Shown piece after piece: positions 1 to 50,460 of a stretch of DNA of 50,460 nucleotides. The notes beneath the pieces are model-generated. The model ran no database searches. It was not told where the DNA came from and worked only from the letters and a program-made list of their open reading frames with translations. Source of the stretch: a virus; IMG/VR virus record IMGVR_UViG_3300009008_000058, positions 1-50,460 of that record; one strand, 5' to 3'. The translations under genes and the position numbers were made by a program. The first letter of the stretch is position 1. Each line of letters starts with the position of its first letter.

Positions 1-470
1 ATGTCATCTTCTGACATCTTACCAAAAATGTACCATCCAATGTAGAATACTGTAATACCTAGTAGTCCTGCAGTATATGATAACATTTCCATATAAGATA
101 AACCAAGAGCAGCCATTGGTACAATCATTGTTTTCTCTAACGGACTCCACAAATAGTAGTGGTGTGTTGCTAGATAATCAATAATACCAAACTTCGATCT
201 TGACTTCCTATGTTCATGAGTATCATCGTCTGGGGCTAGCGTACTAAGTACACCCGCAGACACTGTTACTCTCCCTGGGATTGGTAAGACTCCTGTTACA
301 AGAGATGTTAGTGTTACTATTAATCTCTTACTCTTGATCTTATCCACGATGATATTGAACAAGTCATTAAAGTATTGTCTCTCTTTAATAATACCTGCCG
401 ATATCATAACCCCAATTAGGTATAACAAGTATACCTGTTTCTTTAGCACGAATGCCATTAATATTTCCAT
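1..470 (-). CDS. Membrane protein, DUF401/permease-like, truncated by window edge
   Basis: An open frame runs from an ATG at 470 off the left edge (156 codons visible, no stop), with a GGAG ribosome site just upstream. The product has several hydrophobic stretches (about residues 6-20, 48-65, 100-120 and 128-150), so it is an integral inner-membrane protein. A short motif GVLPIPGRVTVSAG followed by an aromatic HHYYLWSP segment resembles the layout I recall for DUF401/GntP-like permeases (LLP-PGG-LFSAP, then a W/Y-rich helix). That family call is tentative. It is the last visible gene of the minus-strand run, 133 bp beyond the methyltransferase-like gene. Confidence 0.6.
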   Translation of the reverse strand, partial: MEILMAFVLKKQVYLLYLIGVMISAGIIKERQYFNDLFNIIVDKIKSKRLIVTLTSLVTGVLPIPGRVTVSAGVLSTLAPDDDTHEHRKSRSKFGIIDYLATHHYYLWSPLEKTMIVPMAALGLSYMEMLSYTAGLLGITVFYIGWYIFGKMSEDD

Positions 471-603
471 ATTATTCTCCATAAGTTAATTTCTTCTATA
501 TTAATCGGTGTATGATAGGTCAGGTGTATTATTTTCCTTGAAGACTCTAGCAATGTTGATTAATTATAGATGAGGTACCTATTACCTTCTTATAGCTACT
601 TAA
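471..603. other. Intergenic stretch, no gene seen
   Basis: This 133-bp gap lies between the methyltransferase-like gene and the membrane protein gene on the minus strand. I see no tRNA and no TATAAATA late promoter. A short GGTA/TACC inverted repeat lies near 574-586, but its stem is too weak to call a terminator. Confidence 0.4.
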
Positions 604-1173
604 CTATAAAGCGACAATATATAACCCGTTCCACATTTCACTTTCACTTTCAATTTCATCTGTTATGATGATCTTTTTAAATTTTATTTTAAGGTTAGAT
701 TTATATAACCCATCATTTGCACCGTGTACTACCCCATCGAAGTTTGCATCATCGAATATTAGGATAGCATCTTTAGCAAATGTCTTTGCATAATACTGTA
801 CGGCTTTAGAAGTAGTTTCATAATCGTGTGGCCCATCATAAAAGAATACTTCTATATCTTTCAACTCAGATCTATCTACGCTGAATAAGTCTGAATCAAA
901 TATATTTATAGTGTTATTACCTTTATACTTTTTAACATTATCAATAAAGGTTTCTTTAGAGTTCTCAGGTAGTTCACCTAAATCATCTCTAGCAGTTTGT
1001 ATTGGTTCATTCCATTTATCTACGAAGAATGCGTGAAGGTTATTACCATCTAACGCAGCAACTGATGTAGCTCCTAAATACGATCCAACCTCAAGGTATG
1101 AGTTTGCATGCTTACATATACTATTAAGAAACTTCTGTACTTTAGGTGATGTTAATCCTGGTATGTTGTACAT
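604..1173 (-). CDS. Class I SAM methyltransferase-like protein
   Basis: This 189-residue soluble protein has the look of a Methyltransf_24-type Rossmann methyltransferase. An early glycine motif YLEVGSYLGATS (about residues 26-37) would bind S-adenosylmethionine. An acidic strand FFYDGPHDYETT (about 111-122) and the later ILIFDDANFDGVVHG segment sit where the catalytic half is expected. The start overlaps the end of the upstream U32-like gene by 22 bp, which suggests translational coupling. The substrate is unknown; sugar or small-molecule methylation is as likely as nucleic acid methylation. Fold call moderately sure, function not. Confidence 0.65.
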   Translation of the reverse strand: MYNIPGLTSPKVQKFLNSICKHANSYLEVGSYLGATSVAALDGNNLHAFFVDKWNEPIQTARDDLGELPENSKETFIDNVKKYKGNNTINIFDSDLFSVDRSELKDIEVFFYDGPHDYETTSKAVQYYAKTFAKDAILIFDDANFDGVVHGANDGLYKSNLKIKFKKIIITDEIESESEMWNGLYIVAL

Positions 1174-2213
1174 AATGTCTCTATAATAATATCACGCTTA
1201 TCTGGGGTTCTCTTACCATTCTTTGATTCATAAAGCTTATCACATTTATCACAATCCCAACAATCAAACTTACAATTCTTAATGAATTTTCTCCAAGCAT
1301 TAATCGGGGAACCTGACATATTAACTTCATCTATATATTGTTCAAAGTTGCCATATAAAATCTTTTCATTATTTACATAGTTTGTAATTATATGCATAGA
1401 ATTATATAGAACATCTACTGCCTCTCGGCCGTGCATTTTAAATACATCTACGTGTTGTTTTATATAGTCCCAGTCTTCTTTCCATGGTGGTAGATTAGCA
1501 GTTTTAAATGGAGTTGATGGATCAAATACGTCCCACGAAGAGCATGATATTCTAGATATAACATCATTGAAGTATTGAGGCTTTCTACCTTCCCTTGTGC
1601 TATTAAAGTGATAATGTTCTTCCATTATAGGACAACCACCCAAACAAGATTCATTTGTTAATAATGCTATTTTAATTCCATATTTATCTGCGGCCTTTCT
1701 TATTTTCTTAAGTTCATCAGTATTTCTCATCAAGTCCCGATCAATATTAATATATTGGAAACCAGACTCGGCTTGTCTAGCAACATCAGATGCAGTATTA
1801 ACTGATCTTAAAATAGTATTCTTAATATATAATTTTGGGAAGGCCTTTTGTATTTGGCCAGTTCTTATCCATGATGTATGTGGTATTGTTGCACTTCTAA
1901 CCCCCTGTTCATATAAGGGTTTAAAGTTTTCAATGAATAAGTCTAGGTTATGCTGATCCGGTCTAACGTGTATATTATTAAATGTTGCTGATACTGTTAT
2001 ACCAAGTTTATCTTGAATTTGTAAAGCATTGAACACAAGATCATAGGGGTCATTAATAAATACATCACCCATTGCATCTTGGGTAAACGGCTCTATTCTA
2101 CACGTAAAGTAAATATCATATATCCAATCTTTATATTCTTCTAAGAAGGATATGTATTGATTAAATTGCTTCTGATCTAGTTTCGGGTTGAGTGGTATGC
2201 TGAAGATCTTCAT
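1152..2213 (-). CDS. U32 peptidase/UbiU-V-like TIM-barrel protein with Cys clusters
   Basis: This 353-residue protein resembles U32-family (UbiU/UbiV/YhbU type) proteins, which bind a 4Fe-4S cluster and act in hydroxylation or RNA-modification pathways. What is visible: alternating strand and helix segments of a TIM barrel, the signature NESCLGGCP with C190 and C194 followed by H200, another cysteine at 224, and a C-terminal cluster with cysteines at 314, 318, 321 and 324 (C-x3-C-x2-C-x2-C). The spacing differs from the canonical four-Cys set, so the metal site may be divergent. The start overlaps the end of the preceding gene by 53 bp and the end overlaps the methyltransferase-like gene, so the three are probably co-expressed. 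Confidence 0.5.
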   Translation of the reverse strand: MKIFSIPLNPKLDQKQFNQYISFLEEYKDWIYDIYFTCRIEPFTQDAMGDVFINDPYDLVFNALQIQDKLGITVSATFNNIHVRPDQHNLDLFIENFKPLYEQGVRSATIPHTSWIRTGQIQKAFPKLYIKNTILRSVNTASDVARQAESGFQYINIDRDLMRNTDELKKIRKAADKYGIKIALLTNESCLGGCPIMEEHYHFNSTREGRKPQYFNDVISRISCSSWDVFDPSTPFKTANLPPWKEDWDYIKQHVDVFKMHGREAVDVLYNSMHIITNYVNNEKILYGNFEQYIDEVNMSGSPINAWRKFIKNCKFDCWDCDKCDKLYESKNGKRTPDKRDIIIETLCTTYQD

Positions 2214-2895
2214 CTTTAATTAATAATTTATCACCAATAGTCGGCACATCAAACTTAGGTAGACTATCTGAATTTTCTAATAAACCTTGGTTAACTGCTT
2301 CTGATATTTCATTCATTGCAAGGCCAAGTCTTTCTGTATATTGTAATGTTGTAGCTAATGTTTTAACCTGATCTTCTTCTGGCATCATAGCTATAGAATC
2401 CATATTACCAACACCAATTCTACCATTTGCTGCTATATCCATTGCAGCCTGTTTGGCCATTCTAGTTACCCAATATTCTTTTTCGAGTTCTTCATTATTT
2501 TCTAATGATTTTAGGGTATCAATATTTAAATCTGGTACTAAATCTCTTAGAACATTCATATATGTTTCTAATTCAGCTTGGGCTTGTTTATAGTTTCTAG
2601 TATTATACCTATTATCAATTTTCAATCTTTCAATATCCAATTCATATAAAGCTATTTGGGCAGGAGAAGATTCATTATCAATCTTTTCTTGGATAAGTGC
2701 TATATTAGCTAAATCTTTACGGGTTTCTATTTCTAGGGTTTTGATTGTATGCCCTCTAGAATCTATTTCAAGTAATAACTGTTTAACACGTTTATAATCA
2801 GTTATTTGTGAATCAATTACAAAGTGTTCTGCTTGATATCTTGAATATTCTAAAGTTCTATCTGTTGCATAATCTAAAATTTCATCATTTGTCAT
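2161..2895 (-). CDS. Unknown coiled-coil protein, probably virion-associated
   Basis: I do not recognise this 244-residue protein. It is strongly charged and helical, with long heptad-like runs of I, L and E/K between about residues 20 and 135, predicting coiled coil, and a less ordered acidic C-terminus. It has no membrane segment and no catalytic motif. It follows the collagen fiber and another unknown gene with a 3-bp gap. Length and position in the fiber operon suggest a structural or fiber-assembly role, which is inference only. Confidence 0.6.
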   Translation of the reverse strand: MTNDEILDYATDRTLEYSRYQAEHFVIDSQITDYKRVKQLLLEIDSRGHTIKTLEIETRKDLANIALIQEKIDNESSPAQIALYELDIERLKIDNRYNTRNYKQAQAELETYMNVLRDLVPDLNIDTLKSLENNEELEKEYWVTRMAKQAAMDIAANGRIGVGNMDSIAMMPEEDQVKTLATTLQYTERLGLAMNEISEAVNQGLLENSDSLPKFDVPTIGDKLLIKDEDLQHTTQPETRSEAI

Positions 2896-2898
2896 TAT

Positions 2899-3633
2899 TT
2901 AAATTTGTATACCAACCGGTATTTCACGATCTTCTATACCTTCCTCTATTGCTTGTTTACTAGGCATTTGGATGCCAAACAATTGTTCATTAATTCTATT
3001 CATATCAAGAATAGTTTCACCAGATTCAATAAGTTTAATATTAACCTGTTGTTGTGCTAAAAGATTAGCAAGTTCAGTATTATATATATCAACTTTTTCT
3101 TTAACTTTATTGGCAAGGTATTCTACTGTAACATCTCTCTGTTCTGCTAAAATAGATAGGACAGGTGTTGATGAGGTATTATCATCTAAATATTTCCTTG
3201 ATTCTCTTCTTTGTGCAGCCCATGTTGAAGCTTCTAAGTTACTAGTTCTTTTGTTCAAGGCTTGGAAATGAGTATCAAATCTATCATTAACTTGCTGTAC
3301 CATAATCATTTGCATAAGCTCAGTTGTAGCACTAATATCATCATCATTAAATGTATAGGCTTCCTTACCTTTAGGACTAGATGAATTAGCCATAACACTA
3401 AATTCTAAATCTGTACCAGCTGCAATTTTAACATAACCATTTGATTCAGCAACAAATAACCCAGCTCGCCATTGACGTTCTGTTAACATAATAGTATTAT
3501 GTTTAGTATAATCAAATAGAGAATCTCCCTCATCTCCAATTGAACCAATCAAGTAACCATTGAATGATCCTTGATAAGTAAAATCAAATGTATTATATGC
3601 ATTATCAAATTCTTTAAAAGCAATGTATTTCAT
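2899..3633 (-). CDS. Unknown tail-fiber-associated protein
   Basis: This protein of 244 residues begins MKYIAFKEF. I chose the ATG at 3633 because it lies 1 bp after the stop of the collagen fiber gene and has GAGGAT just upstream; a longer in-frame extension to 3690 only re-reads that fiber gene. The N-terminal half is strand-rich with several Gly and aromatic residues, as in small adhesin domains. The C-terminal half (about 110-215) is helical, with NKRTSNLEAS and KVKEKVDIYNTELANLL coiled-coil-like runs. No family is recognised. Tight coupling to the fiber suggests a fiber partner or chaperone. Confidence 0.6.
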   Translation of the reverse strand: MKYIAFKEFDNAYNTFDFTYQGSFNGYLIGSIGDEGDSLFDYTKHNTIMLTERQWRAGLFVAESNGYVKIAAGTDLEFSVMANSSSPKGKEAYTFNDDDISATTELMQMIMVQQVNDRFDTHFQALNKRTSNLEASTWAAQRRESRKYLDDNTSSTPVLSILAEQRDVTVEYLANKVKEKVDIYNTELANLLAQQQVNIKLIESGETILDMNRINEQLFGIQMPSKQAIEEGIEDREIPVGIQI

Positions 3634-3634
3634 A

Positions 3635-5056
3635 TTATCCTCGAGCCGTACACGTTCCAGATGAACCACCTGGAACACCTTTCCTAGCACCTGTTGTACC
3701 TAATGTTGCTGATGTATTATTTGTATAGTGAATCCAACCTGAATTGTTATTTTGTGATCCGTTATATTGGCCCATCAAATATCCTTTTTCCTGACCTATC
3801 ATCCAATTTTCCTCACCCATTGAGCCGTGGGGTTTGCCCGGGGCATTATGGGCTAGGTGTGATCCATTAGTATCATTATATTTGTCAAGACCTGAGTCTG
3901 ATCCACACCCACCATCTCTACCAATATAACCATGGCCTTTCTTAGAGCTTAATCCCTTTTGGCATTGGTTAATACCTGATGGTGTTGACCATCCTCCCCA
4001 TGTTTCATTAACCATATTAAATGATTTTTTAGTACCACCTAAGGTCCAATATCCACTATGTTCACCCCAAAATGCGCCAGAATGTGATCCGACTGTGCCA
4101 GGGGCAGTACCGTGGGATAACATAGTATTAGAAGCAAAATCTAATCTTTCAAGGGAATCTGAACCACCACCCGCGGTATAAGACTTACTCGTTGAATCAT
4201 GTCGGATAGATGCAGATGAATCACGAGAAGCTTTCATATTAATAGCAGCCGAGGTCCATCCAGTTTCAGTCCAATTATTCATGGCTGACACTTGAGTGGA
4301 GTTACCTGAATAACTATCTGCCGTACCAAATACAAATGAATCAATATCCGAGAATGTACCGGATACATATGAACCAGCATGGCTTAATTTATCACCTAAA
4401 TCAATTGTAGTATCAGTTGCAAATACTGTTCGATTAACATTTTTCCAAGGGGAAGATGATTTATATCCACCTAAGGTATAACCTTGAACATAGGTAACTC
4501 TATATTCATATGATCCAGCAGGAACAGTTACCGGGCCACCACCACCTGACATTGGCCTCCATCTAGAATTAGATGTTGGTTCACCTGGTCTATGACCGAT
4601 CCATTTATATAATTTCCCATTATCTGAGTCCCACCATTCAGATCCCTCATCGTATGTACCACCAGGTTCATTACTATTTACTATAAATGTACCATTACCT
4701 TGAGGACCTTGAGGACCTTGGGGACCAGTAGGTCCAGCTGGACCCGTAGCACCCTGAGGGCCAGTGTTACCAGTGTTACCCTTTGTACCAGTAGGACCTT
4801 GGGGACCAGTAGGACCTTGCGGACCAGTGTTACCTTGTGGACCAGTGTTACCAGTATTACCTTTAGGGCCTTGAGGACCAGTATTACCCTGGTCACCTTT
4901 ATTACCTTTAGATCCTTTGTATTTGGTATCTTGAGCATCTACCTCAAGTTTAATTTTCCAAACACCTTTATTAGCATTCCATTTCCAACGTCTACCATCA
5001 GCATGTGATCTTGTCTTTCCATCAAATAAATTTGTTAAATGTGATAACCAACCCAT
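3635..5056 (-). CDS. Collagen-repeat tail fiber / adhesin
   Basis: This 473-residue protein has three parts. Residues 1-45 form an aromatic, basic N-terminal domain that probably docks to the virion. Residues 48-121 are about 24 uninterrupted Gly-X-Y triplets ([12 protein letters not shown]), which fold into a trimeric collagen-like stalk. The remaining about 350 residues are Gly-, Ser- and Trp-rich with recurring kelch-like or propeller-like strands (for example the WTLGGT and GYIGRDGG segments), a plausible receptor-binding head. The Y position of many triplets is Thr, as in O-glycosylated bacterial collagens. It is 13 bp downstream of the long coiled-coil fiber gene and 1 bp upstream of its likely partner. 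Confidence 0.85.
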
Positions 5057-5069
5057 TAGTTAGCTCCTA

Positions 5070-8000
5070 TTAATTTACTAAAGTTCCATTTACATCATAT
5101 ACCAGAACAGCAGGAGCAGAAGCAGTTGAAACCTGAACCCAAGCACCATCTTGTCTTTGGTATAGTACATCTTCATCATTATCATACCACATAGTACCAG
5201 CAGTAGTTACTGAAGGAGCAGTTGCTTGTTCAAAGTATCTAACAAAGCCAGTTGAATCAATACCATCTAAAGTACCAGCATTAACACCTGTTGTATTAAT
5301 AGTAACATTACCTAAGTTAGTCATTGTACCAGAACCAGTAACATCACCTGTTAAAGTAATAACTGGATCCTTAGTAAGTACTAAATCGATAGTACCATCA
5401 CCATCTTGATATGTTGCTGATAAACCAGTTTCTGTATTACCAGAGAACATAGCTCCAACAATGTCTTGTACGTTTTCAGTAGTTGGTGTAAATGTAGATG
5501 GCTTACTAGTAATATTACCCCATGAATGAGAGTGTGAATCATTACCAACAGCAGTTGATATTGATACATTACCCAAGTTAGTCATTGTAGCTGAACCAGT
5601 AACATCACCGGTTAAAGTAATTGTAGGATCATTAACATTAAAATCAAGGGTACCATCAGCATCTTGGTATGTAACTGTAATACCTGATTCAGTATTACCG
5701 GTTACCATACCACCAACAATGTCTTGGACTGTTTCATCATTCATTGTGAATGAAATAACACCAGTTGATGAATTATAGCTTAATGAACCTGTTGCTGAAA
5801 TAGCAGCTCTAGCTCTAGCATCTGTATAGTATAAGTTAGAACCTTCAGATACATTGCCTGTATCTTTGGTAGCTAATCTTGTATCAAACATTGAATTACC
5901 ACGAGCAGTTGTCCAATATAAGTTTGAACCTTCGGTTAAATCTCCTGTATCAAATGGATCAAGAGTAACAGTTGTTGCATAGTTACCACCATCGGCCGTA
6001 TCAATATCAAGGGCACCAGTTGTAGTGTTATAATCAAAATCAGTTACACCCGCTACATTAGTAACAGAAGCACCAGTAATTTGACCTTGAGCATTTACTG
6101 TTAATACAGGAACCTCTGAAGCAGAACCATAAGATCCAGCAGTAACACCTGTTGCAGAAATATTAATTGTTCTATTTGAAGCAAGTGTACCACCACCATT
6201 TAAACCAGTACCTGCAATAACTTGTGTAGTCTTATTAGCTTTAGTGGCTAAGTCACTTGTTAATGTTGTAGCATAATTTGCATCATCTGCAATAGCAGCA
6301 GCAATTTCGTTTAGGGTATCTAGTGTACCAGGGGCACCATCAATAACACCATCAATTGCAGTTGAAATAGCAGTATTTCTATCCGATACTTCAGTTGAAA
6401 TGGCACTTGATAATTCACTTCGAATTGCTGCTCGGTCTGCCGTAGCAGCTGAATGTGCAGCATCCGAGTCAGCTTCATTCTGATCAACATCAGCTTGGAT
6501 TGTAGCTCTAGCAGCAGCAGCTAATACTTCTTGAGCAGCAATAGCATCAGCAACTTGCGTATCTCTTGCTGTTTCATTAGAGGCCATTTCTGATCTAATA
6601 GCAGCTCTATCAGTAGTTGCAGCCGCGTGTGCAGCATCCGAGTCTGATTCATTCTGATCTACATCTGCTTGGATTGTAGCTCTTGCAGCAGCAGCTAATA
6701 CTTCTTGAGCAGCAATAGCATTAGCAACTTGAGTATCTCTTGCAGTCTCGTTAGAGGCCATTTCTGTTCTAATTAAAGCACGATCTGTTGTAGCATCAGC
6801 GTGTGAAGTATCTGAAGCTAATTCATTAGCATCTACATCTGCCTGTAAAGCAGTAACCTGTGTATCTCTGTTGGTCTCATTAGTAGCCATTTCTGTTCTA
6901 ATAAGAGCACGGTCAGTAGTTGCATTACCTAAAGCCGTTGTCATTGTACCAGCAAAATCAGCATCATCATTTAATGAAGCGGCTAATTCATTAAGAGTAT
7001 CAAGGGCAGCAGGGGCAGTATCAACTAAATCAGATACTGCAGTTGCTATCGCTGCAGCCTCTGAAGCATCTCTTGCTGTTTCATTAGCAGCCATTTCTGA
7101 TCTAATAGCAGCACGATCTGTAGTTGCTGCGGCATGTGCAGCATCAGAATCAGATTCATTAGCATCTACATCACTTTGTAATGTGGCAATTTGAGTATCA
7201 CGATTTGTTTCATTCGTGGCCATCTCGGTTCTAATTAAAGCTCTATCCGTAGTTGCTGCAGTATTAATAAGGGCTTGAGCTGCTTCATTAGCATCTACAT
7301 CTGCTTGGATTGTAGCTCTAGCAGTAGCCGCCAATACTTCTTGAGCAGCAATAGCATCAGCAACTTGGGTATCTCTGTTGGTCTCGTTAGTAGCCATTTC
7401 TGATCTAATAGCAGCTCGGTCTGTCGTAGCAGCTGAATGCGCACTATCCGAGTCTGATTCGTTTTGATCAACATCAGCTTGGATTGTAGCTCTAGCAGCA
7501 GCAGCTAATACTTCTTGTGCCGCGATAGCAGCATCAACAGAAGCATCTCTTGCTGTTTCATTGGCAGCCATTTCACTTCGTATTGCTGCTCTATCCGTAG
7601 TAGCAGCACCTAATGAAGTAGTTACTGTACCAGCAAAGTTATTATCATCATTGATTGCCGCAGCCAATTCATTTAATGTATCAAGGTTAGAAGGAGCACC
7701 ATCTAATACTGTGTTAATAGCAACAACCGCATTGGCAGAAGCTTGAACAGCACTTGCAGCTGCTGCGGTAGCAGAGTTAGCCGAATCCGTTGCTGAATTA
7801 GCAGCATCAGTAGCACTTGAAGCCGAGTTGGTTGCAATTGTTTGTGCATCACTCTTGGCTGTTTCAGCCGCAGCCTGTGCAGTTTCTGCAGCAGTTTGAG
7901 CAGTTACTGATTGATTTTTAGCAACAACAGAAGCATCTCTTGCTGTTTCACTTGCCGCTTGGGCAGTTTCAGCATTTGTTTCAGCAGTTTCTGCGGCAGT

Positions 8001-8582
8001 TTGAGCAGCTTCAGAGGCAGTTTGTGCTGTTTCACTAGCTGTTTGAGCAACAACAGAAGCATTCTTTGCTACAACCGATGCATCTCTTGCATCCTCTGAT
8101 AATCCTTGGGCAACAACAGAAGCAGCTCTTGCAGTATCAGAAGCTGTTGCAGAGTTACTTGACGCAGTAGCCTGAGTAGTTGCAGTGGCAGCAGCAGTGT
8201 TTGCTGTATCCCTTGCTGATTCAGCTAATGATTGGGCAGTTTGTGATAATACCTTCGCGGCCTCTGAAGCAGCTTGTGCAGCTTGAGATAAATCCTTAGC
8301 AGCAACTGATTCATTCTTGGCTGTTACTGATTGATCTTTGGCAGTAACCGAGTCATTCTTGGCTACAACTGAAGCATCTCTTGCAGCTTCAGAAAGTGCT
8401 TGGGCAGCTTCGGATAATGATTGAGCAGTTTCTGCACTGGTCTTAGCAGTACCTGCATCATTCATATGTGAAAGGGCAGTAGCAATTTGACTATCCATAG
8501 TAGTAATTCTACCTGCAACGGTTGAGGATAGCGTGGTTGTATTTGCTACTAAAGTATCTAGTGATTCTTGGATAGTTGGCAT
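5070..8582 (-). CDS. Long tail fiber with Ala/Ser coiled-coil stalk and beta repeats
   Basis: This 1170-residue fiber is highly repetitive. Residues about 45-265 are a run of seven- and eleven-residue Ala/Ser/Glu units (SEAAQAA, ARDASVVAKN), predicting a long trimeric coiled coil. Residues about 270-720 alternate TLNELAAAIN modules with repeats containing TTDRAAIRSEM and IQADVD. The C-terminal about 400 residues are strand repeats (GTGLNGGGTLASNRTI, VPVLTVNAQGQ, EGSNLYYTDARARA) shared with the next upstream fiber. The last residues, VYDVNGTLVN, recur in another fiber gene here. A TATAAATA late promoter lies 28 bp upstream and AGGAAC serves as ribosome site. It is a virion structural protein; which receptor it serves is unknown. 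Confidence 0.88.
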   Translation of the reverse strand: MPTIQESLDTLVANTTTLSSTVAGRITTMDSQIATALSHMNDAGTAKTSAETAQSLSEAAQALSEAARDASVVAKNDSVTAKDQSVTAKNESVAAKDLSQAAQAASEAAKVLSQTAQSLAESARDTANTAAATATTQATASSNSATASDTARAASVVAQGLSEDARDASVVAKNASVVAQTASETAQTASEAAQTAAETAETNAETAQAASETARDASVVAKNQSVTAQTAAETAQAAAETAKSDAQTIATNSASSATDAANSATDSANSATAAAASAVQASANAVVAINTVLDGAPSNLDTLNELAAAINDDNNFAGTVTTSLGAATTDRAAIRSEMAANETARDASVDAAIAAQEVLAAAARATIQADVDQNESDSDSAHSAATTDRAAIRSEMATNETNRDTQVADAIAAQEVLAATARATIQADVDANEAAQALINTAATTDRALIRTEMATNETNRDTQIATLQSDVDANESDSDAAHAAATTDRAAIRSEMAANETARDASEAAAIATAVSDLVDTAPAALDTLNELAASLNDDADFAGTMTTALGNATTDRALIRTEMATNETNRDTQVTALQADVDANELASDTSHADATTDRALIRTEMASNETARDTQVANAIAAQEVLAAAARATIQADVDQNESDSDAAHAAATTDRAAIRSEMASNETARDTQVADAIAAQEVLAAAARATIQADVDQNEADSDAAHSAATADRAAIRSELSSAISTEVSDRNTAISTAIDGVIDGAPGTLDTLNEIAAAIADDANYATTLTSDLATKANKTTQVIAGTGLNGGGTLASNRTINISATGVTAGSYGSASEVPVLTVNAQGQITGASVTNVAGVTDFDYNTTTGALDIDTADGGNYATTVTLDPFDTGDLTEGSNLYWTTARGNSMFDTRLATKDTGNVSEGSNLYYTDARARAAISATGSLSYNSSTGVISFTMNDETVQDIVGGMVTGNTESGITVTYQDADGTLDFNVNDPTITLTGDVTGSATMTNLGNVSISTAVGNDSHSHSWGNITSKPSTFTPTTENVQDIVGAMFSGNTETGLSATYQDGDGTIDLVLTKDPVITLTGDVTGSGTMTNLGNVTINTTGVNAGTLDGIDSTGFVRYFEQATAPSVTTAGTMWYDNDEDVLYQRQDGAWVQVSTASAPAVLVYDVNGTLVN

Positions 8583-8610
8583 AATGTTATGTTCCTGTTG
8601 TTATTGGTTA

Positions 8611-8629
8611 TATTTATAACCTATTTATA
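8611..8629 (-). promoter_or_regulatory. Tandem T4-type late promoters
   Basis: Two copies of TATAAATA (minus strand, 8611-8618 and 8622-8629) lie between the two long fiber genes, 28 and 39 bp upstream of the ATG at 8582. The word matches the T4 late -10 element read by gp55/gp33 RNA polymerase. The upstream copy overlaps the 3' end of the preceding gene. Confidence 0.7.
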
Positions 8630-11600
8630 AATTATTTACAATGTAATTATTCTGAAGCATGATAATAGCTGCAGTTTGATCAATGTCCGTTTGATCTACA
8701 TGAGTAGCATAATCCGGATCATTATTTAATGAAGCTGCAATTTCTTGTAGCGTATTCATATCACCTGGTGCTGTACCAATAAGATCGGATATCAATCCAT
8801 CAACATATTGTTTTGTCACCGCGTGTAAGTCAGCTGTAGGATTTCCAGCAAGTGTTAGTGTATTACCAATAGTAATATCAGACTCAAGCTTAGAAGATGT
8901 AACGGCTAAGTTCTTAATGTCACTTGATTCAATTGAATCGGCAGGTAGCATTACTGCCCCTGTTACTTCAAGGTTATTTAATGCCACACCAGTTTTACCT
9001 GCCGTACCATGTTTAGTTTCAGTATATAATCTTGAAGAAGTATTTGTTTTTGATACTGTTTGACCACCGAGGTTAATAGTTGTACCTGATAGATATAGGT
9101 CTTTCCAACGCATTGTAGAAGAACCTAAGTCATATTGTTCATTAAGACTTGGTATTAAATCAGAAGCAACTGAACCTACATTTAGTGAATTAAATGTACC
9201 GGTATCTGATGTACCAACCTCTAAGTTAACTGTATGATTTGTACCATCGGAAGTGGCAATAGTTAATTCAGATGTACCTGTATCATAACTTACATTTGAT
9301 ACTGAAGCAACATCTACTTCACCCGCTGTAGTTAATCTACCTTGGTTATCAACTGTGAATGTAGGAACCTGAGTAGCAGATCCATATGAACCTGAAGTAA
9401 CTGTTGTATTGGCAAGGTTAATAGTCTTATTAGAAGATAAATCACCACCACCAGTTAACCCTGTACCAGCTGAAATTGTAGTAGTCTTATCTGCTTTACC
9501 TGCAAGGTTTGTAGTTACACTCGAAGCGAATGAAGCATCATCATTAATAGCCTCTGCTAATTCATTAAGGGTATCAAGGGCAGCAGGTGCACCATCTAAT
9601 AAATTAGTTACTTGAGAATCAACATAAGCTACAGTTGAAATAACACTTGTATCAACAGCAAAATTAGTTACATTATTTGCATCATCGTATGTTACACTGA
9701 TACCTGATTCTGTGTTACCAGAAACCATATCACCAACAACATCCTGAATTTCTTCAGTTGTAACACCTTGGTATGTAATATTACCACCAGTCTTACTTAA
9801 TGAACCAAACCCACCATTGTCAGTAACAGAAATTAAACCTTGAACTTCTGAATCAGTTCTTTCTGTAAATGAAATTACACCTGTTGTACTATTATATGAT
9901 AAATCAGAATCAACACTAATAGCATTTCTTGCTCTAGCATCAGTGTAATATAAGTTTGAACCTTCAGTTAAATCACCAGTATCTTTACTGGCAAGGTCTG
10001 TATCGAAGTCAGATGATTTATATGTTACAACAGATATAGTACCAGTACTAGCATCATATGCAATATCACCACCAGCAACTAATGCACCTCTTGTTCTTGC
10101 TTCTGTCCAGTATAAATTAGTACCTTCGGCTAAATTATTAGTTGTTTTAGTAGCAAAGTTTGCATCAACTCTGGCTTCAGTATAGTACTTATTAGTACCT
10201 TCAACCAAGTTAGTAGTACTAAATGGATCAAGGGTTACCGTAGTAGCAAAGTTGTTGCCATCTGCAGTGTCAATATCGAGTACACCGGTTGATGTATTAT
10301 AATCGAAGTCTGTAACACCCGCAACTGATACTTCCGAAGCAGAAGTAATTCTACCTTGGTCATCAACTGTTATAACTGGTACTTGAGATGCTGAACCATA
10401 AGAACCTGAATTAACAGCAGTATTAGCCAAGTTAATAGTAAGGGCACCTGATGTACCACCACCGGTTAATCCTGTGCCTGCAGTTACCGAAGTAATATCG
10501 GCAGGGTTACCAATTGTAATTGTATTTGTTGTAGTATCATAATCAACTGATATGTTACCATCACCATTAAATGTAATAGTATCATTCTCTCCAACTAATT
10601 CTGTGTTGGTTCCATCTGATACATTCCATCCATCGTATGGATTAACTGTTCCTGAACCGATTGCAGTAATATGACCTTGAGCATCAAGGGTAATATCTTG
10701 AATAAATGTATTACCTGAATTATCAACTGAAGCTTGACTTGATGTATCGGCATGTTCAATTGTAATAGTATTATTTGAAGTAGCATTAGCAGTGAATGTA
10801 CCAGATCCAATTAATCCATTTGTACCTTCTACTGTTAATGTAGCATCACCAACTGTAATACCTACTTCTGATGCAGCTGTTAATTGACCTTGATCATTAA
10901 CAGTAAATACTGGAATAGCAGTTGTTGAACCATAAGTTCCTGCTGTAACAGTAGTATCAGATAATGTAATTGTTCTATTAGCTGATAAATCACCACCACC
11001 TTCTAAACCAGTGCCAGGATTAATAGTAATTGCCTTATCTGCTTTAGTAGCTTGAGTAGTAAGAATAGTTGCAATATCAGCATCATTATCTGTGATTGCT
11101 GTTGCAATTTCATTTAAGGTATCTAATGCGGCTGGAGCAGAATCAACTAAATTATTAATAGCAGTTGATACATCAGCAGTAGTAGCAATAGCAACACCAC
11201 TTAATGTACCTGATACAAATTCAGGTGAATCTAAAGAACCAATGCCAAGATCAACAGTATGTGTTGAACCATCACTTGTTGCAATCTCTAGCTCACCAGA
11301 AGTTGATGTGTATGTAACACCTGATACACCAGCCACCGCAGTAGTAGTTGCACCTGTAATTCTACCTTTACCATCAACAGTAATAACCGGTACTTCAGAA
11401 GCAGAGCCGTATGAAGCCGCAGTAACTCCAGTATTAGGTAATGATATATTACCTGCAGAATATGTTACATCAGCAGGAGTAGATGTAATAGCAGCTTTTG
11501 CCCTTGCATCTGTATAGTATAAATTAGAACCTTCTGCTAAATCATCAGTATCTTTTGTTGATAAATCATTATCAAAATCTGCACTCTTATATGTAACAAC

Positions 11601-12317
11601 AGATATTACACCAGTTGTAGAGTTATATGATACATCATCAACACCAGTTAATGATGCTCTAGCTCTGGCATTAGTATAGTATAAGTTACTACCTTCTGAT
11701 AATTGACCAGTGTTATATGGATCAAGAGTAATATTTGTAGCAAAGTTAGCACCATCAGCTGTGTCAATATCAATTGCACCTGTTGATGTATTAAAATCAA
11801 AATCAGTTACACCCGCTACATTTACTGTACTTGCCGAAGTAATTCTACCTTTAGCATCTACGGCTAATACAGGAACCTCTGAAGCAGAACCATAATTACC
11901 TGAAGTAACCCCAGAAGCAGCAAGGGAAACATTTAATGTAGTGTTACCTAAATCATTAATTGTAGCATTACCAAGAACATCACCAGTAATAGCAATATTT
12001 GGATCATCAACATTAAAGTTTAATTTTCGTGTGCCGGTGTCAAATGTAACTGTAATACCATCTTCGGTATTACCAGCAATCATTGCTCCAACAATATTTT
12101 CAACTACATTTACAGTAGGATTAAAATCTGAAGGCTTATTAACAATATGATCCCAATCACCTAATATATAAGTTAGATTAGACCAAGTAGATGTACCATC
12201 ACCAATTTTAAATTTATTGGTGTCAAGGTTAATACCTATTTCACCTTGAGATAGGACTGGATCACTGTTATTCCAGTTGGCCGTTACATCTCTTCTAAAT
12301 TGAATTTTACTTGCCAT
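8625..12317 (-). CDS. Long tail fiber with Mtd-like N-terminal domain
   Basis: This 1230-residue protein starts with a domain typical of many phage fibers (residues 1-50: IQFRRDVTANWNNSDPVLSQ, EIGINLDT, FKIGDGTSTW), similar to the N-terminal domain of major tropism determinant proteins. The rest is built of repeated blocks: SEVPVLAVDAKGRITSAS, VAGVTDFDFNTSTG, IDIDTADG, LSEGSNLYYTNARARA and DTLNELAEAINDD. Several blocks are near copies of those in the fiber encoded just downstream. The C-terminus (about 1130-1230) holds a last GDMNTLQEIA module. The ATG overlaps the stop of the small fiber gene upstream by 1 bp. Trimeric side or long fiber is the likely role. Confidence 0.88.
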   Translation of the reverse strand: MASKIQFRRDVTANWNNSDPVLSQGEIGINLDTNKFKIGDGTSTWSNLTYILGDWDHIVNKPSDFNPTVNVVENIVGAMIAGNTEDGITVTFDTGTRKLNFNVDDPNIAITGDVLGNATINDLGNTTLNVSLAASGVTSGNYGSASEVPVLAVDAKGRITSASTVNVAGVTDFDFNTSTGAIDIDTADGANFATNITLDPYNTGQLSEGSNLYYTNARARASLTGVDDVSYNSTTGVISVVTYKSADFDNDLSTKDTDDLAEGSNLYYTDARAKAAITSTPADVTYSAGNISLPNTGVTAASYGSASEVPVITVDGKGRITGATTTAVAGVSGVTYTSTSGELEIATSDGSTHTVDLGIGSLDSPEFVSGTLSGVAIATTADVSTAINNLVDSAPAALDTLNEIATAITDNDADIATILTTQATKADKAITINPGTGLEGGGDLSANRTITLSDTTVTAGTYGSTTAIPVFTVNDQGQLTAASEVGITVGDATLTVEGTNGLIGSGTFTANATSNNTITIEHADTSSQASVDNSGNTFIQDITLDAQGHITAIGSGTVNPYDGWNVSDGTNTELVGENDTITFNGDGNISVDYDTTTNTITIGNPADITSVTAGTGLTGGGTSGALTINLANTAVNSGSYGSASQVPVITVDDQGRITSASEVSVAGVTDFDYNTSTGVLDIDTADGNNFATTVTLDPFSTTNLVEGTNKYYTEARVDANFATKTTNNLAEGTNLYWTEARTRGALVAGGDIAYDASTGTISVVTYKSSDFDTDLASKDTGDLTEGSNLYYTDARARNAISVDSDLSYNSTTGVISFTERTDSEVQGLISVTDNGGFGSLSKTGGNITYQGVTTEEIQDVVGDMVSGNTESGISVTYDDANNVTNFAVDTSVISTVAYVDSQVTNLLDGAPAALDTLNELAEAINDDASFASSVTTNLAGKADKTTTISAGTGLTGGGDLSSNKTINLANTTVTSGSYGSATQVPTFTVDNQGRLTTAGEVDVASVSNVSYDTGTSELTIATSDGTNHTVNLEVGTSDTGTFNSLNVGSVASDLIPSLNEQYDLGSSTMRWKDLYLSGTTINLGGQTVSKTNTSSRLYTETKHGTAGKTGVALNNLEVTGAVMLPADSIESSDIKNLAVTSSKLESDITIGNTLTLAGNPTADLHAVTKQYVDGLISDLIGTAPGDMNTLQEIAASLNNDPDYATHVDQTDIDQTAAIIMLQNNYIVNNL

Positions 12318-12640
12318 TAAGCAACTCCTCCATCGAATATATTATCACCACCACCAAATACTGAAGCGGCCATACCACCATCTAGATTTGAAAATGTGTC
12401 TATCTCTTGCCAAATAGCAGCAGTACCATTTGTCATTAAAAATTTATTATCGTTATTTGCCATAGGTGGTAATACCGAGGCAGCTGATGCTGTTACTTCA
12501 AATACTGTTCCTGAGGAATTCTTTGAGTATAATTTTTGGTCGGCTGTATTTAAGGCTAGCTCACCTTGTTGTAATTGTGATGCGTCAGGAACCTTATTCG
12601 GTTGAGCACTCTGCTTAATTTTAAATACTGTATTAGCCAT
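12317..12640 (-). CDS. Small fiber protein with Mtd-like N-terminus
   Basis: This 107-residue protein resembles the N-terminal anchoring domain of fibers on its own. It contains VFKIKQSAQPNKVPDASQLQ, then GELALNTADQKLYSKNSSGTV (residues about 26-46), followed by a short LPPMANNDNKFLMTNGT segment and a Gly-rich tail. Such short proteins are common beside long fibers in marine T4-like phages and may form an adaptor or tip. It is first of the three-gene fiber operon and is preceded by a late promoter 44 bp upstream. Confidence 0.8.
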   Translation of the reverse strand: MANTVFKIKQSAQPNKVPDASQLQQGELALNTADQKLYSKNSSGTVFEVTASAASVLPPMANNDNKFLMTNGTAAIWQEIDTFSNLDGGMAASVFGGGDNIFDGGVA

Positions 12641-12682
12641 ATCTATGTCTTAGTTGTTGAAAGTATATACTTCCATATAAGT

Positions 12683-13291
12683 TTATTTATATAATTCTCC
12701 ATTTAACATTTGGATAATTGCATCTTCTTTATACCAATTGGTTCCTGGATTGTACCATGAATTAGCATCAATACCAAATCCTTTAGAATATATTAATCCT
12801 ACAGGCCAATATTGAGAAGTGAACCCCTCATGCCAAATGAAATGATCTATTCCGGGATACTTTAACATATAGTACTCTGGGTCCTCCATGAACTTATCCC
12901 AAATCGCGATATTTTCTAGGCCATTCCATACCATTACAGACGAATTAATATTATGATCTTTATTATCGAGAAAACCATCAAATAATTCACGTAGTGGTTT
13001 CCAATAACATTTAACCATAGTAAAAGAATCTCTGTCATACAACGGTGTTAAGTCTTTTTGAATGATAACATCAAGGTCAAGATACAATAGTTTACCTAAG
13101 TTAAGTTTAAATAGAGATAGCTTATTCCATACTCCATCTAATCCTGGGTCAGGTTCTATTATTTTAATATTAGAGTTAAGACCAATTGGATCATCAGTTA
13201 AACAATAGAAGTTGTTATATATACTACTATATAATTTATTAACATCTTTAGAATTATATTTGGTACCTATTTTTACTGTTATAACATTCAT
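12683..13291 (-). CDS. GT8-like glycosyltransferase
   Basis: This 202-residue protein looks like a compact GT-A fold glycosyltransferase. The hydrophobic strand ending in YLDLDVII (D72, D74) gives the metal-binding DxD motif. It is followed by the usual NSSVMVWNG segment and a C-terminal HFIWHEGF/WPVGLIYS region where family 8-like enzymes bind the acceptor. It would transfer a sugar from a nucleotide sugar in the cytoplasm; donor and acceptor are unknown. A strong host-type promoter and a CATAAATA late-like element precede it, so it may be expressed both early and late. The divergent neighbour across the gap is a second, distantly similar transferase. Confidence 0.75.
   Translation of the reverse strand: MNVITVKIGTKYNSKDVNKLYSSIYNNFYCLTDDPIGLNSNIKIIEPDPGLDGVWNKLSLFKLNLGKLLYLDLDVIIQKDLTPLYDRDSFTMVKCYWKPLRELFDGFLDNKDHNINSSVMVWNGLENIAIWDKFMEDPEYYMLKYPGIDHFIWHEGFTSQYWPVGLIYSKGFGIDANSWYNPGTNWYKEDAIIQMLNGELYK
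12684..12691 (-). promoter_or_regulatory. T4-type late promoter for fiber operon
   Basis: A perfect TATAAATA on the minus strand overlaps the stop region of the glycosyltransferase gene and precedes the small fiber gene (ATG at 12640), leaving a leader of about 40 nt. It marks the boundary between the enzyme insert and the fiber operon. Confidence 0.7.
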
Positions 13292-13298
13292 ATTAAAC

Positions 13299-13306
13299 TA
13301 TTTATG
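13299..13306 (-). promoter_or_regulatory. Possible variant late promoter (CATAAATA)
   Basis: One mismatch from TATAAATA, seven nucleotides upstream of the ATG at 13291. The position resembles the leaderless-type late promoters elsewhere in this window, but the mismatch makes this weak. Confidence 0.3.
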
Positions 13307-13335
13307 TATACCCATAACCTTTAGTCACATAGTAT

Positions 13336-13364
13336 ATTATATCACATTTTGACAGTCTTGTAAA
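13336..13364 (-). promoter_or_regulatory. Host-type (sigma70-like) early promoter
   Basis: Minus strand TTTACA (13359-13364), a 17-bp spacer, then TATAATATA (-10 TATAAT at 13336-13341). It reads into the glycosyltransferase gene starting at 13291. The same arrangement recurs at three early-gene sites near the right end of the window. Confidence 0.75.
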
Positions 13365-13371
13365 CCCTTAT

Positions 13372-14121
13372 ATGAAAATAAAAATTGAAGCAATGTGTTT
13401 CCTTTGGGGAACCAAATATCCTAAACATTATGTTAATAGACTTAAAAACTCTCTTAAGATTCACCTACCTGAGATAAATGGTTTTCATTGTTTTACAGAT
13501 ATGCCTGATGATCCTGACTTTGATGATGATATTATTACACATAACTTGGCTGATTTTCCTAAGTTAGATGGTATTGATGATACATGGCCTTTATTTACTA
13601 AAGAGAAATTCCTGCCTATGGATAAAGATTTTCTACCAGGCACACGGAAGATCATATTTGACATTGACGCATTGATACATGGTTCTTTATCTGATTATGT
13701 ATGTAACAATGATTTTCCTAAGGTAACGTTAATTAAAAATTCTTGGGTTAATAGAGAAGAAATGAAAGCTCATTATTCTAATATAACAACTCCTTATAAT
13801 TCATCTTTTGTTATATGGGATGATGACGCAGGAAATTGGTTATTAGAAAACACTATTAAAGAATGGGATAAATTATCATTTAGTTATAAGTCATTTGATA
13901 AGTGTTTATATAATCATTACCCATCTAATAAGTTCAACTTTCACCCTAAAGGTATTGTATATACATATAACTTTGGTGCAGATTTTCCCAATGATATGGA
14001 ACACTTTAAATACCGAGAAGATTATAAAATATGTTTATTTAATACAAGCCATGGATATGGTAAAGAGTTAGATGAGGCTGATGGATGGCCAAAAGAATTA
14101 TGGGAGAGTTACAATGATTGA
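13372..14121 (+). CDS. GT8-like glycosyltransferase
   Basis: This 249-residue product carries a GT-A-type core: an N-terminal EAMCFLWGTKYPKHYVNRL strand-helix, FHCFTDMPDD, and IIFDIDALI with D97/D99 as DxD. It then has SSFVIWDDDAG and a late FHPKGIVYTYNFGADFP region. It shares layout with the minus-strand transferase 80 bp away, so the two could be diverged paralogues. No Shine-Dalgarno sequence is seen before the ATG and no clear plus-strand promoter. It is translationally linked with the next gene, whose ATG overlaps its end. Confidence 0.72.
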   Translation: MKIKIEAMCFLWGTKYPKHYVNRLKNSLKIHLPEINGFHCFTDMPDDPDFDDDIITHNLADFPKLDGIDDTWPLFTKEKFLPMDKDFLPGTRKIIFDIDALIHGSLSDYVCNNDFPKVTLIKNSWVNREEMKAHYSNITTPYNSSFVIWDDDAGNWLLENTIKEWDKLSFSYKSFDKCLYNHYPSNKFNFHPKGIVYTYNFGADFPNDMEHFKYREDYKICLFNTSHGYGKELDEADGWPKELWESYND

Positions 14122-14791
14122 GTGGGATAATAATGCTAGAAGGTTGACCGAATATGCTTTAAAATTAAAAGAAGATATGCCTTGGTTATATGAATCTTTC
14201 TTTTATCAATTTGATCCATATCATACTGAATTGATTAAGCAAATATATTATTATACAGTTGATTATATTGCAGAAGAAAAATACCAATCAAAACGTCACA
14301 CATTTAAAAATATATATGTAATTGGCTCTTGGTTTGGTCTACAAATATATGATATGTTTAATGATATGCGTAAAGATCAATTTAATGAGGATACTAAAGT
14401 TAACTTTACTTTTATTGATCGCAACAGGGATTATATTCAATCCATAGATATTATGAAAGAAATATGGGATGATAAAAATATATCAAGCATTAAAGCTGAT
14501 GTTGTATTTGAAGATATAGATTTTTCTGAAGCAGATTTAGTTATTATGCCTTATGCTGAAGAGATTATGCCTATTCAACATCTTAATTTAAATATTAAGT
14601 GTCCTATTGTTGCTGCATTTACCCATCATAGATATCAAAGAGCTAGAAATAGAAATTTTGCAGAACCTATTGAATCTATTACTGATATTCATATGCAAGA
14701 TCTTCAAAGAAGATACCTTAAGAAGATTGGTAATAATGATGATGATTGGGTTTATACTGATATTGTTACAATGGACTTAACTCTGGACTAA
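14114..14791 (+). CDS. SAM-methyltransferase-like Rossmann protein
   Basis: I place the start at 14114 (MIEWDNN), inside the last codons of the glycosyltransferase gene, because GGGAGAG lies just upstream; an earlier in-frame ATG at 14072 would overlap that gene by 50 bp. The 225-residue product has a nucleotide-fold feature IYVIGSWFGLQIYDMF where a methyltransferase motif I would be, an FTFIDRNRD acidic strand, a DLVIMPYAEE strand, and a C-terminal FTHHRYQRAR region. The glycine motif is incomplete (GSWFG), so activity is uncertain. Its 3' end overlaps the convergent radical SAM gene by 26 bp. Confidence 0.55.
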   Translation: MIEWDNNARRLTEYALKLKEDMPWLYESFFYQFDPYHTELIKQIYYYTVDYIAEEKYQSKRHTFKNIYVIGSWFGLQIYDMFNDMRKDQFNEDTKVNFTFIDRNRDYIQSIDIMKEIWDDKNISSIKADVVFEDIDFSEADLVIMPYAEEIMPIQHLNLNIKCPIVAAFTHHRYQRARNRNFAEPIESITDIHMQDLQRRYLKKIGNNDDDWVYTDIVTMDLTLD

Positions 14792-15920
14792 TATACTTAT
14801 TCCATAAGGCCAAAGCATCATCATCGTTTTTAGCTTTAGGTGCACAAATGCCACATCCACAATGGGGGTTAGGGCAATTGATATAAGGTAACACACCTTT
14901 ATTCATATATGACTTTAATTGATCTAAAATCTTATGCTTTTCTGATAGTGTACCAATAGGACCCGTCTCTGAATCTAAATTTGTTCTACATGTTTGGTGA
15001 TGATACACTATATCGTTTTCTTGTTCGATATGTAAAAAATACCAATTGACTAAACATTTCCACCCCTTGAATTGTGTATTAGGTAAAAATCTAGTTTTAT
15101 CCCAAGTACCATTAGTTTTAGTATTAAGGTCTATATTACCACAACAACCTCTACCCATTTTTCTAAGTACAGTTTTCTTATTAGGTATATTTTCCAAAGC
15201 AATTGTATTTTTAGTTTTAGATACTAATGCATTAGTATTATTCCAAAATGATTGCATATAATCTCTTTGATCATTAGTATATTCATGCACTTTTCTTCGT
15301 TCAGGGTTTGCTTTATCCACAAATTTCTTATCGTCTAATCTTTCGCCAATAATGCGTGGAACAAATTTTATGTCATTAGGTTCTAATACATCTTTAATTA
15401 AATCCTGGCATTCTTTAAAATTATCATCACCTGAATGCATCATAACATTAACTCTCATAGCATCTGATTTTATTTCGTTTAATGCTAATATATTTTCAAT
15501 GACCTTTTTCTTTAATGATGGTTTACCTTCTGTGTGATATGAAATAGTAACAAAATTACATGTTTCATTTATTAGATTTAATTTTCTTTTATCCCATGTA
15601 CCATTTGTTGTTAATGATATTTTATATTTGGGATAATCAGATTTAATCCATGTTATTAAATTATAAAATGCTGGATTAACAGTTGGCTCACCTCCAGTGA
15701 AAGTGATACTTCCTACCCTAGGTGTTTTATGCCATTGGGAATATAGAGTATAATATTCATCAATAAAAACCATTGTTTCTTTAAGTTCTTCTAAAGATGA
15801 ATGAGGGCTAAAGTTATTATGCATACCTGAATGGCAATATGTACAATCAAAGTTACATCTTTTACCTAGGTCCCATACTAAAACTTGTTTATTTTGTCCT
15901 GAATCAATTGTATCGTACAT
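14766..15920 (-). CDS. Radical SAM enzyme with C-terminal Cys cluster
   Basis: This 384-residue protein has the diagnostic CNFDCTYC (C22, C26, C29) that binds the 4Fe-4S cluster cleaving S-adenosylmethionine. It also has the GGEP motif (SITFTGGEPTVNP) and the TTNG strand of the half-barrel. The C-terminal third contains many more cysteines (GRGCCGN, KCLVNW, HQTCRTN, then CPNPHCGCGIC), as in SPASM/twitch enzymes with auxiliary clusters that modify peptides or sugars. It overlaps by 17 bp the end of an upstream unknown gene, a likely partner. Its substrate is not evident. Enzyme class is secure; the reaction is unknown. Confidence 0.88.
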   Translation of the reverse strand: MYDTIDSGQNKQVLVWDLGKRCNFDCTYCHSGMHNNFSPHSSLEELKETMVFIDEYYTLYSQWHKTPRVGSITFTGGEPTVNPAFYNLITWIKSDYPKYKISLTTNGTWDKRKLNLINETCNFVTISYHTEGKPSLKKKVIENILALNEIKSDAMRVNVMMHSGDDNFKECQDLIKDVLEPNDIKFVPRIIGERLDDKKFVDKANPERRKVHEYTNDQRDYMQSFWNNTNALVSKTKNTIALENIPNKKTVLRKMGRGCCGNIDLNTKTNGTWDKTRFLPNTQFKGWKCLVNWYFLHIEQENDIVYHHQTCRTNLDSETGPIGTLSEKHKILDQLKSYMNKGVLPYINCPNPHCGCGICAPKAKNDDDALALWNKYISPELSPL

Positions 15921-16746
15921 TATATATTTCTTTTATTCCATAAATTTCTTTTTCTATTATATCTATATCACCTATTATCTTTCCAACTTTACCAAAACCT
16001 ATAGTATTCATAGGATCACTAAAATCTATTCCAATATTATTAAAGAATTTTATGTTAGTTTTTAACCATTTATTAAATCTTAAGTCAAAATCATATTTGA
16101 ATGGATTATCAAAGTATATTTTAAAATCGGCGCTAATATCTTTTTGAGGTATTATATTCTTATTACCTACGTGTTTATTATTTAATTCATTATCTATAAA
16201 TATGTCTATAATTTTTTTACCCTTATGACAATATTTTAATACTACATCACCAGGTTCTATTTTAGTATTAAATAAAGATGCTTCCTCTACTGTCATAGTT
16301 CTACTGGGTCTATTATCTAATGATACTACAATTTTACCACCTTTATTTCTTTCCATATGCTCATATCTATGGATAAGAATGTTAAATTCTCTAATTGCTA
16401 ATTTTACTAATTCTGGTGCATCCTGATAAAATTTATATTGGCTTTTATCTGGACGCATAAAATCTTCAAAGTATTTATGTAGATAATTTAGATTATCTTT
16501 ATATATTATAGTATTATGTTTATAATCATTTACAACATCAATACAGTTTAATAATTGTTCTTTAATTAAACTTAAATTCCATTTATTATTTAATGAATAT
16601 ATTCTTTCAGGCTCAGATACTGATACACCAGAATCTATTATATCTTTTAACATTTTAGACCAAGATTTTCCTAATATAGTATCATCTGATTCTATTGCTA
16701 ATGTATATATCATATCATCTTTAATAAGATCTAAATAGAATATCAT
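15904..16746 (-). CDS. Unknown protein coupled to radical SAM gene
   Basis: I do not recognise this 280-residue protein. It is Asp-, Asn- and Lys-rich, opens with MIFYLDLIKDDMIYTLAIES and has a helical middle (about 55-135). A strand-rich segment KIVVSLDNRPSRTMTVEEAS (about 137-156) is followed by FKIYFDNPFKYDFDLRFN. No catalytic motif, signal or membrane segment is visible. The 17-bp overlap with the radical SAM gene and 1-bp spacing from the upstream methyltransferase gene suggest co-translation and a shared pathway, perhaps as substrate-recognition partner. That is inference from position. Confidence 0.55.
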   Translation of the reverse strand: MIFYLDLIKDDMIYTLAIESDDTILGKSWSKMLKDIIDSGVSVSEPERIYSLNNKWNLSLIKEQLLNCIDVVNDYKHNTIIYKDNLNYLHKYFEDFMRPDKSQYKFYQDAPELVKLAIREFNILIHRYEHMERNKGGKIVVSLDNRPSRTMTVEEASLFNTKIEPGDVVLKYCHKGKKIIDIFIDNELNNKHVGNKNIIPQKDISADFKIYFDNPFKYDFDLRFNKWLKTNIKFFNNIGIDFSDPMNTIGFGKVGKIIGDIDIIEKEIYGIKEIYNVRYN

Positions 16747-16747
16747 A

Positions 16748-17275
16748 TTACATTTTAACTAAATGTGCATAGTATCTTAATGCTCCATGCATATTAGGAT
16801 CTTCCTCCCAAGCAACTATAGAATAACCATAAGCTAAAGCAAAATTACTAATTTTTTCTTTAGACCATGGATAGAAATTTATTTCAGATGATTTACCTTC
16901 AGCCCAATGATGATCCAGTCCAGGATTAAGTCTCATAAACAATTGGCCGTCTGTATCTAATAGCTTATCAATACATCTCATCTGGTGTTCAATTATTTTA
17001 TCATCACCAAAGTTAATAGATCCTAAGGCCATAATAACATCATATTTTATATTATTACCAAACTCCTCAATTGATACTTTCATATCAGCTTTATCATTAT
17101 ATGGGTCAATACCAATTAAGTTATTAATTTTGCCTTTATAATAATTAAAACCACAACCAACGTCGAGAACCCTATTAGGTTTTAAACTATTGATCTCATC
17201 AATTAGATAATTCCCAGTCCACTTATATTCAGTGTCGTGAGTCCATACTTTACCAAAGTATTCGCTTATATCCAT
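16748..17275 (-). CDS. Class I SAM-dependent methyltransferase
   Basis: This 175-residue protein has a clear motif I, RVLDVGCGF (residues 35-43), an acidic end of strand two at IGIDPY, a motif near YDVIMALGSINFG, and a post-core LFMRLNPGL strand. It is short but contains the full Rossmann core of Methyltransf_11/25-like enzymes. Aromatic residues such as HHWAEGKSS and FYPWSKEKI could shape the acceptor site. It starts 1 bp after the stop of the sulfotransferase-like gene and ends 1 bp before the partner gene, so it belongs to the same enzyme operon. Substrate is unknown; a sugar nucleotide or glycan is plausible. Confidence 0.75.
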   Translation of the reverse strand: MDISEYFGKVWTHDTEYKWTGNYLIDEINSLKPNRVLDVGCGFNYYKGKINNLIGIDPYNDKADMKVSIEEFGNNIKYDVIMALGSINFGDDKIIEHQMRCIDKLLDTDGQLFMRLNPGLDHHWAEGKSSEINFYPWSKEKISNFALAYGYSIVAWEEDPNMHGALRYYAHLVKM

Positions 17276-17276
17276 A

Positions 17277-18002
17277 CTACCATTCCTCTAAATGTGGATA
17301 AAATGCAACTGATGTATCATATACCGGAACCCCTTTGGTTATATCTGGTGGCATATGATTGATTGCTCTATAATGTTTTTCGATTCGTGTGTCAATATCA
17401 AATGGAATAGCCAATTCATTCTTTAAGAAACCTGATGTCATGTTATATAGGGTTAGCTCTTCCCTATCAACAAATTGCCTGATATTCCAATCTTGCAATT
17501 TAGCCTTATGTCTCATACCCTCTTCATCTTTGTACCATTGATAATTAGGGTAGGTAATATCAAAGCCCCCTCCATTAAACCACCATTTCATTGAGGCTTC
17601 ATATTCTCTTACAACAAATATAAATTTAGAATCTGGGAAATTTTCAATCCACCAATCAAGTGATAAAGCAATAGAATGCGATTTAACTAAGTAATTAGTA
17701 TCATCATGACTTCTAAATGCTGATTCAATATCATGTAATACTGCTTCTTTGGTAAGAGGTATTTCTCTTTCCGCTGGGTATTCCCATTTCATACCAAATT
17801 CCATACCTGACCCAAAGAATGCCCCTTGATGATTAATTAAACCTGGCCATGAGGTTCCCTGTTTAATATAGTATTCCCTATCTTTATTTCTATCAGATAC
17901 GTTAGCATTTAAAATAGGGCTAAATTGTAATAGGGTTGCCACTCTGGACCATGATGATCCTGGTATACCTACAAAAAATATAATTTTATCTTCTTCAATC
18001 AT
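17277..18002 (-). CDS. Sulfotransferase-like protein (PAPS-dependent)
   Basis: This 241-residue protein resembles cytosolic or carbohydrate sulfotransferases. The N-terminal strand and loop FVGIPGSSWSRVATLL (residues 10-25) fit the 5'-phosphosulfate loop. The segment KFIFVVREYEASM (about 126-138) matches the 3'-phosphate site with conserved Arg132 and Ser137. A Lys/His pair at KSHS (about 107-110) could supply the catalytic base. It would move sulfate from PAPS to a hydroxyl on a sugar, a small molecule or possibly tyrosine. It overlaps the end of the oxygenase-like gene by 8 bp. Confidence 0.72.
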   Translation of the reverse strand: MIEEDKIIFFVGIPGSSWSRVATLLQFSPILNANVSDRNKDREYYIKQGTSWPGLINHQGAFFGSGMEFGMKWEYPAEREIPLTKEAVLHDIESAFRSHDDTNYLVKSHSIALSLDWWIENFPDSKFIFVVREYEASMKWWFNGGGFDITYPNYQWYKDEEGMRHKAKLQDWNIRQFVDREELTLYNMTSGFLKNELAIPFDIDTRIEKHYRAINHMPPDITKGVPVYDTSVAFYPHLEEW

Positions 18003-18618
18003 TTTCTATGCTATCAATAATAATATCTTTCATGTTTTCATCTTGAATATAAAAGGCAATAGACCATCTTGGTTCGTTAGTCTTTGCACAATGAAATGTA
18101 GAACCCTCGCCTTTACCATACCAGCCAGTCTTACAGCTCCACCCAGGTCTATCGTTAATGGTTACTATTTCGTGTGTTTCTGGATCTCTAAAACGATAGA
18201 ATGAATCACCAGTTTTACTCCAATTAAATAATAGTGTATACCCAGGGGCATCATGATTATCATGCCACCCAATATATCCATCTTCAGGATAGTAAGCACA
18301 CAAGGCGTTTTGTTGCACTCCTAATTCCCTAGAGAAGTTAAAGGCTACATCATCAGCAAAGGCTTTCCAGTGGGGCGGTATTTTTGATGAAGGCAATACT
18401 GAGATATCAACTGCTTTAATAGCCTCCGGAGGGCCTTCGTGCCTTCTACCTTTATCTAAGATAACTTGAAGATATTCATCAGATACACCATACTCAGCTG
18501 ATATATCTGGATCTCTATCAGCTATTTTTAGTTCATCAATATCCATTGATTGTATGGTATCAATGAAACCATTTAATCTATCTAAAACTTCTTGGTTCTT
18601 AATTAATATTTCTTTCAT
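17995..18618 (-). CDS. 2OG-Fe(II) oxygenase-like protein
   Basis: This 207-residue protein is like small phage 2-oxoglutarate/iron oxygenases of the AlkB/prolyl-hydroxylase superfamily. Visible core: CAYYPEDGYIGWHDNHDAPG (residues 107-126), the jelly-roll strands TLLFNWSKTGDSFYRFRD, and a distal FHCAKTNEPRWSIAFYI with H176 (iron ligand) and R184 (2OG ligand). The usual HxD reads H119-D-N121, so the acidic ligand is replaced by Asn, or D120/D123 must serve. Activity or a halogenase-like iron site therefore needs testing. It sits between a glycosyltransferase (20-bp overlap) and a sulfotransferase gene. Family call fairly sure, chemistry not. Confidence 0.65.
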   Translation of the reverse strand: MKEILIKNQEVLDRLNGFIDTIQSMDIDELKIADRDPDISAEYGVSDEYLQVILDKGRRHEGPPEAIKAVDISVLPSSKIPPHWKAFADDVAFNFSRELGVQQNALCAYYPEDGYIGWHDNHDAPGYTLLFNWSKTGDSFYRFRDPETHEIVTINDRPGWSCKTGWYGKGEGSTFHCAKTNEPRWSIAFYIQDENMKDIIIDSIEND

Positions 18619-19330
18619 GGTTTAATTCCACCTCGGGTATTGTATAATGCCATATTACAACATCATCTTTTATTTCGTTGTCATTATATATATAAACGAA
18701 ATTAAACCGAGCATCGTCAGGGTATATTTCAAATGAGATATCTCTATTATTTGTTAACCACCATAAGGTGAATTGATCCCAAGGAGATAATCTTTCCTTT
18801 GGTGATACCCCTTCAGGCCACCACTTATTTGTTATTTGCTCATGGTATTTTGTATACCATTCAGTCATAAAATTAAGAGTTCTTTCATTTGATTGGTAAC
18901 CAAATACCCCGCCGTGTAATACCATTTCACCCCCAACAAACTTAGCTATTTTACCAGCGTATGATCTAATATTTGTAAAGGCTAAATCAGATTCGAAGTT
19001 AAACATTTTACTTACATCTTCATGGCATACTGTTGTATCACAATCAAGATAAACTGTTTTATCAAATGGAGTTTTATCTAAGGCCCATAGCTTAGCTCGA
19101 TGATGCTTTGGTACATCATGTACTAAGTATAGATCTTTACAACGATCATCATCCTTTGTCCACTCATCATGAGCGAATAAGGCTATGTTTGCTTCTGGAT
19201 AGTAGTCTAATAAAGAATCTATTAAACGATGTGCTGCTTCATAGTAACAATACTTTAATGAAGCAACAATTATGAAACCATTACTTTTTCTTTTTAGTTG
19301 CTTTTGCTTTCTTTTTAGGGGTAGGTTCAC
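18599..19330 (-). CDS. GT8-like glycosyltransferase
   Basis: This 243-residue protein has a GT-A core: GFIIVASLKYCYYEAAHRL, a hydrophobic strand ending VYLDCDTTV (D96, D98 as DxD), an HGGVFGYQS segment and a C-terminal DVVIWHYTIPE strand with a candidate metal-binding His. The only canonical start, at 19330, lies 50 bp inside the upstream gene and adds a Lys/Arg-rich lead. The conserved part begins near SNGF, where no ATG, GTG or TTG is in frame. The true start may therefore be a rare codon, or a frameshift from the upstream lysine tract could be involved. Substrates unknown. Confidence 0.72.
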   Translation of the reverse strand: MNLPLKRKQKQLKRKSNGFIIVASLKYCYYEAAHRLIDSLLDYYPEANIALFAHDEWTKDDDRCKDLYLVHDVPKHHRAKLWALDKTPFDKTVYLDCDTTVCHEDVSKMFNFESDLAFTNIRSYAGKIAKFVGGEMVLHGGVFGYQSNERTLNFMTEWYTKYHEQITNKWWPEGVSPKERLSPWDQFTLWWLTNNRDISFEIYPDDARFNFVYIYNDNEIKDDVVIWHYTIPEVELNHERNIN

Positions 19331-19745
19331 TGGCTTTCATAATTAATAATGTAGAATAAGCAATAACTTCAGTTAAGGTTTTTGCCTTACGGATCTTAGC
19401 TTTAGTCGCTCGATCTTTAGATTCTTTTACTTCTTCAATTTGGAATGCATCAATCTTAGCTTGAAAGATATCTTCATTCTTTTTCTTTTCTCTTTCTGCT
19501 TTAGTTTGGATAATAATATCCTCTTCTTTAGAATCTCTTTCTTCTAATCTTTTTTCAGTTGCTGCATCAATATCTTTTTTAGAATGTTCTTTAAAGATTT
19601 GATCCCAATCAGGGTTATTATCTTCACCCTTATCAGTATTCATAACACTTGCAGTTAAAGATGAACCATCTTCATATTCAAATGTACAAACAACTTGTGA
19701 TTTACCTTCATCACCCCAATATGGGTCTACTATTTTCTTATCCAT
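19281..19745 (-). CDS. Unknown charged helical protein
   Basis: This 154-residue protein is not assigned. The N-terminal about 40 residues (YWGDEGKSQVVCTFEYEDGS) look like a small strand domain. Residues about 50-125 are highly charged helix, and the end is a lysine-rich tail with KKKAKATKKKK. Small proteins of this sort accompany fiber genes in marine T4-like phages, but I know no function. It is 18 bp downstream of the YTG-repeat fiber gene with a GGAAAT ribosome site, and its 3' end overlaps the glycosyltransferase frame. Confidence 0.6.
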   Translation of the reverse strand: MDKKIVDPYWGDEGKSQVVCTFEYEDGSSLTASVMNTDKGEDNNPDWDQIFKEHSKKDIDAATEKRLEERDSKEEDIIIQTKAEREKKKNEDIFQAKIDAFQIEEVKESKDRATKAKIRKAKTLTEVIAYSTLLIMKASEPTPKKKAKATKKKK

Positions 19746-19763
19746 AATATTTCCTTTATATAA

Positions 19764-20762
19764 TTAAGCTATTCTCAACCAAAGTTTTAAAGTAGCAATT
19801 GTTTCCTTTGATGCCATGATAGTAGCACCTGTGTATGTTCCTGTGTATGTTCCTGCATAAGTACCAGAGTAATAACCAGTATAAGTACCAGAGTAATAAC
19901 CAGTATAGGTACCGGCATTTCTACCTGAGTAGTATCTTATATAGTTACCGGTGTATGCTCCGGTATAGTTACCGGTGTATGCTCCGGTATAGTTACCAGT
20001 ATAGTTACCAGAGTAATTCTGATTAGCCCTTTGATGTCTATCATCAGTAAAACCAGAGCCAGCTTGAATCCAAGTGCCGCCAGCGGGGGCAGACGTTGCT
20101 AGCTGATATTTGCCAATACCTGAAGAAATAATTTCTGATCTAAAGTAGTCAGTCAAATCATTAATTTCTGTATTAGTCAATTCCTTTAGAGAAGATGAAT
20201 CCCATTTCATAGGACGAGTACCAGGGGTTGTAATACCATCTGTTCTTCTCCATAGAGTAGAAGTATTATTACCTGATACTGTTTTATTAGTAATAGTACC
20301 TACGCTTGTCCAAGTACCACCACTAGGGGCAGATGGTTGTAGTTTATATGTACCTGGACCGAATGAACCAATCTTAGATTTTACTCTATTAATAATATTT
20401 GATACAATATCAGAGTCTGACATCTCCTGTAAACCTTCAAATGAACCTGATCCTTTAATCTCCATAGGTCTAGCACTTGTTGAAGGGGATACTGCACTTA
20501 AGTTTTGTCTAAAGACATAATTTTCAGTATGAATGGTAGTGTTAGCAGGATGAGTACCTACATTTTGGTCTCTTCGAGTATCAGAAAATGTACCAATGTT
20601 TGTCCAACTAGATTGTGAATTAATAGCTAAGTGGCCAGTACCAACATTATCAGTAAATGAATCTAGTAATAAGTCAGCAAATGAGTCAATTTCAGAGTCT
20701 GACATTTCCTGTAAACCAGCAAATGTGCTTCCATCATATTTAATTTTTAGTGGTCTAGCCAT
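19764..20762 (-). CDS. Fiber/structural protein with Tyr-Gly-Thr repeats
   Basis: This 332-residue protein has three related N-terminal modules, each with RPLKIKYDGSTF- or RPMEIKGSGSF-like lines followed by LQEMSDSEI and a Thr/Ser-rich strand. Residues about 240-312 are a striking run of five-residue-like NYTGAYTGNYTG and TGYYSGTY units, rich in Tyr, Gly and Thr. The last about 15 residues (TIATLKLWLRIA) are a hydrophobic helix or strand. This resembles cyanophage virion proteins with YTG repeats. A late promoter lies 34 bp upstream and a bidirectional terminator beyond that. The Tyr/Thr-rich repeat is a possible target for the nearby sulfo- or glycosyltransferases. Confidence 0.78.
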   Translation of the reverse strand: MARPLKIKYDGSTFAGLQEMSDSEIDSFADLLLDSFTDNVGTGHLAINSQSSWTNIGTFSDTRRDQNVGTHPANTTIHTENYVFRQNLSAVSPSTSARPMEIKGSGSFEGLQEMSDSDIVSNIINRVKSKIGSFGPGTYKLQPSAPSGGTWTSVGTITNKTVSGNNTSTLWRRTDGITTPGTRPMKWDSSSLKELTNTEINDLTDYFRSEIISSGIGKYQLATSAPAGGTWIQAGSGFTDDRHQRANQNYSGNYTGNYTGAYTGNYTGAYTGNYIRYYSGRNAGTYTGYYSGTYTGYYSGTYAGTYTGTYTGATIMASKETIATLKLWLRIA

Positions 20763-20795
20763 AATTTCTTCTTTATAATATGTTATATTTAAGTA

Positions 20796-20803
20796 TATTT
20801 ATA
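20796..20803 (-). promoter_or_regulatory. T4-type late promoter
   Basis: A perfect TATAAATA on the minus strand, 34 bp upstream of the ATG at 20762. It sits just after a hairpin terminator, so it starts a new late operon running into the YTG-repeat protein and probably into the enzyme insert. Confidence 0.7.
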
Positions 20804-20846
20804 CTTACTTTTCATTAAATGTTATAGTTATATATAACGCTTAAGG

Positions 20847-20874
20847 AAAAGCCCTCCTGGAGGAGGACCTTTTT
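20847..20874. terminator. Bidirectional intrinsic terminator
   Basis: A GC-rich hairpin flanked by A- and T-tracts. On the minus strand the stem is about 11 bp (outer A-T pairs, then GGTCCTCC/GGAGGGC with two G-T pairs) with a TCCA loop, followed by TTTT. It lies right after the stop of the fiber gene 20883-23165 and closes the long baseplate/fiber transcript. Confidence 0.8.
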
Positions 20875-20882
20875 AGTACTAT

Positions 20883-23165
20883 TTAGAAAGTACCACCATC
20901 AATAACATTTGATGCAACTGGAACACCAGCTGAATTAAACTTGATAATGTAATCTTCTGGGTTAGTAGCCGGAGGTGTAATGAAACTAATCGCATCACCT
21001 GCAGCATTAGTAATCATAATTGAATCACCTGAGAATGAACTCATTCCAGTACCACCAGATGTTACAGGAACATCATTATCAAATGTTACATCACCATTAA
21101 CAACTAAGTCAGTAGTTACCTGAGCATTACCAGTAATGATTGTATCACCACCAGCAGGAGTTAATGTTAAGTCACCAGTTGTTGTTGAGATTAAGTTATC
21201 TGTAACAACTAGGTTACCATTAGCACCAGCTTCAAGTGTACCTCTTAGGTATAGGTTAGAGAATTGTGCATCACCCCAAGGAGCTACATAATTTTCATCC
21301 GTTGTGTCAACTTCAGGTTTGAATGTGAAACGTTTTGTTTCCATATCCATACCAAAGAAGCCTGTTTGAACAGCAACTCCATCACCATAGTCTAAAGAAA
21401 TACCACGATCATTAGCATCACCACCAGCAACTGAACCATCACCTACTTTAACAACAGGATCATTTAATGTAATAACAGTTGATTCAACCGTAGTAGTTGT
21501 ACCATTAACTGTTAAGTTACCACCAATGATTGTATTACCATCAACATTTAAGTTATCAGTAATATCTACATTACCACTCGTAACATCAATACCTTGTGTA
21601 AAGTTAGCATCAGCATCTACTTGTAATTGAGTAGTAACATTTGCTGTACCAATATTAGCCGTTGTAGTATTGGCTGTAGTAGTATTAGCAATCGGAGTAG
21701 TAATCTGAGCAGTTACATATAAACCATTATCATTAATGTATAGTTCTTCATTACCCGCTGTGTAGAATCTTAATGTATCATCATTAGGACTTTCTTCAGC
21801 AGTAATATATGTATCTTGGTTGATATCAACTACACCACCGAGGCCAGTCCAATTACCTGATACAGAACCTTCAAATCTATTATCTGAAGTATTGTATCGA
21901 ATAGCACCATCACCAACTGTAATCGCTGAAGGTCTTGAAGCTTCAGAACCAGATGCAACAACAAATGCTGTATTAGTATCAATTGTTACTAAGCCATCTC
22001 CATTTGGTGTTAGTGTTAAACCACCGTCAGAGTTGATAGCAGAAATAGTATTGCCATCATGACGCATATTATCAACATCTAATGTACCAGTTACTTGTAA
22101 TGTTGTACCATTGAATGTTAAATTAGCAGAGTCTTCAATCTCTCCACCAGGGCCAGCAATAAGAACTCTATTATCTGTTAAGTCTACAACTTTTAATGTA
22201 GCAATAGTTGCAGAAGTATTTACATCTAAAGAACCCGTAATATGTTGATCACCATTTAAATATAGCGTTGAACCATCATAAGTTAAATCAGCTGAATCTT
22301 CTAATTCACCACCAGCACCAACAAATACCATTCTATCATTTGTTAAGTCCTGAACATTTAATGAATCAACAGTTAGTTGAGCATCAATGTTTGTAGCACC
22401 ACCAATTTGTACTGTACCAGAAGTAGTAGTATTACCAGTTACTGTTAGTAGAGTACCGTCGAATGTAAAGTTACCTGAGTCTTCAATCTCTCCACCAGCA
22501 CCAACAATAACAACACGGTTATTAGTTAGGTCTTCAACGTTAAGTGAAGCTAAAGTAGATTGGCCATCAACGTGTAATGTACCATTAACTAAAGCATTAC
22601 CAGTAGTTGTTTGGTTACCATTAAGTGTTAATAGTGTACCATCGAATGTTAAATCAGCACTATCTTCTACTTCACCTGAAACACCAGCTAATAAAACTCT
22701 GTTGTTTGTAAGATCCGTTACATTTAATGAAGCTAATGTAGTTTGTCCAGTAAATGCTGATGTACCTGATACTGTAAAGTTACCAACAATATTAGTTGTA
22801 GCTTGTACGTTAAATTCACCAGTACCGTTAGGGTTAACTGTTAAGTCACCATTGGTATTAGTTGTTGTAATATCATTACCGTCAATAGTAATGTTATCAA
22901 TATTGATTAAATCAATTTTATTATCAGAACCTGTAATGATTGCATGATTTGCAATTGTCTTACCAAAGTCTACTGATGAAGCTTTTAATTGATCTGTATA
23001 AAATTTACCACCGATTGCAATTGGATCAATAACACCACCGTTATCCCAACCAATCCATAGTTTGTCGCTTATATAAGAATAAGCCTGTTCGCCTTGAGCT
23101 AATGCATTACTTGCAGGTTGTGCATTGGCCAGGGAGAACTTAGTTACAATTACTGTACCTGACAT
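20883..23165 (-). CDS. Tail fiber with four tandem about 60-residue repeats
   Basis: This 760-residue fiber has an N-terminal anchoring domain (VTKFSLANAQPASNALAQGE, then KLWIGWDNGG). It then has four tandem repeats with the core SLNVTDLTNNRV, GGEIEDSA, LTFDGTLLTLNGN (roughly residues 135-385). Further blocks follow (EASRPSAITVGDGAIRYNTS, then a TTTANTTTANIGTANVTT linker). The C-terminal region has VINLND-like VVKVGDGSVAGG and ends with the SGGTGMSSFSGDS domain seen at the ends of many phage adhesins. It is a trimeric beta-rich fiber of the baseplate or side-fiber type. It follows the small 70-residue gene by 56 bp with a GGAGAGAC ribosome site. Confidence 0.87.
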   Translation of the reverse strand: MSGTVIVTKFSLANAQPASNALAQGEQAYSYISDKLWIGWDNGGVIDPIAIGGKFYTDQLKASSVDFGKTIANHAIITGSDNKIDLINIDNITIDGNDITTTNTNGDLTVNPNGTGEFNVQATTNIVGNFTVSGTSAFTGQTTLASLNVTDLTNNRVLLAGVSGEVEDSADLTFDGTLLTLNGNQTTTGNALVNGTLHVDGQSTLASLNVEDLTNNRVVIVGAGGEIEDSGNFTFDGTLLTVTGNTTTSGTVQIGGATNIDAQLTVDSLNVQDLTNDRMVFVGAGGELEDSADLTYDGSTLYLNGDQHITGSLDVNTSATIATLKVVDLTDNRVLIAGPGGEIEDSANLTFNGTTLQVTGTLDVDNMRHDGNTISAINSDGGLTLTPNGDGLVTIDTNTAFVVASGSEASRPSAITVGDGAIRYNTSDNRFEGSVSGNWTGLGGVVDINQDTYITAEESPNDDTLRFYTAGNEELYINDNGLYVTAQITTPIANTTTANTTTANIGTANVTTQLQVDADANFTQGIDVTSGNVDITDNLNVDGNTIIGGNLTVNGTTTTVESTVITLNDPVVKVGDGSVAGGDANDRGISLDYGDGVAVQTGFFGMDMETKRFTFKPEVDTTDENYVAPWGDAQFSNLYLRGTLEAGANGNLVVTDNLISTTTGDLTLTPAGGDTIITGNAQVTTDLVVNGDVTFDNDVPVTSGGTGMSSFSGDSIMITNAAGDAISFITPPATNPEDYIIKFNSAGVPVASNVIDGGTF

Positions 23166-23221
23166 ATTTGTCTCTCCTTAAATTAAATTAAATTTACCAA
23201 GCGTGTTGCAATGCATGTGCA

Positions 23222-23434
23222 TTAAAAACTACCGCCAATTACCAAAACATTAGGATTCTCAACTCTGCCTTGTACTTTAAAGGTTTGAGTTACATCATCC
23301 CAAATAATCACCGAACCATCTGCCCTGTTAGTTGTATCTACATCTACCAGTTCACTCAATTTTTGTGTGGGTGTATAGGCCATTTGTTTAGCCTGGATAG
23401 ATCTTTGTGGACCTATTTTTCCTTTTAGCGCCAT
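23222..23434 (-). CDS. Small fiber-associated protein
   Basis: This 70-residue protein contains TQKLSELVDVDTTNRADGSV, then IIWDDVTQTFKVQGRV. The LSELxDVD-DGSVIxWDD pattern is the unit that often joins segments of long phage fibers, here free-standing. It overlaps the upstream stop by 1 bp. It probably assembles with neighbouring fibers. Confidence 0.7.
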   Translation of the reverse strand: MALKGKIGPQRSIQAKQMAYTPTQKLSELVDVDTTNRADGSVIIWDDVTQTFKVQGRVENPNVLVIGGSF

Positions 23435-23772
23435 TATAAGCTCCTAGTTACACCCGGTAATACTTCTACTTGTCCTTCTACTATACGAGTAATTTCCATA
23501 GTAGGACTTCTTACTTCAATATCATACACATATCTTCCTGGCTTCATTACATTTGTTACTGCGTTTGGTATAGTAATATTAACTACACCTGAAGCAGCAT
23601 TAGTAATCACCACAACAAAATCGTAATGTGCACTGGAAGTATATGTTTTTCTAATCTCACCAGCACCAATATAGCCGGTTAGATCTGCTGGGTTGCCAGT
23701 AGAATCTTCTACAGTTATTTGTGTAGAGAAGTCTGAACCTTGGTCAACCGTTAAATTTGAATATATTGCCAT
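23434..23772 (-). CDS. Small beta-sandwich tail/baseplate protein
   Basis: This 112-residue protein is strand-rich (TVDQGSDFSTQITVEDSTGN, then ADLTGYIGAGEIRKTY and a closing PGRYVYDIEVRSP). That pattern is like the N-terminal sandwich domain of BppU-type baseplate proteins and small T4-like cyanophage virion proteins. TATAAATA lies only five nucleotides before its ATG, with no ribosome site, so it may be read from a leaderless late mRNA. Its stop overlaps the next gene by 1 bp. Confidence 0.7.
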   Translation of the reverse strand: MAIYSNLTVDQGSDFSTQITVEDSTGNPADLTGYIGAGEIRKTYTSSAHYDFVVVITNAASGVVNITIPNAVTNVMKPGRYVYDIEVRSPTMEITRIVEGQVEVLPGVTRSL

Positions 23773-23777
23773 ATAGT

Positions 23778-23785
23778 TATTTATA
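23778..23785 (-). promoter_or_regulatory. Late promoter of leaderless type
   Basis: TATAAATA ends five nucleotides before the ATG at 23772. With the T4 late promoter geometry (element at about -13 to -6), transcription would start at or next to the A of the ATG. Confidence 0.55.
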
Positions 23786-23787
23786 TA

Positions 23788-25224
23788 TTAGAACACTTGT
23801 GTTCCATTTACATCATAAACTGCTAAACTATTTGTGAAGTTTAGCTTACCTGACGTATCATTATAATTAACATCCATACCTGATTCAGTATTACCCGTCA
23901 CCATAGAACCAACAGTATCTTGAATATATTCTAATAAGTCAGTAATAGCCGAAGTAGGAATTGAATTAGATCCTGAAGCAGTATTAATGGTAATTGAACC
24001 TAGGTTAGTCATTGTTGCTGAACCTGTTACCGCACCTGTAATAGATATAGTAGGATCGGAAACGTTAAAGTTCATCTTACCTGCAGTATCATCATATGTT
24101 ACATTAATACCTGATTCAGAATTAGGATTTGATACCATTGTACCAACAATATCTTGAACCTCTTCGGTGAAGTTATCAATATTACTTGTTGTATGGTTAT
24201 GACCATCATCAGCAATTGCTAAAGTAATTTTATTAGTACTATCATTATAAACAGCAGTAATACCACCAGACTCGGAATTGTTAGTAAATGATGAACCAAT
24301 TTGATCAGAAAGATATTCAGTAAATGTAAAGCCAGAAGCATCATATATAGTTTCTGAACCAATAATAATATCATCAGAAAATGTAGTTGTACCTGTATGT
24401 TCAATGTTAGCCGAAATTTCAGCAGTACCACCTGTGGATGAATTAAGAATATATCTATCATCTGTATCTTGCCCATCAATTCTTAATGTATCAACATTAA
24501 TAGTACCATTTACATCTATCTTATATGAAGCATGTGATGCTTTACCAACACCTATTCTCTGTTGATTATCAACTGTAATTGCTGTACCCGCGCCAACACC
24601 TAAGTTTAAAGTTGTTGTTGCCCCAATACCACCATCAGCAACTAATGAACCTGTCATTGTATCGCCAGTGGCATTTACAAAGTCAGTACCTAAGTTATCT
24701 TGAACACCTTTAATTGAATTTAAAGCAGCTACAATTGTAGCATCAGAACCATTGTAAGAATCCCAATCACCAATATCAGTATCAATAGCAGCTATATCAA
24801 TATCATTATTAGTAATATTAGTTTGAATAGCAGCAATGTCAATATCATTAGTTTCTAATCTAGCAAAGTGGGCATTGAAAATATCAACCGCGGCTGTTTC
24901 TGTACCATCATAACCAGTTAATGAACTTGTCAATAGATCAATACCAGCCGTAGTAGCAATGGTATCGATATCTGATTTGGCATCATTAACTGCAGTAGTT
25001 AAATTATTATTACCACCATATAAAGTAGATGTATCACCAATCCAAGCAGCCTGATTAGTTGTATCAATTCTTAATTCATTTAATGATGATATAATACTTT
25101 CATCACCAGCAACACCGGCAAGATTTAATGCATCAATATCACCAATCGCAGCACCAATCTCATTATCTTTTACTCTCCATTGTTCGAAAGTATCTGTTAG
25201 TGCAATATTAACTATATTTGGCAT
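23788..25224 (-). CDS. Tail fiber protein
   Basis: This 478-residue protein has a helical N-terminal half with INNDIDIAAIDTDIGDWDSY-type repeats and ALNSIKGVQDNLG, typical of phage fiber shafts. A central TTLNLGVGAGTAITVDNQQR adhesin-like block (about 205-225) is followed by C-terminal repeats of EEVQDIVGTMV, SESGINVTYDD and ITGAVTGSATMTNLG shared with the long fibers at 5-12 kb. It ends in VYDVNGTQVF, nearly the same tail as the 1170-residue fiber. The start follows the stop of the 64-residue gene by 1 bp. Confidence 0.83.
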   Translation of the reverse strand: MPNIVNIALTDTFEQWRVKDNEIGAAIGDIDALNLAGVAGDESIISSLNELRIDTTNQAAWIGDTSTLYGGNNNLTTAVNDAKSDIDTIATTAGIDLLTSSLTGYDGTETAAVDIFNAHFARLETNDIDIAAIQTNITNNDIDIAAIDTDIGDWDSYNGSDATIVAALNSIKGVQDNLGTDFVNATGDTMTGSLVADGGIGATTTLNLGVGAGTAITVDNQQRIGVGKASHASYKIDVNGTINVDTLRIDGQDTDDRYILNSSTGGTAEISANIEHTGTTTFSDDIIIGSETIYDASGFTFTEYLSDQIGSSFTNNSESGGITAVYNDSTNKITLAIADDGHNHTTSNIDNFTEEVQDIVGTMVSNPNSESGINVTYDDTAGKMNFNVSDPTISITGAVTGSATMTNLGSITINTASGSNSIPTSAITDLLEYIQDTVGSMVTGNTESGMDVNYNDTSGKLNFTNSLAVYDVNGTQVF

Positions 25225-25225
25225 A

Positions 25226-25420
25226 TTATTTCTCTAATAATTGTTTTAATAAATCTTTAATCTCTGAAACATCATTTTCCAATTGATTAATACGATTCTG
25301 ATCTTTTTCAAATTTCTTTTTTGCTTCCTTTGCAATACCTGCATTAGTCCTATTCTTATTTATAATAGCACCCGAAGATGGATCCCTATATAAATCAGCA
25401 TGTCCCTTTACTGGTATCAT
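25226..25420 (-). CDS. Small coiled-coil protein conserved with DUF4815 genes
   Basis: This 64-residue protein begins MIPVKGHADLYRDPSSGAII and ends in a heptad helix with INQLENDVSEIKDLLKQLLE. Similar short proteins follow the large DUF4815 gene in T4-like marine phages. It overlaps the stop of that gene by 4 bp, so the two are translationally coupled. It probably oligomerises on the baseplate; function not known. Confidence 0.7.
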   Translation of the reverse strand: MIPVKGHADLYRDPSSGAIINKNRTNAGIAKEAKKKFEKDQNRINQLENDVSEIKDLLKQLLEK

Positions 25421-28400
25421 GCTTGTAAAGCAATAGCCCTTAAGCTTTGTACTGATGGAACCTTTGATGTTGTTTGTGATGTAAATACAATCTTAATAGC
25501 AAACAAAGTAAATTCATTAACATCAATAGTATATTCCATTTCAGTATAATCACCAGCATCAGAATATGGTATTGTTAATGGGGCTTCAACCCAATTTAAA
25601 GTATCAAAGGTACTTGATTCAGAACCAGTCTTATGATATACTTGTACATTAGTAAATGATGGTCTATTAACATCTAAATAAAGTTTAAGTTGATCTGATG
25701 AATCATCCAATTGAACTGTTTTAGTTAAATATTTAGAAAGAACAGAACCTTTAGTTGGGTCAGTTTCGTCAAAGTAATTAGCAACAACATTATGTCCAGC
25801 CGTGGTAGTAGCAGCAGGGTTATCAATTCTATTTGAAATAGTAATAACAGAACATCTATCCATATCTACAACCGGAGACAAATTATCTTTAGTTGAAGTG
25901 AATATACCATTAAGCTCCAACGAAGGAGTTGAACCTTGTTTAATAATCTTAGGTGCTTGTGGAGTATAGTTCTCATTAATGATAATAGGTAAATATGTAG
26001 AACCAAGTAGACCTGTATCTTCCATTGAATCTTTAATACCCCAAACCATACCAGTATTAGGTAATGTAACTTCCTGTACTAATGGATACACTGTATTAAA
26101 TGCCAGGTTTTGTGTGGCTGTGACTGTATTATTACCATCAATACCAGTACCAGAAGCATTACTTGAACATGTAATAGTATATCTATCACGTTCAACAGCT
26201 GAAATAGTATGAGTATCAGTAACTTCTGAAGTTGGAATACCATTAATAGAAGCAATATTTTCATCAACATCGATTGTTACTGAATCACCATCAGACATAC
26301 CATGGTTTCTATGAGACACAATAATTTCAGACGAACCATTAGTTGTTTGGAATGGATCATTTTCTAATGCTCTAGTAGGTAACTCTTTATTCTTAAGAAC
26401 AAGAGAAGCTTCAGCCGAAGTATCAAATACTGCACGATTCAACACGAATGTTAAGTCTTTATTTTGATCCGGAGTCCATGTTGAAGCATTCTGTGATTTA
26501 AACATAACACCATTATATGGTTGTTTAGAGATTCTATTACCTTCTTCATCTTCTTCACCAATCTCTGCATATTGAACCATGTACTCATTTGAATTAGCCA
26601 TAACAACAAAACAATATTCAATATTATCTTGTAAATAAACAGGTGAGTCAAATGTAAATGTAGTAGAGGTTCCATCAACATTTACATCAGAAGCATTAAC
26701 TGTTGTGTCTGAGAAAGGAATAACTTCCTGGGTAGGAATACCTTGGTCCATTTTTCTAAATTGAATTTGAACTGGAATGTTTTCATCTTTAGTAGTAAAG
26801 AATATTTCAAGAGATGTAACAAATACACCACCATCATTATCCAATAGAATAGATTGTGCAAGAGGATCACCCCAATTCATTGTCCATTCTCTTCTTCGAG
26901 AAGTTGAAGTAGAAGTAATTACCCTTGAATCAGATACATTTGTTCTTTGAATTGAAGGTACACGAGTAGAGATAACTACATTTTCTTTAGTCTCAATAAG
27001 ACCTTTTGCAGAATATGTAGTTGCCGCGGATGTACCAGTTTCTTCTTCATTATTAGTAGATGAATCAGTCAATAAGAATGTTTTATCACCAGTCTTAAAG
27101 TTTAATGATGGGTTATTAGGTACAAAGAATGAACCAGATAAATTACCATTAGCATCTGTAATTAATGTAGTAGAACCACCCGGAAAACTTGTATTATTAT
27201 TAACACCAACCGAAGGTGTTACACTCGATGGTTGTGTTGATACATAATCAGCCACAGATATATCATCAAAGAATGCAAACACTTCAGTATTAGGTCTTAA
27301 TCTTGTTGCATTAAATGTAACAATACGTGATCTCATAAATGGTGCGAAGTTAACTTCAACAACCCTATCACCAATATTTGTATTTACTGTTTCAGTACCA
27401 ATAGATGTTCTAACACCTGATCTACCTTGGTTTCTTGTAGTAGTGGTAGTAGTAATTCTATCACGTCTCCACCATCTAGAATCTGTTCTTGATGTAGTTG
27501 ATCTACCAGTCCAATTAGTTCGCCAAGAGTTCCATACAGTACCTGTTGCAACTGACTGATCAGCAATATCTCTCATTGCATCAAATATACCATCTTGGTT
27601 AACAACAACCTGTGGTCTTTGGTCAGTATCTTTCCACTCATCAGAGCTTGGTGATAATGCAACAGAACCTGTCCAGTTAAATACATCAAATGGATTAACA
27701 TTAATTGTACCAGAGGATTGCGTTTGTGATATAACTGCCTTTGTTGTATATGGAAGGGTTACTAAGTCACCAGTCTTTTGAGTGGTGGATGAAGCATCAT
27801 AATCCATACCAATATTACCTTCAGAGAATAAAGGTCTTAATGCACCAGAATCTCTATCAATACCTGCTTTAAATTCAGTTGAAGATGCTCTTGCAATGTT
27901 AGTAGAAGTAAATGAATCAACAAGGAAGCCTGACTTCCATCTGTCCATACCATTAGAGCCAAGAATTTGTTTATTCTCTGCTTCTTTCTCTAATAGGTTA
28001 AGAGTAGTATAATACTCAAGGTTACCAATACGACGATCAAGCTTACCAATGTCACGCATTGTGTATCTTCTATTGTCAATATATTTAATAGTAACTTCTT
28101 CCGGATTTAATGTATAGGCCGGAACAAATAAGTGATATAATACCATTGCATCTTTAGGTGTGCCTGGGTCTTTAGGATCAAGATCCGATACACCTTCAAG
28201 TACACCAAAGTCACCATCTTTATCTAAATAAACTTTATCAATTCTATTTAAGTAGTATTGGATGTCTGTTTCAAATTGTGTATCTGGTCTAGGAGTGTTA
28301 GACACTGAAGCACCATTACCCGTAAAGTTACCACCACCATTGTTCATACGAGGTCTAAAGTCTACGGCTGATCTTAATTCGATACCGCCATGACTTGGAA

Positions 28401-30384
28401 TATCTTCATAGTTAGCTTGACCAGTATATGAATCAATTGTAAAGAAGTCGCCGGTACCATGATCGAAGTAATCATACACAACATCTAAGTCATCATTAAT
28501 TACATAGTTAGTTGTTACTTTAAGTGTTATAGTACCTACACCATAATGTGTATCAGTTTGGCCATTATTAAAGTCAAAGTGATCAGTCACATCCTGGCCT
28601 GAAGTAGCTTCCTGAATAGACACAATACGTAATACATCACAATGGTCTAAATTAACCGGTGATGTAAAGTCACCAGATTGTGGTAGTTGAACTCCTTGGT
28701 TAGACACAAGTGTTTTTGTCTTATGTTCTAATGTTCTGTTTGTTGGAGCAATAAGAGTTAAGTAATCTTGATCAATAGTTTGGTCAATCCCTGTAATAGT
28801 TACTTGAGGAGGGGTATTAGCATTATCAATTGTAATATCACCCGATGTAAATGGTACAATAAAACCAGTATCATTATTAGATAATATCCAGTTCGATGTG
28901 TCATATCCACCAAATGTTTCATTAGCTAATGAAGCAAGGAAAGATACTTGATTTGAAGCAACTTGTGATGTACCAATAACTCTATTTGTTTCAAAACGAT
29001 AGTTAAAATCTGCCGGATTGTTTTCATCAAGTTCGGCTGAACATGTTTTAATTCTTGTATATGGTAATGCATATACTAATGTATCAGAAGCCAAGTTATA
29101 ACCTTCAATAGCTGAAGCATTAAATGAGCTCGAAGGTGAATCAATTGACACAGCACCAGTAATAGTACCTGTTAAATCAAATACATGTAATCTATAATGA
29201 CCAGATGTAGGTAATGCTTGCATTGATCTAATTCTAGCTGTACCTGTTTGAGTACCACCAACATCTAATAGTTGTACTGTATTATAATTATCAATTTCAG
29301 GTAACGATGTAATACCAGACACATCAATATAGTTATTATGTGTTACCTCAACAACTTTATCTGTGGCTAAGTCTACTTCTCTTGCTTTATTAACATCAAC
29401 ATTTGTAGTGTTTAATGTTTGAATTTCATAGCCTCTTACATAAGCCTTCGAGGGTTCAATACCAATACTTAATTTAGTACTATCACCATCAACATTGTCT
29501 TTCATTTGTGCAGGGAATGGGTTAACTGTATAGTTACCACTCTCATCAAATGTTCTTCTTGCCATTGTATCTTCAATTATGGCATAATCTGTTGTTCTTG
29601 CATGCTTAGCAATAGAACCATTTTCAAGTCTTGCAAGTAATACAAAGTTACCTGTATTAGCATTGTTTGCTTGTTTAGTTAATGTTGTAGTAATTGAATA
29701 TCTGTGGGCACCAGGTGCAGATTCATTAGGGGTACCTTGGGCATTATCATTTAATGATGCATCATCACCTGCTCCTACAATTGATTCAGTAACTTTTAAA
29801 CCAACATCATACGATACCGTAGTACTATATTTAGAAAGTACAATTGTAGCCTTCTTAACAATAACAAAATGTTTCTTAATGTAATATATACCATCATCAA
29901 CAGATACTAGGGAACCAAAGCCACTTGAAGCTACTGTTGCTGTTAAGCTTGATGGGCCAGTTAAAGAAGTACCATCAACAAACTTATCAGAACCTGAAAC
30001 ATAATTAACAAATAATGTTACTGGGTCTGTATCAGTTGCTGCTTCGGCGTGCACAACCTTTACTGTTGAAGTTCCATTAGTAAATTCTGATCCAATTAGA
30101 TCTGACATATTAGTTGTATTAACCGCGGATAATTTTAAGTAATCAATCTTATTATATACTGAAACTCCACCTGGAATTACAATTGAACCTTCTTTAAACA
30201 TATGATCACCAACAGATGATACTTGGTTTTGAAGCATTGATTGTAATTGAGTTAACTCTCTTGCTTGAACAGCATGCTCAGGTCTAAAAAGAATTTTATT
30301 ATATTTTTCTTTTGGAGTTAATCCATCCGCAGTGGGTGTATTATAATCATCCCAATATGGTTCAATGTTAAACTTAATTGCCAT
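25417..30384 (-). CDS. Giant DUF4815-type virion protein
   Basis: This 1655-residue protein is the largest in the window. Its N-terminus (FNIEPYWDDYNTPTADGL, then KYNKILFRPEHAVQARELTQ and LQSMLQNQVSSVGDHMFKEG) is the hallmark of the DUF4815 proteins of marine T4-like phages. The body is strand-rich with repeated beta-sandwich segments, including a Thr/Arg-rich stretch near 980-1020 and a typical DPLAQSILLDNDGGVFVTSL segment near 1170. It sits where T4 has genes 9-12, right after gp8, and probably forms the outer baseplate and fiber-attachment layer. The start has an AGGAAT ribosome site, 14 bp after gp8. Confidence 0.85.
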   Translation of the reverse strand: MAIKFNIEPYWDDYNTPTADGLTPKEKYNKILFRPEHAVQARELTQLQSMLQNQVSSVGDHMFKEGSIVIPGGVSVYNKIDYLKLSAVNTTNMSDLIGSEFTNGTSTVKVVHAEAATDTDPVTLFVNYVSGSDKFVDGTSLTGPSSLTATVASSGFGSLVSVDDGIYYIKKHFVIVKKATIVLSKYSTTVSYDVGLKVTESIVGAGDDASLNDNAQGTPNESAPGAHRYSITTTLTKQANNANTGNFVLLARLENGSIAKHARTTDYAIIEDTMARRTFDESGNYTVNPFPAQMKDNVDGDSTKLSIGIEPSKAYVRGYEIQTLNTTNVDVNKAREVDLATDKVVEVTHNNYIDVSGITSLPEIDNYNTVQLLDVGGTQTGTARIRSMQALPTSGHYRLHVFDLTGTITGAVSIDSPSSSFNASAIEGYNLASDTLVYALPYTRIKTCSAELDENNPADFNYRFETNRVIGTSQVASNQVSFLASLANETFGGYDTSNWILSNNDTGFIVPFTSGDITIDNANTPPQVTITGIDQTIDQDYLTLIAPTNRTLEHKTKTLVSNQGVQLPQSGDFTSPVNLDHCDVLRIVSIQEATSGQDVTDHFDFNNGQTDTHYGVGTITLKVTTNYVINDDLDVVYDYFDHGTGDFFTIDSYTGQANYEDIPSHGGIELRSAVDFRPRMNNGGGNFTGNGASVSNTPRPDTQFETDIQYYLNRIDKVYLDKDGDFGVLEGVSDLDPKDPGTPKDAMVLYHLFVPAYTLNPEEVTIKYIDNRRYTMRDIGKLDRRIGNLEYYTTLNLLEKEAENKQILGSNGMDRWKSGFLVDSFTSTNIARASSTEFKAGIDRDSGALRPLFSEGNIGMDYDASSTTQKTGDLVTLPYTTKAVISQTQSSGTINVNPFDVFNWTGSVALSPSSDEWKDTDQRPQVVVNQDGIFDAMRDIADQSVATGTVWNSWRTNWTGRSTTSRTDSRWWRRDRITTTTTTRNQGRSGVRTSIGTETVNTNIGDRVVEVNFAPFMRSRIVTFNATRLRPNTEVFAFFDDISVADYVSTQPSSVTPSVGVNNNTSFPGGSTTLITDANGNLSGSFFVPNNPSLNFKTGDKTFLLTDSSTNNEEETGTSAATTYSAKGLIETKENVVISTRVPSIQRTNVSDSRVITSTSTSRRREWTMNWGDPLAQSILLDNDGGVFVTSLEIFFTTKDENIPVQIQFRKMDQGIPTQEVIPFSDTTVNASDVNVDGTSTTFTFDSPVYLQDNIEYCFVVMANSNEYMVQYAEIGEEDEEGNRISKQPYNGVMFKSQNASTWTPDQNKDLTFVLNRAVFDTSAEASLVLKNKELPTRALENDPFQTTNGSSEIIVSHRNHGMSDGDSVTIDVDENIASINGIPTSEVTDTHTISAVERDRYTITCSSNASGTGIDGNNTVTATQNLAFNTVYPLVQEVTLPNTGMVWGIKDSMEDTGLLGSTYLPIIINENYTPQAPKIIKQGSTPSLELNGIFTSTKDNLSPVVDMDRCSVITISNRIDNPAATTTAGHNVVANYFDETDPTKGSVLSKYLTKTVQLDDSSDQLKLYLDVNRPSFTNVQVYHKTGSESSTFDTLNWVEAPLTIPYSDAGDYTEMEYTIDVNEFTLFAIKIVFTSQTTSKVPSVQSLRAIALQA

Positions 30385-30398
30385 TTGTTATTCCTAAT

Positions 30399-31724
30399 TT
30401 AAAATGCTATTACTAATCTGATAGTTTCAATTTGGTCAGCACCACGTGATACTGAAGTTCTATTTTCCATAAACATTACATCACCAGAGTATTGTACAAT
30501 ACCAGCGTCATTAACCGAAGTACAATCTTGGCCGGATCCTGTATCACCTACAACTCTAATGTTATCATCATCAGTGAAATTAACAAATCCAGTATCTTCA
30601 TTTTGTACAAAGTAAATGATACCATTCACTGAATCATATTCAATAACCATTGCTGATGCGCCAGTATCAGTACCTTCAATCATTGAATCAGTACCAAATG
30701 AGCCACCAGTAGCTACTGATAATGACTTAGTTGTTGTGTATGCATTCTGAGAAGCCACAGCTGATGTGCTTGAATCAATAGGATCTCTAATAAGCGCAAT
30801 TTGTCTAAAGTCATTAGATGCAGGAATATCACCTGACTCATCACCATTAAATACTTTATTAATAGTAACATAATGTGATCTTAAATCATTTCGTGGATCA
30901 GCGCCAAAGCCACCAGCAGGACTAATTACCGGTCTTAATGAAGCACCAGAGCCTGACCCACCTGATACAGTGATAACTGCTTTAGTATAGCCTGTTCCTG
31001 CATTTGTAACTATAATATCTGTAACAACACCACCAGACACTGTTGCTGTTGCTGTACAACCTGTACCATCACCACTTACTGTAACAGTTGGAGCACTTGT
31101 ATAACCTGTACCACCACTTGTAATTTTGATATTATATATTGCACCAACAATAGCATTATCTTGTACTGACCATTGATTTAATAGGGCAGTATCTGACCCT
31201 GGAGCTGGTTGGCTTGTTAAATGGGTTACTGGAATAAATGATGCCGTAAGGAATTTAGAACCTATATCAACTGGAATAGTAAACATATATTTCCAAATAT
31301 AACCATCAGTTGATGAATGATCAATCACACCCGCAGTAGTCACACCAGCAATATCAGGGTTAGTAGTAGATACGCCACCTGACTTAAGACACATATAAAC
31401 ATTATTATTATCTGATACAACAAAATAGTTTTTACCTTCGATGTTAGTATCTCTATCATCATAATCAGAATATGTTACACCCGAGGTCCATAGAGTTCTT
31501 GGGCTTGAATAAATAATATCTGATGAGTCAATTTTCTTTATGGCAAACATATTTTCCCATAAAGTATTTACTGTGTAGTCATTTTCATATGGATTATCTG
31601 GTGTCGTATCATCTGCCCATGCATTTGATCTACCCAAGCCCATATAGAATTGATTTGATGTAAGACTGTCAACAAATTTTTCAGTTGTATCTAATCTAAA
31701 TTTACTTGTTATAATTGCTGACAT
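30399..31724 (-). CDS. 8: Baseplate wedge protein gp8
   Basis: This 441-residue protein matches T4 gp8 (334 residues) at both ends: IITSKFRLDTTEKF and a QFYMGLGRSNAWADD line near the N-terminus, DGYIWKYMFTIPVDIGS in the middle, and FRQIALIRDP and SGDVMFMENRTSVSRGADQI near the C-terminus. An inserted Gly/Thr-rich region (about 195-270: GYTSAPTVTVSGDGTG repeats) accounts for the extra length and looks like an added Ig-like or beta-repeat domain. gp8 joins gp6, gp7 and gp10 in the six baseplate wedges. It follows the gp7-position gene with a GGAGAGAC ribosome site. Confidence 0.85.
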   Translation of the reverse strand: MSAIITSKFRLDTTEKFVDSLTSNQFYMGLGRSNAWADDTTPDNPYENDYTVNTLWENMFAIKKIDSSDIIYSSPRTLWTSGVTYSDYDDRDTNIEGKNYFVVSDNNNVYMCLKSGGVSTTNPDIAGVTTAGVIDHSSTDGYIWKYMFTIPVDIGSKFLTASFIPVTHLTSQPAPGSDTALLNQWSVQDNAIVGAIYNIKITSGGTGYTSAPTVTVSGDGTGCTATATVSGGVVTDIIVTNAGTGYTKAVITVSGGSGSGASLRPVISPAGGFGADPRNDLRSHYVTINKVFNGDESGDIPASNDFRQIALIRDPIDSSTSAVASQNAYTTTKSLSVATGGSFGTDSMIEGTDTGASAMVIEYDSVNGIIYFVQNEDTGFVNFTDDDNIRVVGDTGSGQDCTSVNDAGIVQYSGDVMFMENRTSVSRGADQIETIRLVIAF

Positions 31725-31738
31725 TTAGTGTCTCTCCG

Positions 31739-32947
31739 TTATGTTTGTATTGTACAATCATTTGAATCGTACGATGTATCTGTTGCTGGATCATCAGGGG
31801 TGCAAGACCAAATTCTTGCTCCTAATTGTAATCCGATATTGTTATTTATAACATCCTGCAATGTATATTCACCATATTCTCGCATTGGTCTCCAATTCCA
31901 GAACTTGGTATTTTCCAAATGGTTCCACATACCAATTCTTGCAGGTGAATATGCATATTCAAATTCCTTCTCTACATAAGTCCCAGCTTCATTTACAGTT
32001 GGTTGTATATGTATTGCAGGTATATTAATATTTATAGGTAATCCAGAACCTTGATAACCAGGTTGTACTTCATTGTTGACTGATTCTAACATCTCAATAA
32101 GAATAAGAATCTCACCAAAGAATATAAATCCGGCCGGGTGAATTAGCCTTGTAAATGCATTTTTCCAATCATCAATATTTTTACCTGTTTTAAGTAAATA
32201 AGAAAATTTTTGATATTTGTATGAATCTTGAATTTTAATTCTTTCTTCCGAAAGGAATCCATCACTCTTAGTGAATAGACCTTTAGGGTATGCTTTAACT
32301 ACATCACCTATTACTAATTCATTAGGAAATATTAATGAGTATTTTATTTCATTATCTGACTCATCATAATAAACCGTTTCTTTATAGTCACCATTCGAAA
32401 TATATACATCATTTACAAATATAACATCATCATCAAACTTAGGTGCAAAACCTCTATCCGAATTAAAGTTAATGATTGAAGTATTAGTGCTTATTGTCCA
32501 AATATATGTTGGTGTATAATCACTTTGATTAGCAATGATGTCTTCTTTTTGATCATGCCACTTACCATCAGATGGTATCAACATATCTTCTCTAGGGAAG
32601 TATATTTCTACCTCATCATCATAAATTAATTTAAAGAAGGCCTTAATTGATTCTGGCGTACCACGTGATCTATAAAATTCAACTAGATGTTTATAAAATA
32701 GTCTTGGATCAGCCGCAAAGTCTCTAGGAATTGGAGCTCCAATTTCATTTTGTAACTCTGTTAATAGATGCTCTTCAATTAAATCAATGTCACGCTGATG
32801 ATCAATTTGATTTAAGTAAAATGCAGATTTATTTTCTCTCTCTAGATATAAAGCATATACTTTTATGAACTCAATAAGCTCAGGGTAGTCCTGATTAATA
32901 TGCTCAGGGACCAAATCATCTATATAAGAGGATACATTAAAAGCCAT
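31739..32947 (-). CDS. Baseplate wedge component at the gp7 position
   Basis: This 402-residue protein begins FNVSSYIDDLVPEHINQDYP and continues LIEFIKVYALYLERE, FYRSRGTPESIKAFFKLIYD and YFPREDMLIPSDGKWH. These lines are common to a conserved family of marine T4-like baseplate proteins. It lies between gp6 and gp8, where T4 has gp7 (1032 residues), but is much shorter, so equivalence is by position rather than clear similarity. It overlaps the gp6 stop by 1 bp. It probably links wedge pieces. The family is solid as structural; the gp7 label is a guess. Confidence 0.65.
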   Translation of the reverse strand: MAFNVSSYIDDLVPEHINQDYPELIEFIKVYALYLERENKSAFYLNQIDHQRDIDLIEEHLLTELQNEIGAPIPRDFAADPRLFYKHLVEFYRSRGTPESIKAFFKLIYDDEVEIYFPREDMLIPSDGKWHDQKEDIIANQSDYTPTYIWTISTNTSIINFNSDRGFAPKFDDDVIFVNDVYISNGDYKETVYYDESDNEIKYSLIFPNELVIGDVVKAYPKGLFTKSDGFLSEERIKIQDSYKYQKFSYLLKTGKNIDDWKNAFTRLIHPAGFIFFGEILILIEMLESVNNEVQPGYQGSGLPININIPAIHIQPTVNEAGTYVEKEFEYAYSPARIGMWNHLENTKFWNWRPMREYGEYTLQDVINNNIGLQLGARIWSCTPDDPATDTSYDSNDCTIQT

Positions 32948-34806
32948 TAGTTACTCGTTGTAGTGTAGTCAATACCGGCAGTAGTACCACCAGTAACCAT
33001 TGTGTCAATTTCACCAACAATAATTGCTGAAGAAGAATTAATTGTTAATAGTTCATTTCGTGTTGGTGCTATATCAGACGATGCCGGTTTAGTAATAATT
33101 TTAATATAATCATATGGGCCTACAATTGAATCAGGTGCAAAACCTTCAAGTGTTACATTACCTGTATTATAGTTTACATGACCAATATTTGGATTCAAAG
33201 TTGTGCCTGACCCAGAAACAATTTGTATAATATTCTTATTTTCTTCCGTATCTAAATAGTCTTTAAGTCTACACGACTCACCTCTATATGTAAATTCTGT
33301 CGAAGTAATGTATTGAGTCTTACCTGATAAATAAGTGATTGGTTGGTTAAAATCAAATGTATATAATTTTTCATTGCCTAATTCAGGTACAAATTTCTTA
33401 CTCATTTCAATTCTCATAATGGTTGAAATAACAGCAACACTTGAACTATCAATATCACGTAATAGGTTTGAGTTTCTAAACACACCACCAAATGATTTTA
33501 GGTTAGTGTCATTATATGCTTCAATAGTTATTCTAATGTTCTCGGATAGTGTAGCTTTATCTGATGATGCTACATTAGGGTTAAACTTAAAATAAACTTC
33601 TAAGTCAATGTATGTGTAATCAGGGTCAACAAGAATAGGTGTAATTGATACTACGTTCTTTGGCTTAAGAATATTACCAATAATAATTTCTTTTTCGGTA
33701 TCTGTTAATACTTCTCTTGCTTTAGGTTTAATCGATACATATACTTTACCATAGTCTGGTGGAATATTATCTTCACCACCCCATACAGTAAGTGTATCAA
33801 TATCTCCCCAAGAGTTTTGAATAATACCTTTATAATCATCTGGTGTTACGGCTCTATTTTGAGCAGTAAAAGCAAGTGGTGCAGAGAATCTAATTGATTC
33901 AGTCGATTCAGCACTAGCACCACCAGATGCATTTTGTATTGTTGTTATGGATACATTAGTGTTACCTTCAATAGTATCATTTAACGAGAAGATTGAAGCG
34001 CCATTAATATCACCTGGGCCAACAACTAAATAATTAATTTTAATAATATTACCTGCATCTAATTGAGTACCAATAATACCATCACCAAATTTAATTTCAT
34101 AAAACCCATCTCTTGATTCTTCCAAGAAATATACATTTGATTCAGCAGTAATATTTGTAATATTATTAGACTTAGTAAATGTAGTGGACTCAGTAGACGT
34201 AGATGATTCATAAATATCTACAATTAACGAATCTGTGTTTACATTATCACTTGTAATTGTATATGAATCAAAGTTTGATGGATCATATAGATATGATCTA
34301 TTGGCGAGAACACCTTGCTCTAATTTAACATTTTTAAATATGTATTTACCTGAATCATGTTCACCATACGCCGTTGTCATTGTCTCTGAAACAATTAAAT
34401 TATATGATATAGAATTAATAATCGTTGTGAATACTGTACCACGATTTATAGTCGCGGGAAGATTATTACCATCAATATATAGACCGGTTGGTGAAACTAA
34501 TTCAACATCAATATATGCTACAGCAGGTGATGTTGATCTTGGTGTATAACCAAGTAACTTAGCATGTGACACAACAGATTGTCTAAGTTGTGCTGTATCT
34601 AAAAATGTTTCATTAAGAGCAAAGTTAGCATTAACTGAGTTAATATGCGTGATGTATGATAACACATCAATCACTGTATTCATTGCAGAGCCTTCAAAAT
34701 TATAATCTGCAAATGCACCAGGCTGGTCCTGCATATATGTAATTAAGTTACTCTTTAATGTATTAAAATCTAATTCTGATGCATTAATTCTTCTGTCTTG
34801 TGCCAT
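32947..34806 (-). CDS. 6: Baseplate wedge protein gp6 (baseplate J-like)
   Basis: This 619-residue protein (T4 gp6: 660) starts with INASELDFNTLKSNLITYMQ, then DYNFEGSAMNTVIDVLSYIT, HINSVNANFALNETFLDTA and LRQSVVSHAKLLGYTPRS. These are the hallmarks of gp6/baseplate-J wedge proteins. The middle shows the typical FGDGIIGTQLDAGNIIKINY and APLAFTAQNRAVTPDDYKGI segments. gp6 forms the central iris of the baseplate whose rearrangement triggers sheath contraction. It overlaps gp25 by 1 bp. Confidence 0.95.
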   Translation of the reverse strand: MAQDRRINASELDFNTLKSNLITYMQDQPGAFADYNFEGSAMNTVIDVLSYITHINSVNANFALNETFLDTAQLRQSVVSHAKLLGYTPRSTSPAVAYIDVELVSPTGLYIDGNNLPATINRGTVFTTIINSISYNLIVSETMTTAYGEHDSGKYIFKNVKLEQGVLANRSYLYDPSNFDSYTITSDNVNTDSLIVDIYESSTSTESTTFTKSNNITNITAESNVYFLEESRDGFYEIKFGDGIIGTQLDAGNIIKINYLVVGPGDINGASIFSLNDTIEGNTNVSITTIQNASGGASAESTESIRFSAPLAFTAQNRAVTPDDYKGIIQNSWGDIDTLTVWGGEDNIPPDYGKVYVSIKPKAREVLTDTEKEIIIGNILKPKNVVSITPILVDPDYTYIDLEVYFKFNPNVASSDKATLSENIRITIEAYNDTNLKSFGGVFRNSNLLRDIDSSSVAVISTIMRIEMSKKFVPELGNEKLYTFDFNQPITYLSGKTQYITSTEFTYRGESCRLKDYLDTEENKNIIQIVSGSGTTLNPNIGHVNYNTGNVTLEGFAPDSIVGPYDYIKIITKPASSDIAPTRNELLTINSSSAIIVGEIDTMVTGGTTAGIDYTTTSN

Positions 34807-35207
34807 TATCTTAGTCTCTCTAATGATGTTGCGATATTAGTAATCTGGTTTGTCGATATAATTTTAACAACAACTGTTATTGCTATTTTATTTAGGTCTG
34901 GTTTATTATTAACCTTAACATTTAATACTTCCACCCTAGGTTCAAAGTTAGTAATTGCCTCTTTAATACTATCAGTAATAGCAATTGATGTTATTAAACC
35001 ATTATTTTCAAATAAGTATTGTCTTAGGTTAGCCCCAAACAAAGGTTGGAATACTTTCTCACCATGATTGGTATTTAGAATATGTAGCACACTTTGCTTA
35101 ACAGAATTAATCTGCTTCTTTATTCCTATGTCACCCGTGTTGGGGTTTGATTTAAACACAAAGTCTAAATCAACATATTCTGTTTTGTTTGAGGTTGTAA
35201 TGGCCAT
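34806..35207 (-). CDS. 25: Baseplate wedge protein gp25
   Basis: This 133-residue protein (T4 gp25: 132) has the expected DLDFVFKSNPNTGDIGIKKQ N-terminus, the VKQSVLHILNTNHGEKVFQP segment with the conserved GEKVFQPLFG, and an ITNFEPRVEVLNVKV core. gp25 joins the wedge to the hub and starts sheath assembly. Its ATG lies five nucleotides after TATAAATA and lacks a ribosome site, so it may be expressed from a leaderless late mRNA. Confidence 0.93.
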   Translation of the reverse strand: MAITTSNKTEYVDLDFVFKSNPNTGDIGIKKQINSVKQSVLHILNTNHGEKVFQPLFGANLRQYLFENNGLITSIAITDSIKEAITNFEPRVEVLNVKVNNKPDLNKIAITVVVKIISTNQITNIATSLERLR

Positions 35208-35212
35208 AATGT

Positions 35213-35220
35213 TATTTATA
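35213..35220 (-). promoter_or_regulatory. Late promoter of leaderless type
   Basis: TATAAATA ends five nucleotides before the gp25 ATG (35207). It also gives a possible second entry for the wedge genes gp25, gp6 and gp8 downstream of the hub genes. Confidence 0.6.
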
Positions 35221-35224
35221 CCTA

Positions 35225-35524
35225 TTATCCACCAATAAATACATTACTAGATCCTGAAGTCATAGCTCCTGCATCAGCTGAATCACCTACTCTCGCTGCT
35301 GCACTTCCGCATATAAACACATTACCAGAACCCACATTAACATTAGCTACATGAGCAGGACATAATGGTGGTGATGTAGTATGACTTACTGTTGGGTCGC
35401 CTTGCCTTGCTGCTAATATCCCATTAATAAAAACAGTTCCTTGACCAGGAGTATCTAACGTAGTAGTACTCGTGCATCCATGCCCAGTACTTAATGAATC
35501 ACCTTTTCTACAAGCACTTGGCAT
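35225..35524 (-). CDS. PAAR-type spike tip protein
   Basis: This 99-residue protein has the PAAR repeat pattern: GDSLSTGHGCTS, VFINGILAARQGDPTVSH, NVFICGSAAARVGDSAD and a final NVFIGG strand. His14 and His47 with Cys16 and Cys54 are candidate zinc ligands. PAAR proteins cap the beta-helix of the central spike (T4 gp5.4). The gene lies directly after the gp5-like spike gene with a 1-bp overlap, as expected for a spike and its tip. Confidence 0.92.
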   Translation of the reverse strand: MPSACRKGDSLSTGHGCTSTTTLDTPGQGTVFINGILAARQGDPTVSHTTSPPLCPAHVANVNVGSGNVFICGSAAARVGDSADAGAMTSGSSNVFIGG

Positions 35525-37059
35525 TATTCGTTAATATCTATGCGTGGTGCAGTGAATTTCATATTACCTTTACTTTCACAAGTGTATGTCCCTTGAACTA
35601 AAGTATCCATATTTCCGCCAACATCTAAATCAACATTTCCACCAACGTCAATATCAGCATCTTTTTTAACATCAACTTTAGCATTATTCAATACTGTTAA
35701 ATCAACATTTCTATCAATTAGTCCTGTAACATCACCTTCAATATGCAAATCAATATGTCCAAATGAAGCAGGTAATGATTCACCTTTATAAACCCAATTA
35801 CCATTTTCTAATTTAATATCTTGTGGTTTAAATCCATCTTCAACTTCAATTGAATTTCCATATTCATCAATTGCATATTTTTGTGCTATTCGTGCTAATG
35901 AGTTATAATCATTAGCATCAAATGCTGATGCTATTTGAGATAGTGTATATAATGAAACATCCATCATAAAATATGTATTTTCATTAGTAGCACCATCGCT
36001 CGACATATCAGAAATTGTAATTTCTGCATCACCTTTAGTACCATCTGAAGATGTAGATATACTCATACTCACATAATATTGTCTTTGATTGCCATCCGCA
36101 TCTTCAGATTCTAACAGCTTAGAACCAGAGGATAACATATCAGAACCACTAATTTCCGTTGTAATTTTTATATCAATTGGTGGGTTCCATATAGCAATCG
36201 CTTGATTTTTAGTATATCCTTCTGGTGCCGCTTTATGTATTGCCGTTCCATCATCTGCATAAGTAACATGATCTGGTTCTTTAGGACCAACCCTCATTGA
36301 TACATTACCTCTTACTTCGCCGTTAACATCACCTTGAACTAAGAAGTCTACGTTCTCCCCAACATTAGCAGTAACAGATCCTGCACAAGATAAATTAACA
36401 TCTTCTGAAACAATAATATTTACATTACCTTTTACTTCAACAGTATCATTGCCAAGTATTAATTCGTAGTTATCTGCAACAACTCTTTCTATTTTAGATC
36501 CACCTGGTTGTACTTCATAATAAGTACCTGAATTATGTCTTTCTCTAATTCTAGTAGAACCAGGTGTATCATCGTATTCCTTAATATGACCAGACTCTGA
36601 TTCATATACATGGTTATATGGATATTGAGGAGCATAAGCAGAACGAGGTTGATAATTACCTTGAACCTCATAATCATTTGGATCTGGTCTACCTCTAACT
36701 CTTAAGTTATTATCTTCTTCCTCTAAATTTCTAGGGTATTTACCATTAGGATCGGTAAACCCCATTTGCGTGTTACCAAATTCGAATCCTGATTTGGTTG
36801 GTAATGAGCCCATAACCATAAAGTCTTGATGTTCTACATCAATAAATGCTCCAACAACCCACGAACCTTGTAATAGAAATGATGAATGACCAACACCTGA
36901 TATACCCGGTGATGTTGTTGTTCCCATAACCAAAGACCATGGAAGATCTTCAGTTTTAATTAAATCTTTTCTTGCGTCATGTACACCATGCACACGAACC
37001 TTTACTCTACCTTGTTTTTCAGGATCATATATATCCTCAACAATGCCATAATATATCAT
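35524..37059 (-). CDS. 5: Baseplate central spike gp5-like, no lysozyme domain seen
   Basis: This 511-residue protein (T4 gp5: 575) starts with the OB-fold of spike proteins (YYGIVEDIYDPEKQGRVKVR, then LPWSLVMGTTTSPGISGVGH). It continues with GNDTVEVKGNVNIIVSEDVN-like strand repeats and ends with a beta-helix of V/D/G repeats (about 440-505: VDVKKDADIDVGGNVDLDVG). The middle region (about 275-425) is Ser/Asp-rich and shows no Glu-Asp-Thr lysozyme signature, so the cell-wall-cutting domain of T4 gp5 appears absent. It overlaps the gp27-like gene by 4 bp. Confidence 0.88.
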   Translation of the reverse strand: MIYYGIVEDIYDPEKQGRVKVRVHGVHDARKDLIKTEDLPWSLVMGTTTSPGISGVGHSSFLLQGSWVVGAFIDVEHQDFMVMGSLPTKSGFEFGNTQMGFTDPNGKYPRNLEEEDNNLRVRGRPDPNDYEVQGNYQPRSAYAPQYPYNHVYESESGHIKEYDDTPGSTRIRERHNSGTYYEVQPGGSKIERVVADNYELILGNDTVEVKGNVNIIVSEDVNLSCAGSVTANVGENVDFLVQGDVNGEVRGNVSMRVGPKEPDHVTYADDGTAIHKAAPEGYTKNQAIAIWNPPIDIKITTEISGSDMLSSGSKLLESEDADGNQRQYYVSMSISTSSDGTKGDAEITISDMSSDGATNENTYFMMDVSLYTLSQIASAFDANDYNSLARIAQKYAIDEYGNSIEVEDGFKPQDIKLENGNWVYKGESLPASFGHIDLHIEGDVTGLIDRNVDLTVLNNAKVDVKKDADIDVGGNVDLDVGGNMDTLVQGTYTCESKGNMKFTAPRIDINE

Positions 37060-38228
37060 ATAATACCTCTAGATAATCTGATGTTTTGAGTATATAGGCC
37101 ACCTTCAAAATGATGATCTATTGCTGATACAATATAGTTATTTGCATACTTATTACTATACTTATCTTTAGGCGAATTGACTCTAACCACGGATGAATCA
37201 GAAACAATTAAGGTTACCATATTACCTACACATAAACCAGGAATTGCCGGAGTGTTATATGCATTAGCATTAATAGAAAAAGCAGTTGATGTATTATACT
37301 TAGCATGTGTCATTTGCATATCATTAGCTGATGTAAACAAAGAGGTTTCGGTGTTATCATACATATTAGCTCTATGAGGTTTAACCGAATTCGTGGCCGG
37401 TTTAGATGTTCCTCTAAATAAATCTTTATTATACGAAGAAGTATCTAAATTAATAAACTCTAAAGACTTACCTTTTATACCGGTGGATGAAACACCAATA
37501 ATATCTACATTATCATCAATAACAATATTCGTTGGTCTACCAATAGAATGTTTAATTGGGCCCTTATTAATTTCATCGGCAAAACCAAGTCGAGGTGATA
37601 TTTCAAATATAGGTTCCTGTTGTAGCATATTATATAAAGAATCTAATATAGTAACACCATTAATAAATAAATTTTGATACATAAAGAATGAAGTGCCTTC
37701 TTCATCATATGAAGTATTCTTTAATGTATCAATAACCTTTTTGGGTGATATATTAGGCGCAATATATTTACCTGTACTTAATGAGTCTTTCTTAATAACA
37801 AGATCATCAAATACAAAATACTCAACAAAAACATTACCAATAATATCTGTTGACTTACCCGAGTATGCCTTTGATACTAAGTGTGTGGCTGAAATGAAAT
37901 CATTAATAGACCCAAGTGATATTTGATATGTTTTCTTATGTGCTTCAGCACCAATATTAATATGTTTAATACCATTAAAGAAAAATGCATGCTTAATTTC
38001 TAAATCAAAATATGAAAAAGAAATATTAATAATTTCATCACCTGTTAAAATGATATTATCAATAATACCAGCATCATCAGTAACAGATAAAGTACCTACT
38101 AGGTCACCAGTAATGCTCTCTGCAATATTCAATGTGGTTACCATTGCACTTATATCAAAGCCTTGCCCTTTATAATTAAAGGATACTATGATTTTTTCTA
38201 AGGCATTGGAGTTAGTTAAACTCTTCAT
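37056..38228 (-). CDS. 27: Baseplate hub gp27-like protein
   Basis: This 390-residue protein has almost the length of T4 gp27 (391). It lies directly upstream of the spike gene, as the two form the hub-spike complex. Visible features: a strand-rich first domain (IIVSFNYKGQGFDISAMV, then LVGTLSVTDDAGI), a middle STDIIGNVFVEYFVFDDL segment and PPKKVIDTL-like line, a YQNLFINGVTILDSLYNMLQ stretch, and a C-terminal NNYIVSAIDHHFEGGLYTQN strand. gp27 bridges tube symmetry to the trimeric spike. It overlaps gp53 and gp5 by 4 bp each. Confidence 0.78.
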   Translation of the reverse strand: MKSLTNSNALEKIIVSFNYKGQGFDISAMVTTLNIAESITGDLVGTLSVTDDAGIIDNIILTGDEIINISFSYFDLEIKHAFFFNGIKHINIGAEAHKKTYQISLGSINDFISATHLVSKAYSGKSTDIIGNVFVEYFVFDDLVIKKDSLSTGKYIAPNISPKKVIDTLKNTSYDEEGTSFFMYQNLFINGVTILDSLYNMLQQEPIFEISPRLGFADEINKGPIKHSIGRPTNIVIDDNVDIIGVSSTGIKGKSLEFINLDTSSYNKDLFRGTSKPATNSVKPHRANMYDNTETSLFTSANDMQMTHAKYNTSTAFSINANAYNTPAIPGLCVGNMVTLIVSDSSVVRVNSPKDKYSNKYANNYIVSAIDHHFEGGLYTQNIRLSRGII

Positions 38229-38971
38229 TGACTAATTTCTATATTGAATTCTGATATTACTTCTGTTATTAAATCAGGCTTAATAACCTTAATTGATCTA
38301 TTTTTATCATTTAACATATCCTCATAATGATAATTAGTAAATGCTGTGGTGCCTGCACTTCTTGGCGCAGTAGGAACACCTGTTGAATCATCTAAATGAT
38401 ATTTTGGCGCGTAAGCATTAGAAACAATTGATGTACAGTTAATAGAATCATCAGCATTGCCTGGTGTATATATAGTTTCACCATTTTCATTAAATTCACC
38501 TGATATAATTTCAATGACTAAATACTTATTATTTCTATGTACTTCCTTTATGATACCTTGAGCACCAGAAGATGCTGTAACATTATTACCTACTTCAAAC
38601 TTAGGTGATGCCTTACCTGTAACAGAATTAGTATAATACATATCATCCGAAGTTATAGCAGCAATATGTTCATACTTTCTTTCACAATATTCTTTTAATT
38701 GTTGAGAAGACTTAGGCCAATCATTCCATATATTATTAATACCATTATTAATCATTAAGAAAGTCCAATAGTAATTGGTTGACCCATATAACCTATAACT
38801 TAATTGCTCAGGTCTTTCCCCATCATATATATTAATTAAATCATAAAATGTAGTATTATCAATTAATTCTTTTGATATTTTAGCAATGGATGATAAATTA
38901 GTAATATTATCATATATACCATCACCATTAATATCGTATTGAATAGTATTAAAATTTGTAAAGTATCCCAT
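38225..38971 (-). CDS. 53: Baseplate wedge protein gp53
   Basis: This 248-residue protein (T4 gp53: 196) shows the family pattern: IQYDINGDGIYDNITNLSSI, TTFYDLINIYDGERPEQLSY, LYGSTNYYWTFLMINNGIN, and WPKSSQQLKEYCERKY. The C-terminal half contains a small inserted strand domain (about 120-170). gp53 is a wedge component holding gp6, gp7 and gp25 together. It overlaps gp48 by 1 bp and gp27 by 4 bp. Confidence 0.92.
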   Translation of the reverse strand: MGYFTNFNTIQYDINGDGIYDNITNLSSIAKISKELIDNTTFYDLINIYDGERPEQLSYRLYGSTNYYWTFLMINNGINNIWNDWPKSSQQLKEYCERKYEHIAAITSDDMYYTNSVTGKASPKFEVGNNVTASSGAQGIIKEVHRNNKYLVIEIISGEFNENGETIYTPGNADDSINCTSIVSNAYAPKYHLDDSTGVPTAPRSAGTTAFTNYHYEDMLNDKNRSIKVIKPDLITEVISEFNIEISQ

Positions 38972-40314
38972 TAGTATCCTTCCTCAACATCAGCTCTATG
39001 TATAGGATGTATTTCTTGTAATTGAATATCCATTGAAATTTCAACCGGTTGTCCAGATTTTTTAAAGAATGAGGCTGAATTTGGATTGTATGTAATGTTT
39101 ACATTAGTTAATGCGACTTCAGGCATCTTTACCATACCCGCAACATTGTGAAATTTTATATCTAACATATTAGGAACTGTCATCGTAATATTAGAATGTT
39201 TAATAGGGTACATTGATGATCTGAATTGTTTTATAATTTTTTCTACTTGAATTGATTCAGAGATACTATCAGGCAAAAACTTGAAATTAAGAGAAAATTG
39301 TCTTAAATTAATAGACTTGAATTGCATATAATCATTAGGATTTATTGCCTTACCTAATAATCTTAATTCTTCATCACCAACCAATTTAATTGTTTGACCC
39401 ATTGTGGCCATTAATGACATATCGGAAAATCCTAATTGTGAAGCTGCAGCACCAATAAGGCCACCACCCATAAGAGCTTCACCTGCACCTGCGGCTAAAC
39501 CCACACCCATATCACCATTGAATTTAGGCTTTGTTACTGAGTCAACAGTGAATTTACCATCCTTATCTCTTAAGGCATTAGCAGCTTCAGCAGCATATGC
39601 CAAAGCCTTATTTGAATTTGGTGAATATTCTGCCGAATCCGAAATTTGCATTGATGGTGGCATATATAAAGCCACTCTAGCTATTGTGCTCCTAATTGGT
39701 TTCTGGTCAATTGAATTAGACATAGTGACCGCAGCATCAGCTATATAACCAAGCGCTGCAAGATTTGAAGCCCATCCAGCAGCTTTATTTGCTGTATTTG
39801 CCAATGCTGATTTATCACCAGGAGCTAATGTATTTGAGCCACCTGCATCAAAACCCAATGAGTTTGTTAAAGCCTTTACACCAGAACCAACAACCTTAGA
39901 CACAACAACACCTTTAATTAGTTTAGTACTTTCAAATTTATGGGCGGCTACATCATCCATAGTAGTAGATATTTCTTTAAAGTTAAATGATATGAATGGA
40001 TCATTAGATTCACTAGATATAATAGCATCATCACCTTTATCTGGGGTATGTGACATCCATGAATCATCCTTTTCTGGGTCTGATTCATACATGGATTCAT
40101 TTGCACCGGCTCCTAATGTTTCGGGGTATTGTAACATAGGTTTACTAGCAGAATAATTAGATCCACCAGAAGCCATAGCATCTAATGGATTATCACCTTC
40201 AAATATACCTTTCGCTCCTTCAATAACTGAGTTAACTGAGTCACCAACAAATTCAGTGGCTGAATCGAATGCTGAAGAAGCATAATTTGTTACGTCATCA
40301 AAAGAAAAGTCCAT
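38971..40314 (-). CDS. 48: Baseplate tail-tube cap gp48
   Basis: This 447-residue protein (T4 gp48: 364) has a disordered, Ser/Asp-rich N-terminus and an Ala-rich central region (about 150-290) with candidate hydrophobic segments such as GWASNLAALGYIADAA. A conserved C-terminal tube-like domain follows: FKSINLRQFSLNFKFLPDSI, VEKIIKQFRSSMYPI, and ISMDIQLQEIHPIHRADVEE. gp48 caps the hub and nucleates the tube with gp54. It heads the minus-strand baseplate operon, 27 bp after a late promoter that diverges from the gp4 promoter. Confidence 0.78.
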   Translation of the reverse strand: MDFSFDDVTNYASSAFDSATEFVGDSVNSVIEGAKGIFEGDNPLDAMASGGSNYSASKPMLQYPETLGAGANESMYESDPEKDDSWMSHTPDKGDDAIISSESNDPFISFNFKEISTTMDDVAAHKFESTKLIKGVVVSKVVGSGVKALTNSLGFDAGGSNTLAPGDKSALANTANKAAGWASNLAALGYIADAAVTMSNSIDQKPIRSTIARVALYMPPSMQISDSAEYSPNSNKALAYAAEAANALRDKDGKFTVDSVTKPKFNGDMGVGLAAGAGEALMGGGLIGAAASQLGFSDMSLMATMGQTIKLVGDEELRLLGKAINPNDYMQFKSINLRQFSLNFKFLPDSISESIQVEKIIKQFRSSMYPIKHSNITMTVPNMLDIKFHNVAGMVKMPEVALTNVNITYNPNSASFFKKSGQPVEISMDIQLQEIHPIHRADVEEGY

Positions 40315-40341
40315 TGTTTATATACCTTATACAATAATAGT

Positions 40342-40349
40342 TATTTATA
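40342..40349 (-). promoter_or_regulatory. Late promoter, baseplate operon
   Basis: TATAAATA on the minus strand, 27 bp upstream of the gp48 ATG. It lies five nucleotides from the oppositely oriented late promoter of gp4, so the two operons diverge from one small region. Confidence 0.7.
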
Positions 40350-40354
40350 CACAT

Positions 40355-40362
40355 TATAAATA
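40355..40362 (+). promoter_or_regulatory. Late promoter, neck/tube operon (leaderless type)
   Basis: TATAAATA on the plus strand ends four nucleotides before the gp4 ATG (40367). No Shine-Dalgarno sequence fits between them. Confidence 0.65.
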
Positions 40363-40366
40363 AGAC

Positions 40367-40870
40367 ATGCAAACATATAAAGGTAAGTACAAGGTTAAGT
40401 TTCCCGAGAAATACAAGGGTGATTATACCAAAGTAACATATAGATCATTTTGGGAAAAACAAACATTTAAATGGATTGAAAAACAAAAGAATGTACGTTG
40501 GTGGAATTCGGAGGAGACGATTGTTCCATACATCTGTGCCACCGATAATAAAACCCACCGCTACTTCATTGATTTAACAATTAAATTTACCAACGGCAAA
40601 GTACTTTTGGTTGAAATTAAACCACACGGCCAAACACAACCCCCAAAAAGAAAGAACCTTAACGAGGCAATGAGGTACATGAAAAATACTTCTAAATGGA
40701 GATATGCTAAACGGTACGCCGAGGACAGAGGTTACCATTTTGAAATATGGACAGAGAAAACATTAGAGGGATTTGGTATTAATTTACTTACTATGAAAAA
40801 TAGAGCATCAAAGACCAAAATGGGTAAGAAGGTTTGGAAGTCATTTAAAAAGATTAAGAAGAAGGTATAA
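40367..40870 (+). CDS. 4: Head completion protein gp4
   Basis: This 167-residue protein (T4 gp4, also gp50/65, about 150) matches the family in TYKGKYKVKFPEKYKGDYTK, YRSFWEKQTFKWIEKQKNV, WNSEETIVPYIC, DNKTHRYFIDLTIKF and VLLVEIKPHGQTQPP. The D...E-x-K array is that of TnsA/endonuclease-like folds, so it may cut or bind DNA. gp4 finishes DNA-filled heads before neck attachment. The gene begins the plus-strand operon, four nucleotides after a late promoter; the lysine-rich C-terminus ends inside the promoter of the next gene. Confidence 0.93.
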   Translation: MQTYKGKYKVKFPEKYKGDYTKVTYRSFWEKQTFKWIEKQKNVRWWNSEETIVPYICATDNKTHRYFIDLTIKFTNGKVLLVEIKPHGQTQPPKRKNLNEAMRYMKNTSKWRYAKRYAEDRGYHFEIWTEKTLEGFGINLLTMKNRASKTKMGKKVWKSFKKIKKKV

Positions 40871-40873
40871 ATA
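40866..40873 (+). promoter_or_regulatory. Late promoter of leaderless type
   Basis: TATAAATA overlaps the gp4 stop codon and ends five nucleotides before the ATG at 40879. It is the fourth case of the TATAAATA-N4/5-ATG arrangement in this window. Confidence 0.55.
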
Positions 40874-40878
40874 ACAAT

Positions 40879-41463
40879 ATGGGATCACTTTTCGACAAAT
40901 TAGAATCAGAAGCATATAGAGCCGGTATAACCAAAAGGTCTAAAGAAGCATCGAAATGGTTTAGGCAACAAATACAGGGCATGGGGCAAATTAACATGCA
41001 CAAGATGCTTAAGGATGAAAGATTAGAACAAAAAAAAGTTCCTCGCATTGGTGATATGTTCATGTATGTATATGATCCTAAAGGTAGAAAGACATTACCG
41101 TATTATGATAGATTCCCATTAACCATTATGGTTGGAAAAGCACCTGGTGGATTTTATGGACTTAATTTACATTATTTACCACTAAAACATAGAGCCATAT
41201 TTTTAGATAGATTGTCTGATATTGCAAATAATAAGAAATTCGACGAAACAACCAGAATAAAACTAAATTATAAACTATTAAAGGCCGCGAGTAAATACAA
41301 ATACTTTGCACCTTGTTTTAAACACTATTTAACCACCCACGTTGATTCAAAGATTATGAAAGTTCAAGCATCGGAATGGGATATTGCTATATTCCTACCA
41401 ACAGAGAATTTTGTTAGAAAATCTAAGAATTTTGTGTGGAATCAAAGTAAAAGGAAGTACTAA
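40879..41463 (+). CDS. Conserved T4-like late protein, function unknown
   Basis: This 194-residue protein is not assigned by me. It is basic and carries characteristic aromatic lines: MFMYVYDPKGRKTLPYYDRF, then TIMVGKAPGGFYGLNLHYLP, LKHRAIFLDRLSDIANNKKF, KYFAPCFKHYLTTHVDSKI and ASEWDIAIFLPTENF. It has no membrane segment. Its place between gp4 and the gp54-like tube initiator points to a neck, head-completion or tail-assembly role. T4 gp2 (DNA end protector) and gp3 are possible equivalents by position, but I see no clear similarity. Confidence 0.65.
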   Translation: MGSLFDKLESEAYRAGITKRSKEASKWFRQQIQGMGQINMHKMLKDERLEQKKVPRIGDMFMYVYDPKGRKTLPYYDRFPLTIMVGKAPGGFYGLNLHYLPLKHRAIFLDRLSDIANNKKFDETTRIKLNYKLLKAASKYKYFAPCFKHYLTTHVDSKIMKVQASEWDIAIFLPTENFVRKSKNFVWNQSKRKY

Positions 41464-41465
41464 TC

Positions 41466-42194
41466 ATGTTGCCAGTAGGAATAGACACATTAAAATCCAC
41501 CATTGGTAGACGAGGTGGTGTGGCTAGATCAAATAGATTTGCCATTTATATTACACACCCAAATAAAAAGCAAGGCCTTTTAAATACTGATTGGTCTGGC
41601 CTTGCATCCAATTTACTTACGACGGCAATACAACCAGGGCCAGGGAAGATAGATCCTATGGTGTTCTTTAATGACCCTAGGGATATGTTCCTATTATGTG
41701 ATTCTGTTCAACTACCAGGTCGAAGAATAGCGACAATGGAAAGACGTACCACACATAAAGCAATTAAGAAACCATATTCTTATCTTGTAGATGAAGTAAC
41801 ATTTACTTTTACTTTAACCAATGATTATTATATTAAGAAATATTTTGATTCTTGGCAAGATATGATTGTGTCTGGCTCCGATAAAGGCATTGCCTATAAG
41901 GATACATACACAACAGATATTGTTATTCAACAAATGGGATCAGGTAATGATTTTATACCAGCATATGGTGTTAAATTAATTAATGCATTCCCTATCTCTG
42001 TTGGTACAATAGATTTATCTAACCAGTCTGAAAATGATGTGGTGAAGGTAACAATAACAGTCGGGTTTGATGACTGGAAAGATGAAAGCTTATTAGATTC
42101 TGCAATGTCAGTAATCGATCAAGGTAAAAAGCTTTTAACTGGTACAGGAGCCCAATTCGATTCAATTTATAATAGCATGAAAGGATTTTTTTAA
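41466..42194 (+). CDS. 54: Baseplate tail-tube initiator gp54-like
   Basis: This 242-residue protein (T4 gp54: 320) has the tail-tube fold seen in gp19 and gp54: VARSNRFAIYI, LLCDSVQLPGRRIATMERRT, EVTFTFTLTNDYYIKKYFDS, YGVKLINAFPISVGTIDLS and VKVTITVGFDDWKDESLL. It could be a tube paralogue, but its place beside gp26 and gp29 favours the initiator that sits on gp48 and receives the first tube ring. A GGAAG ribosome site precedes the ATG. Confidence 0.75.
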   Translation: MLPVGIDTLKSTIGRRGGVARSNRFAIYITHPNKKQGLLNTDWSGLASNLLTTAIQPGPGKIDPMVFFNDPRDMFLLCDSVQLPGRRIATMERRTTHKAIKKPYSYLVDEVTFTFTLTNDYYIKKYFDSWQDMIVSGSDKGIAYKDTYTTDIVIQQMGSGNDFIPAYGVKLINAFPISVGTIDLSNQSENDVVKVTITVGFDDWKDESLLDSAMSVIDQGKKLLTGTGAQFDSIYNSMKGFF

Positions 42195-42197
42195 AAT

Positions 42198-42902
42198 ATG
42201 AATATATTACCAACAATTGAAGTGCCAGAGTATTCATTAGTTGTACCCTCATCTAATAAGAATATTAAATATAGACCATACTTGGTCAAAGAAGAAAAGA
42301 TACTACTAATAGCATTAGAGTCTAAAGATGAAACGCAGATAGAAAATGCTATTAATAATATAGTATTGAGTTGCACACAGAATATTACATTGGATGATTT
42401 AACTGTATTTGATCTTGAATATATCTTTGTTAAGATAAGAGCAATATCAGTGGGAGAAACAGCAGAATTAGGTTATAAATGTGGCGCGGAAGGGTGTGAT
42501 ATTGTAACAAATGTTAAAGTAAATTTTAATGATATTAAAGTGGTCGGTCTTGAAGATAATAATATGAGACATGACTTAGGTGATGGACTTATCATTGATT
42601 TAAAATATCCATCAATTGCTGATAAAGAAATATTTAAAGACATTGATGATGATGATATTATTATTACATCTGTGGCTAATTCAATTGATACCATTTATTA
42701 TGGGGATGAAATATACAATACAAAAACAATTGAATTGAGTGAAGTGATTGAGTTCTTAGGTAACTTAAATACTACTCAATTCAATCCATTGTTGGCAGGT
42801 GTACTTACAATGCCACATATCAATTATGATATTAAATGGGTGTGTAAATGTGGTGAAGAAAATCAAATAAGTTATAATTCATTATCTGATTTTTTTATAT
42901 AG
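42198..42902 (+). CDS. 26: Baseplate hub assembly protein gp26 (T4_baseplate family)
   Basis: This 234-residue protein (T4 gp26: 208) has the family lines SLVVPSSNKNIKYRPYLVKE, EKILLIALESKDETQIENAI and LDDLTVFDLEYIFVKIRAIS. Two cysteine pairs (YKCGAEGCDIV and WVCKCGEEN) could bind zinc. gp26 acts in hub assembly and is not in the virion in T4. The last codons are GAT TTT TTT ATA TAG; a slippery T-TTT-TTT at 42890-42896 allows entry into a 59-residue downstream frame. The next gene is the tape measure, the classic position of tail-assembly chaperones. Confidence 0.85.
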   Translation: MNILPTIEVPEYSLVVPSSNKNIKYRPYLVKEEKILLIALESKDETQIENAINNIVLSCTQNITLDDLTVFDLEYIFVKIRAISVGETAELGYKCGAEGCDIVTNVKVNFNDIKVVGLEDNNMRHDLGDGLIIDLKYPSIADKEIFKDIDDDDIIITSVANSIDTIYYGDEIYNTKTIELSEVIEFLGNLNTTQFNPLLAGVLTMPHINYDIKWVCKCGEENQISYNSLSDFFI

Positions 42903-43075
42903 CTCTTTCCAATAACTCCCTTGAAAATGTATACCGAGGGAATTTTATTATTGCGGAGGAGCATAACTTTACATTGAGTGAATTAGATAATATGATCCCT
43001 TGGGAAAGGGAAATATATGTAGCATTAATTGACAATAAAATTAAAGAAGAAACAAAACGATTAACTGAAGGTTAA
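42896..43075 (+). CDS. Candidate -1 frameshift extension of gp26 (tail chaperone T-domain-like)
   Basis: In the -1 frame an open stretch of 59 codons begins at the slippery site and ends at TAA 43073-43075, two bases before the tape measure ATG. It reads YIALSNNSLENVYRGNF, IIAEEHNFTLSELDNMIPWE, then REIYVALIDNKIKEETKRLT and EG. The MIPWEREIYVAL line is a coherent helical motif. Without frameshifting the only ATG would give 26 residues, with no ribosome site at the right distance; a GGAGGAG lies farther upstream (near a TTG). The fused product would be 292 residues. The frame is seen; the frameshift is inferred. Confidence 0.6.
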   Translation, partial: YIALSNNSLENVYRGNFIIAEEHNFTLSELDNMIPWEREIYVALIDNKIKEETKRLTEG

Positions 43076-43077
43076 CT

Positions 43078-45087
43078 ATGGGAAAGACATCAATAGGCGG
43101 AAAAGGTATTAAGGCGGGTCAAAGAACAACCCGAGCTACAGCAGAAGTAAGTGAGGATGGATCCTCATTAAGTTCTACGGGATTCGATAGAGTTCAGTTT
43201 GGTCCTGCCTCAGGTGCAGGTGCCTTGGAAGGAGCAATACAACAAGGTAATGAACAACAGTTAAATGCCTTAGGTGATGTATCGAATAGACTAGACTCAG
43301 TTAACGGTGCCCTCTCTGATCTTAATTCCAATATGGAAACTCTAAAGAAACTAGAGACAGCCACATTACTATTTGAATTTGCTAAGTTTGGTGACTTCGG
43401 TAAAACCTTTGATACCATGGATAATAAATTTGAATCTATGGGTAAAACATTTGATAAAATGGATGATGTTGCAGAAAGAAATAAAGATTCAATTGATGCT
43501 AACTTCGATGAGTTAATTGCCCGTACTGATGCAGGTTCTAGAAGTATTGTTAAAGCAATAACTCGTATGCACGGTATGTTATCTGGTGACAGTGAAGCAC
43601 AATTAAAGACACGAATGACTAATACCTCGGCGTCACAAAATGAGCAATTAATGAGAGCTCGTAATGTTAGAGATGCTCAGCGCAAAGTATATGCAAAACA
43701 TGGTATATACAAAGTCACTGGTGAATCACCAAACGACGCCAGAGAAGATTTTGCTAAAGAAACTCGTAATGCTTCTAATAAGTCTAAGGCTCGAGAAGGG
43801 TTAAGAATTAAAGCTGGCCAGACCCATTGGGAAGTTAATCAAGTTTTAAGTAAAACTCAAGGCTGGGCGGCAAGAAACAATAGAGAAGATGTATTAAATA
43901 AAGTCCAAAAAGAACGAAAAAAATTAAAAGCCAGAAATAAAGACTTTCATCAACTACAAATATTTGACCATGGTGATTTAGCTTCTGTTAAAAATAGTTA
44001 CACGGGCCCTGATGGAAAGCGAATAACAACAAAAGGCAGCCGCGTAGTTTATAATAGAGACCATAATAGAAAGTTTTTTGGTGGCGGTGGCGGTGGCATG
44101 AATTGTTGTGATGATTTAGTATCAATATTAAAAGATATTGAAATAAATACCCACGTTTTTAGAGAAGTTAAAGAAGAATTTAAAGCATCCTTTAAGAAAC
44201 CATCGTCAATGGCATTAAGAGAAAATGCTAACGAGGTAGCCAATAGGAATAGAAACCTTACTATTGCAAGTCAAAATACAGGTTTAAGCTCATCACAGAA
44301 TAAGAATCCACTATTATTAGGTGGACCACAAAGGCAAGAAAAATATGCTGGGTCTAATTGGGATATGATACCTTATGGTGGTGGTGGTAAGAAAAATAAA
44401 ATGCCTAAAGGTAAGCCTGGCTTAATTAAAAGATTTGGTCAAATGCTTGCTAAATATGGTTGGGCATTTGCTGGATATGTTATTAGAATAGCTCCTTGGT
44501 TGGCTCCAATGTTTACCCCTATGGGTGCAGCAATTGCTGTAGGTGCTGCTATATTATTCATTCAATATCAAGATGATATTATTAAACTTATGGATGATTA
44601 TGAAGCAAATCAAAAAGCTATTGAAGCAGCCAATAAAGTTAAATTAGAAAATGAAAAGAAAGGTCTTGTTGCTGTTGTTGATTCTGAAACAGGCACTGCA
44701 TCTAATATGTCTTTAGAGGATGCACAAAACCAACAACTTGAAGATGTAGCCAACGGTCTACCCCCATCAACAATTGACGCTGTTGCAGGCGGCAAGGCCG
44801 ATATATCAAATACTGTGGCCCCTTTAACTACACAATTAATTAAAAATAATGCCAAACGACTTAAGGCGCAAAGGATTGCTGAAGACAAAGCTAAGGCAGA
44901 GGCGGAAGCTAAGGCAGCTGCAGAAAAACAGAACGTAAATCTATATGATAATAGTAATAGTAATAATTCTACAAGTCATATTGTTCATCAATATGGTCAT
45001 TTAATAGATGAAATGGTAAAAGGTGGTATTGATAGTACTCTTAGAACAGATGTACCAACTTCAGGTACATTCACACCTGGTAACTAG
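43078..45087 (+). CDS. 29: Tail tape measure / baseplate hub gp29-like
   Basis: This 669-residue protein (T4 gp29: 590) is the likely tape measure. It has a Ser/Gly-rich N-terminus, long helical regions (about 60-330) with periodic charged residues, a Gly-rich linker before MNCCDD, and a hydrophobic stretch at residues 461-497 (YVIRIAPWLAPMFTPMGAAI, then VGAAILFIQ). The end is an Ala/Lys/Glu helix and an Asn/Ser tail. Position right after the gp26 chaperone, as in siphophages and myophages, supports the call. Tape measures fill the tube and set its length, then help DNA cross the membrane. Confidence 0.75.
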   Translation: MGKTSIGGKGIKAGQRTTRATAEVSEDGSSLSSTGFDRVQFGPASGAGALEGAIQQGNEQQLNALGDVSNRLDSVNGALSDLNSNMETLKKLETATLLFEFAKFGDFGKTFDTMDNKFESMGKTFDKMDDVAERNKDSIDANFDELIARTDAGSRSIVKAITRMHGMLSGDSEAQLKTRMTNTSASQNEQLMRARNVRDAQRKVYAKHGIYKVTGESPNDAREDFAKETRNASNKSKAREGLRIKAGQTHWEVNQVLSKTQGWAARNNREDVLNKVQKERKKLKARNKDFHQLQIFDHGDLASVKNSYTGPDGKRITTKGSRVVYNRDHNRKFFGGGGGGMNCCDDLVSILKDIEINTHVFREVKEEFKASFKKPSSMALRENANEVANRNRNLTIASQNTGLSSSQNKNPLLLGGPQRQEKYAGSNWDMIPYGGGGKKNKMPKGKPGLIKRFGQMLAKYGWAFAGYVIRIAPWLAPMFTPMGAAIAVGAAILFIQYQDDIIKLMDDYEANQKAIEAANKVKLENEKKGLVAVVDSETGTASNMSLEDAQNQQLEDVANGLPPSTIDAVAGGKADISNTVAPLTTQLIKNNAKRLKAQRIAEDKAKAEAEAKAAAEKQNVNLYDNSNSNNSTSHIVHQYGHLIDEMVKGGIDSTLRTDVPTSGTFTPGN

Positions 45088-45091
45088 AAAC

Positions 45092-45119
45092 TAAAAACCC
45101 CCAATTAAGGGGGTAAAAA
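45092..45119 (-). terminator. Intrinsic terminator after gp32
   Basis: A hairpin ACCCCC/GGGGGT with an AATTAA-type loop (45097-45114). Read on the minus strand it is followed by five T residues (45093-45097), so it ends transcripts from gp32. It also separates the convergent tape measure gene; the plus strand lacks a T-run and would stop less well. Confidence 0.8.
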
Positions 45120-45149
45120 CTGCTATCTAGCTCTTATAAATTTTAGTTT

Positions 45150-46022
45150 TTATGCCTCTGCAGCTAACTTAGCAAAGTAACTCATAGTATCATCACTTGA
45201 ATTATCTGCAGTAGCTGTTGGAGCAGATTCAACAAAAGGTGATTCAACCTTTTCATCTAAATCTACATCCTCTGCACTTGAAGTAACAGCACCTTCTTCA
45301 CCTAACACACGAGTCAACTTCAAGTGAAGTTCATCATATGACTTAAATGAATCTGGATCCGTAAACTCTTTAAGAGAGTGTTGTGCATTGTAAATTGCCT
45401 CTAACTTAGTATCATCAGCTAATGGTTCAGCATTAGCGAATTCAGATCTATCATAGTTTCTGAAACCACCTACTTGTGCCATTTTGATTTTAAAGTTAGC
45501 ACCTTTCCACATATCAAATGGATTGATTGGTGTTTCATCAGCAAACTTAGGTTGCATAACATCCATAATCTTCTCAAAGATCTTAGCTCCGTATTCATAT
45601 AAGAATACTTTACCATTGTTCTCTGGGTTATCAGGGTCAGAAACAACACAAATGTTTGACACATAGTGTAAACGACGTTTACGCTTACGTGCAATCTCTT
45701 TACCTTCTTCGGTACCATTATTCCATAGCTTGGAATTCATTTCTGATACTGGATCATCTTTACCAATAGTAGTAAGACTCTTTTCTACATACCATTGACC
45801 TGTAGGACCTTGGAAGAAGTGATCCCAATATTTAGCCCAAGGAAGATCATCACCTTCTACGGCTGGTAGGAAGCGAATAACGGCATAACCATTACCTGCT
45901 TTATCAACTGTTGGCTTCCACATACGGTCATCACCGTATGTCTCTTTCTTAGTTTCTTTGTTGCCTGCACCAACTAAACTATCCATATTCATTGCTTTTT
46001 GTTTTAAATCAGCAAAACCCAT
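45150..46022 (-). CDS. 32: Single-stranded DNA-binding protein gp32
   Basis: This 290-residue protein (T4 gp32: 301) has the LAST-like basic N-terminus (MGFADLKQKAMN) for cooperativity. The OB-fold core carries YAVIRFLPA, PWAKYWDHFFQGPTGQWYVE, RKRKRRLHYVSNICVVSDPD and KVFLYEYGAKIFEKIMDVMQ. An acidic C-terminal tail (DVDLDEKVESP and on) would contact replication partners. The zinc ligands of T4 gp32 (one His, three Cys) are missing; the region reads EKSLTTIGKDDPVSEMN. It binds ssDNA at forks. It ends at a strong terminator; gp59 lies just upstream. Confidence 0.95.
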   Translation of the reverse strand: MGFADLKQKAMNMDSLVGAGNKETKKETYGDDRMWKPTVDKAGNGYAVIRFLPAVEGDDLPWAKYWDHFFQGPTGQWYVEKSLTTIGKDDPVSEMNSKLWNNGTEEGKEIARKRKRRLHYVSNICVVSDPDNPENNGKVFLYEYGAKIFEKIMDVMQPKFADETPINPFDMWKGANFKIKMAQVGGFRNYDRSEFANAEPLADDTKLEAIYNAQHSLKEFTDPDSFKSYDELHLKLTRVLGEEGAVTSSAEDVDLDEKVESPFVESAPTATADNSSDDTMSYFAKLAAEA

Positions 46023-46058
46023 ATTATTCTCCTATATATTTGTATATTATTTGTATCA

Positions 46059-46637
46059 TTATGTAAAAGTATCTAATACAATCTTCAAGAACTTATCTCT
46101 ATCAAAGTTCAAGAAAGGTTGATATTTAGTTACCTTTCTATAGATGTCCGGCCACAGTATTGTTTCCGTAATCTTCCCGTTAGCATCTTCAATGAAACCT
46201 GTTAATGCATTAAGGATACACACTGTCTCTATCGACACTGTATCTTCCAAGTATTTATTTATAATGATTGGATAGTTATCTTTATACATTCCTATCAAAC
46301 CATCTAAACTATACTCAGAAAGTTCTTGTAGCTCATTCTTAAAGTTATAAGATAAGCTTTCTATTCGTTTAAGATAATCGGTGTATACATCTTCATCTCT
46401 AATCATATCACCTGACCATTTGTTGCCAGCTAACTGATGAGCCGCGAAGTAACCCATTACCTCTTCTTTAGTTTTAAATCGTTTTCCAATTTTTGTTAAT
46501 TGATACTTATCAGGTCTACCCCAATAAGTCTTTTGGTTCACTCTAGTTTTAAAATGATATTTAAAAGCATCATATTTACTATTAAAGTGCATATTAATAG
46601 CGTGAGCTATTGTAAAGGTATCATATCCATCCATCAT
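46059..46637 (-). CDS. 59: Helicase loader gp59
   Basis: This 192-residue protein (T4 gp59: 217) has the HMG-like N-terminal half (IAHAINMHFNSKYDAFKYHF, then RVNQKTYWGRPDKYQLTKIG) and a helical C-terminal half (SLDGLIGMYKDNYPIIINKY, FLNFDRDKFLKIVLDTF). gp59 loads gp41 helicase on gp32-coated ssDNA. The ATG lies seven nucleotides after a host-type -10, so transcription would begin at or next to it: a leaderless mRNA. A second ATG three bases further is also possible. Confidence 0.88.
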   Translation of the reverse strand: MMDGYDTFTIAHAINMHFNSKYDAFKYHFKTRVNQKTYWGRPDKYQLTKIGKRFKTKEEVMGYFAAHQLAGNKWSGDMIRDEDVYTDYLKRIESLSYNFKNELQELSEYSLDGLIGMYKDNYPIIINKYLEDTVSIETVCILNALTGFIEDANGKITETILWPDIYRKVTKYQPFLNFDRDKFLKIVLDTFT

Positions 46638-46644
46638 ATATTAT

Positions 46645-46673
46645 ATTATAACACAAAACACACCAAAAGTAAA
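46645..46673 (-). promoter_or_regulatory. Early promoter for gp59-gp32
   Basis: Minus strand TTTACT (46668-46673), 17-bp spacer, TATAAT (46645-46650) followed by ATA. Seven nucleotides separate the -10 from the gp59 ATG. It follows directly on the stop of gp33. Confidence 0.75.
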
Positions 46674-46676
46674 CCC

Positions 46677-46910
46677 CTAAATCGGTAAAGTATATGAATT
46701 AGATCCATGAAGCATATTTAACTCTCTTGCTTCATATTCAATTCGCTCGATTAGTTCTTTTGATACTAACTTCTTAGCATCTCTTAAGTCCAATTCATTT
46801 TCATCACATAATTGAATAATGGCTTCCATATAATCACACCCTTTATGGGTACGAACATATACCTCAACCATTCTACTAAAACTTTTCTTATTAATATCTT
46901 CTATTTGCAT
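46677..46910 (-). CDS. 33: Late transcription co-activator gp33-like
   Basis: This 77-residue protein (T4 gp33: 112) aligns with the central and C-terminal part of gp33: a MVEVYVRTHKGCDYMEAIIQ helix, then LCDENELDLRDAKKLVSKEL, and IERIEYEARELNMLHG near the end. gp33 binds the RNA polymerase beta flap and links it to the gp45 clamp for TATAAATA promoters, which are frequent in this window. It overlaps the end of the upstream gene by 10 bp and precedes gp59, as in the T4-like order 33-59-32. Confidence 0.78.
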   Translation of the reverse strand: MQIEDINKKSFSRMVEVYVRTHKGCDYMEAIIQLCDENELDLRDAKKLVSKELIERIEYEARELNMLHGSNSYTLPI

Positions 46911-47998
46911 TGTAATATTACCATATTTTCGTTTACCCTTCCATTAGCTTTTTTAGGTTTTGTTGTTAGTTTATCTATCTCTTTATCAATTTGTTTCACA
47001 CTCTTTTTAAGAATGATTGGAATAAGATCATTTGGTTTTCTCAATGTAATTTTAACAGAGGATGCTTGATCAAATCCCTTAATGGTAGAACCTGACACAG
47101 TCATACCATCTGGGCTCATAGAATGTAGAACAGTTAATTCTTTATTCTTTGTATTAAATAAGTATATATGCATTGAAGTAGGTACCTTCAATGGGTTAAT
47201 AGAAGTCAATTTATATTCTGAATTCTGTTTTTGGTATTTAAGCTTAGCGACCTGTTTATCCGCACCTTTAATCTTTTTGATTGTTACCTTTCGTGTGGCC
47301 TTCTTCGAGGCTTTAAACGACGCTACATCCTCAACAAATCCTTCCAGGATCTTAACTCTACCTTGTACTTCTTTACGGGTTAAATGTTTATAACACTCAA
47401 GGATATATTCATCCTTTGCTAAGAACAAGTTGTAATCATTCAGGTATTCATTTATCCAACCCTCAATTTCCTCAAAGCGTTTAATATCATGAACTTGCAT
47501 TTGTTTGTATAAATTAATCTTTAATGGTTTACCACCTTCTAACCAACTATCTTCAAGTAAATAAAGATCTTCCATAACAGTATCAAGAACCTTTTGTTTC
47601 ATTCTCATTTGAGGTGTAATAACAAATTTAGTTGCTTTTGCTTTTGTTTCAGCCAGAGCAGCATCAATAAGTGCTTGACCTGGTGCAATAAGAGTGTTAA
47701 ACTTCTTTGTTAGGTAATCAATAGCATTACTATAATTATCTGGAAACTCCATGTCTAATTGATGCCAATAACATATCGCGGCAATGTGGGAATAACTATA
47801 TTCATATTTGGGATTGGCCAGAATAGCCTTAGCGTCATCCTTACTCCAATTCTTTTTAACAAAGTTCTTTGTTACTTCAAGTGCATCCTTTACATCAACA
47901 TCATAATGGAAATACATCTTGAACATATCCCATCCTTTATCAAGAGGTGCACCTGCAATGCCAACCTTTTGCCTACGTTGTATATGTTTCTTAGCCAT
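46901..47998 (-). CDS. Conserved marine T4-like phage protein, unknown
   Basis: This 365-residue protein is not assigned functionally. It is basic, with a helical N-terminal domain (GWDMFKMYFHYDVDVKDALE, SHIAAICYWHQLDMEFPD) and a middle helical part with QMRMKQKVLDTVMEDLYLLE and DSWLEGG. A C-terminal domain with KVPTSMHIYLFNTKNKELTV and STIKGFDQASSVKITLRKPN follows. Proteins like this sit next to gp33 in marine T4-like phages. Start overlaps the preceding gene by 8 bp. Nucleic-acid binding is plausible from charge only. Confidence 0.7.
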   Translation of the reverse strand: MAKKHIQRRQKVGIAGAPLDKGWDMFKMYFHYDVDVKDALEVTKNFVKKNWSKDDAKAILANPKYEYSYSHIAAICYWHQLDMEFPDNYSNAIDYLTKKFNTLIAPGQALIDAALAETKAKATKFVITPQMRMKQKVLDTVMEDLYLLEDSWLEGGKPLKINLYKQMQVHDIKRFEEIEGWINEYLNDYNLFLAKDEYILECYKHLTRKEVQGRVKILEGFVEDVASFKASKKATRKVTIKKIKGADKQVAKLKYQKQNSEYKLTSINPLKVPTSMHIYLFNTKNKELTVLHSMSPDGMTVSGSTIKGFDQASSVKITLRKPNDLIPIILKKSVKQIDKEIDKLTTKPKKANGRVNENMVILQCK

Positions 47999-48347
47999 AG
48001 TTTTCCTTATTCATAGTATCGTGTGCAATGTCTATTAAGCCTGAGTTGGCCCAATCCTGTGCGTTTTCCTCATCACTTCCATACATCACTTCAGGTGAAT
48101 AAGCACCACCATCACCCCATTTAGCAGGTTTAGTGTTATTTAACTTATTCATTAATTTATCAATTTTTCTTTCTTCAATAGTTCTTTTATCTTTAGAGTT
48201 TCTTAATAGTTCATTAATTAAGTCTTCATCTTCAATTACAGCATGTGCAGCCATAGAAATAGGAAGCTTAGAAGTTTTTGTCATATTTCTAATTCTTGCT
48301 TCATATTGTAATTTTTCTCTTCTTGACATTCCAGTAGTTGCACCCAT
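47991..48347 (-). CDS. Small unknown early protein
   Basis: This 118-residue protein starts MGATTGMSRREKLQYEAR. I use the ATG at 48347 with AAAGGAAAT upstream; a longer frame to 48410 would run through the promoter and cannot be on its transcript. It is charged and helical (RTIEERKIDKLMNKLNN), with an acidic C-terminus (YGSDEENAQDWANSG). No family recognised. First gene of the early unit leading to gp33. Confidence 0.65.
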   Translation of the reverse strand: MGATTGMSRREKLQYEARIRNMTKTSKLPISMAAHAVIEDEDLINELLRNSKDKRTIEERKIDKLMNKLNNTKPAKWGDGGAYSPEVMYGSDEENAQDWANSGLIDIAHDTMNKENYG

Positions 48348-48377
48348 TTTATTTCCTTTTTTATTTTGTATATGTAT

Positions 48378-48406
48378 ATTATAACATAAAAGTGTTGAAA
48401 AGTAAA
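48378..48406 (-). promoter_or_regulatory. Early promoter with inverted repeat at -35
   Basis: Minus strand TTTACT (48401-48406), 17-bp spacer, TATAAT (48378-48383) then ATACATATA. The -35 lies inside a perfect inverted repeat AGTAAAC-N9-GTTTACT (48401-48423), a possible operator. Confidence 0.75.
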
Positions 48407-48439
48407 CCATTTTATCGTTTACTTTTCATCTATTTGTGG

Positions 48440-48473
48440 ATACCTTTTTGTATCCCATAGGGATACCTATCCT
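48440..48473. repeat. Hairpin module, copy 1
   Basis: Three copies of a GGTATCC/GGATACC arm alternate in orientation, so two exclusive hairpins can form (GTATCCC-TAT-GGGATAC, or GGATAC-AAAAAG-GTATCC on the minus strand). It overlaps the stop region of the GIY-YIG gene and is followed by an early promoter. A near copy is at 49642-49675. Confidence 0.7.
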
Positions 48474-49135
48474 TTAGTGAAGTCACCCCATAATTCCATA
48501 GCTTCTTCAAGGTTTTTAACAGACCATGAAATAGTTTTCTTATTATCTGTAATTGGTTCATACCCATTATCAATAAGATTTTTAGAAAAAGCATCTCTCC
48601 AATCATCAGTTACATTTTTACCCCAAATCGAAACAGACACTCCATCAGAGTCTACATATATTTTAAATGCCCTGCGTTCCTTATCGGATGATTCAACATA
48701 AAAAGATGATTTACGAGCAACAATCACAGCGACATTACCATATGATTCAAGTTGATCTCTTAACTCATTACATTCAACAAAGAAATTTCTTTTAGATTCT
48801 TCATACTCATTAAATAGAAAATTTAGTTTACTCATTTCAAAACACTCCTTATAGTGACCAGCGACTTTATTGTCTGCCACATTATCATCATCATGTAGGT
48901 CATACCTACTAATTAAAAAAGATTCAAGCAATAAACTTGGTTTATTTTCAAATCGTTCTAAGTTCTTACCTAGTATATGTAGATCATCAAGGTCATATCC
49001 CTTTGTTTTAATATGAGACATACCTCGTTTACCAACACCTTTACCAACATAGACCATTTTGCCTGTGTTAGGATCTAAATATGTGTAAACATATTCACCT
49101 AAGGTATCAAAGAATTCTTGACTTGGTTTTTTCAT
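48467..49135 (-). CDS. GIY-YIG endonuclease-like protein
   Basis: This 222-residue protein has an N-terminal GIY-YIG nuclease domain: EYVYTYLDP (residues 14-22, in place of GIY), MVYVGKGVGKR (27-37, the YIG part with a basic residue), His41, and LLLESFLI with the metal-binding Glu71. The pattern is nearest to the LEM-3/T4-endo-like subgroup. The C-terminal half (about 100-222) is charged, with KSSFYVESSDKERRAFKIYV, and may recognise DNA. It overlaps the HNH gene by 1 bp; both look like mobile, homing-type genes. It could instead be a phage restriction or host-DNA-degrading nuclease. Confidence 0.72.
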   Translation of the reverse strand: MKKPSQEFFDTLGEYVYTYLDPNTGKMVYVGKGVGKRGMSHIKTKGYDLDDLHILGKNLERFENKPSLLLESFLISRYDLHDDDNVADNKVAGHYKECFEMSKLNFLFNEYEESKRNFFVECNELRDQLESYGNVAVIVARKSSFYVESSDKERRAFKIYVDSDGVSVSIWGKNVTDDWRDAFSKNLIDNGYEPITDNKKTISWSVKNLEEAMELWGDFTKG

Positions 49136-49560
49136 TATTTATCTCCATGATAATGAATGTATGATAGTTTTCTATTCTCTTCACGTGTAACCAATTCTAG
49201 ATTAGATGGATGAAAGTTAGTATTATCATGGTCAATATGATGAACTTCAAATGCCTGTCTTGCTATATTTTGTATTGACTTAGGTGTTCTTTCCCATTCA
49301 TCAGCATCAATACTTGCGGGAAATTTAATAGTTGGATTTAATGTATAAAATACTGCAATATGAACTTGGATAGTTTTTTTATCATCTAACGTAACTGAAG
49401 GATATGCTTTACCACCTGTAGTAAGCATTCTAGGTTCTTTACCTTTAAAAGACCATATGTCACCTGTATCATTATCGACACCATAATCATTATATTCTTT
49501 AAGATTAGTTCTTAAAGGGCTTTTTATAATAATTGGTTTAATGTTATTTTCGTTTTTCAT
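49135..49560 (-). CDS. HNH homing endonuclease
   Basis: This 141-residue protein has a NUMOD4-like N-terminal segment (YGVDNDTGDIWSFKGKE, residues 26-42), an intermediate VTLDDKKTIQVHIAVFYTLN, and an HNH core FEVHHIDHDNTNFHPSNLEL (His107/His108, Asn119). It cleaves DNA as a free-standing homing nuclease would. Start has a GGAG ribosome site, on a transcript from the promoter at 49594. The stop overlaps the GIY-YIG start. Confidence 0.88.
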   Translation of the reverse strand: MKNENNIKPIIIKSPLRTNLKEYNDYGVDNDTGDIWSFKGKEPRMLTTGGKAYPSVTLDDKKTIQVHIAVFYTLNPTIKFPASIDADEWERTPKSIQNIARQAFEVHHIDHDNTNFHPSNLELVTREENRKLSYIHYHGDK

Positions 49561-49593
49561 TTTGTAACTCCTTTTTTTATTTTGTATATGTAT

Positions 49594-49623
49594 ATTATAA
49601 CATAACTAAGCCAAAAGTGTAAA
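49594..49623 (-). promoter_or_regulatory. Early promoter for HNH/GIY-YIG genes
   Basis: Minus strand TTTACA (49618-49623), 18-bp spacer, TATAAT (49594-49599). The leader from -10 to the ribosome site is almost the same as at 48347-48383. Confidence 0.72.
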
Positions 49624-49641
49624 GAGTTTTGCAACTAAATA

Positions 49642-49675
49642 GGGATACCTTTTTGTATCCCCAAAGGGATACCTA
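49642..49675. repeat. Hairpin module, copy 2
   Basis: A near copy of the hairpin at 48440-48473, again overlapping a TAG stop codon (gene 49673-49930) and followed by an early promoter. The arms GTATCCC/GGGATAC are perfect. Confidence 0.7.
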
Positions 49676-49930
49676 TGTTTTGTATATAGATAGTATGTGT
49701 TCTTCAAATGCTTCAACCTTTTCAATTCGGTTTGGCCATTTGATATATTCCTTTTCAGGGTTTGACTTTAAATTATTTAATAAAGGAACAATTGCATTGT
49801 ATAACTTATCAAGTTTGTCTTGTGCAGAGTCAAAGTTACTAGAACTTTGTTCAACAACTTTATTCAGGTGCTGTACAGAGTCTAACTCATCCTCATCAAC
49901 GAGGGTAAAACCAAAGTCAAAATCAGGCAT
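49673..49930 (-). CDS. Small conserved marine T4-like protein, unknown
   Basis: This 85-residue protein begins with MPDFDFGFTLVDEDELDSVQ, has a helical middle (SAQDKLDKLYNAIVPLLNNL) and ends with EYIKWPNRIEKVEAFEEHIL. I recall similar small proteins in T4-like cyanophages, where they are uncharacterised. It overlaps the end of the next upstream gene by 8 bp. No catalytic motif. Confidence 0.72.
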   Translation of the reverse strand: MPDFDFGFTLVDEDELDSVQHLNKVVEQSSSNFDSAQDKLDKLYNAIVPLLNNLKSNPEKEYIKWPNRIEKVEAFEEHILSIYKT

Positions 49931-50153
49931 ATGATAACTCCTTAATTCCTAGTGTCCAATTTTCGGCAGCGTCCTCAACATATTGTAATGACTTAAACTT
50001 AAAGTCTTCGGTCGCTAAGCGAATACCATCTTTATCCTTATATGTAATAGAAAAGAATGAATGATCACCATCCATCTCTGTAATTACTCTATAAATTTTA
50101 GCTACGGCTCCATCTTCTTTATAGTATTCACTTATTAGTTTTGTATTTTTCAT
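49923..50153 (-). CDS. Small conserved unknown protein
   Basis: This 76-residue protein is alpha/beta with KIYRVITEMDGDHSFFSITY and ATEDFKFKSLQYVEDAAENW. It resembles small proteins that accompany the 85-residue gene in marine T4-like phages. Function unknown. Overlaps its neighbours on both sides (26 and 8 bp), suggesting one translated unit. Confidence 0.68.
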   Translation of the reverse strand: MKNTKLISEYYKEDGAVAKIYRVITEMDGDHSFFSITYKDKDGIRLATEDFKFKSLQYVEDAAENWTLGIKELSYA

Positions 50154-50457
50154 ATAACTCCTTTTCTAGTTTATTAGCTTCATCTTCACAAAAATGTTCA
50201 TCCCCTCTACATGATTGTCTAACATGAACCATTTCATGACACATTGTTAATATCTTTTTATCATTAGATAATGTTTCTTCTATTTCTATATCTATTTCAT
50301 TACCAAATGCTAAATCATATGTCCATCCCATAGCATTATCATGTTTAAGACAACATTCATTAATAATAACTCTTACATTATATTGGTCAACACCTAATTC
50401 TTTAGCACAGAATAAGGCAACATCACCTAATAAAGCATTTGTTGTAGTTAAGTTCAC
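50128..50457 (-). CDS. Small zincin-like metalloprotease domain protein
   Basis: This 109-residue protein contains CHEMVHVRQ (His74-Glu75-His78, the HExxH motif) and a downstream CEDEANKLEKE with Glu91/Glu93 as possible third ligand, the layout of a minimal gluzincin-like metallopeptidase (SprT-like size). Start is GTG at 50457, preceded in frame by TAA, so nothing longer is possible. The upstream gene lies outside the window. Substrate unknown; a role in processing or in binding DNA repair partners is possible. Confidence 0.65.
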   Translation of the reverse strand: MNLTTTNALLGDVALFCAKELGVDQYNVRVIINECCLKHDNAMGWTYDLAFGNEIDIEIEETLSNDKKILTMCHEMVHVRQSCRGDEHFCEDEANKLEKELYEKYKTNK

Positions 50458-50460
50458 TTA

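Follow-up and report, generated by a model that had tools for sequence, protein, structure and literature searches.

A probable programmed −1 frameshift in the tail assembly chaperone gene of an uncultured marine T4-like phage

Frameshifting in tail assembly chaperone genes is reportedly conserved in several groups of T4-like phages, and the T4 genes concerned are said to be 26 and 51. The −1 frameshift signal of bacterial dnaX is made up of an upstream SD-like element, a slippery heptamer and a downstream hairpin. The study devoted to the tail assembly chaperones of T4-like phages (Vladimirov, Gautam & Davidson 2022, Virology 566:9–15) is drawn on here through two papers, whose citing passages credit it with poly-T slippery sites in the TAC-N genes of these phages (PMC12846349) and with some T4-like phages that have one short and one longer gene (PMC10885494). 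A 2016 review, in its passage on the subject, gives the G-T frameshift as conserved except in T4 (PMC5009743), and T4 gp26 and gp51 are listed as hub assembly chaperones in the relevant part of PMC3004832. A chaperone frameshift in T4-like phages is already in print, and the main claim made here is therefore known. The evidence for stimulators is possibly the new part; among the open-access matches listed, no report of stimulators in T4-like tail chaperones was found by title or beginning of abstract. The locus described below belongs to an uncultured marine T4-like phage in which a single gene very probably gives rise to two forms of a tail-building helper protein.

The slip site and its two frames

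The window is the whole stretch of DNA analysed, 50,460 nucleotides of the viral record IMGVR_UViG_3300009008_000058. The locus within it has the following features.

42198 to 42902, plus strand: gp26 ORF, the putative short tail assembly chaperone (TAC-N), 234 residues unshifted, matching PF12322 and phrog_150
42890 to 42896, plus strand: slippery heptamer T_TTT_TTT, in phase, of the form T_TTT_TTN found in 176 of 176 distinct −1 junctions
42900 to 42902, plus strand: 0-frame stop TAG, one codon past the slip site, a distance shared by 152 of the 176 junctions
42896 to 43075, plus strand: −1 frame extension, the gp51 C-terminal domain (putative TAC-C), 59 codons and TAA, matching phrog_634
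42902 to 42962, plus strand: predicted RNA hairpin, a candidate frameshift stimulator, minimum free energy −22.9 kcal/mol, z −4.76
43078 to 45087, plus strand: 669-residue ORF, a tape-measure candidate by its position in the gene order

The gp26 ORF ends in GAT TTT TTT ATA TAG (42888–42902), and the run of seven T at 42890–42896 lies in X_XXY_YYZ phase relative to it. The −1 frame has 59 codons (42896–43072) before TAA at 43073–43075, and the next ATG follows two bases on, at 43078. An earlier sequence-only reading had proposed a frameshift here, with the heptamer in the correct phase, 59 open −1 codons ending two bases before the next ORF, and a shifted product of 292 residues. Re-reading of the ORFs bore out all these coordinates, and the predicted length is reproduced by calculation from the sequence (233 + 59 = 292 residues).

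An open stretch of the extension's composition arose by chance in 0.37% of 20,000 shuffles. T_TTT_TTN occurs in phase only three times in the 40 ORFs of the window (15,527 codons), and the gp26 copy alone lies within 10 codons of its stop; among the 50 in-phase XXXYYYZ sites in window ORFs, it is again only the gp26 site that is followed by at least 50 open −1 codons. A second run of seven T (42186–42192) ends the preceding tail-tube-like gene (GGA TTT TTT TAA) out of slip phase, and serves as a local example of a chance run. The same junction recurs in a second IMG/VR contig (L001/L008), possibly a record closely similar to the window.

The gp26 frame matches PF12322 (E = 8.5e-53; 179.7 bits against a cut-off of 24.5), a family not found in 14 control genomes, and phrog_150 (E = 4.6e-56). 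The extension matches phrog_634 (E = 4.6e-20) and the C-terminal part of phrog_150 (E = 4.5e-5), and tblastn places matches to it in 604 phage records at E ≤ 1. As judged from these matches, the −1 frame encodes the C-terminal domain of T4 gp51, an identity that the sequence-only reading missed; its claim that the −1 protein is coherent is upheld by the domain match and by the codon-level constraint described below. A full-length separate gp51 gene is not present at the locus, where the C-terminal domain lies in the −1 frame. The genes upstream of gp26 are, by PHROG match, those of a DNA end protector and of a tail-tube-like protein. This gene order is shared with Pelagibacter phage Mosig and Ochrobactrum phage OC, whose records label the protein that separates gp26 from the end protector as tube initiator or hypothetical. 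NCBIfam gave no match for three proteins.

Conservation of the junction and the question of a separate gene

Loci were gathered by gp26 or extension motifs, to which the window's own record and named phages were added. Because collection was motif-based, the sample favours relatives of the query, and the counts are counts among the matches listed. These held 223 extension matches; leaving out six at contig ends gave 217 loci with both domains adjacent, and the gp51 domain lies in the −1 frame in 214 of the 217 (among the matches listed). The other three (RB49 gp51, Klebsiella F48 gp51 and Campylobacter CPt10) have the domains in the same frame and, while counted in the 217, are left out of the junction counts. 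In Klebsiella F48 the two domains are separate genes. In Campylobacter phage CPt10 they are fused in frame, as one continuous reading frame with no shift (L102:1856–2590). T4 itself (L088) fell short of the E ≤ 1e-3 cut-off in the search for extensions and stands outside the 217.

The 214 loci reduce to 176 distinct junctions, and an in-phase T_TTT_TTN is present in all 176 (among the matches listed), with the 0-frame stop one codon beyond it in 152; conservation of the slippery site was the first comparison that the sequence-only reading had proposed. The heptamer is TTTTTTC in 90, TTTTTTT in 76, TTTTTTA in seven and TTTTTTG in three. Nine named phage genomes are among the 176, ranging from P-SSM2 to phages of Rhizobium, Stenotrophomonas, Vibrio and Xanthomonas, and reading 15 named gp26 ORFs by eye found the site in nine, that is, in nine of the nine with this layout.

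Two explanations that dispense with ribosomal slippage bear on the T run itself. The true gene might be one continuous ORF broken by a homopolymer error in sequencing or assembly, as the seven T and the single frame of CPt10 would allow, but the same −1 layout recurs in 214 of 217 loci, nine named phage genomes included (among the matches listed), and many junctions are not T7 at all (TTTTTTC in 90 and TTTTTTA in seven of 176). Since every one of the 176 distinct −1 junctions has a related heptamer, an assembly error of one base is in practice excluded, and this is the least probable of the alternatives weighed. Transcriptional slippage on the T run could likewise supply the second frame, and the run is seven T long in the window and in 76 of the 176 junctions. 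Against this, in 100 of the 176 the run stops at six T, the next base being C, A or G, and a six-T run is usually too short for polymerase slippage; moreover, the phase T_TTT_TTN is kept in 176 of 176, and the excess of downstream structure and the SD-like element described below act on ribosomes. We regard polymerase slippage as extremely improbable.

The −1 layout also occurs without the heptamer. In Vi01, Menlow and Vibrio YC (Ackermannviridae) and in Vibrio D531, a −1 extension with an MPW motif follows an end of the form NNT TTC NNN TAA (L095:3194–3226, L096:3209–3241, L097:3266–3298 and L103:3179–3211), with no T_TTT_TTN. These four phages, which may slip on one codon only, were missed by the extension model and are outside the 176.

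Clustering at 80% identity, the only phylogenetic correction in the comparisons, gave 144 representatives. A PWER-like motif is found in 141, which were used to survey start codons; 136 of them have the usual spacing and entered an ungapped codon comparison, five with other spacing and the three without the motif being left out. All 176 junctions have TTT as the first Phe codon of the heptamer, against a TTT share of 70% in gp26 bodies, and a T at the end of the preceding codon, while the codon after the first Phe varies (TTC 90, TTT 76, TTA 7, TTG 3). Elsewhere in gp26 of the 144 representatives, F-F or F-L(TTR) pairs give an in-phase TTTTTT in only 21 of 259 cases. Synonymous identity between representatives is 0.78 at codon −1 (0.36 expected) and 1.00 at codon 0 (0.58 expected), with no rise at codon +1 (0.51; 0.57 expected). 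Two frozen slip codons followed by a free wobble base are, as far as codons can tell, what a tandem slip would leave when its last base is unconstrained. The one further column with raised synonymous identity in the 144 representatives is gp26 codon −10 before the slip (0.62; 0.42 expected). Within the −1 frame, differences fall at codon positions 1, 2 and 3 in proportions of 28, 14 and 57% (1,624 pairs of the 136 representatives), and the purifying selection for which the sequence-only reading had asked is visible in this bias.

The same reading had named an independent start and ribosome site for the second frame as evidence that would count against a frameshift. In several records, P-SSM2 and S-SM1 among them, gp51 is annotated as a short gene that starts on its own within the −1 frame, and candidate start codons are not scarce: within the conserved domain, ATG stands at residue 20 of the extension in 98 of the 141 representatives and at residue 33 in 136. 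TTG occupies residue 27 in 51 of them, and it does so in the window too, where this TTG (42974) sits 12 nt after GGAGGAG. At or above the slip, however, an ATG in the −1 frame is found in none of the 141 and any start codon in two, and the first 12 residues are free of start codons in 57. An SD sequence precedes the TTG at residue 27 in 0 of 51, the ATG at residue 20 in 0 of 98, that at residue 33 in 4 of 136 and that at residue 4, the commonest start among the first 12 residues, in 0 of 35. A separate start would also cut the domain, because the −1 protein is conserved upstream of the codons at residues 20, 27 and 33 (L9 in 95%, N16 in 96% and F17 in 100%). The GGAGGAG of the window is the 3′ strand of the predicted hairpin and reads GGAAGAG in L009 and L011, and a separate gene leaves the frozen T_TTT codons unexplained. 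On this evidence a separate gp51 gene is very unlikely.

Four phages (Rhizobium RHph_I9, Mendera, Vibrio D486 and EniLVp02) have a 0-frame stop that shares bases with an extension-frame ATG, as TGATG or TAATG (L092:3190–3200, L093:3225–3235, L094:3333–3343 and L100:2500–2510). Re-initiation at this overlap could give the C-terminal domain alone in these phages. In three cyanophage records the gp51 region carries no gene (L235:1204–1389, L236:1204–1373 and L237:1204–1383), and a 'joined' flag is absent from all gp26 rows in the records examined.

A separate gene, transcriptional slippage and sequencing error were rejected on the start codons and SD sites, the six-T junctions and the named genomes, respectively. 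The reading that we hold to be very likely, on sequence evidence, is that gp26 and the −1 frame are two parts of one tail assembly chaperone gene expressed by programmed −1 frameshifting. Most ribosomes would stop at TAG, releasing a TAC-N of 234 residues; a minority would slip back one base on T_TTT_TTT, with the hairpin 5 nt downstream as an aid, and continue to a 292-residue TAC-NC whose end is the gp51 domain. If lambda gpG/gpGT is a guide, TAC-N in many copies and TAC-NC in few would coat the tape measure, recruit the tube protein and then leave. We infer the slippage itself, its efficiency and the chaperone role; what was computed is the sequence, its conservation, the frozen codons, the predicted RNA fold and the homology to T4 gp26 and gp51.

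Candidate stimulators in the RNA

The predicted hairpin of the window begins 5 nt past the heptamer, and none of 200 shuffles was as stable. The close relatives L009 (z −5.12) and L011 (z −5.37) have a similar outer stem, L014 does not form this stem (z 0.05) and L015 folds otherwise (z −4.15). Covariation in the window hairpin was not above that of shuffles, with only three distinct sequences to compare. Across the 144 representatives there is an excess of RNA structure just downstream of the slip: relative to synonymous recoding, 60-nt segments starting from the slip have mean z values of −1.60, −1.99 and −1.65, against −0.11 to −0.54 upstream and −0.55, −0.27, −0.88 and −0.01 further downstream. 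A consensus structure for 136 representatives showed no common fold, and the stems therefore differ by lineage.

A second element lies upstream. SD-like tetramers occur 9–21 nt before the slip in 92 of the 144 representatives, where pooled codon usage predicts 57.0 (sd 5.2), and at four control offsets they occur in one to four representatives. The pairing energy to the 16S end, tested with codon usage by GC class, averages −6.49 against −4.92 under recoding, a shift not seen at five control offsets. GGAGG stands 10 nt before the heptamer in 43 of the 144. No SD-like element was found upstream of the window's own heptamer, and in 31 of the 144 representatives both a strong SD and a fold excess are lacking. 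The data do not support a trade-off in strength between SD and hairpin (Spearman 0.14, p 0.09). T_TTT_TTC tends to go with stronger stimulators than T_TTT_TTT (strong SD in 64% of 77 against 41% of 58), in a comparison that ignores relatedness.

We lean towards the view that the chaperone frameshift of T4-like phages is under a three-part, dnaX-like signal, made up of an SD-like element roughly 10 nt before the slip, the T_TTT_TTN heptamer and, a few nucleotides past it, a hairpin specific to the lineage, kept by selection at synonymous sites across the cyanophage and pelagiphage-like group. Different lineages would rely on different parts of this signal, the window on its hairpin without an SD.

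A possible chaperone fold, T4 gp26 and gp51, and known systems

The structure model of gp26 has a pLDDT of 88.9. The HK97 tail assembly chaperone 2ob9 fills the first two Foldseek rows at non-significant E-values (0.93 and 1.2). VIA-align ranks 3fgx first (Z 8.2), then 2ob9 (Z 7.4, within the range possible for a common arrangement; rmsd 4.6 over 84 aligned residues) and YqbN 3klu (Z 7.2), with the next row at 4.7, and all three matches fall on gp26 residues 1–94. 3fgx and 3klu are presumably prophage tail chaperones. The nearest solved folds of the modelled N-terminal domain would thus include the HK97 tail chaperone, with weak scores.

The ORF at 43078–45087 is a tape-measure candidate by position only: the 669-residue protein has no Pfam match and one weak match to a phrog of unknown function. 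A complete downstream ORF of at least 350 residues is present in 86 of the 144 representatives, in 24 of which it starts more than 150 nt away. When 23 of the downstream proteins, that of the window and 22 from the 86, were made into a profile, T4 gp29 did not match it; it is a poor profile because the window protein matches only itself, L001 (the same sequence) and L012 by phmmer. Tape-measure phrogs were found in two of the six named relatives scanned, L099 (3.8e-8) and L091 (0.0085).

T4 itself was compared with a profile of 138 fused products (296 positions, the slip lying between 234 and 235). T4 gp26 aligns to positions 10–236 and T4 gp51 to 23–281, with E-values that hold for the small set of 10 proteins searched, and T4 gp25 and gp27 do not match. 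T4 gp51 matches the extension HMM at E = 1.8e-6 among these 10 proteins, having failed the wider search at E ≤ 1e-3, and T4 gp26 and gp51 are 20% identical over 161 residues (E = 3e-6 as a two-protein comparison). By alignment, T4 gp26 is the short product and gp51 the long one, and T4 therefore has two genes where its relatives shift. The sequence-only reading had suggested that a frameshift here would tie T4 gp26 to the G/GT-type chaperone system; that gp26 and gp51 match the two products supports the tie. The link to the lambda G/GT-type chaperones is, by the accounts of the citing papers, not new (Vladimirov et al. 2022).

By all the sequence criteria applied, the programmed −1 frameshift signal appears real, and it is of a kind already reported. 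Among the T4-like marine phages of this independent sample the chaperone frameshift is the norm, and it accounts for the stretch without a gene in three cyanophage records and for the separate gp51 in others. Specific synonymous positions are now defined for reporter work.

In its layout the signal resembles that of dnaX, with a heptamer, a predicted hairpin downstream and, in many relatives, an SD-like element some 10 nt before the heptamer; it differs in its T-rich heptamer and, in the window itself, in having no SD-like element. Among the T4 proteins, gp26 is homologous to the unshifted part and gp51 to the whole shifted product, but T4 uses two separate, divergently oriented genes where there is one gene and a shift here. 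The lambda heptamer differs from T_TTT_TTT. The locus has in common with lambda gpG/gpGT, as treated in the 2016 review, a predicted −1 slip close to where the first frame ends, a C-terminal domain drawn from the second frame and a place before a large putative tail gene (PMC5009743). The T4-like phages of Vladimirov et al. (2022), as cited, have a short and a long chaperone and a poly-T frameshift signal; the window phage differs in being a further uncultured lineage, and the hairpin and the SD-like element are what was found here.
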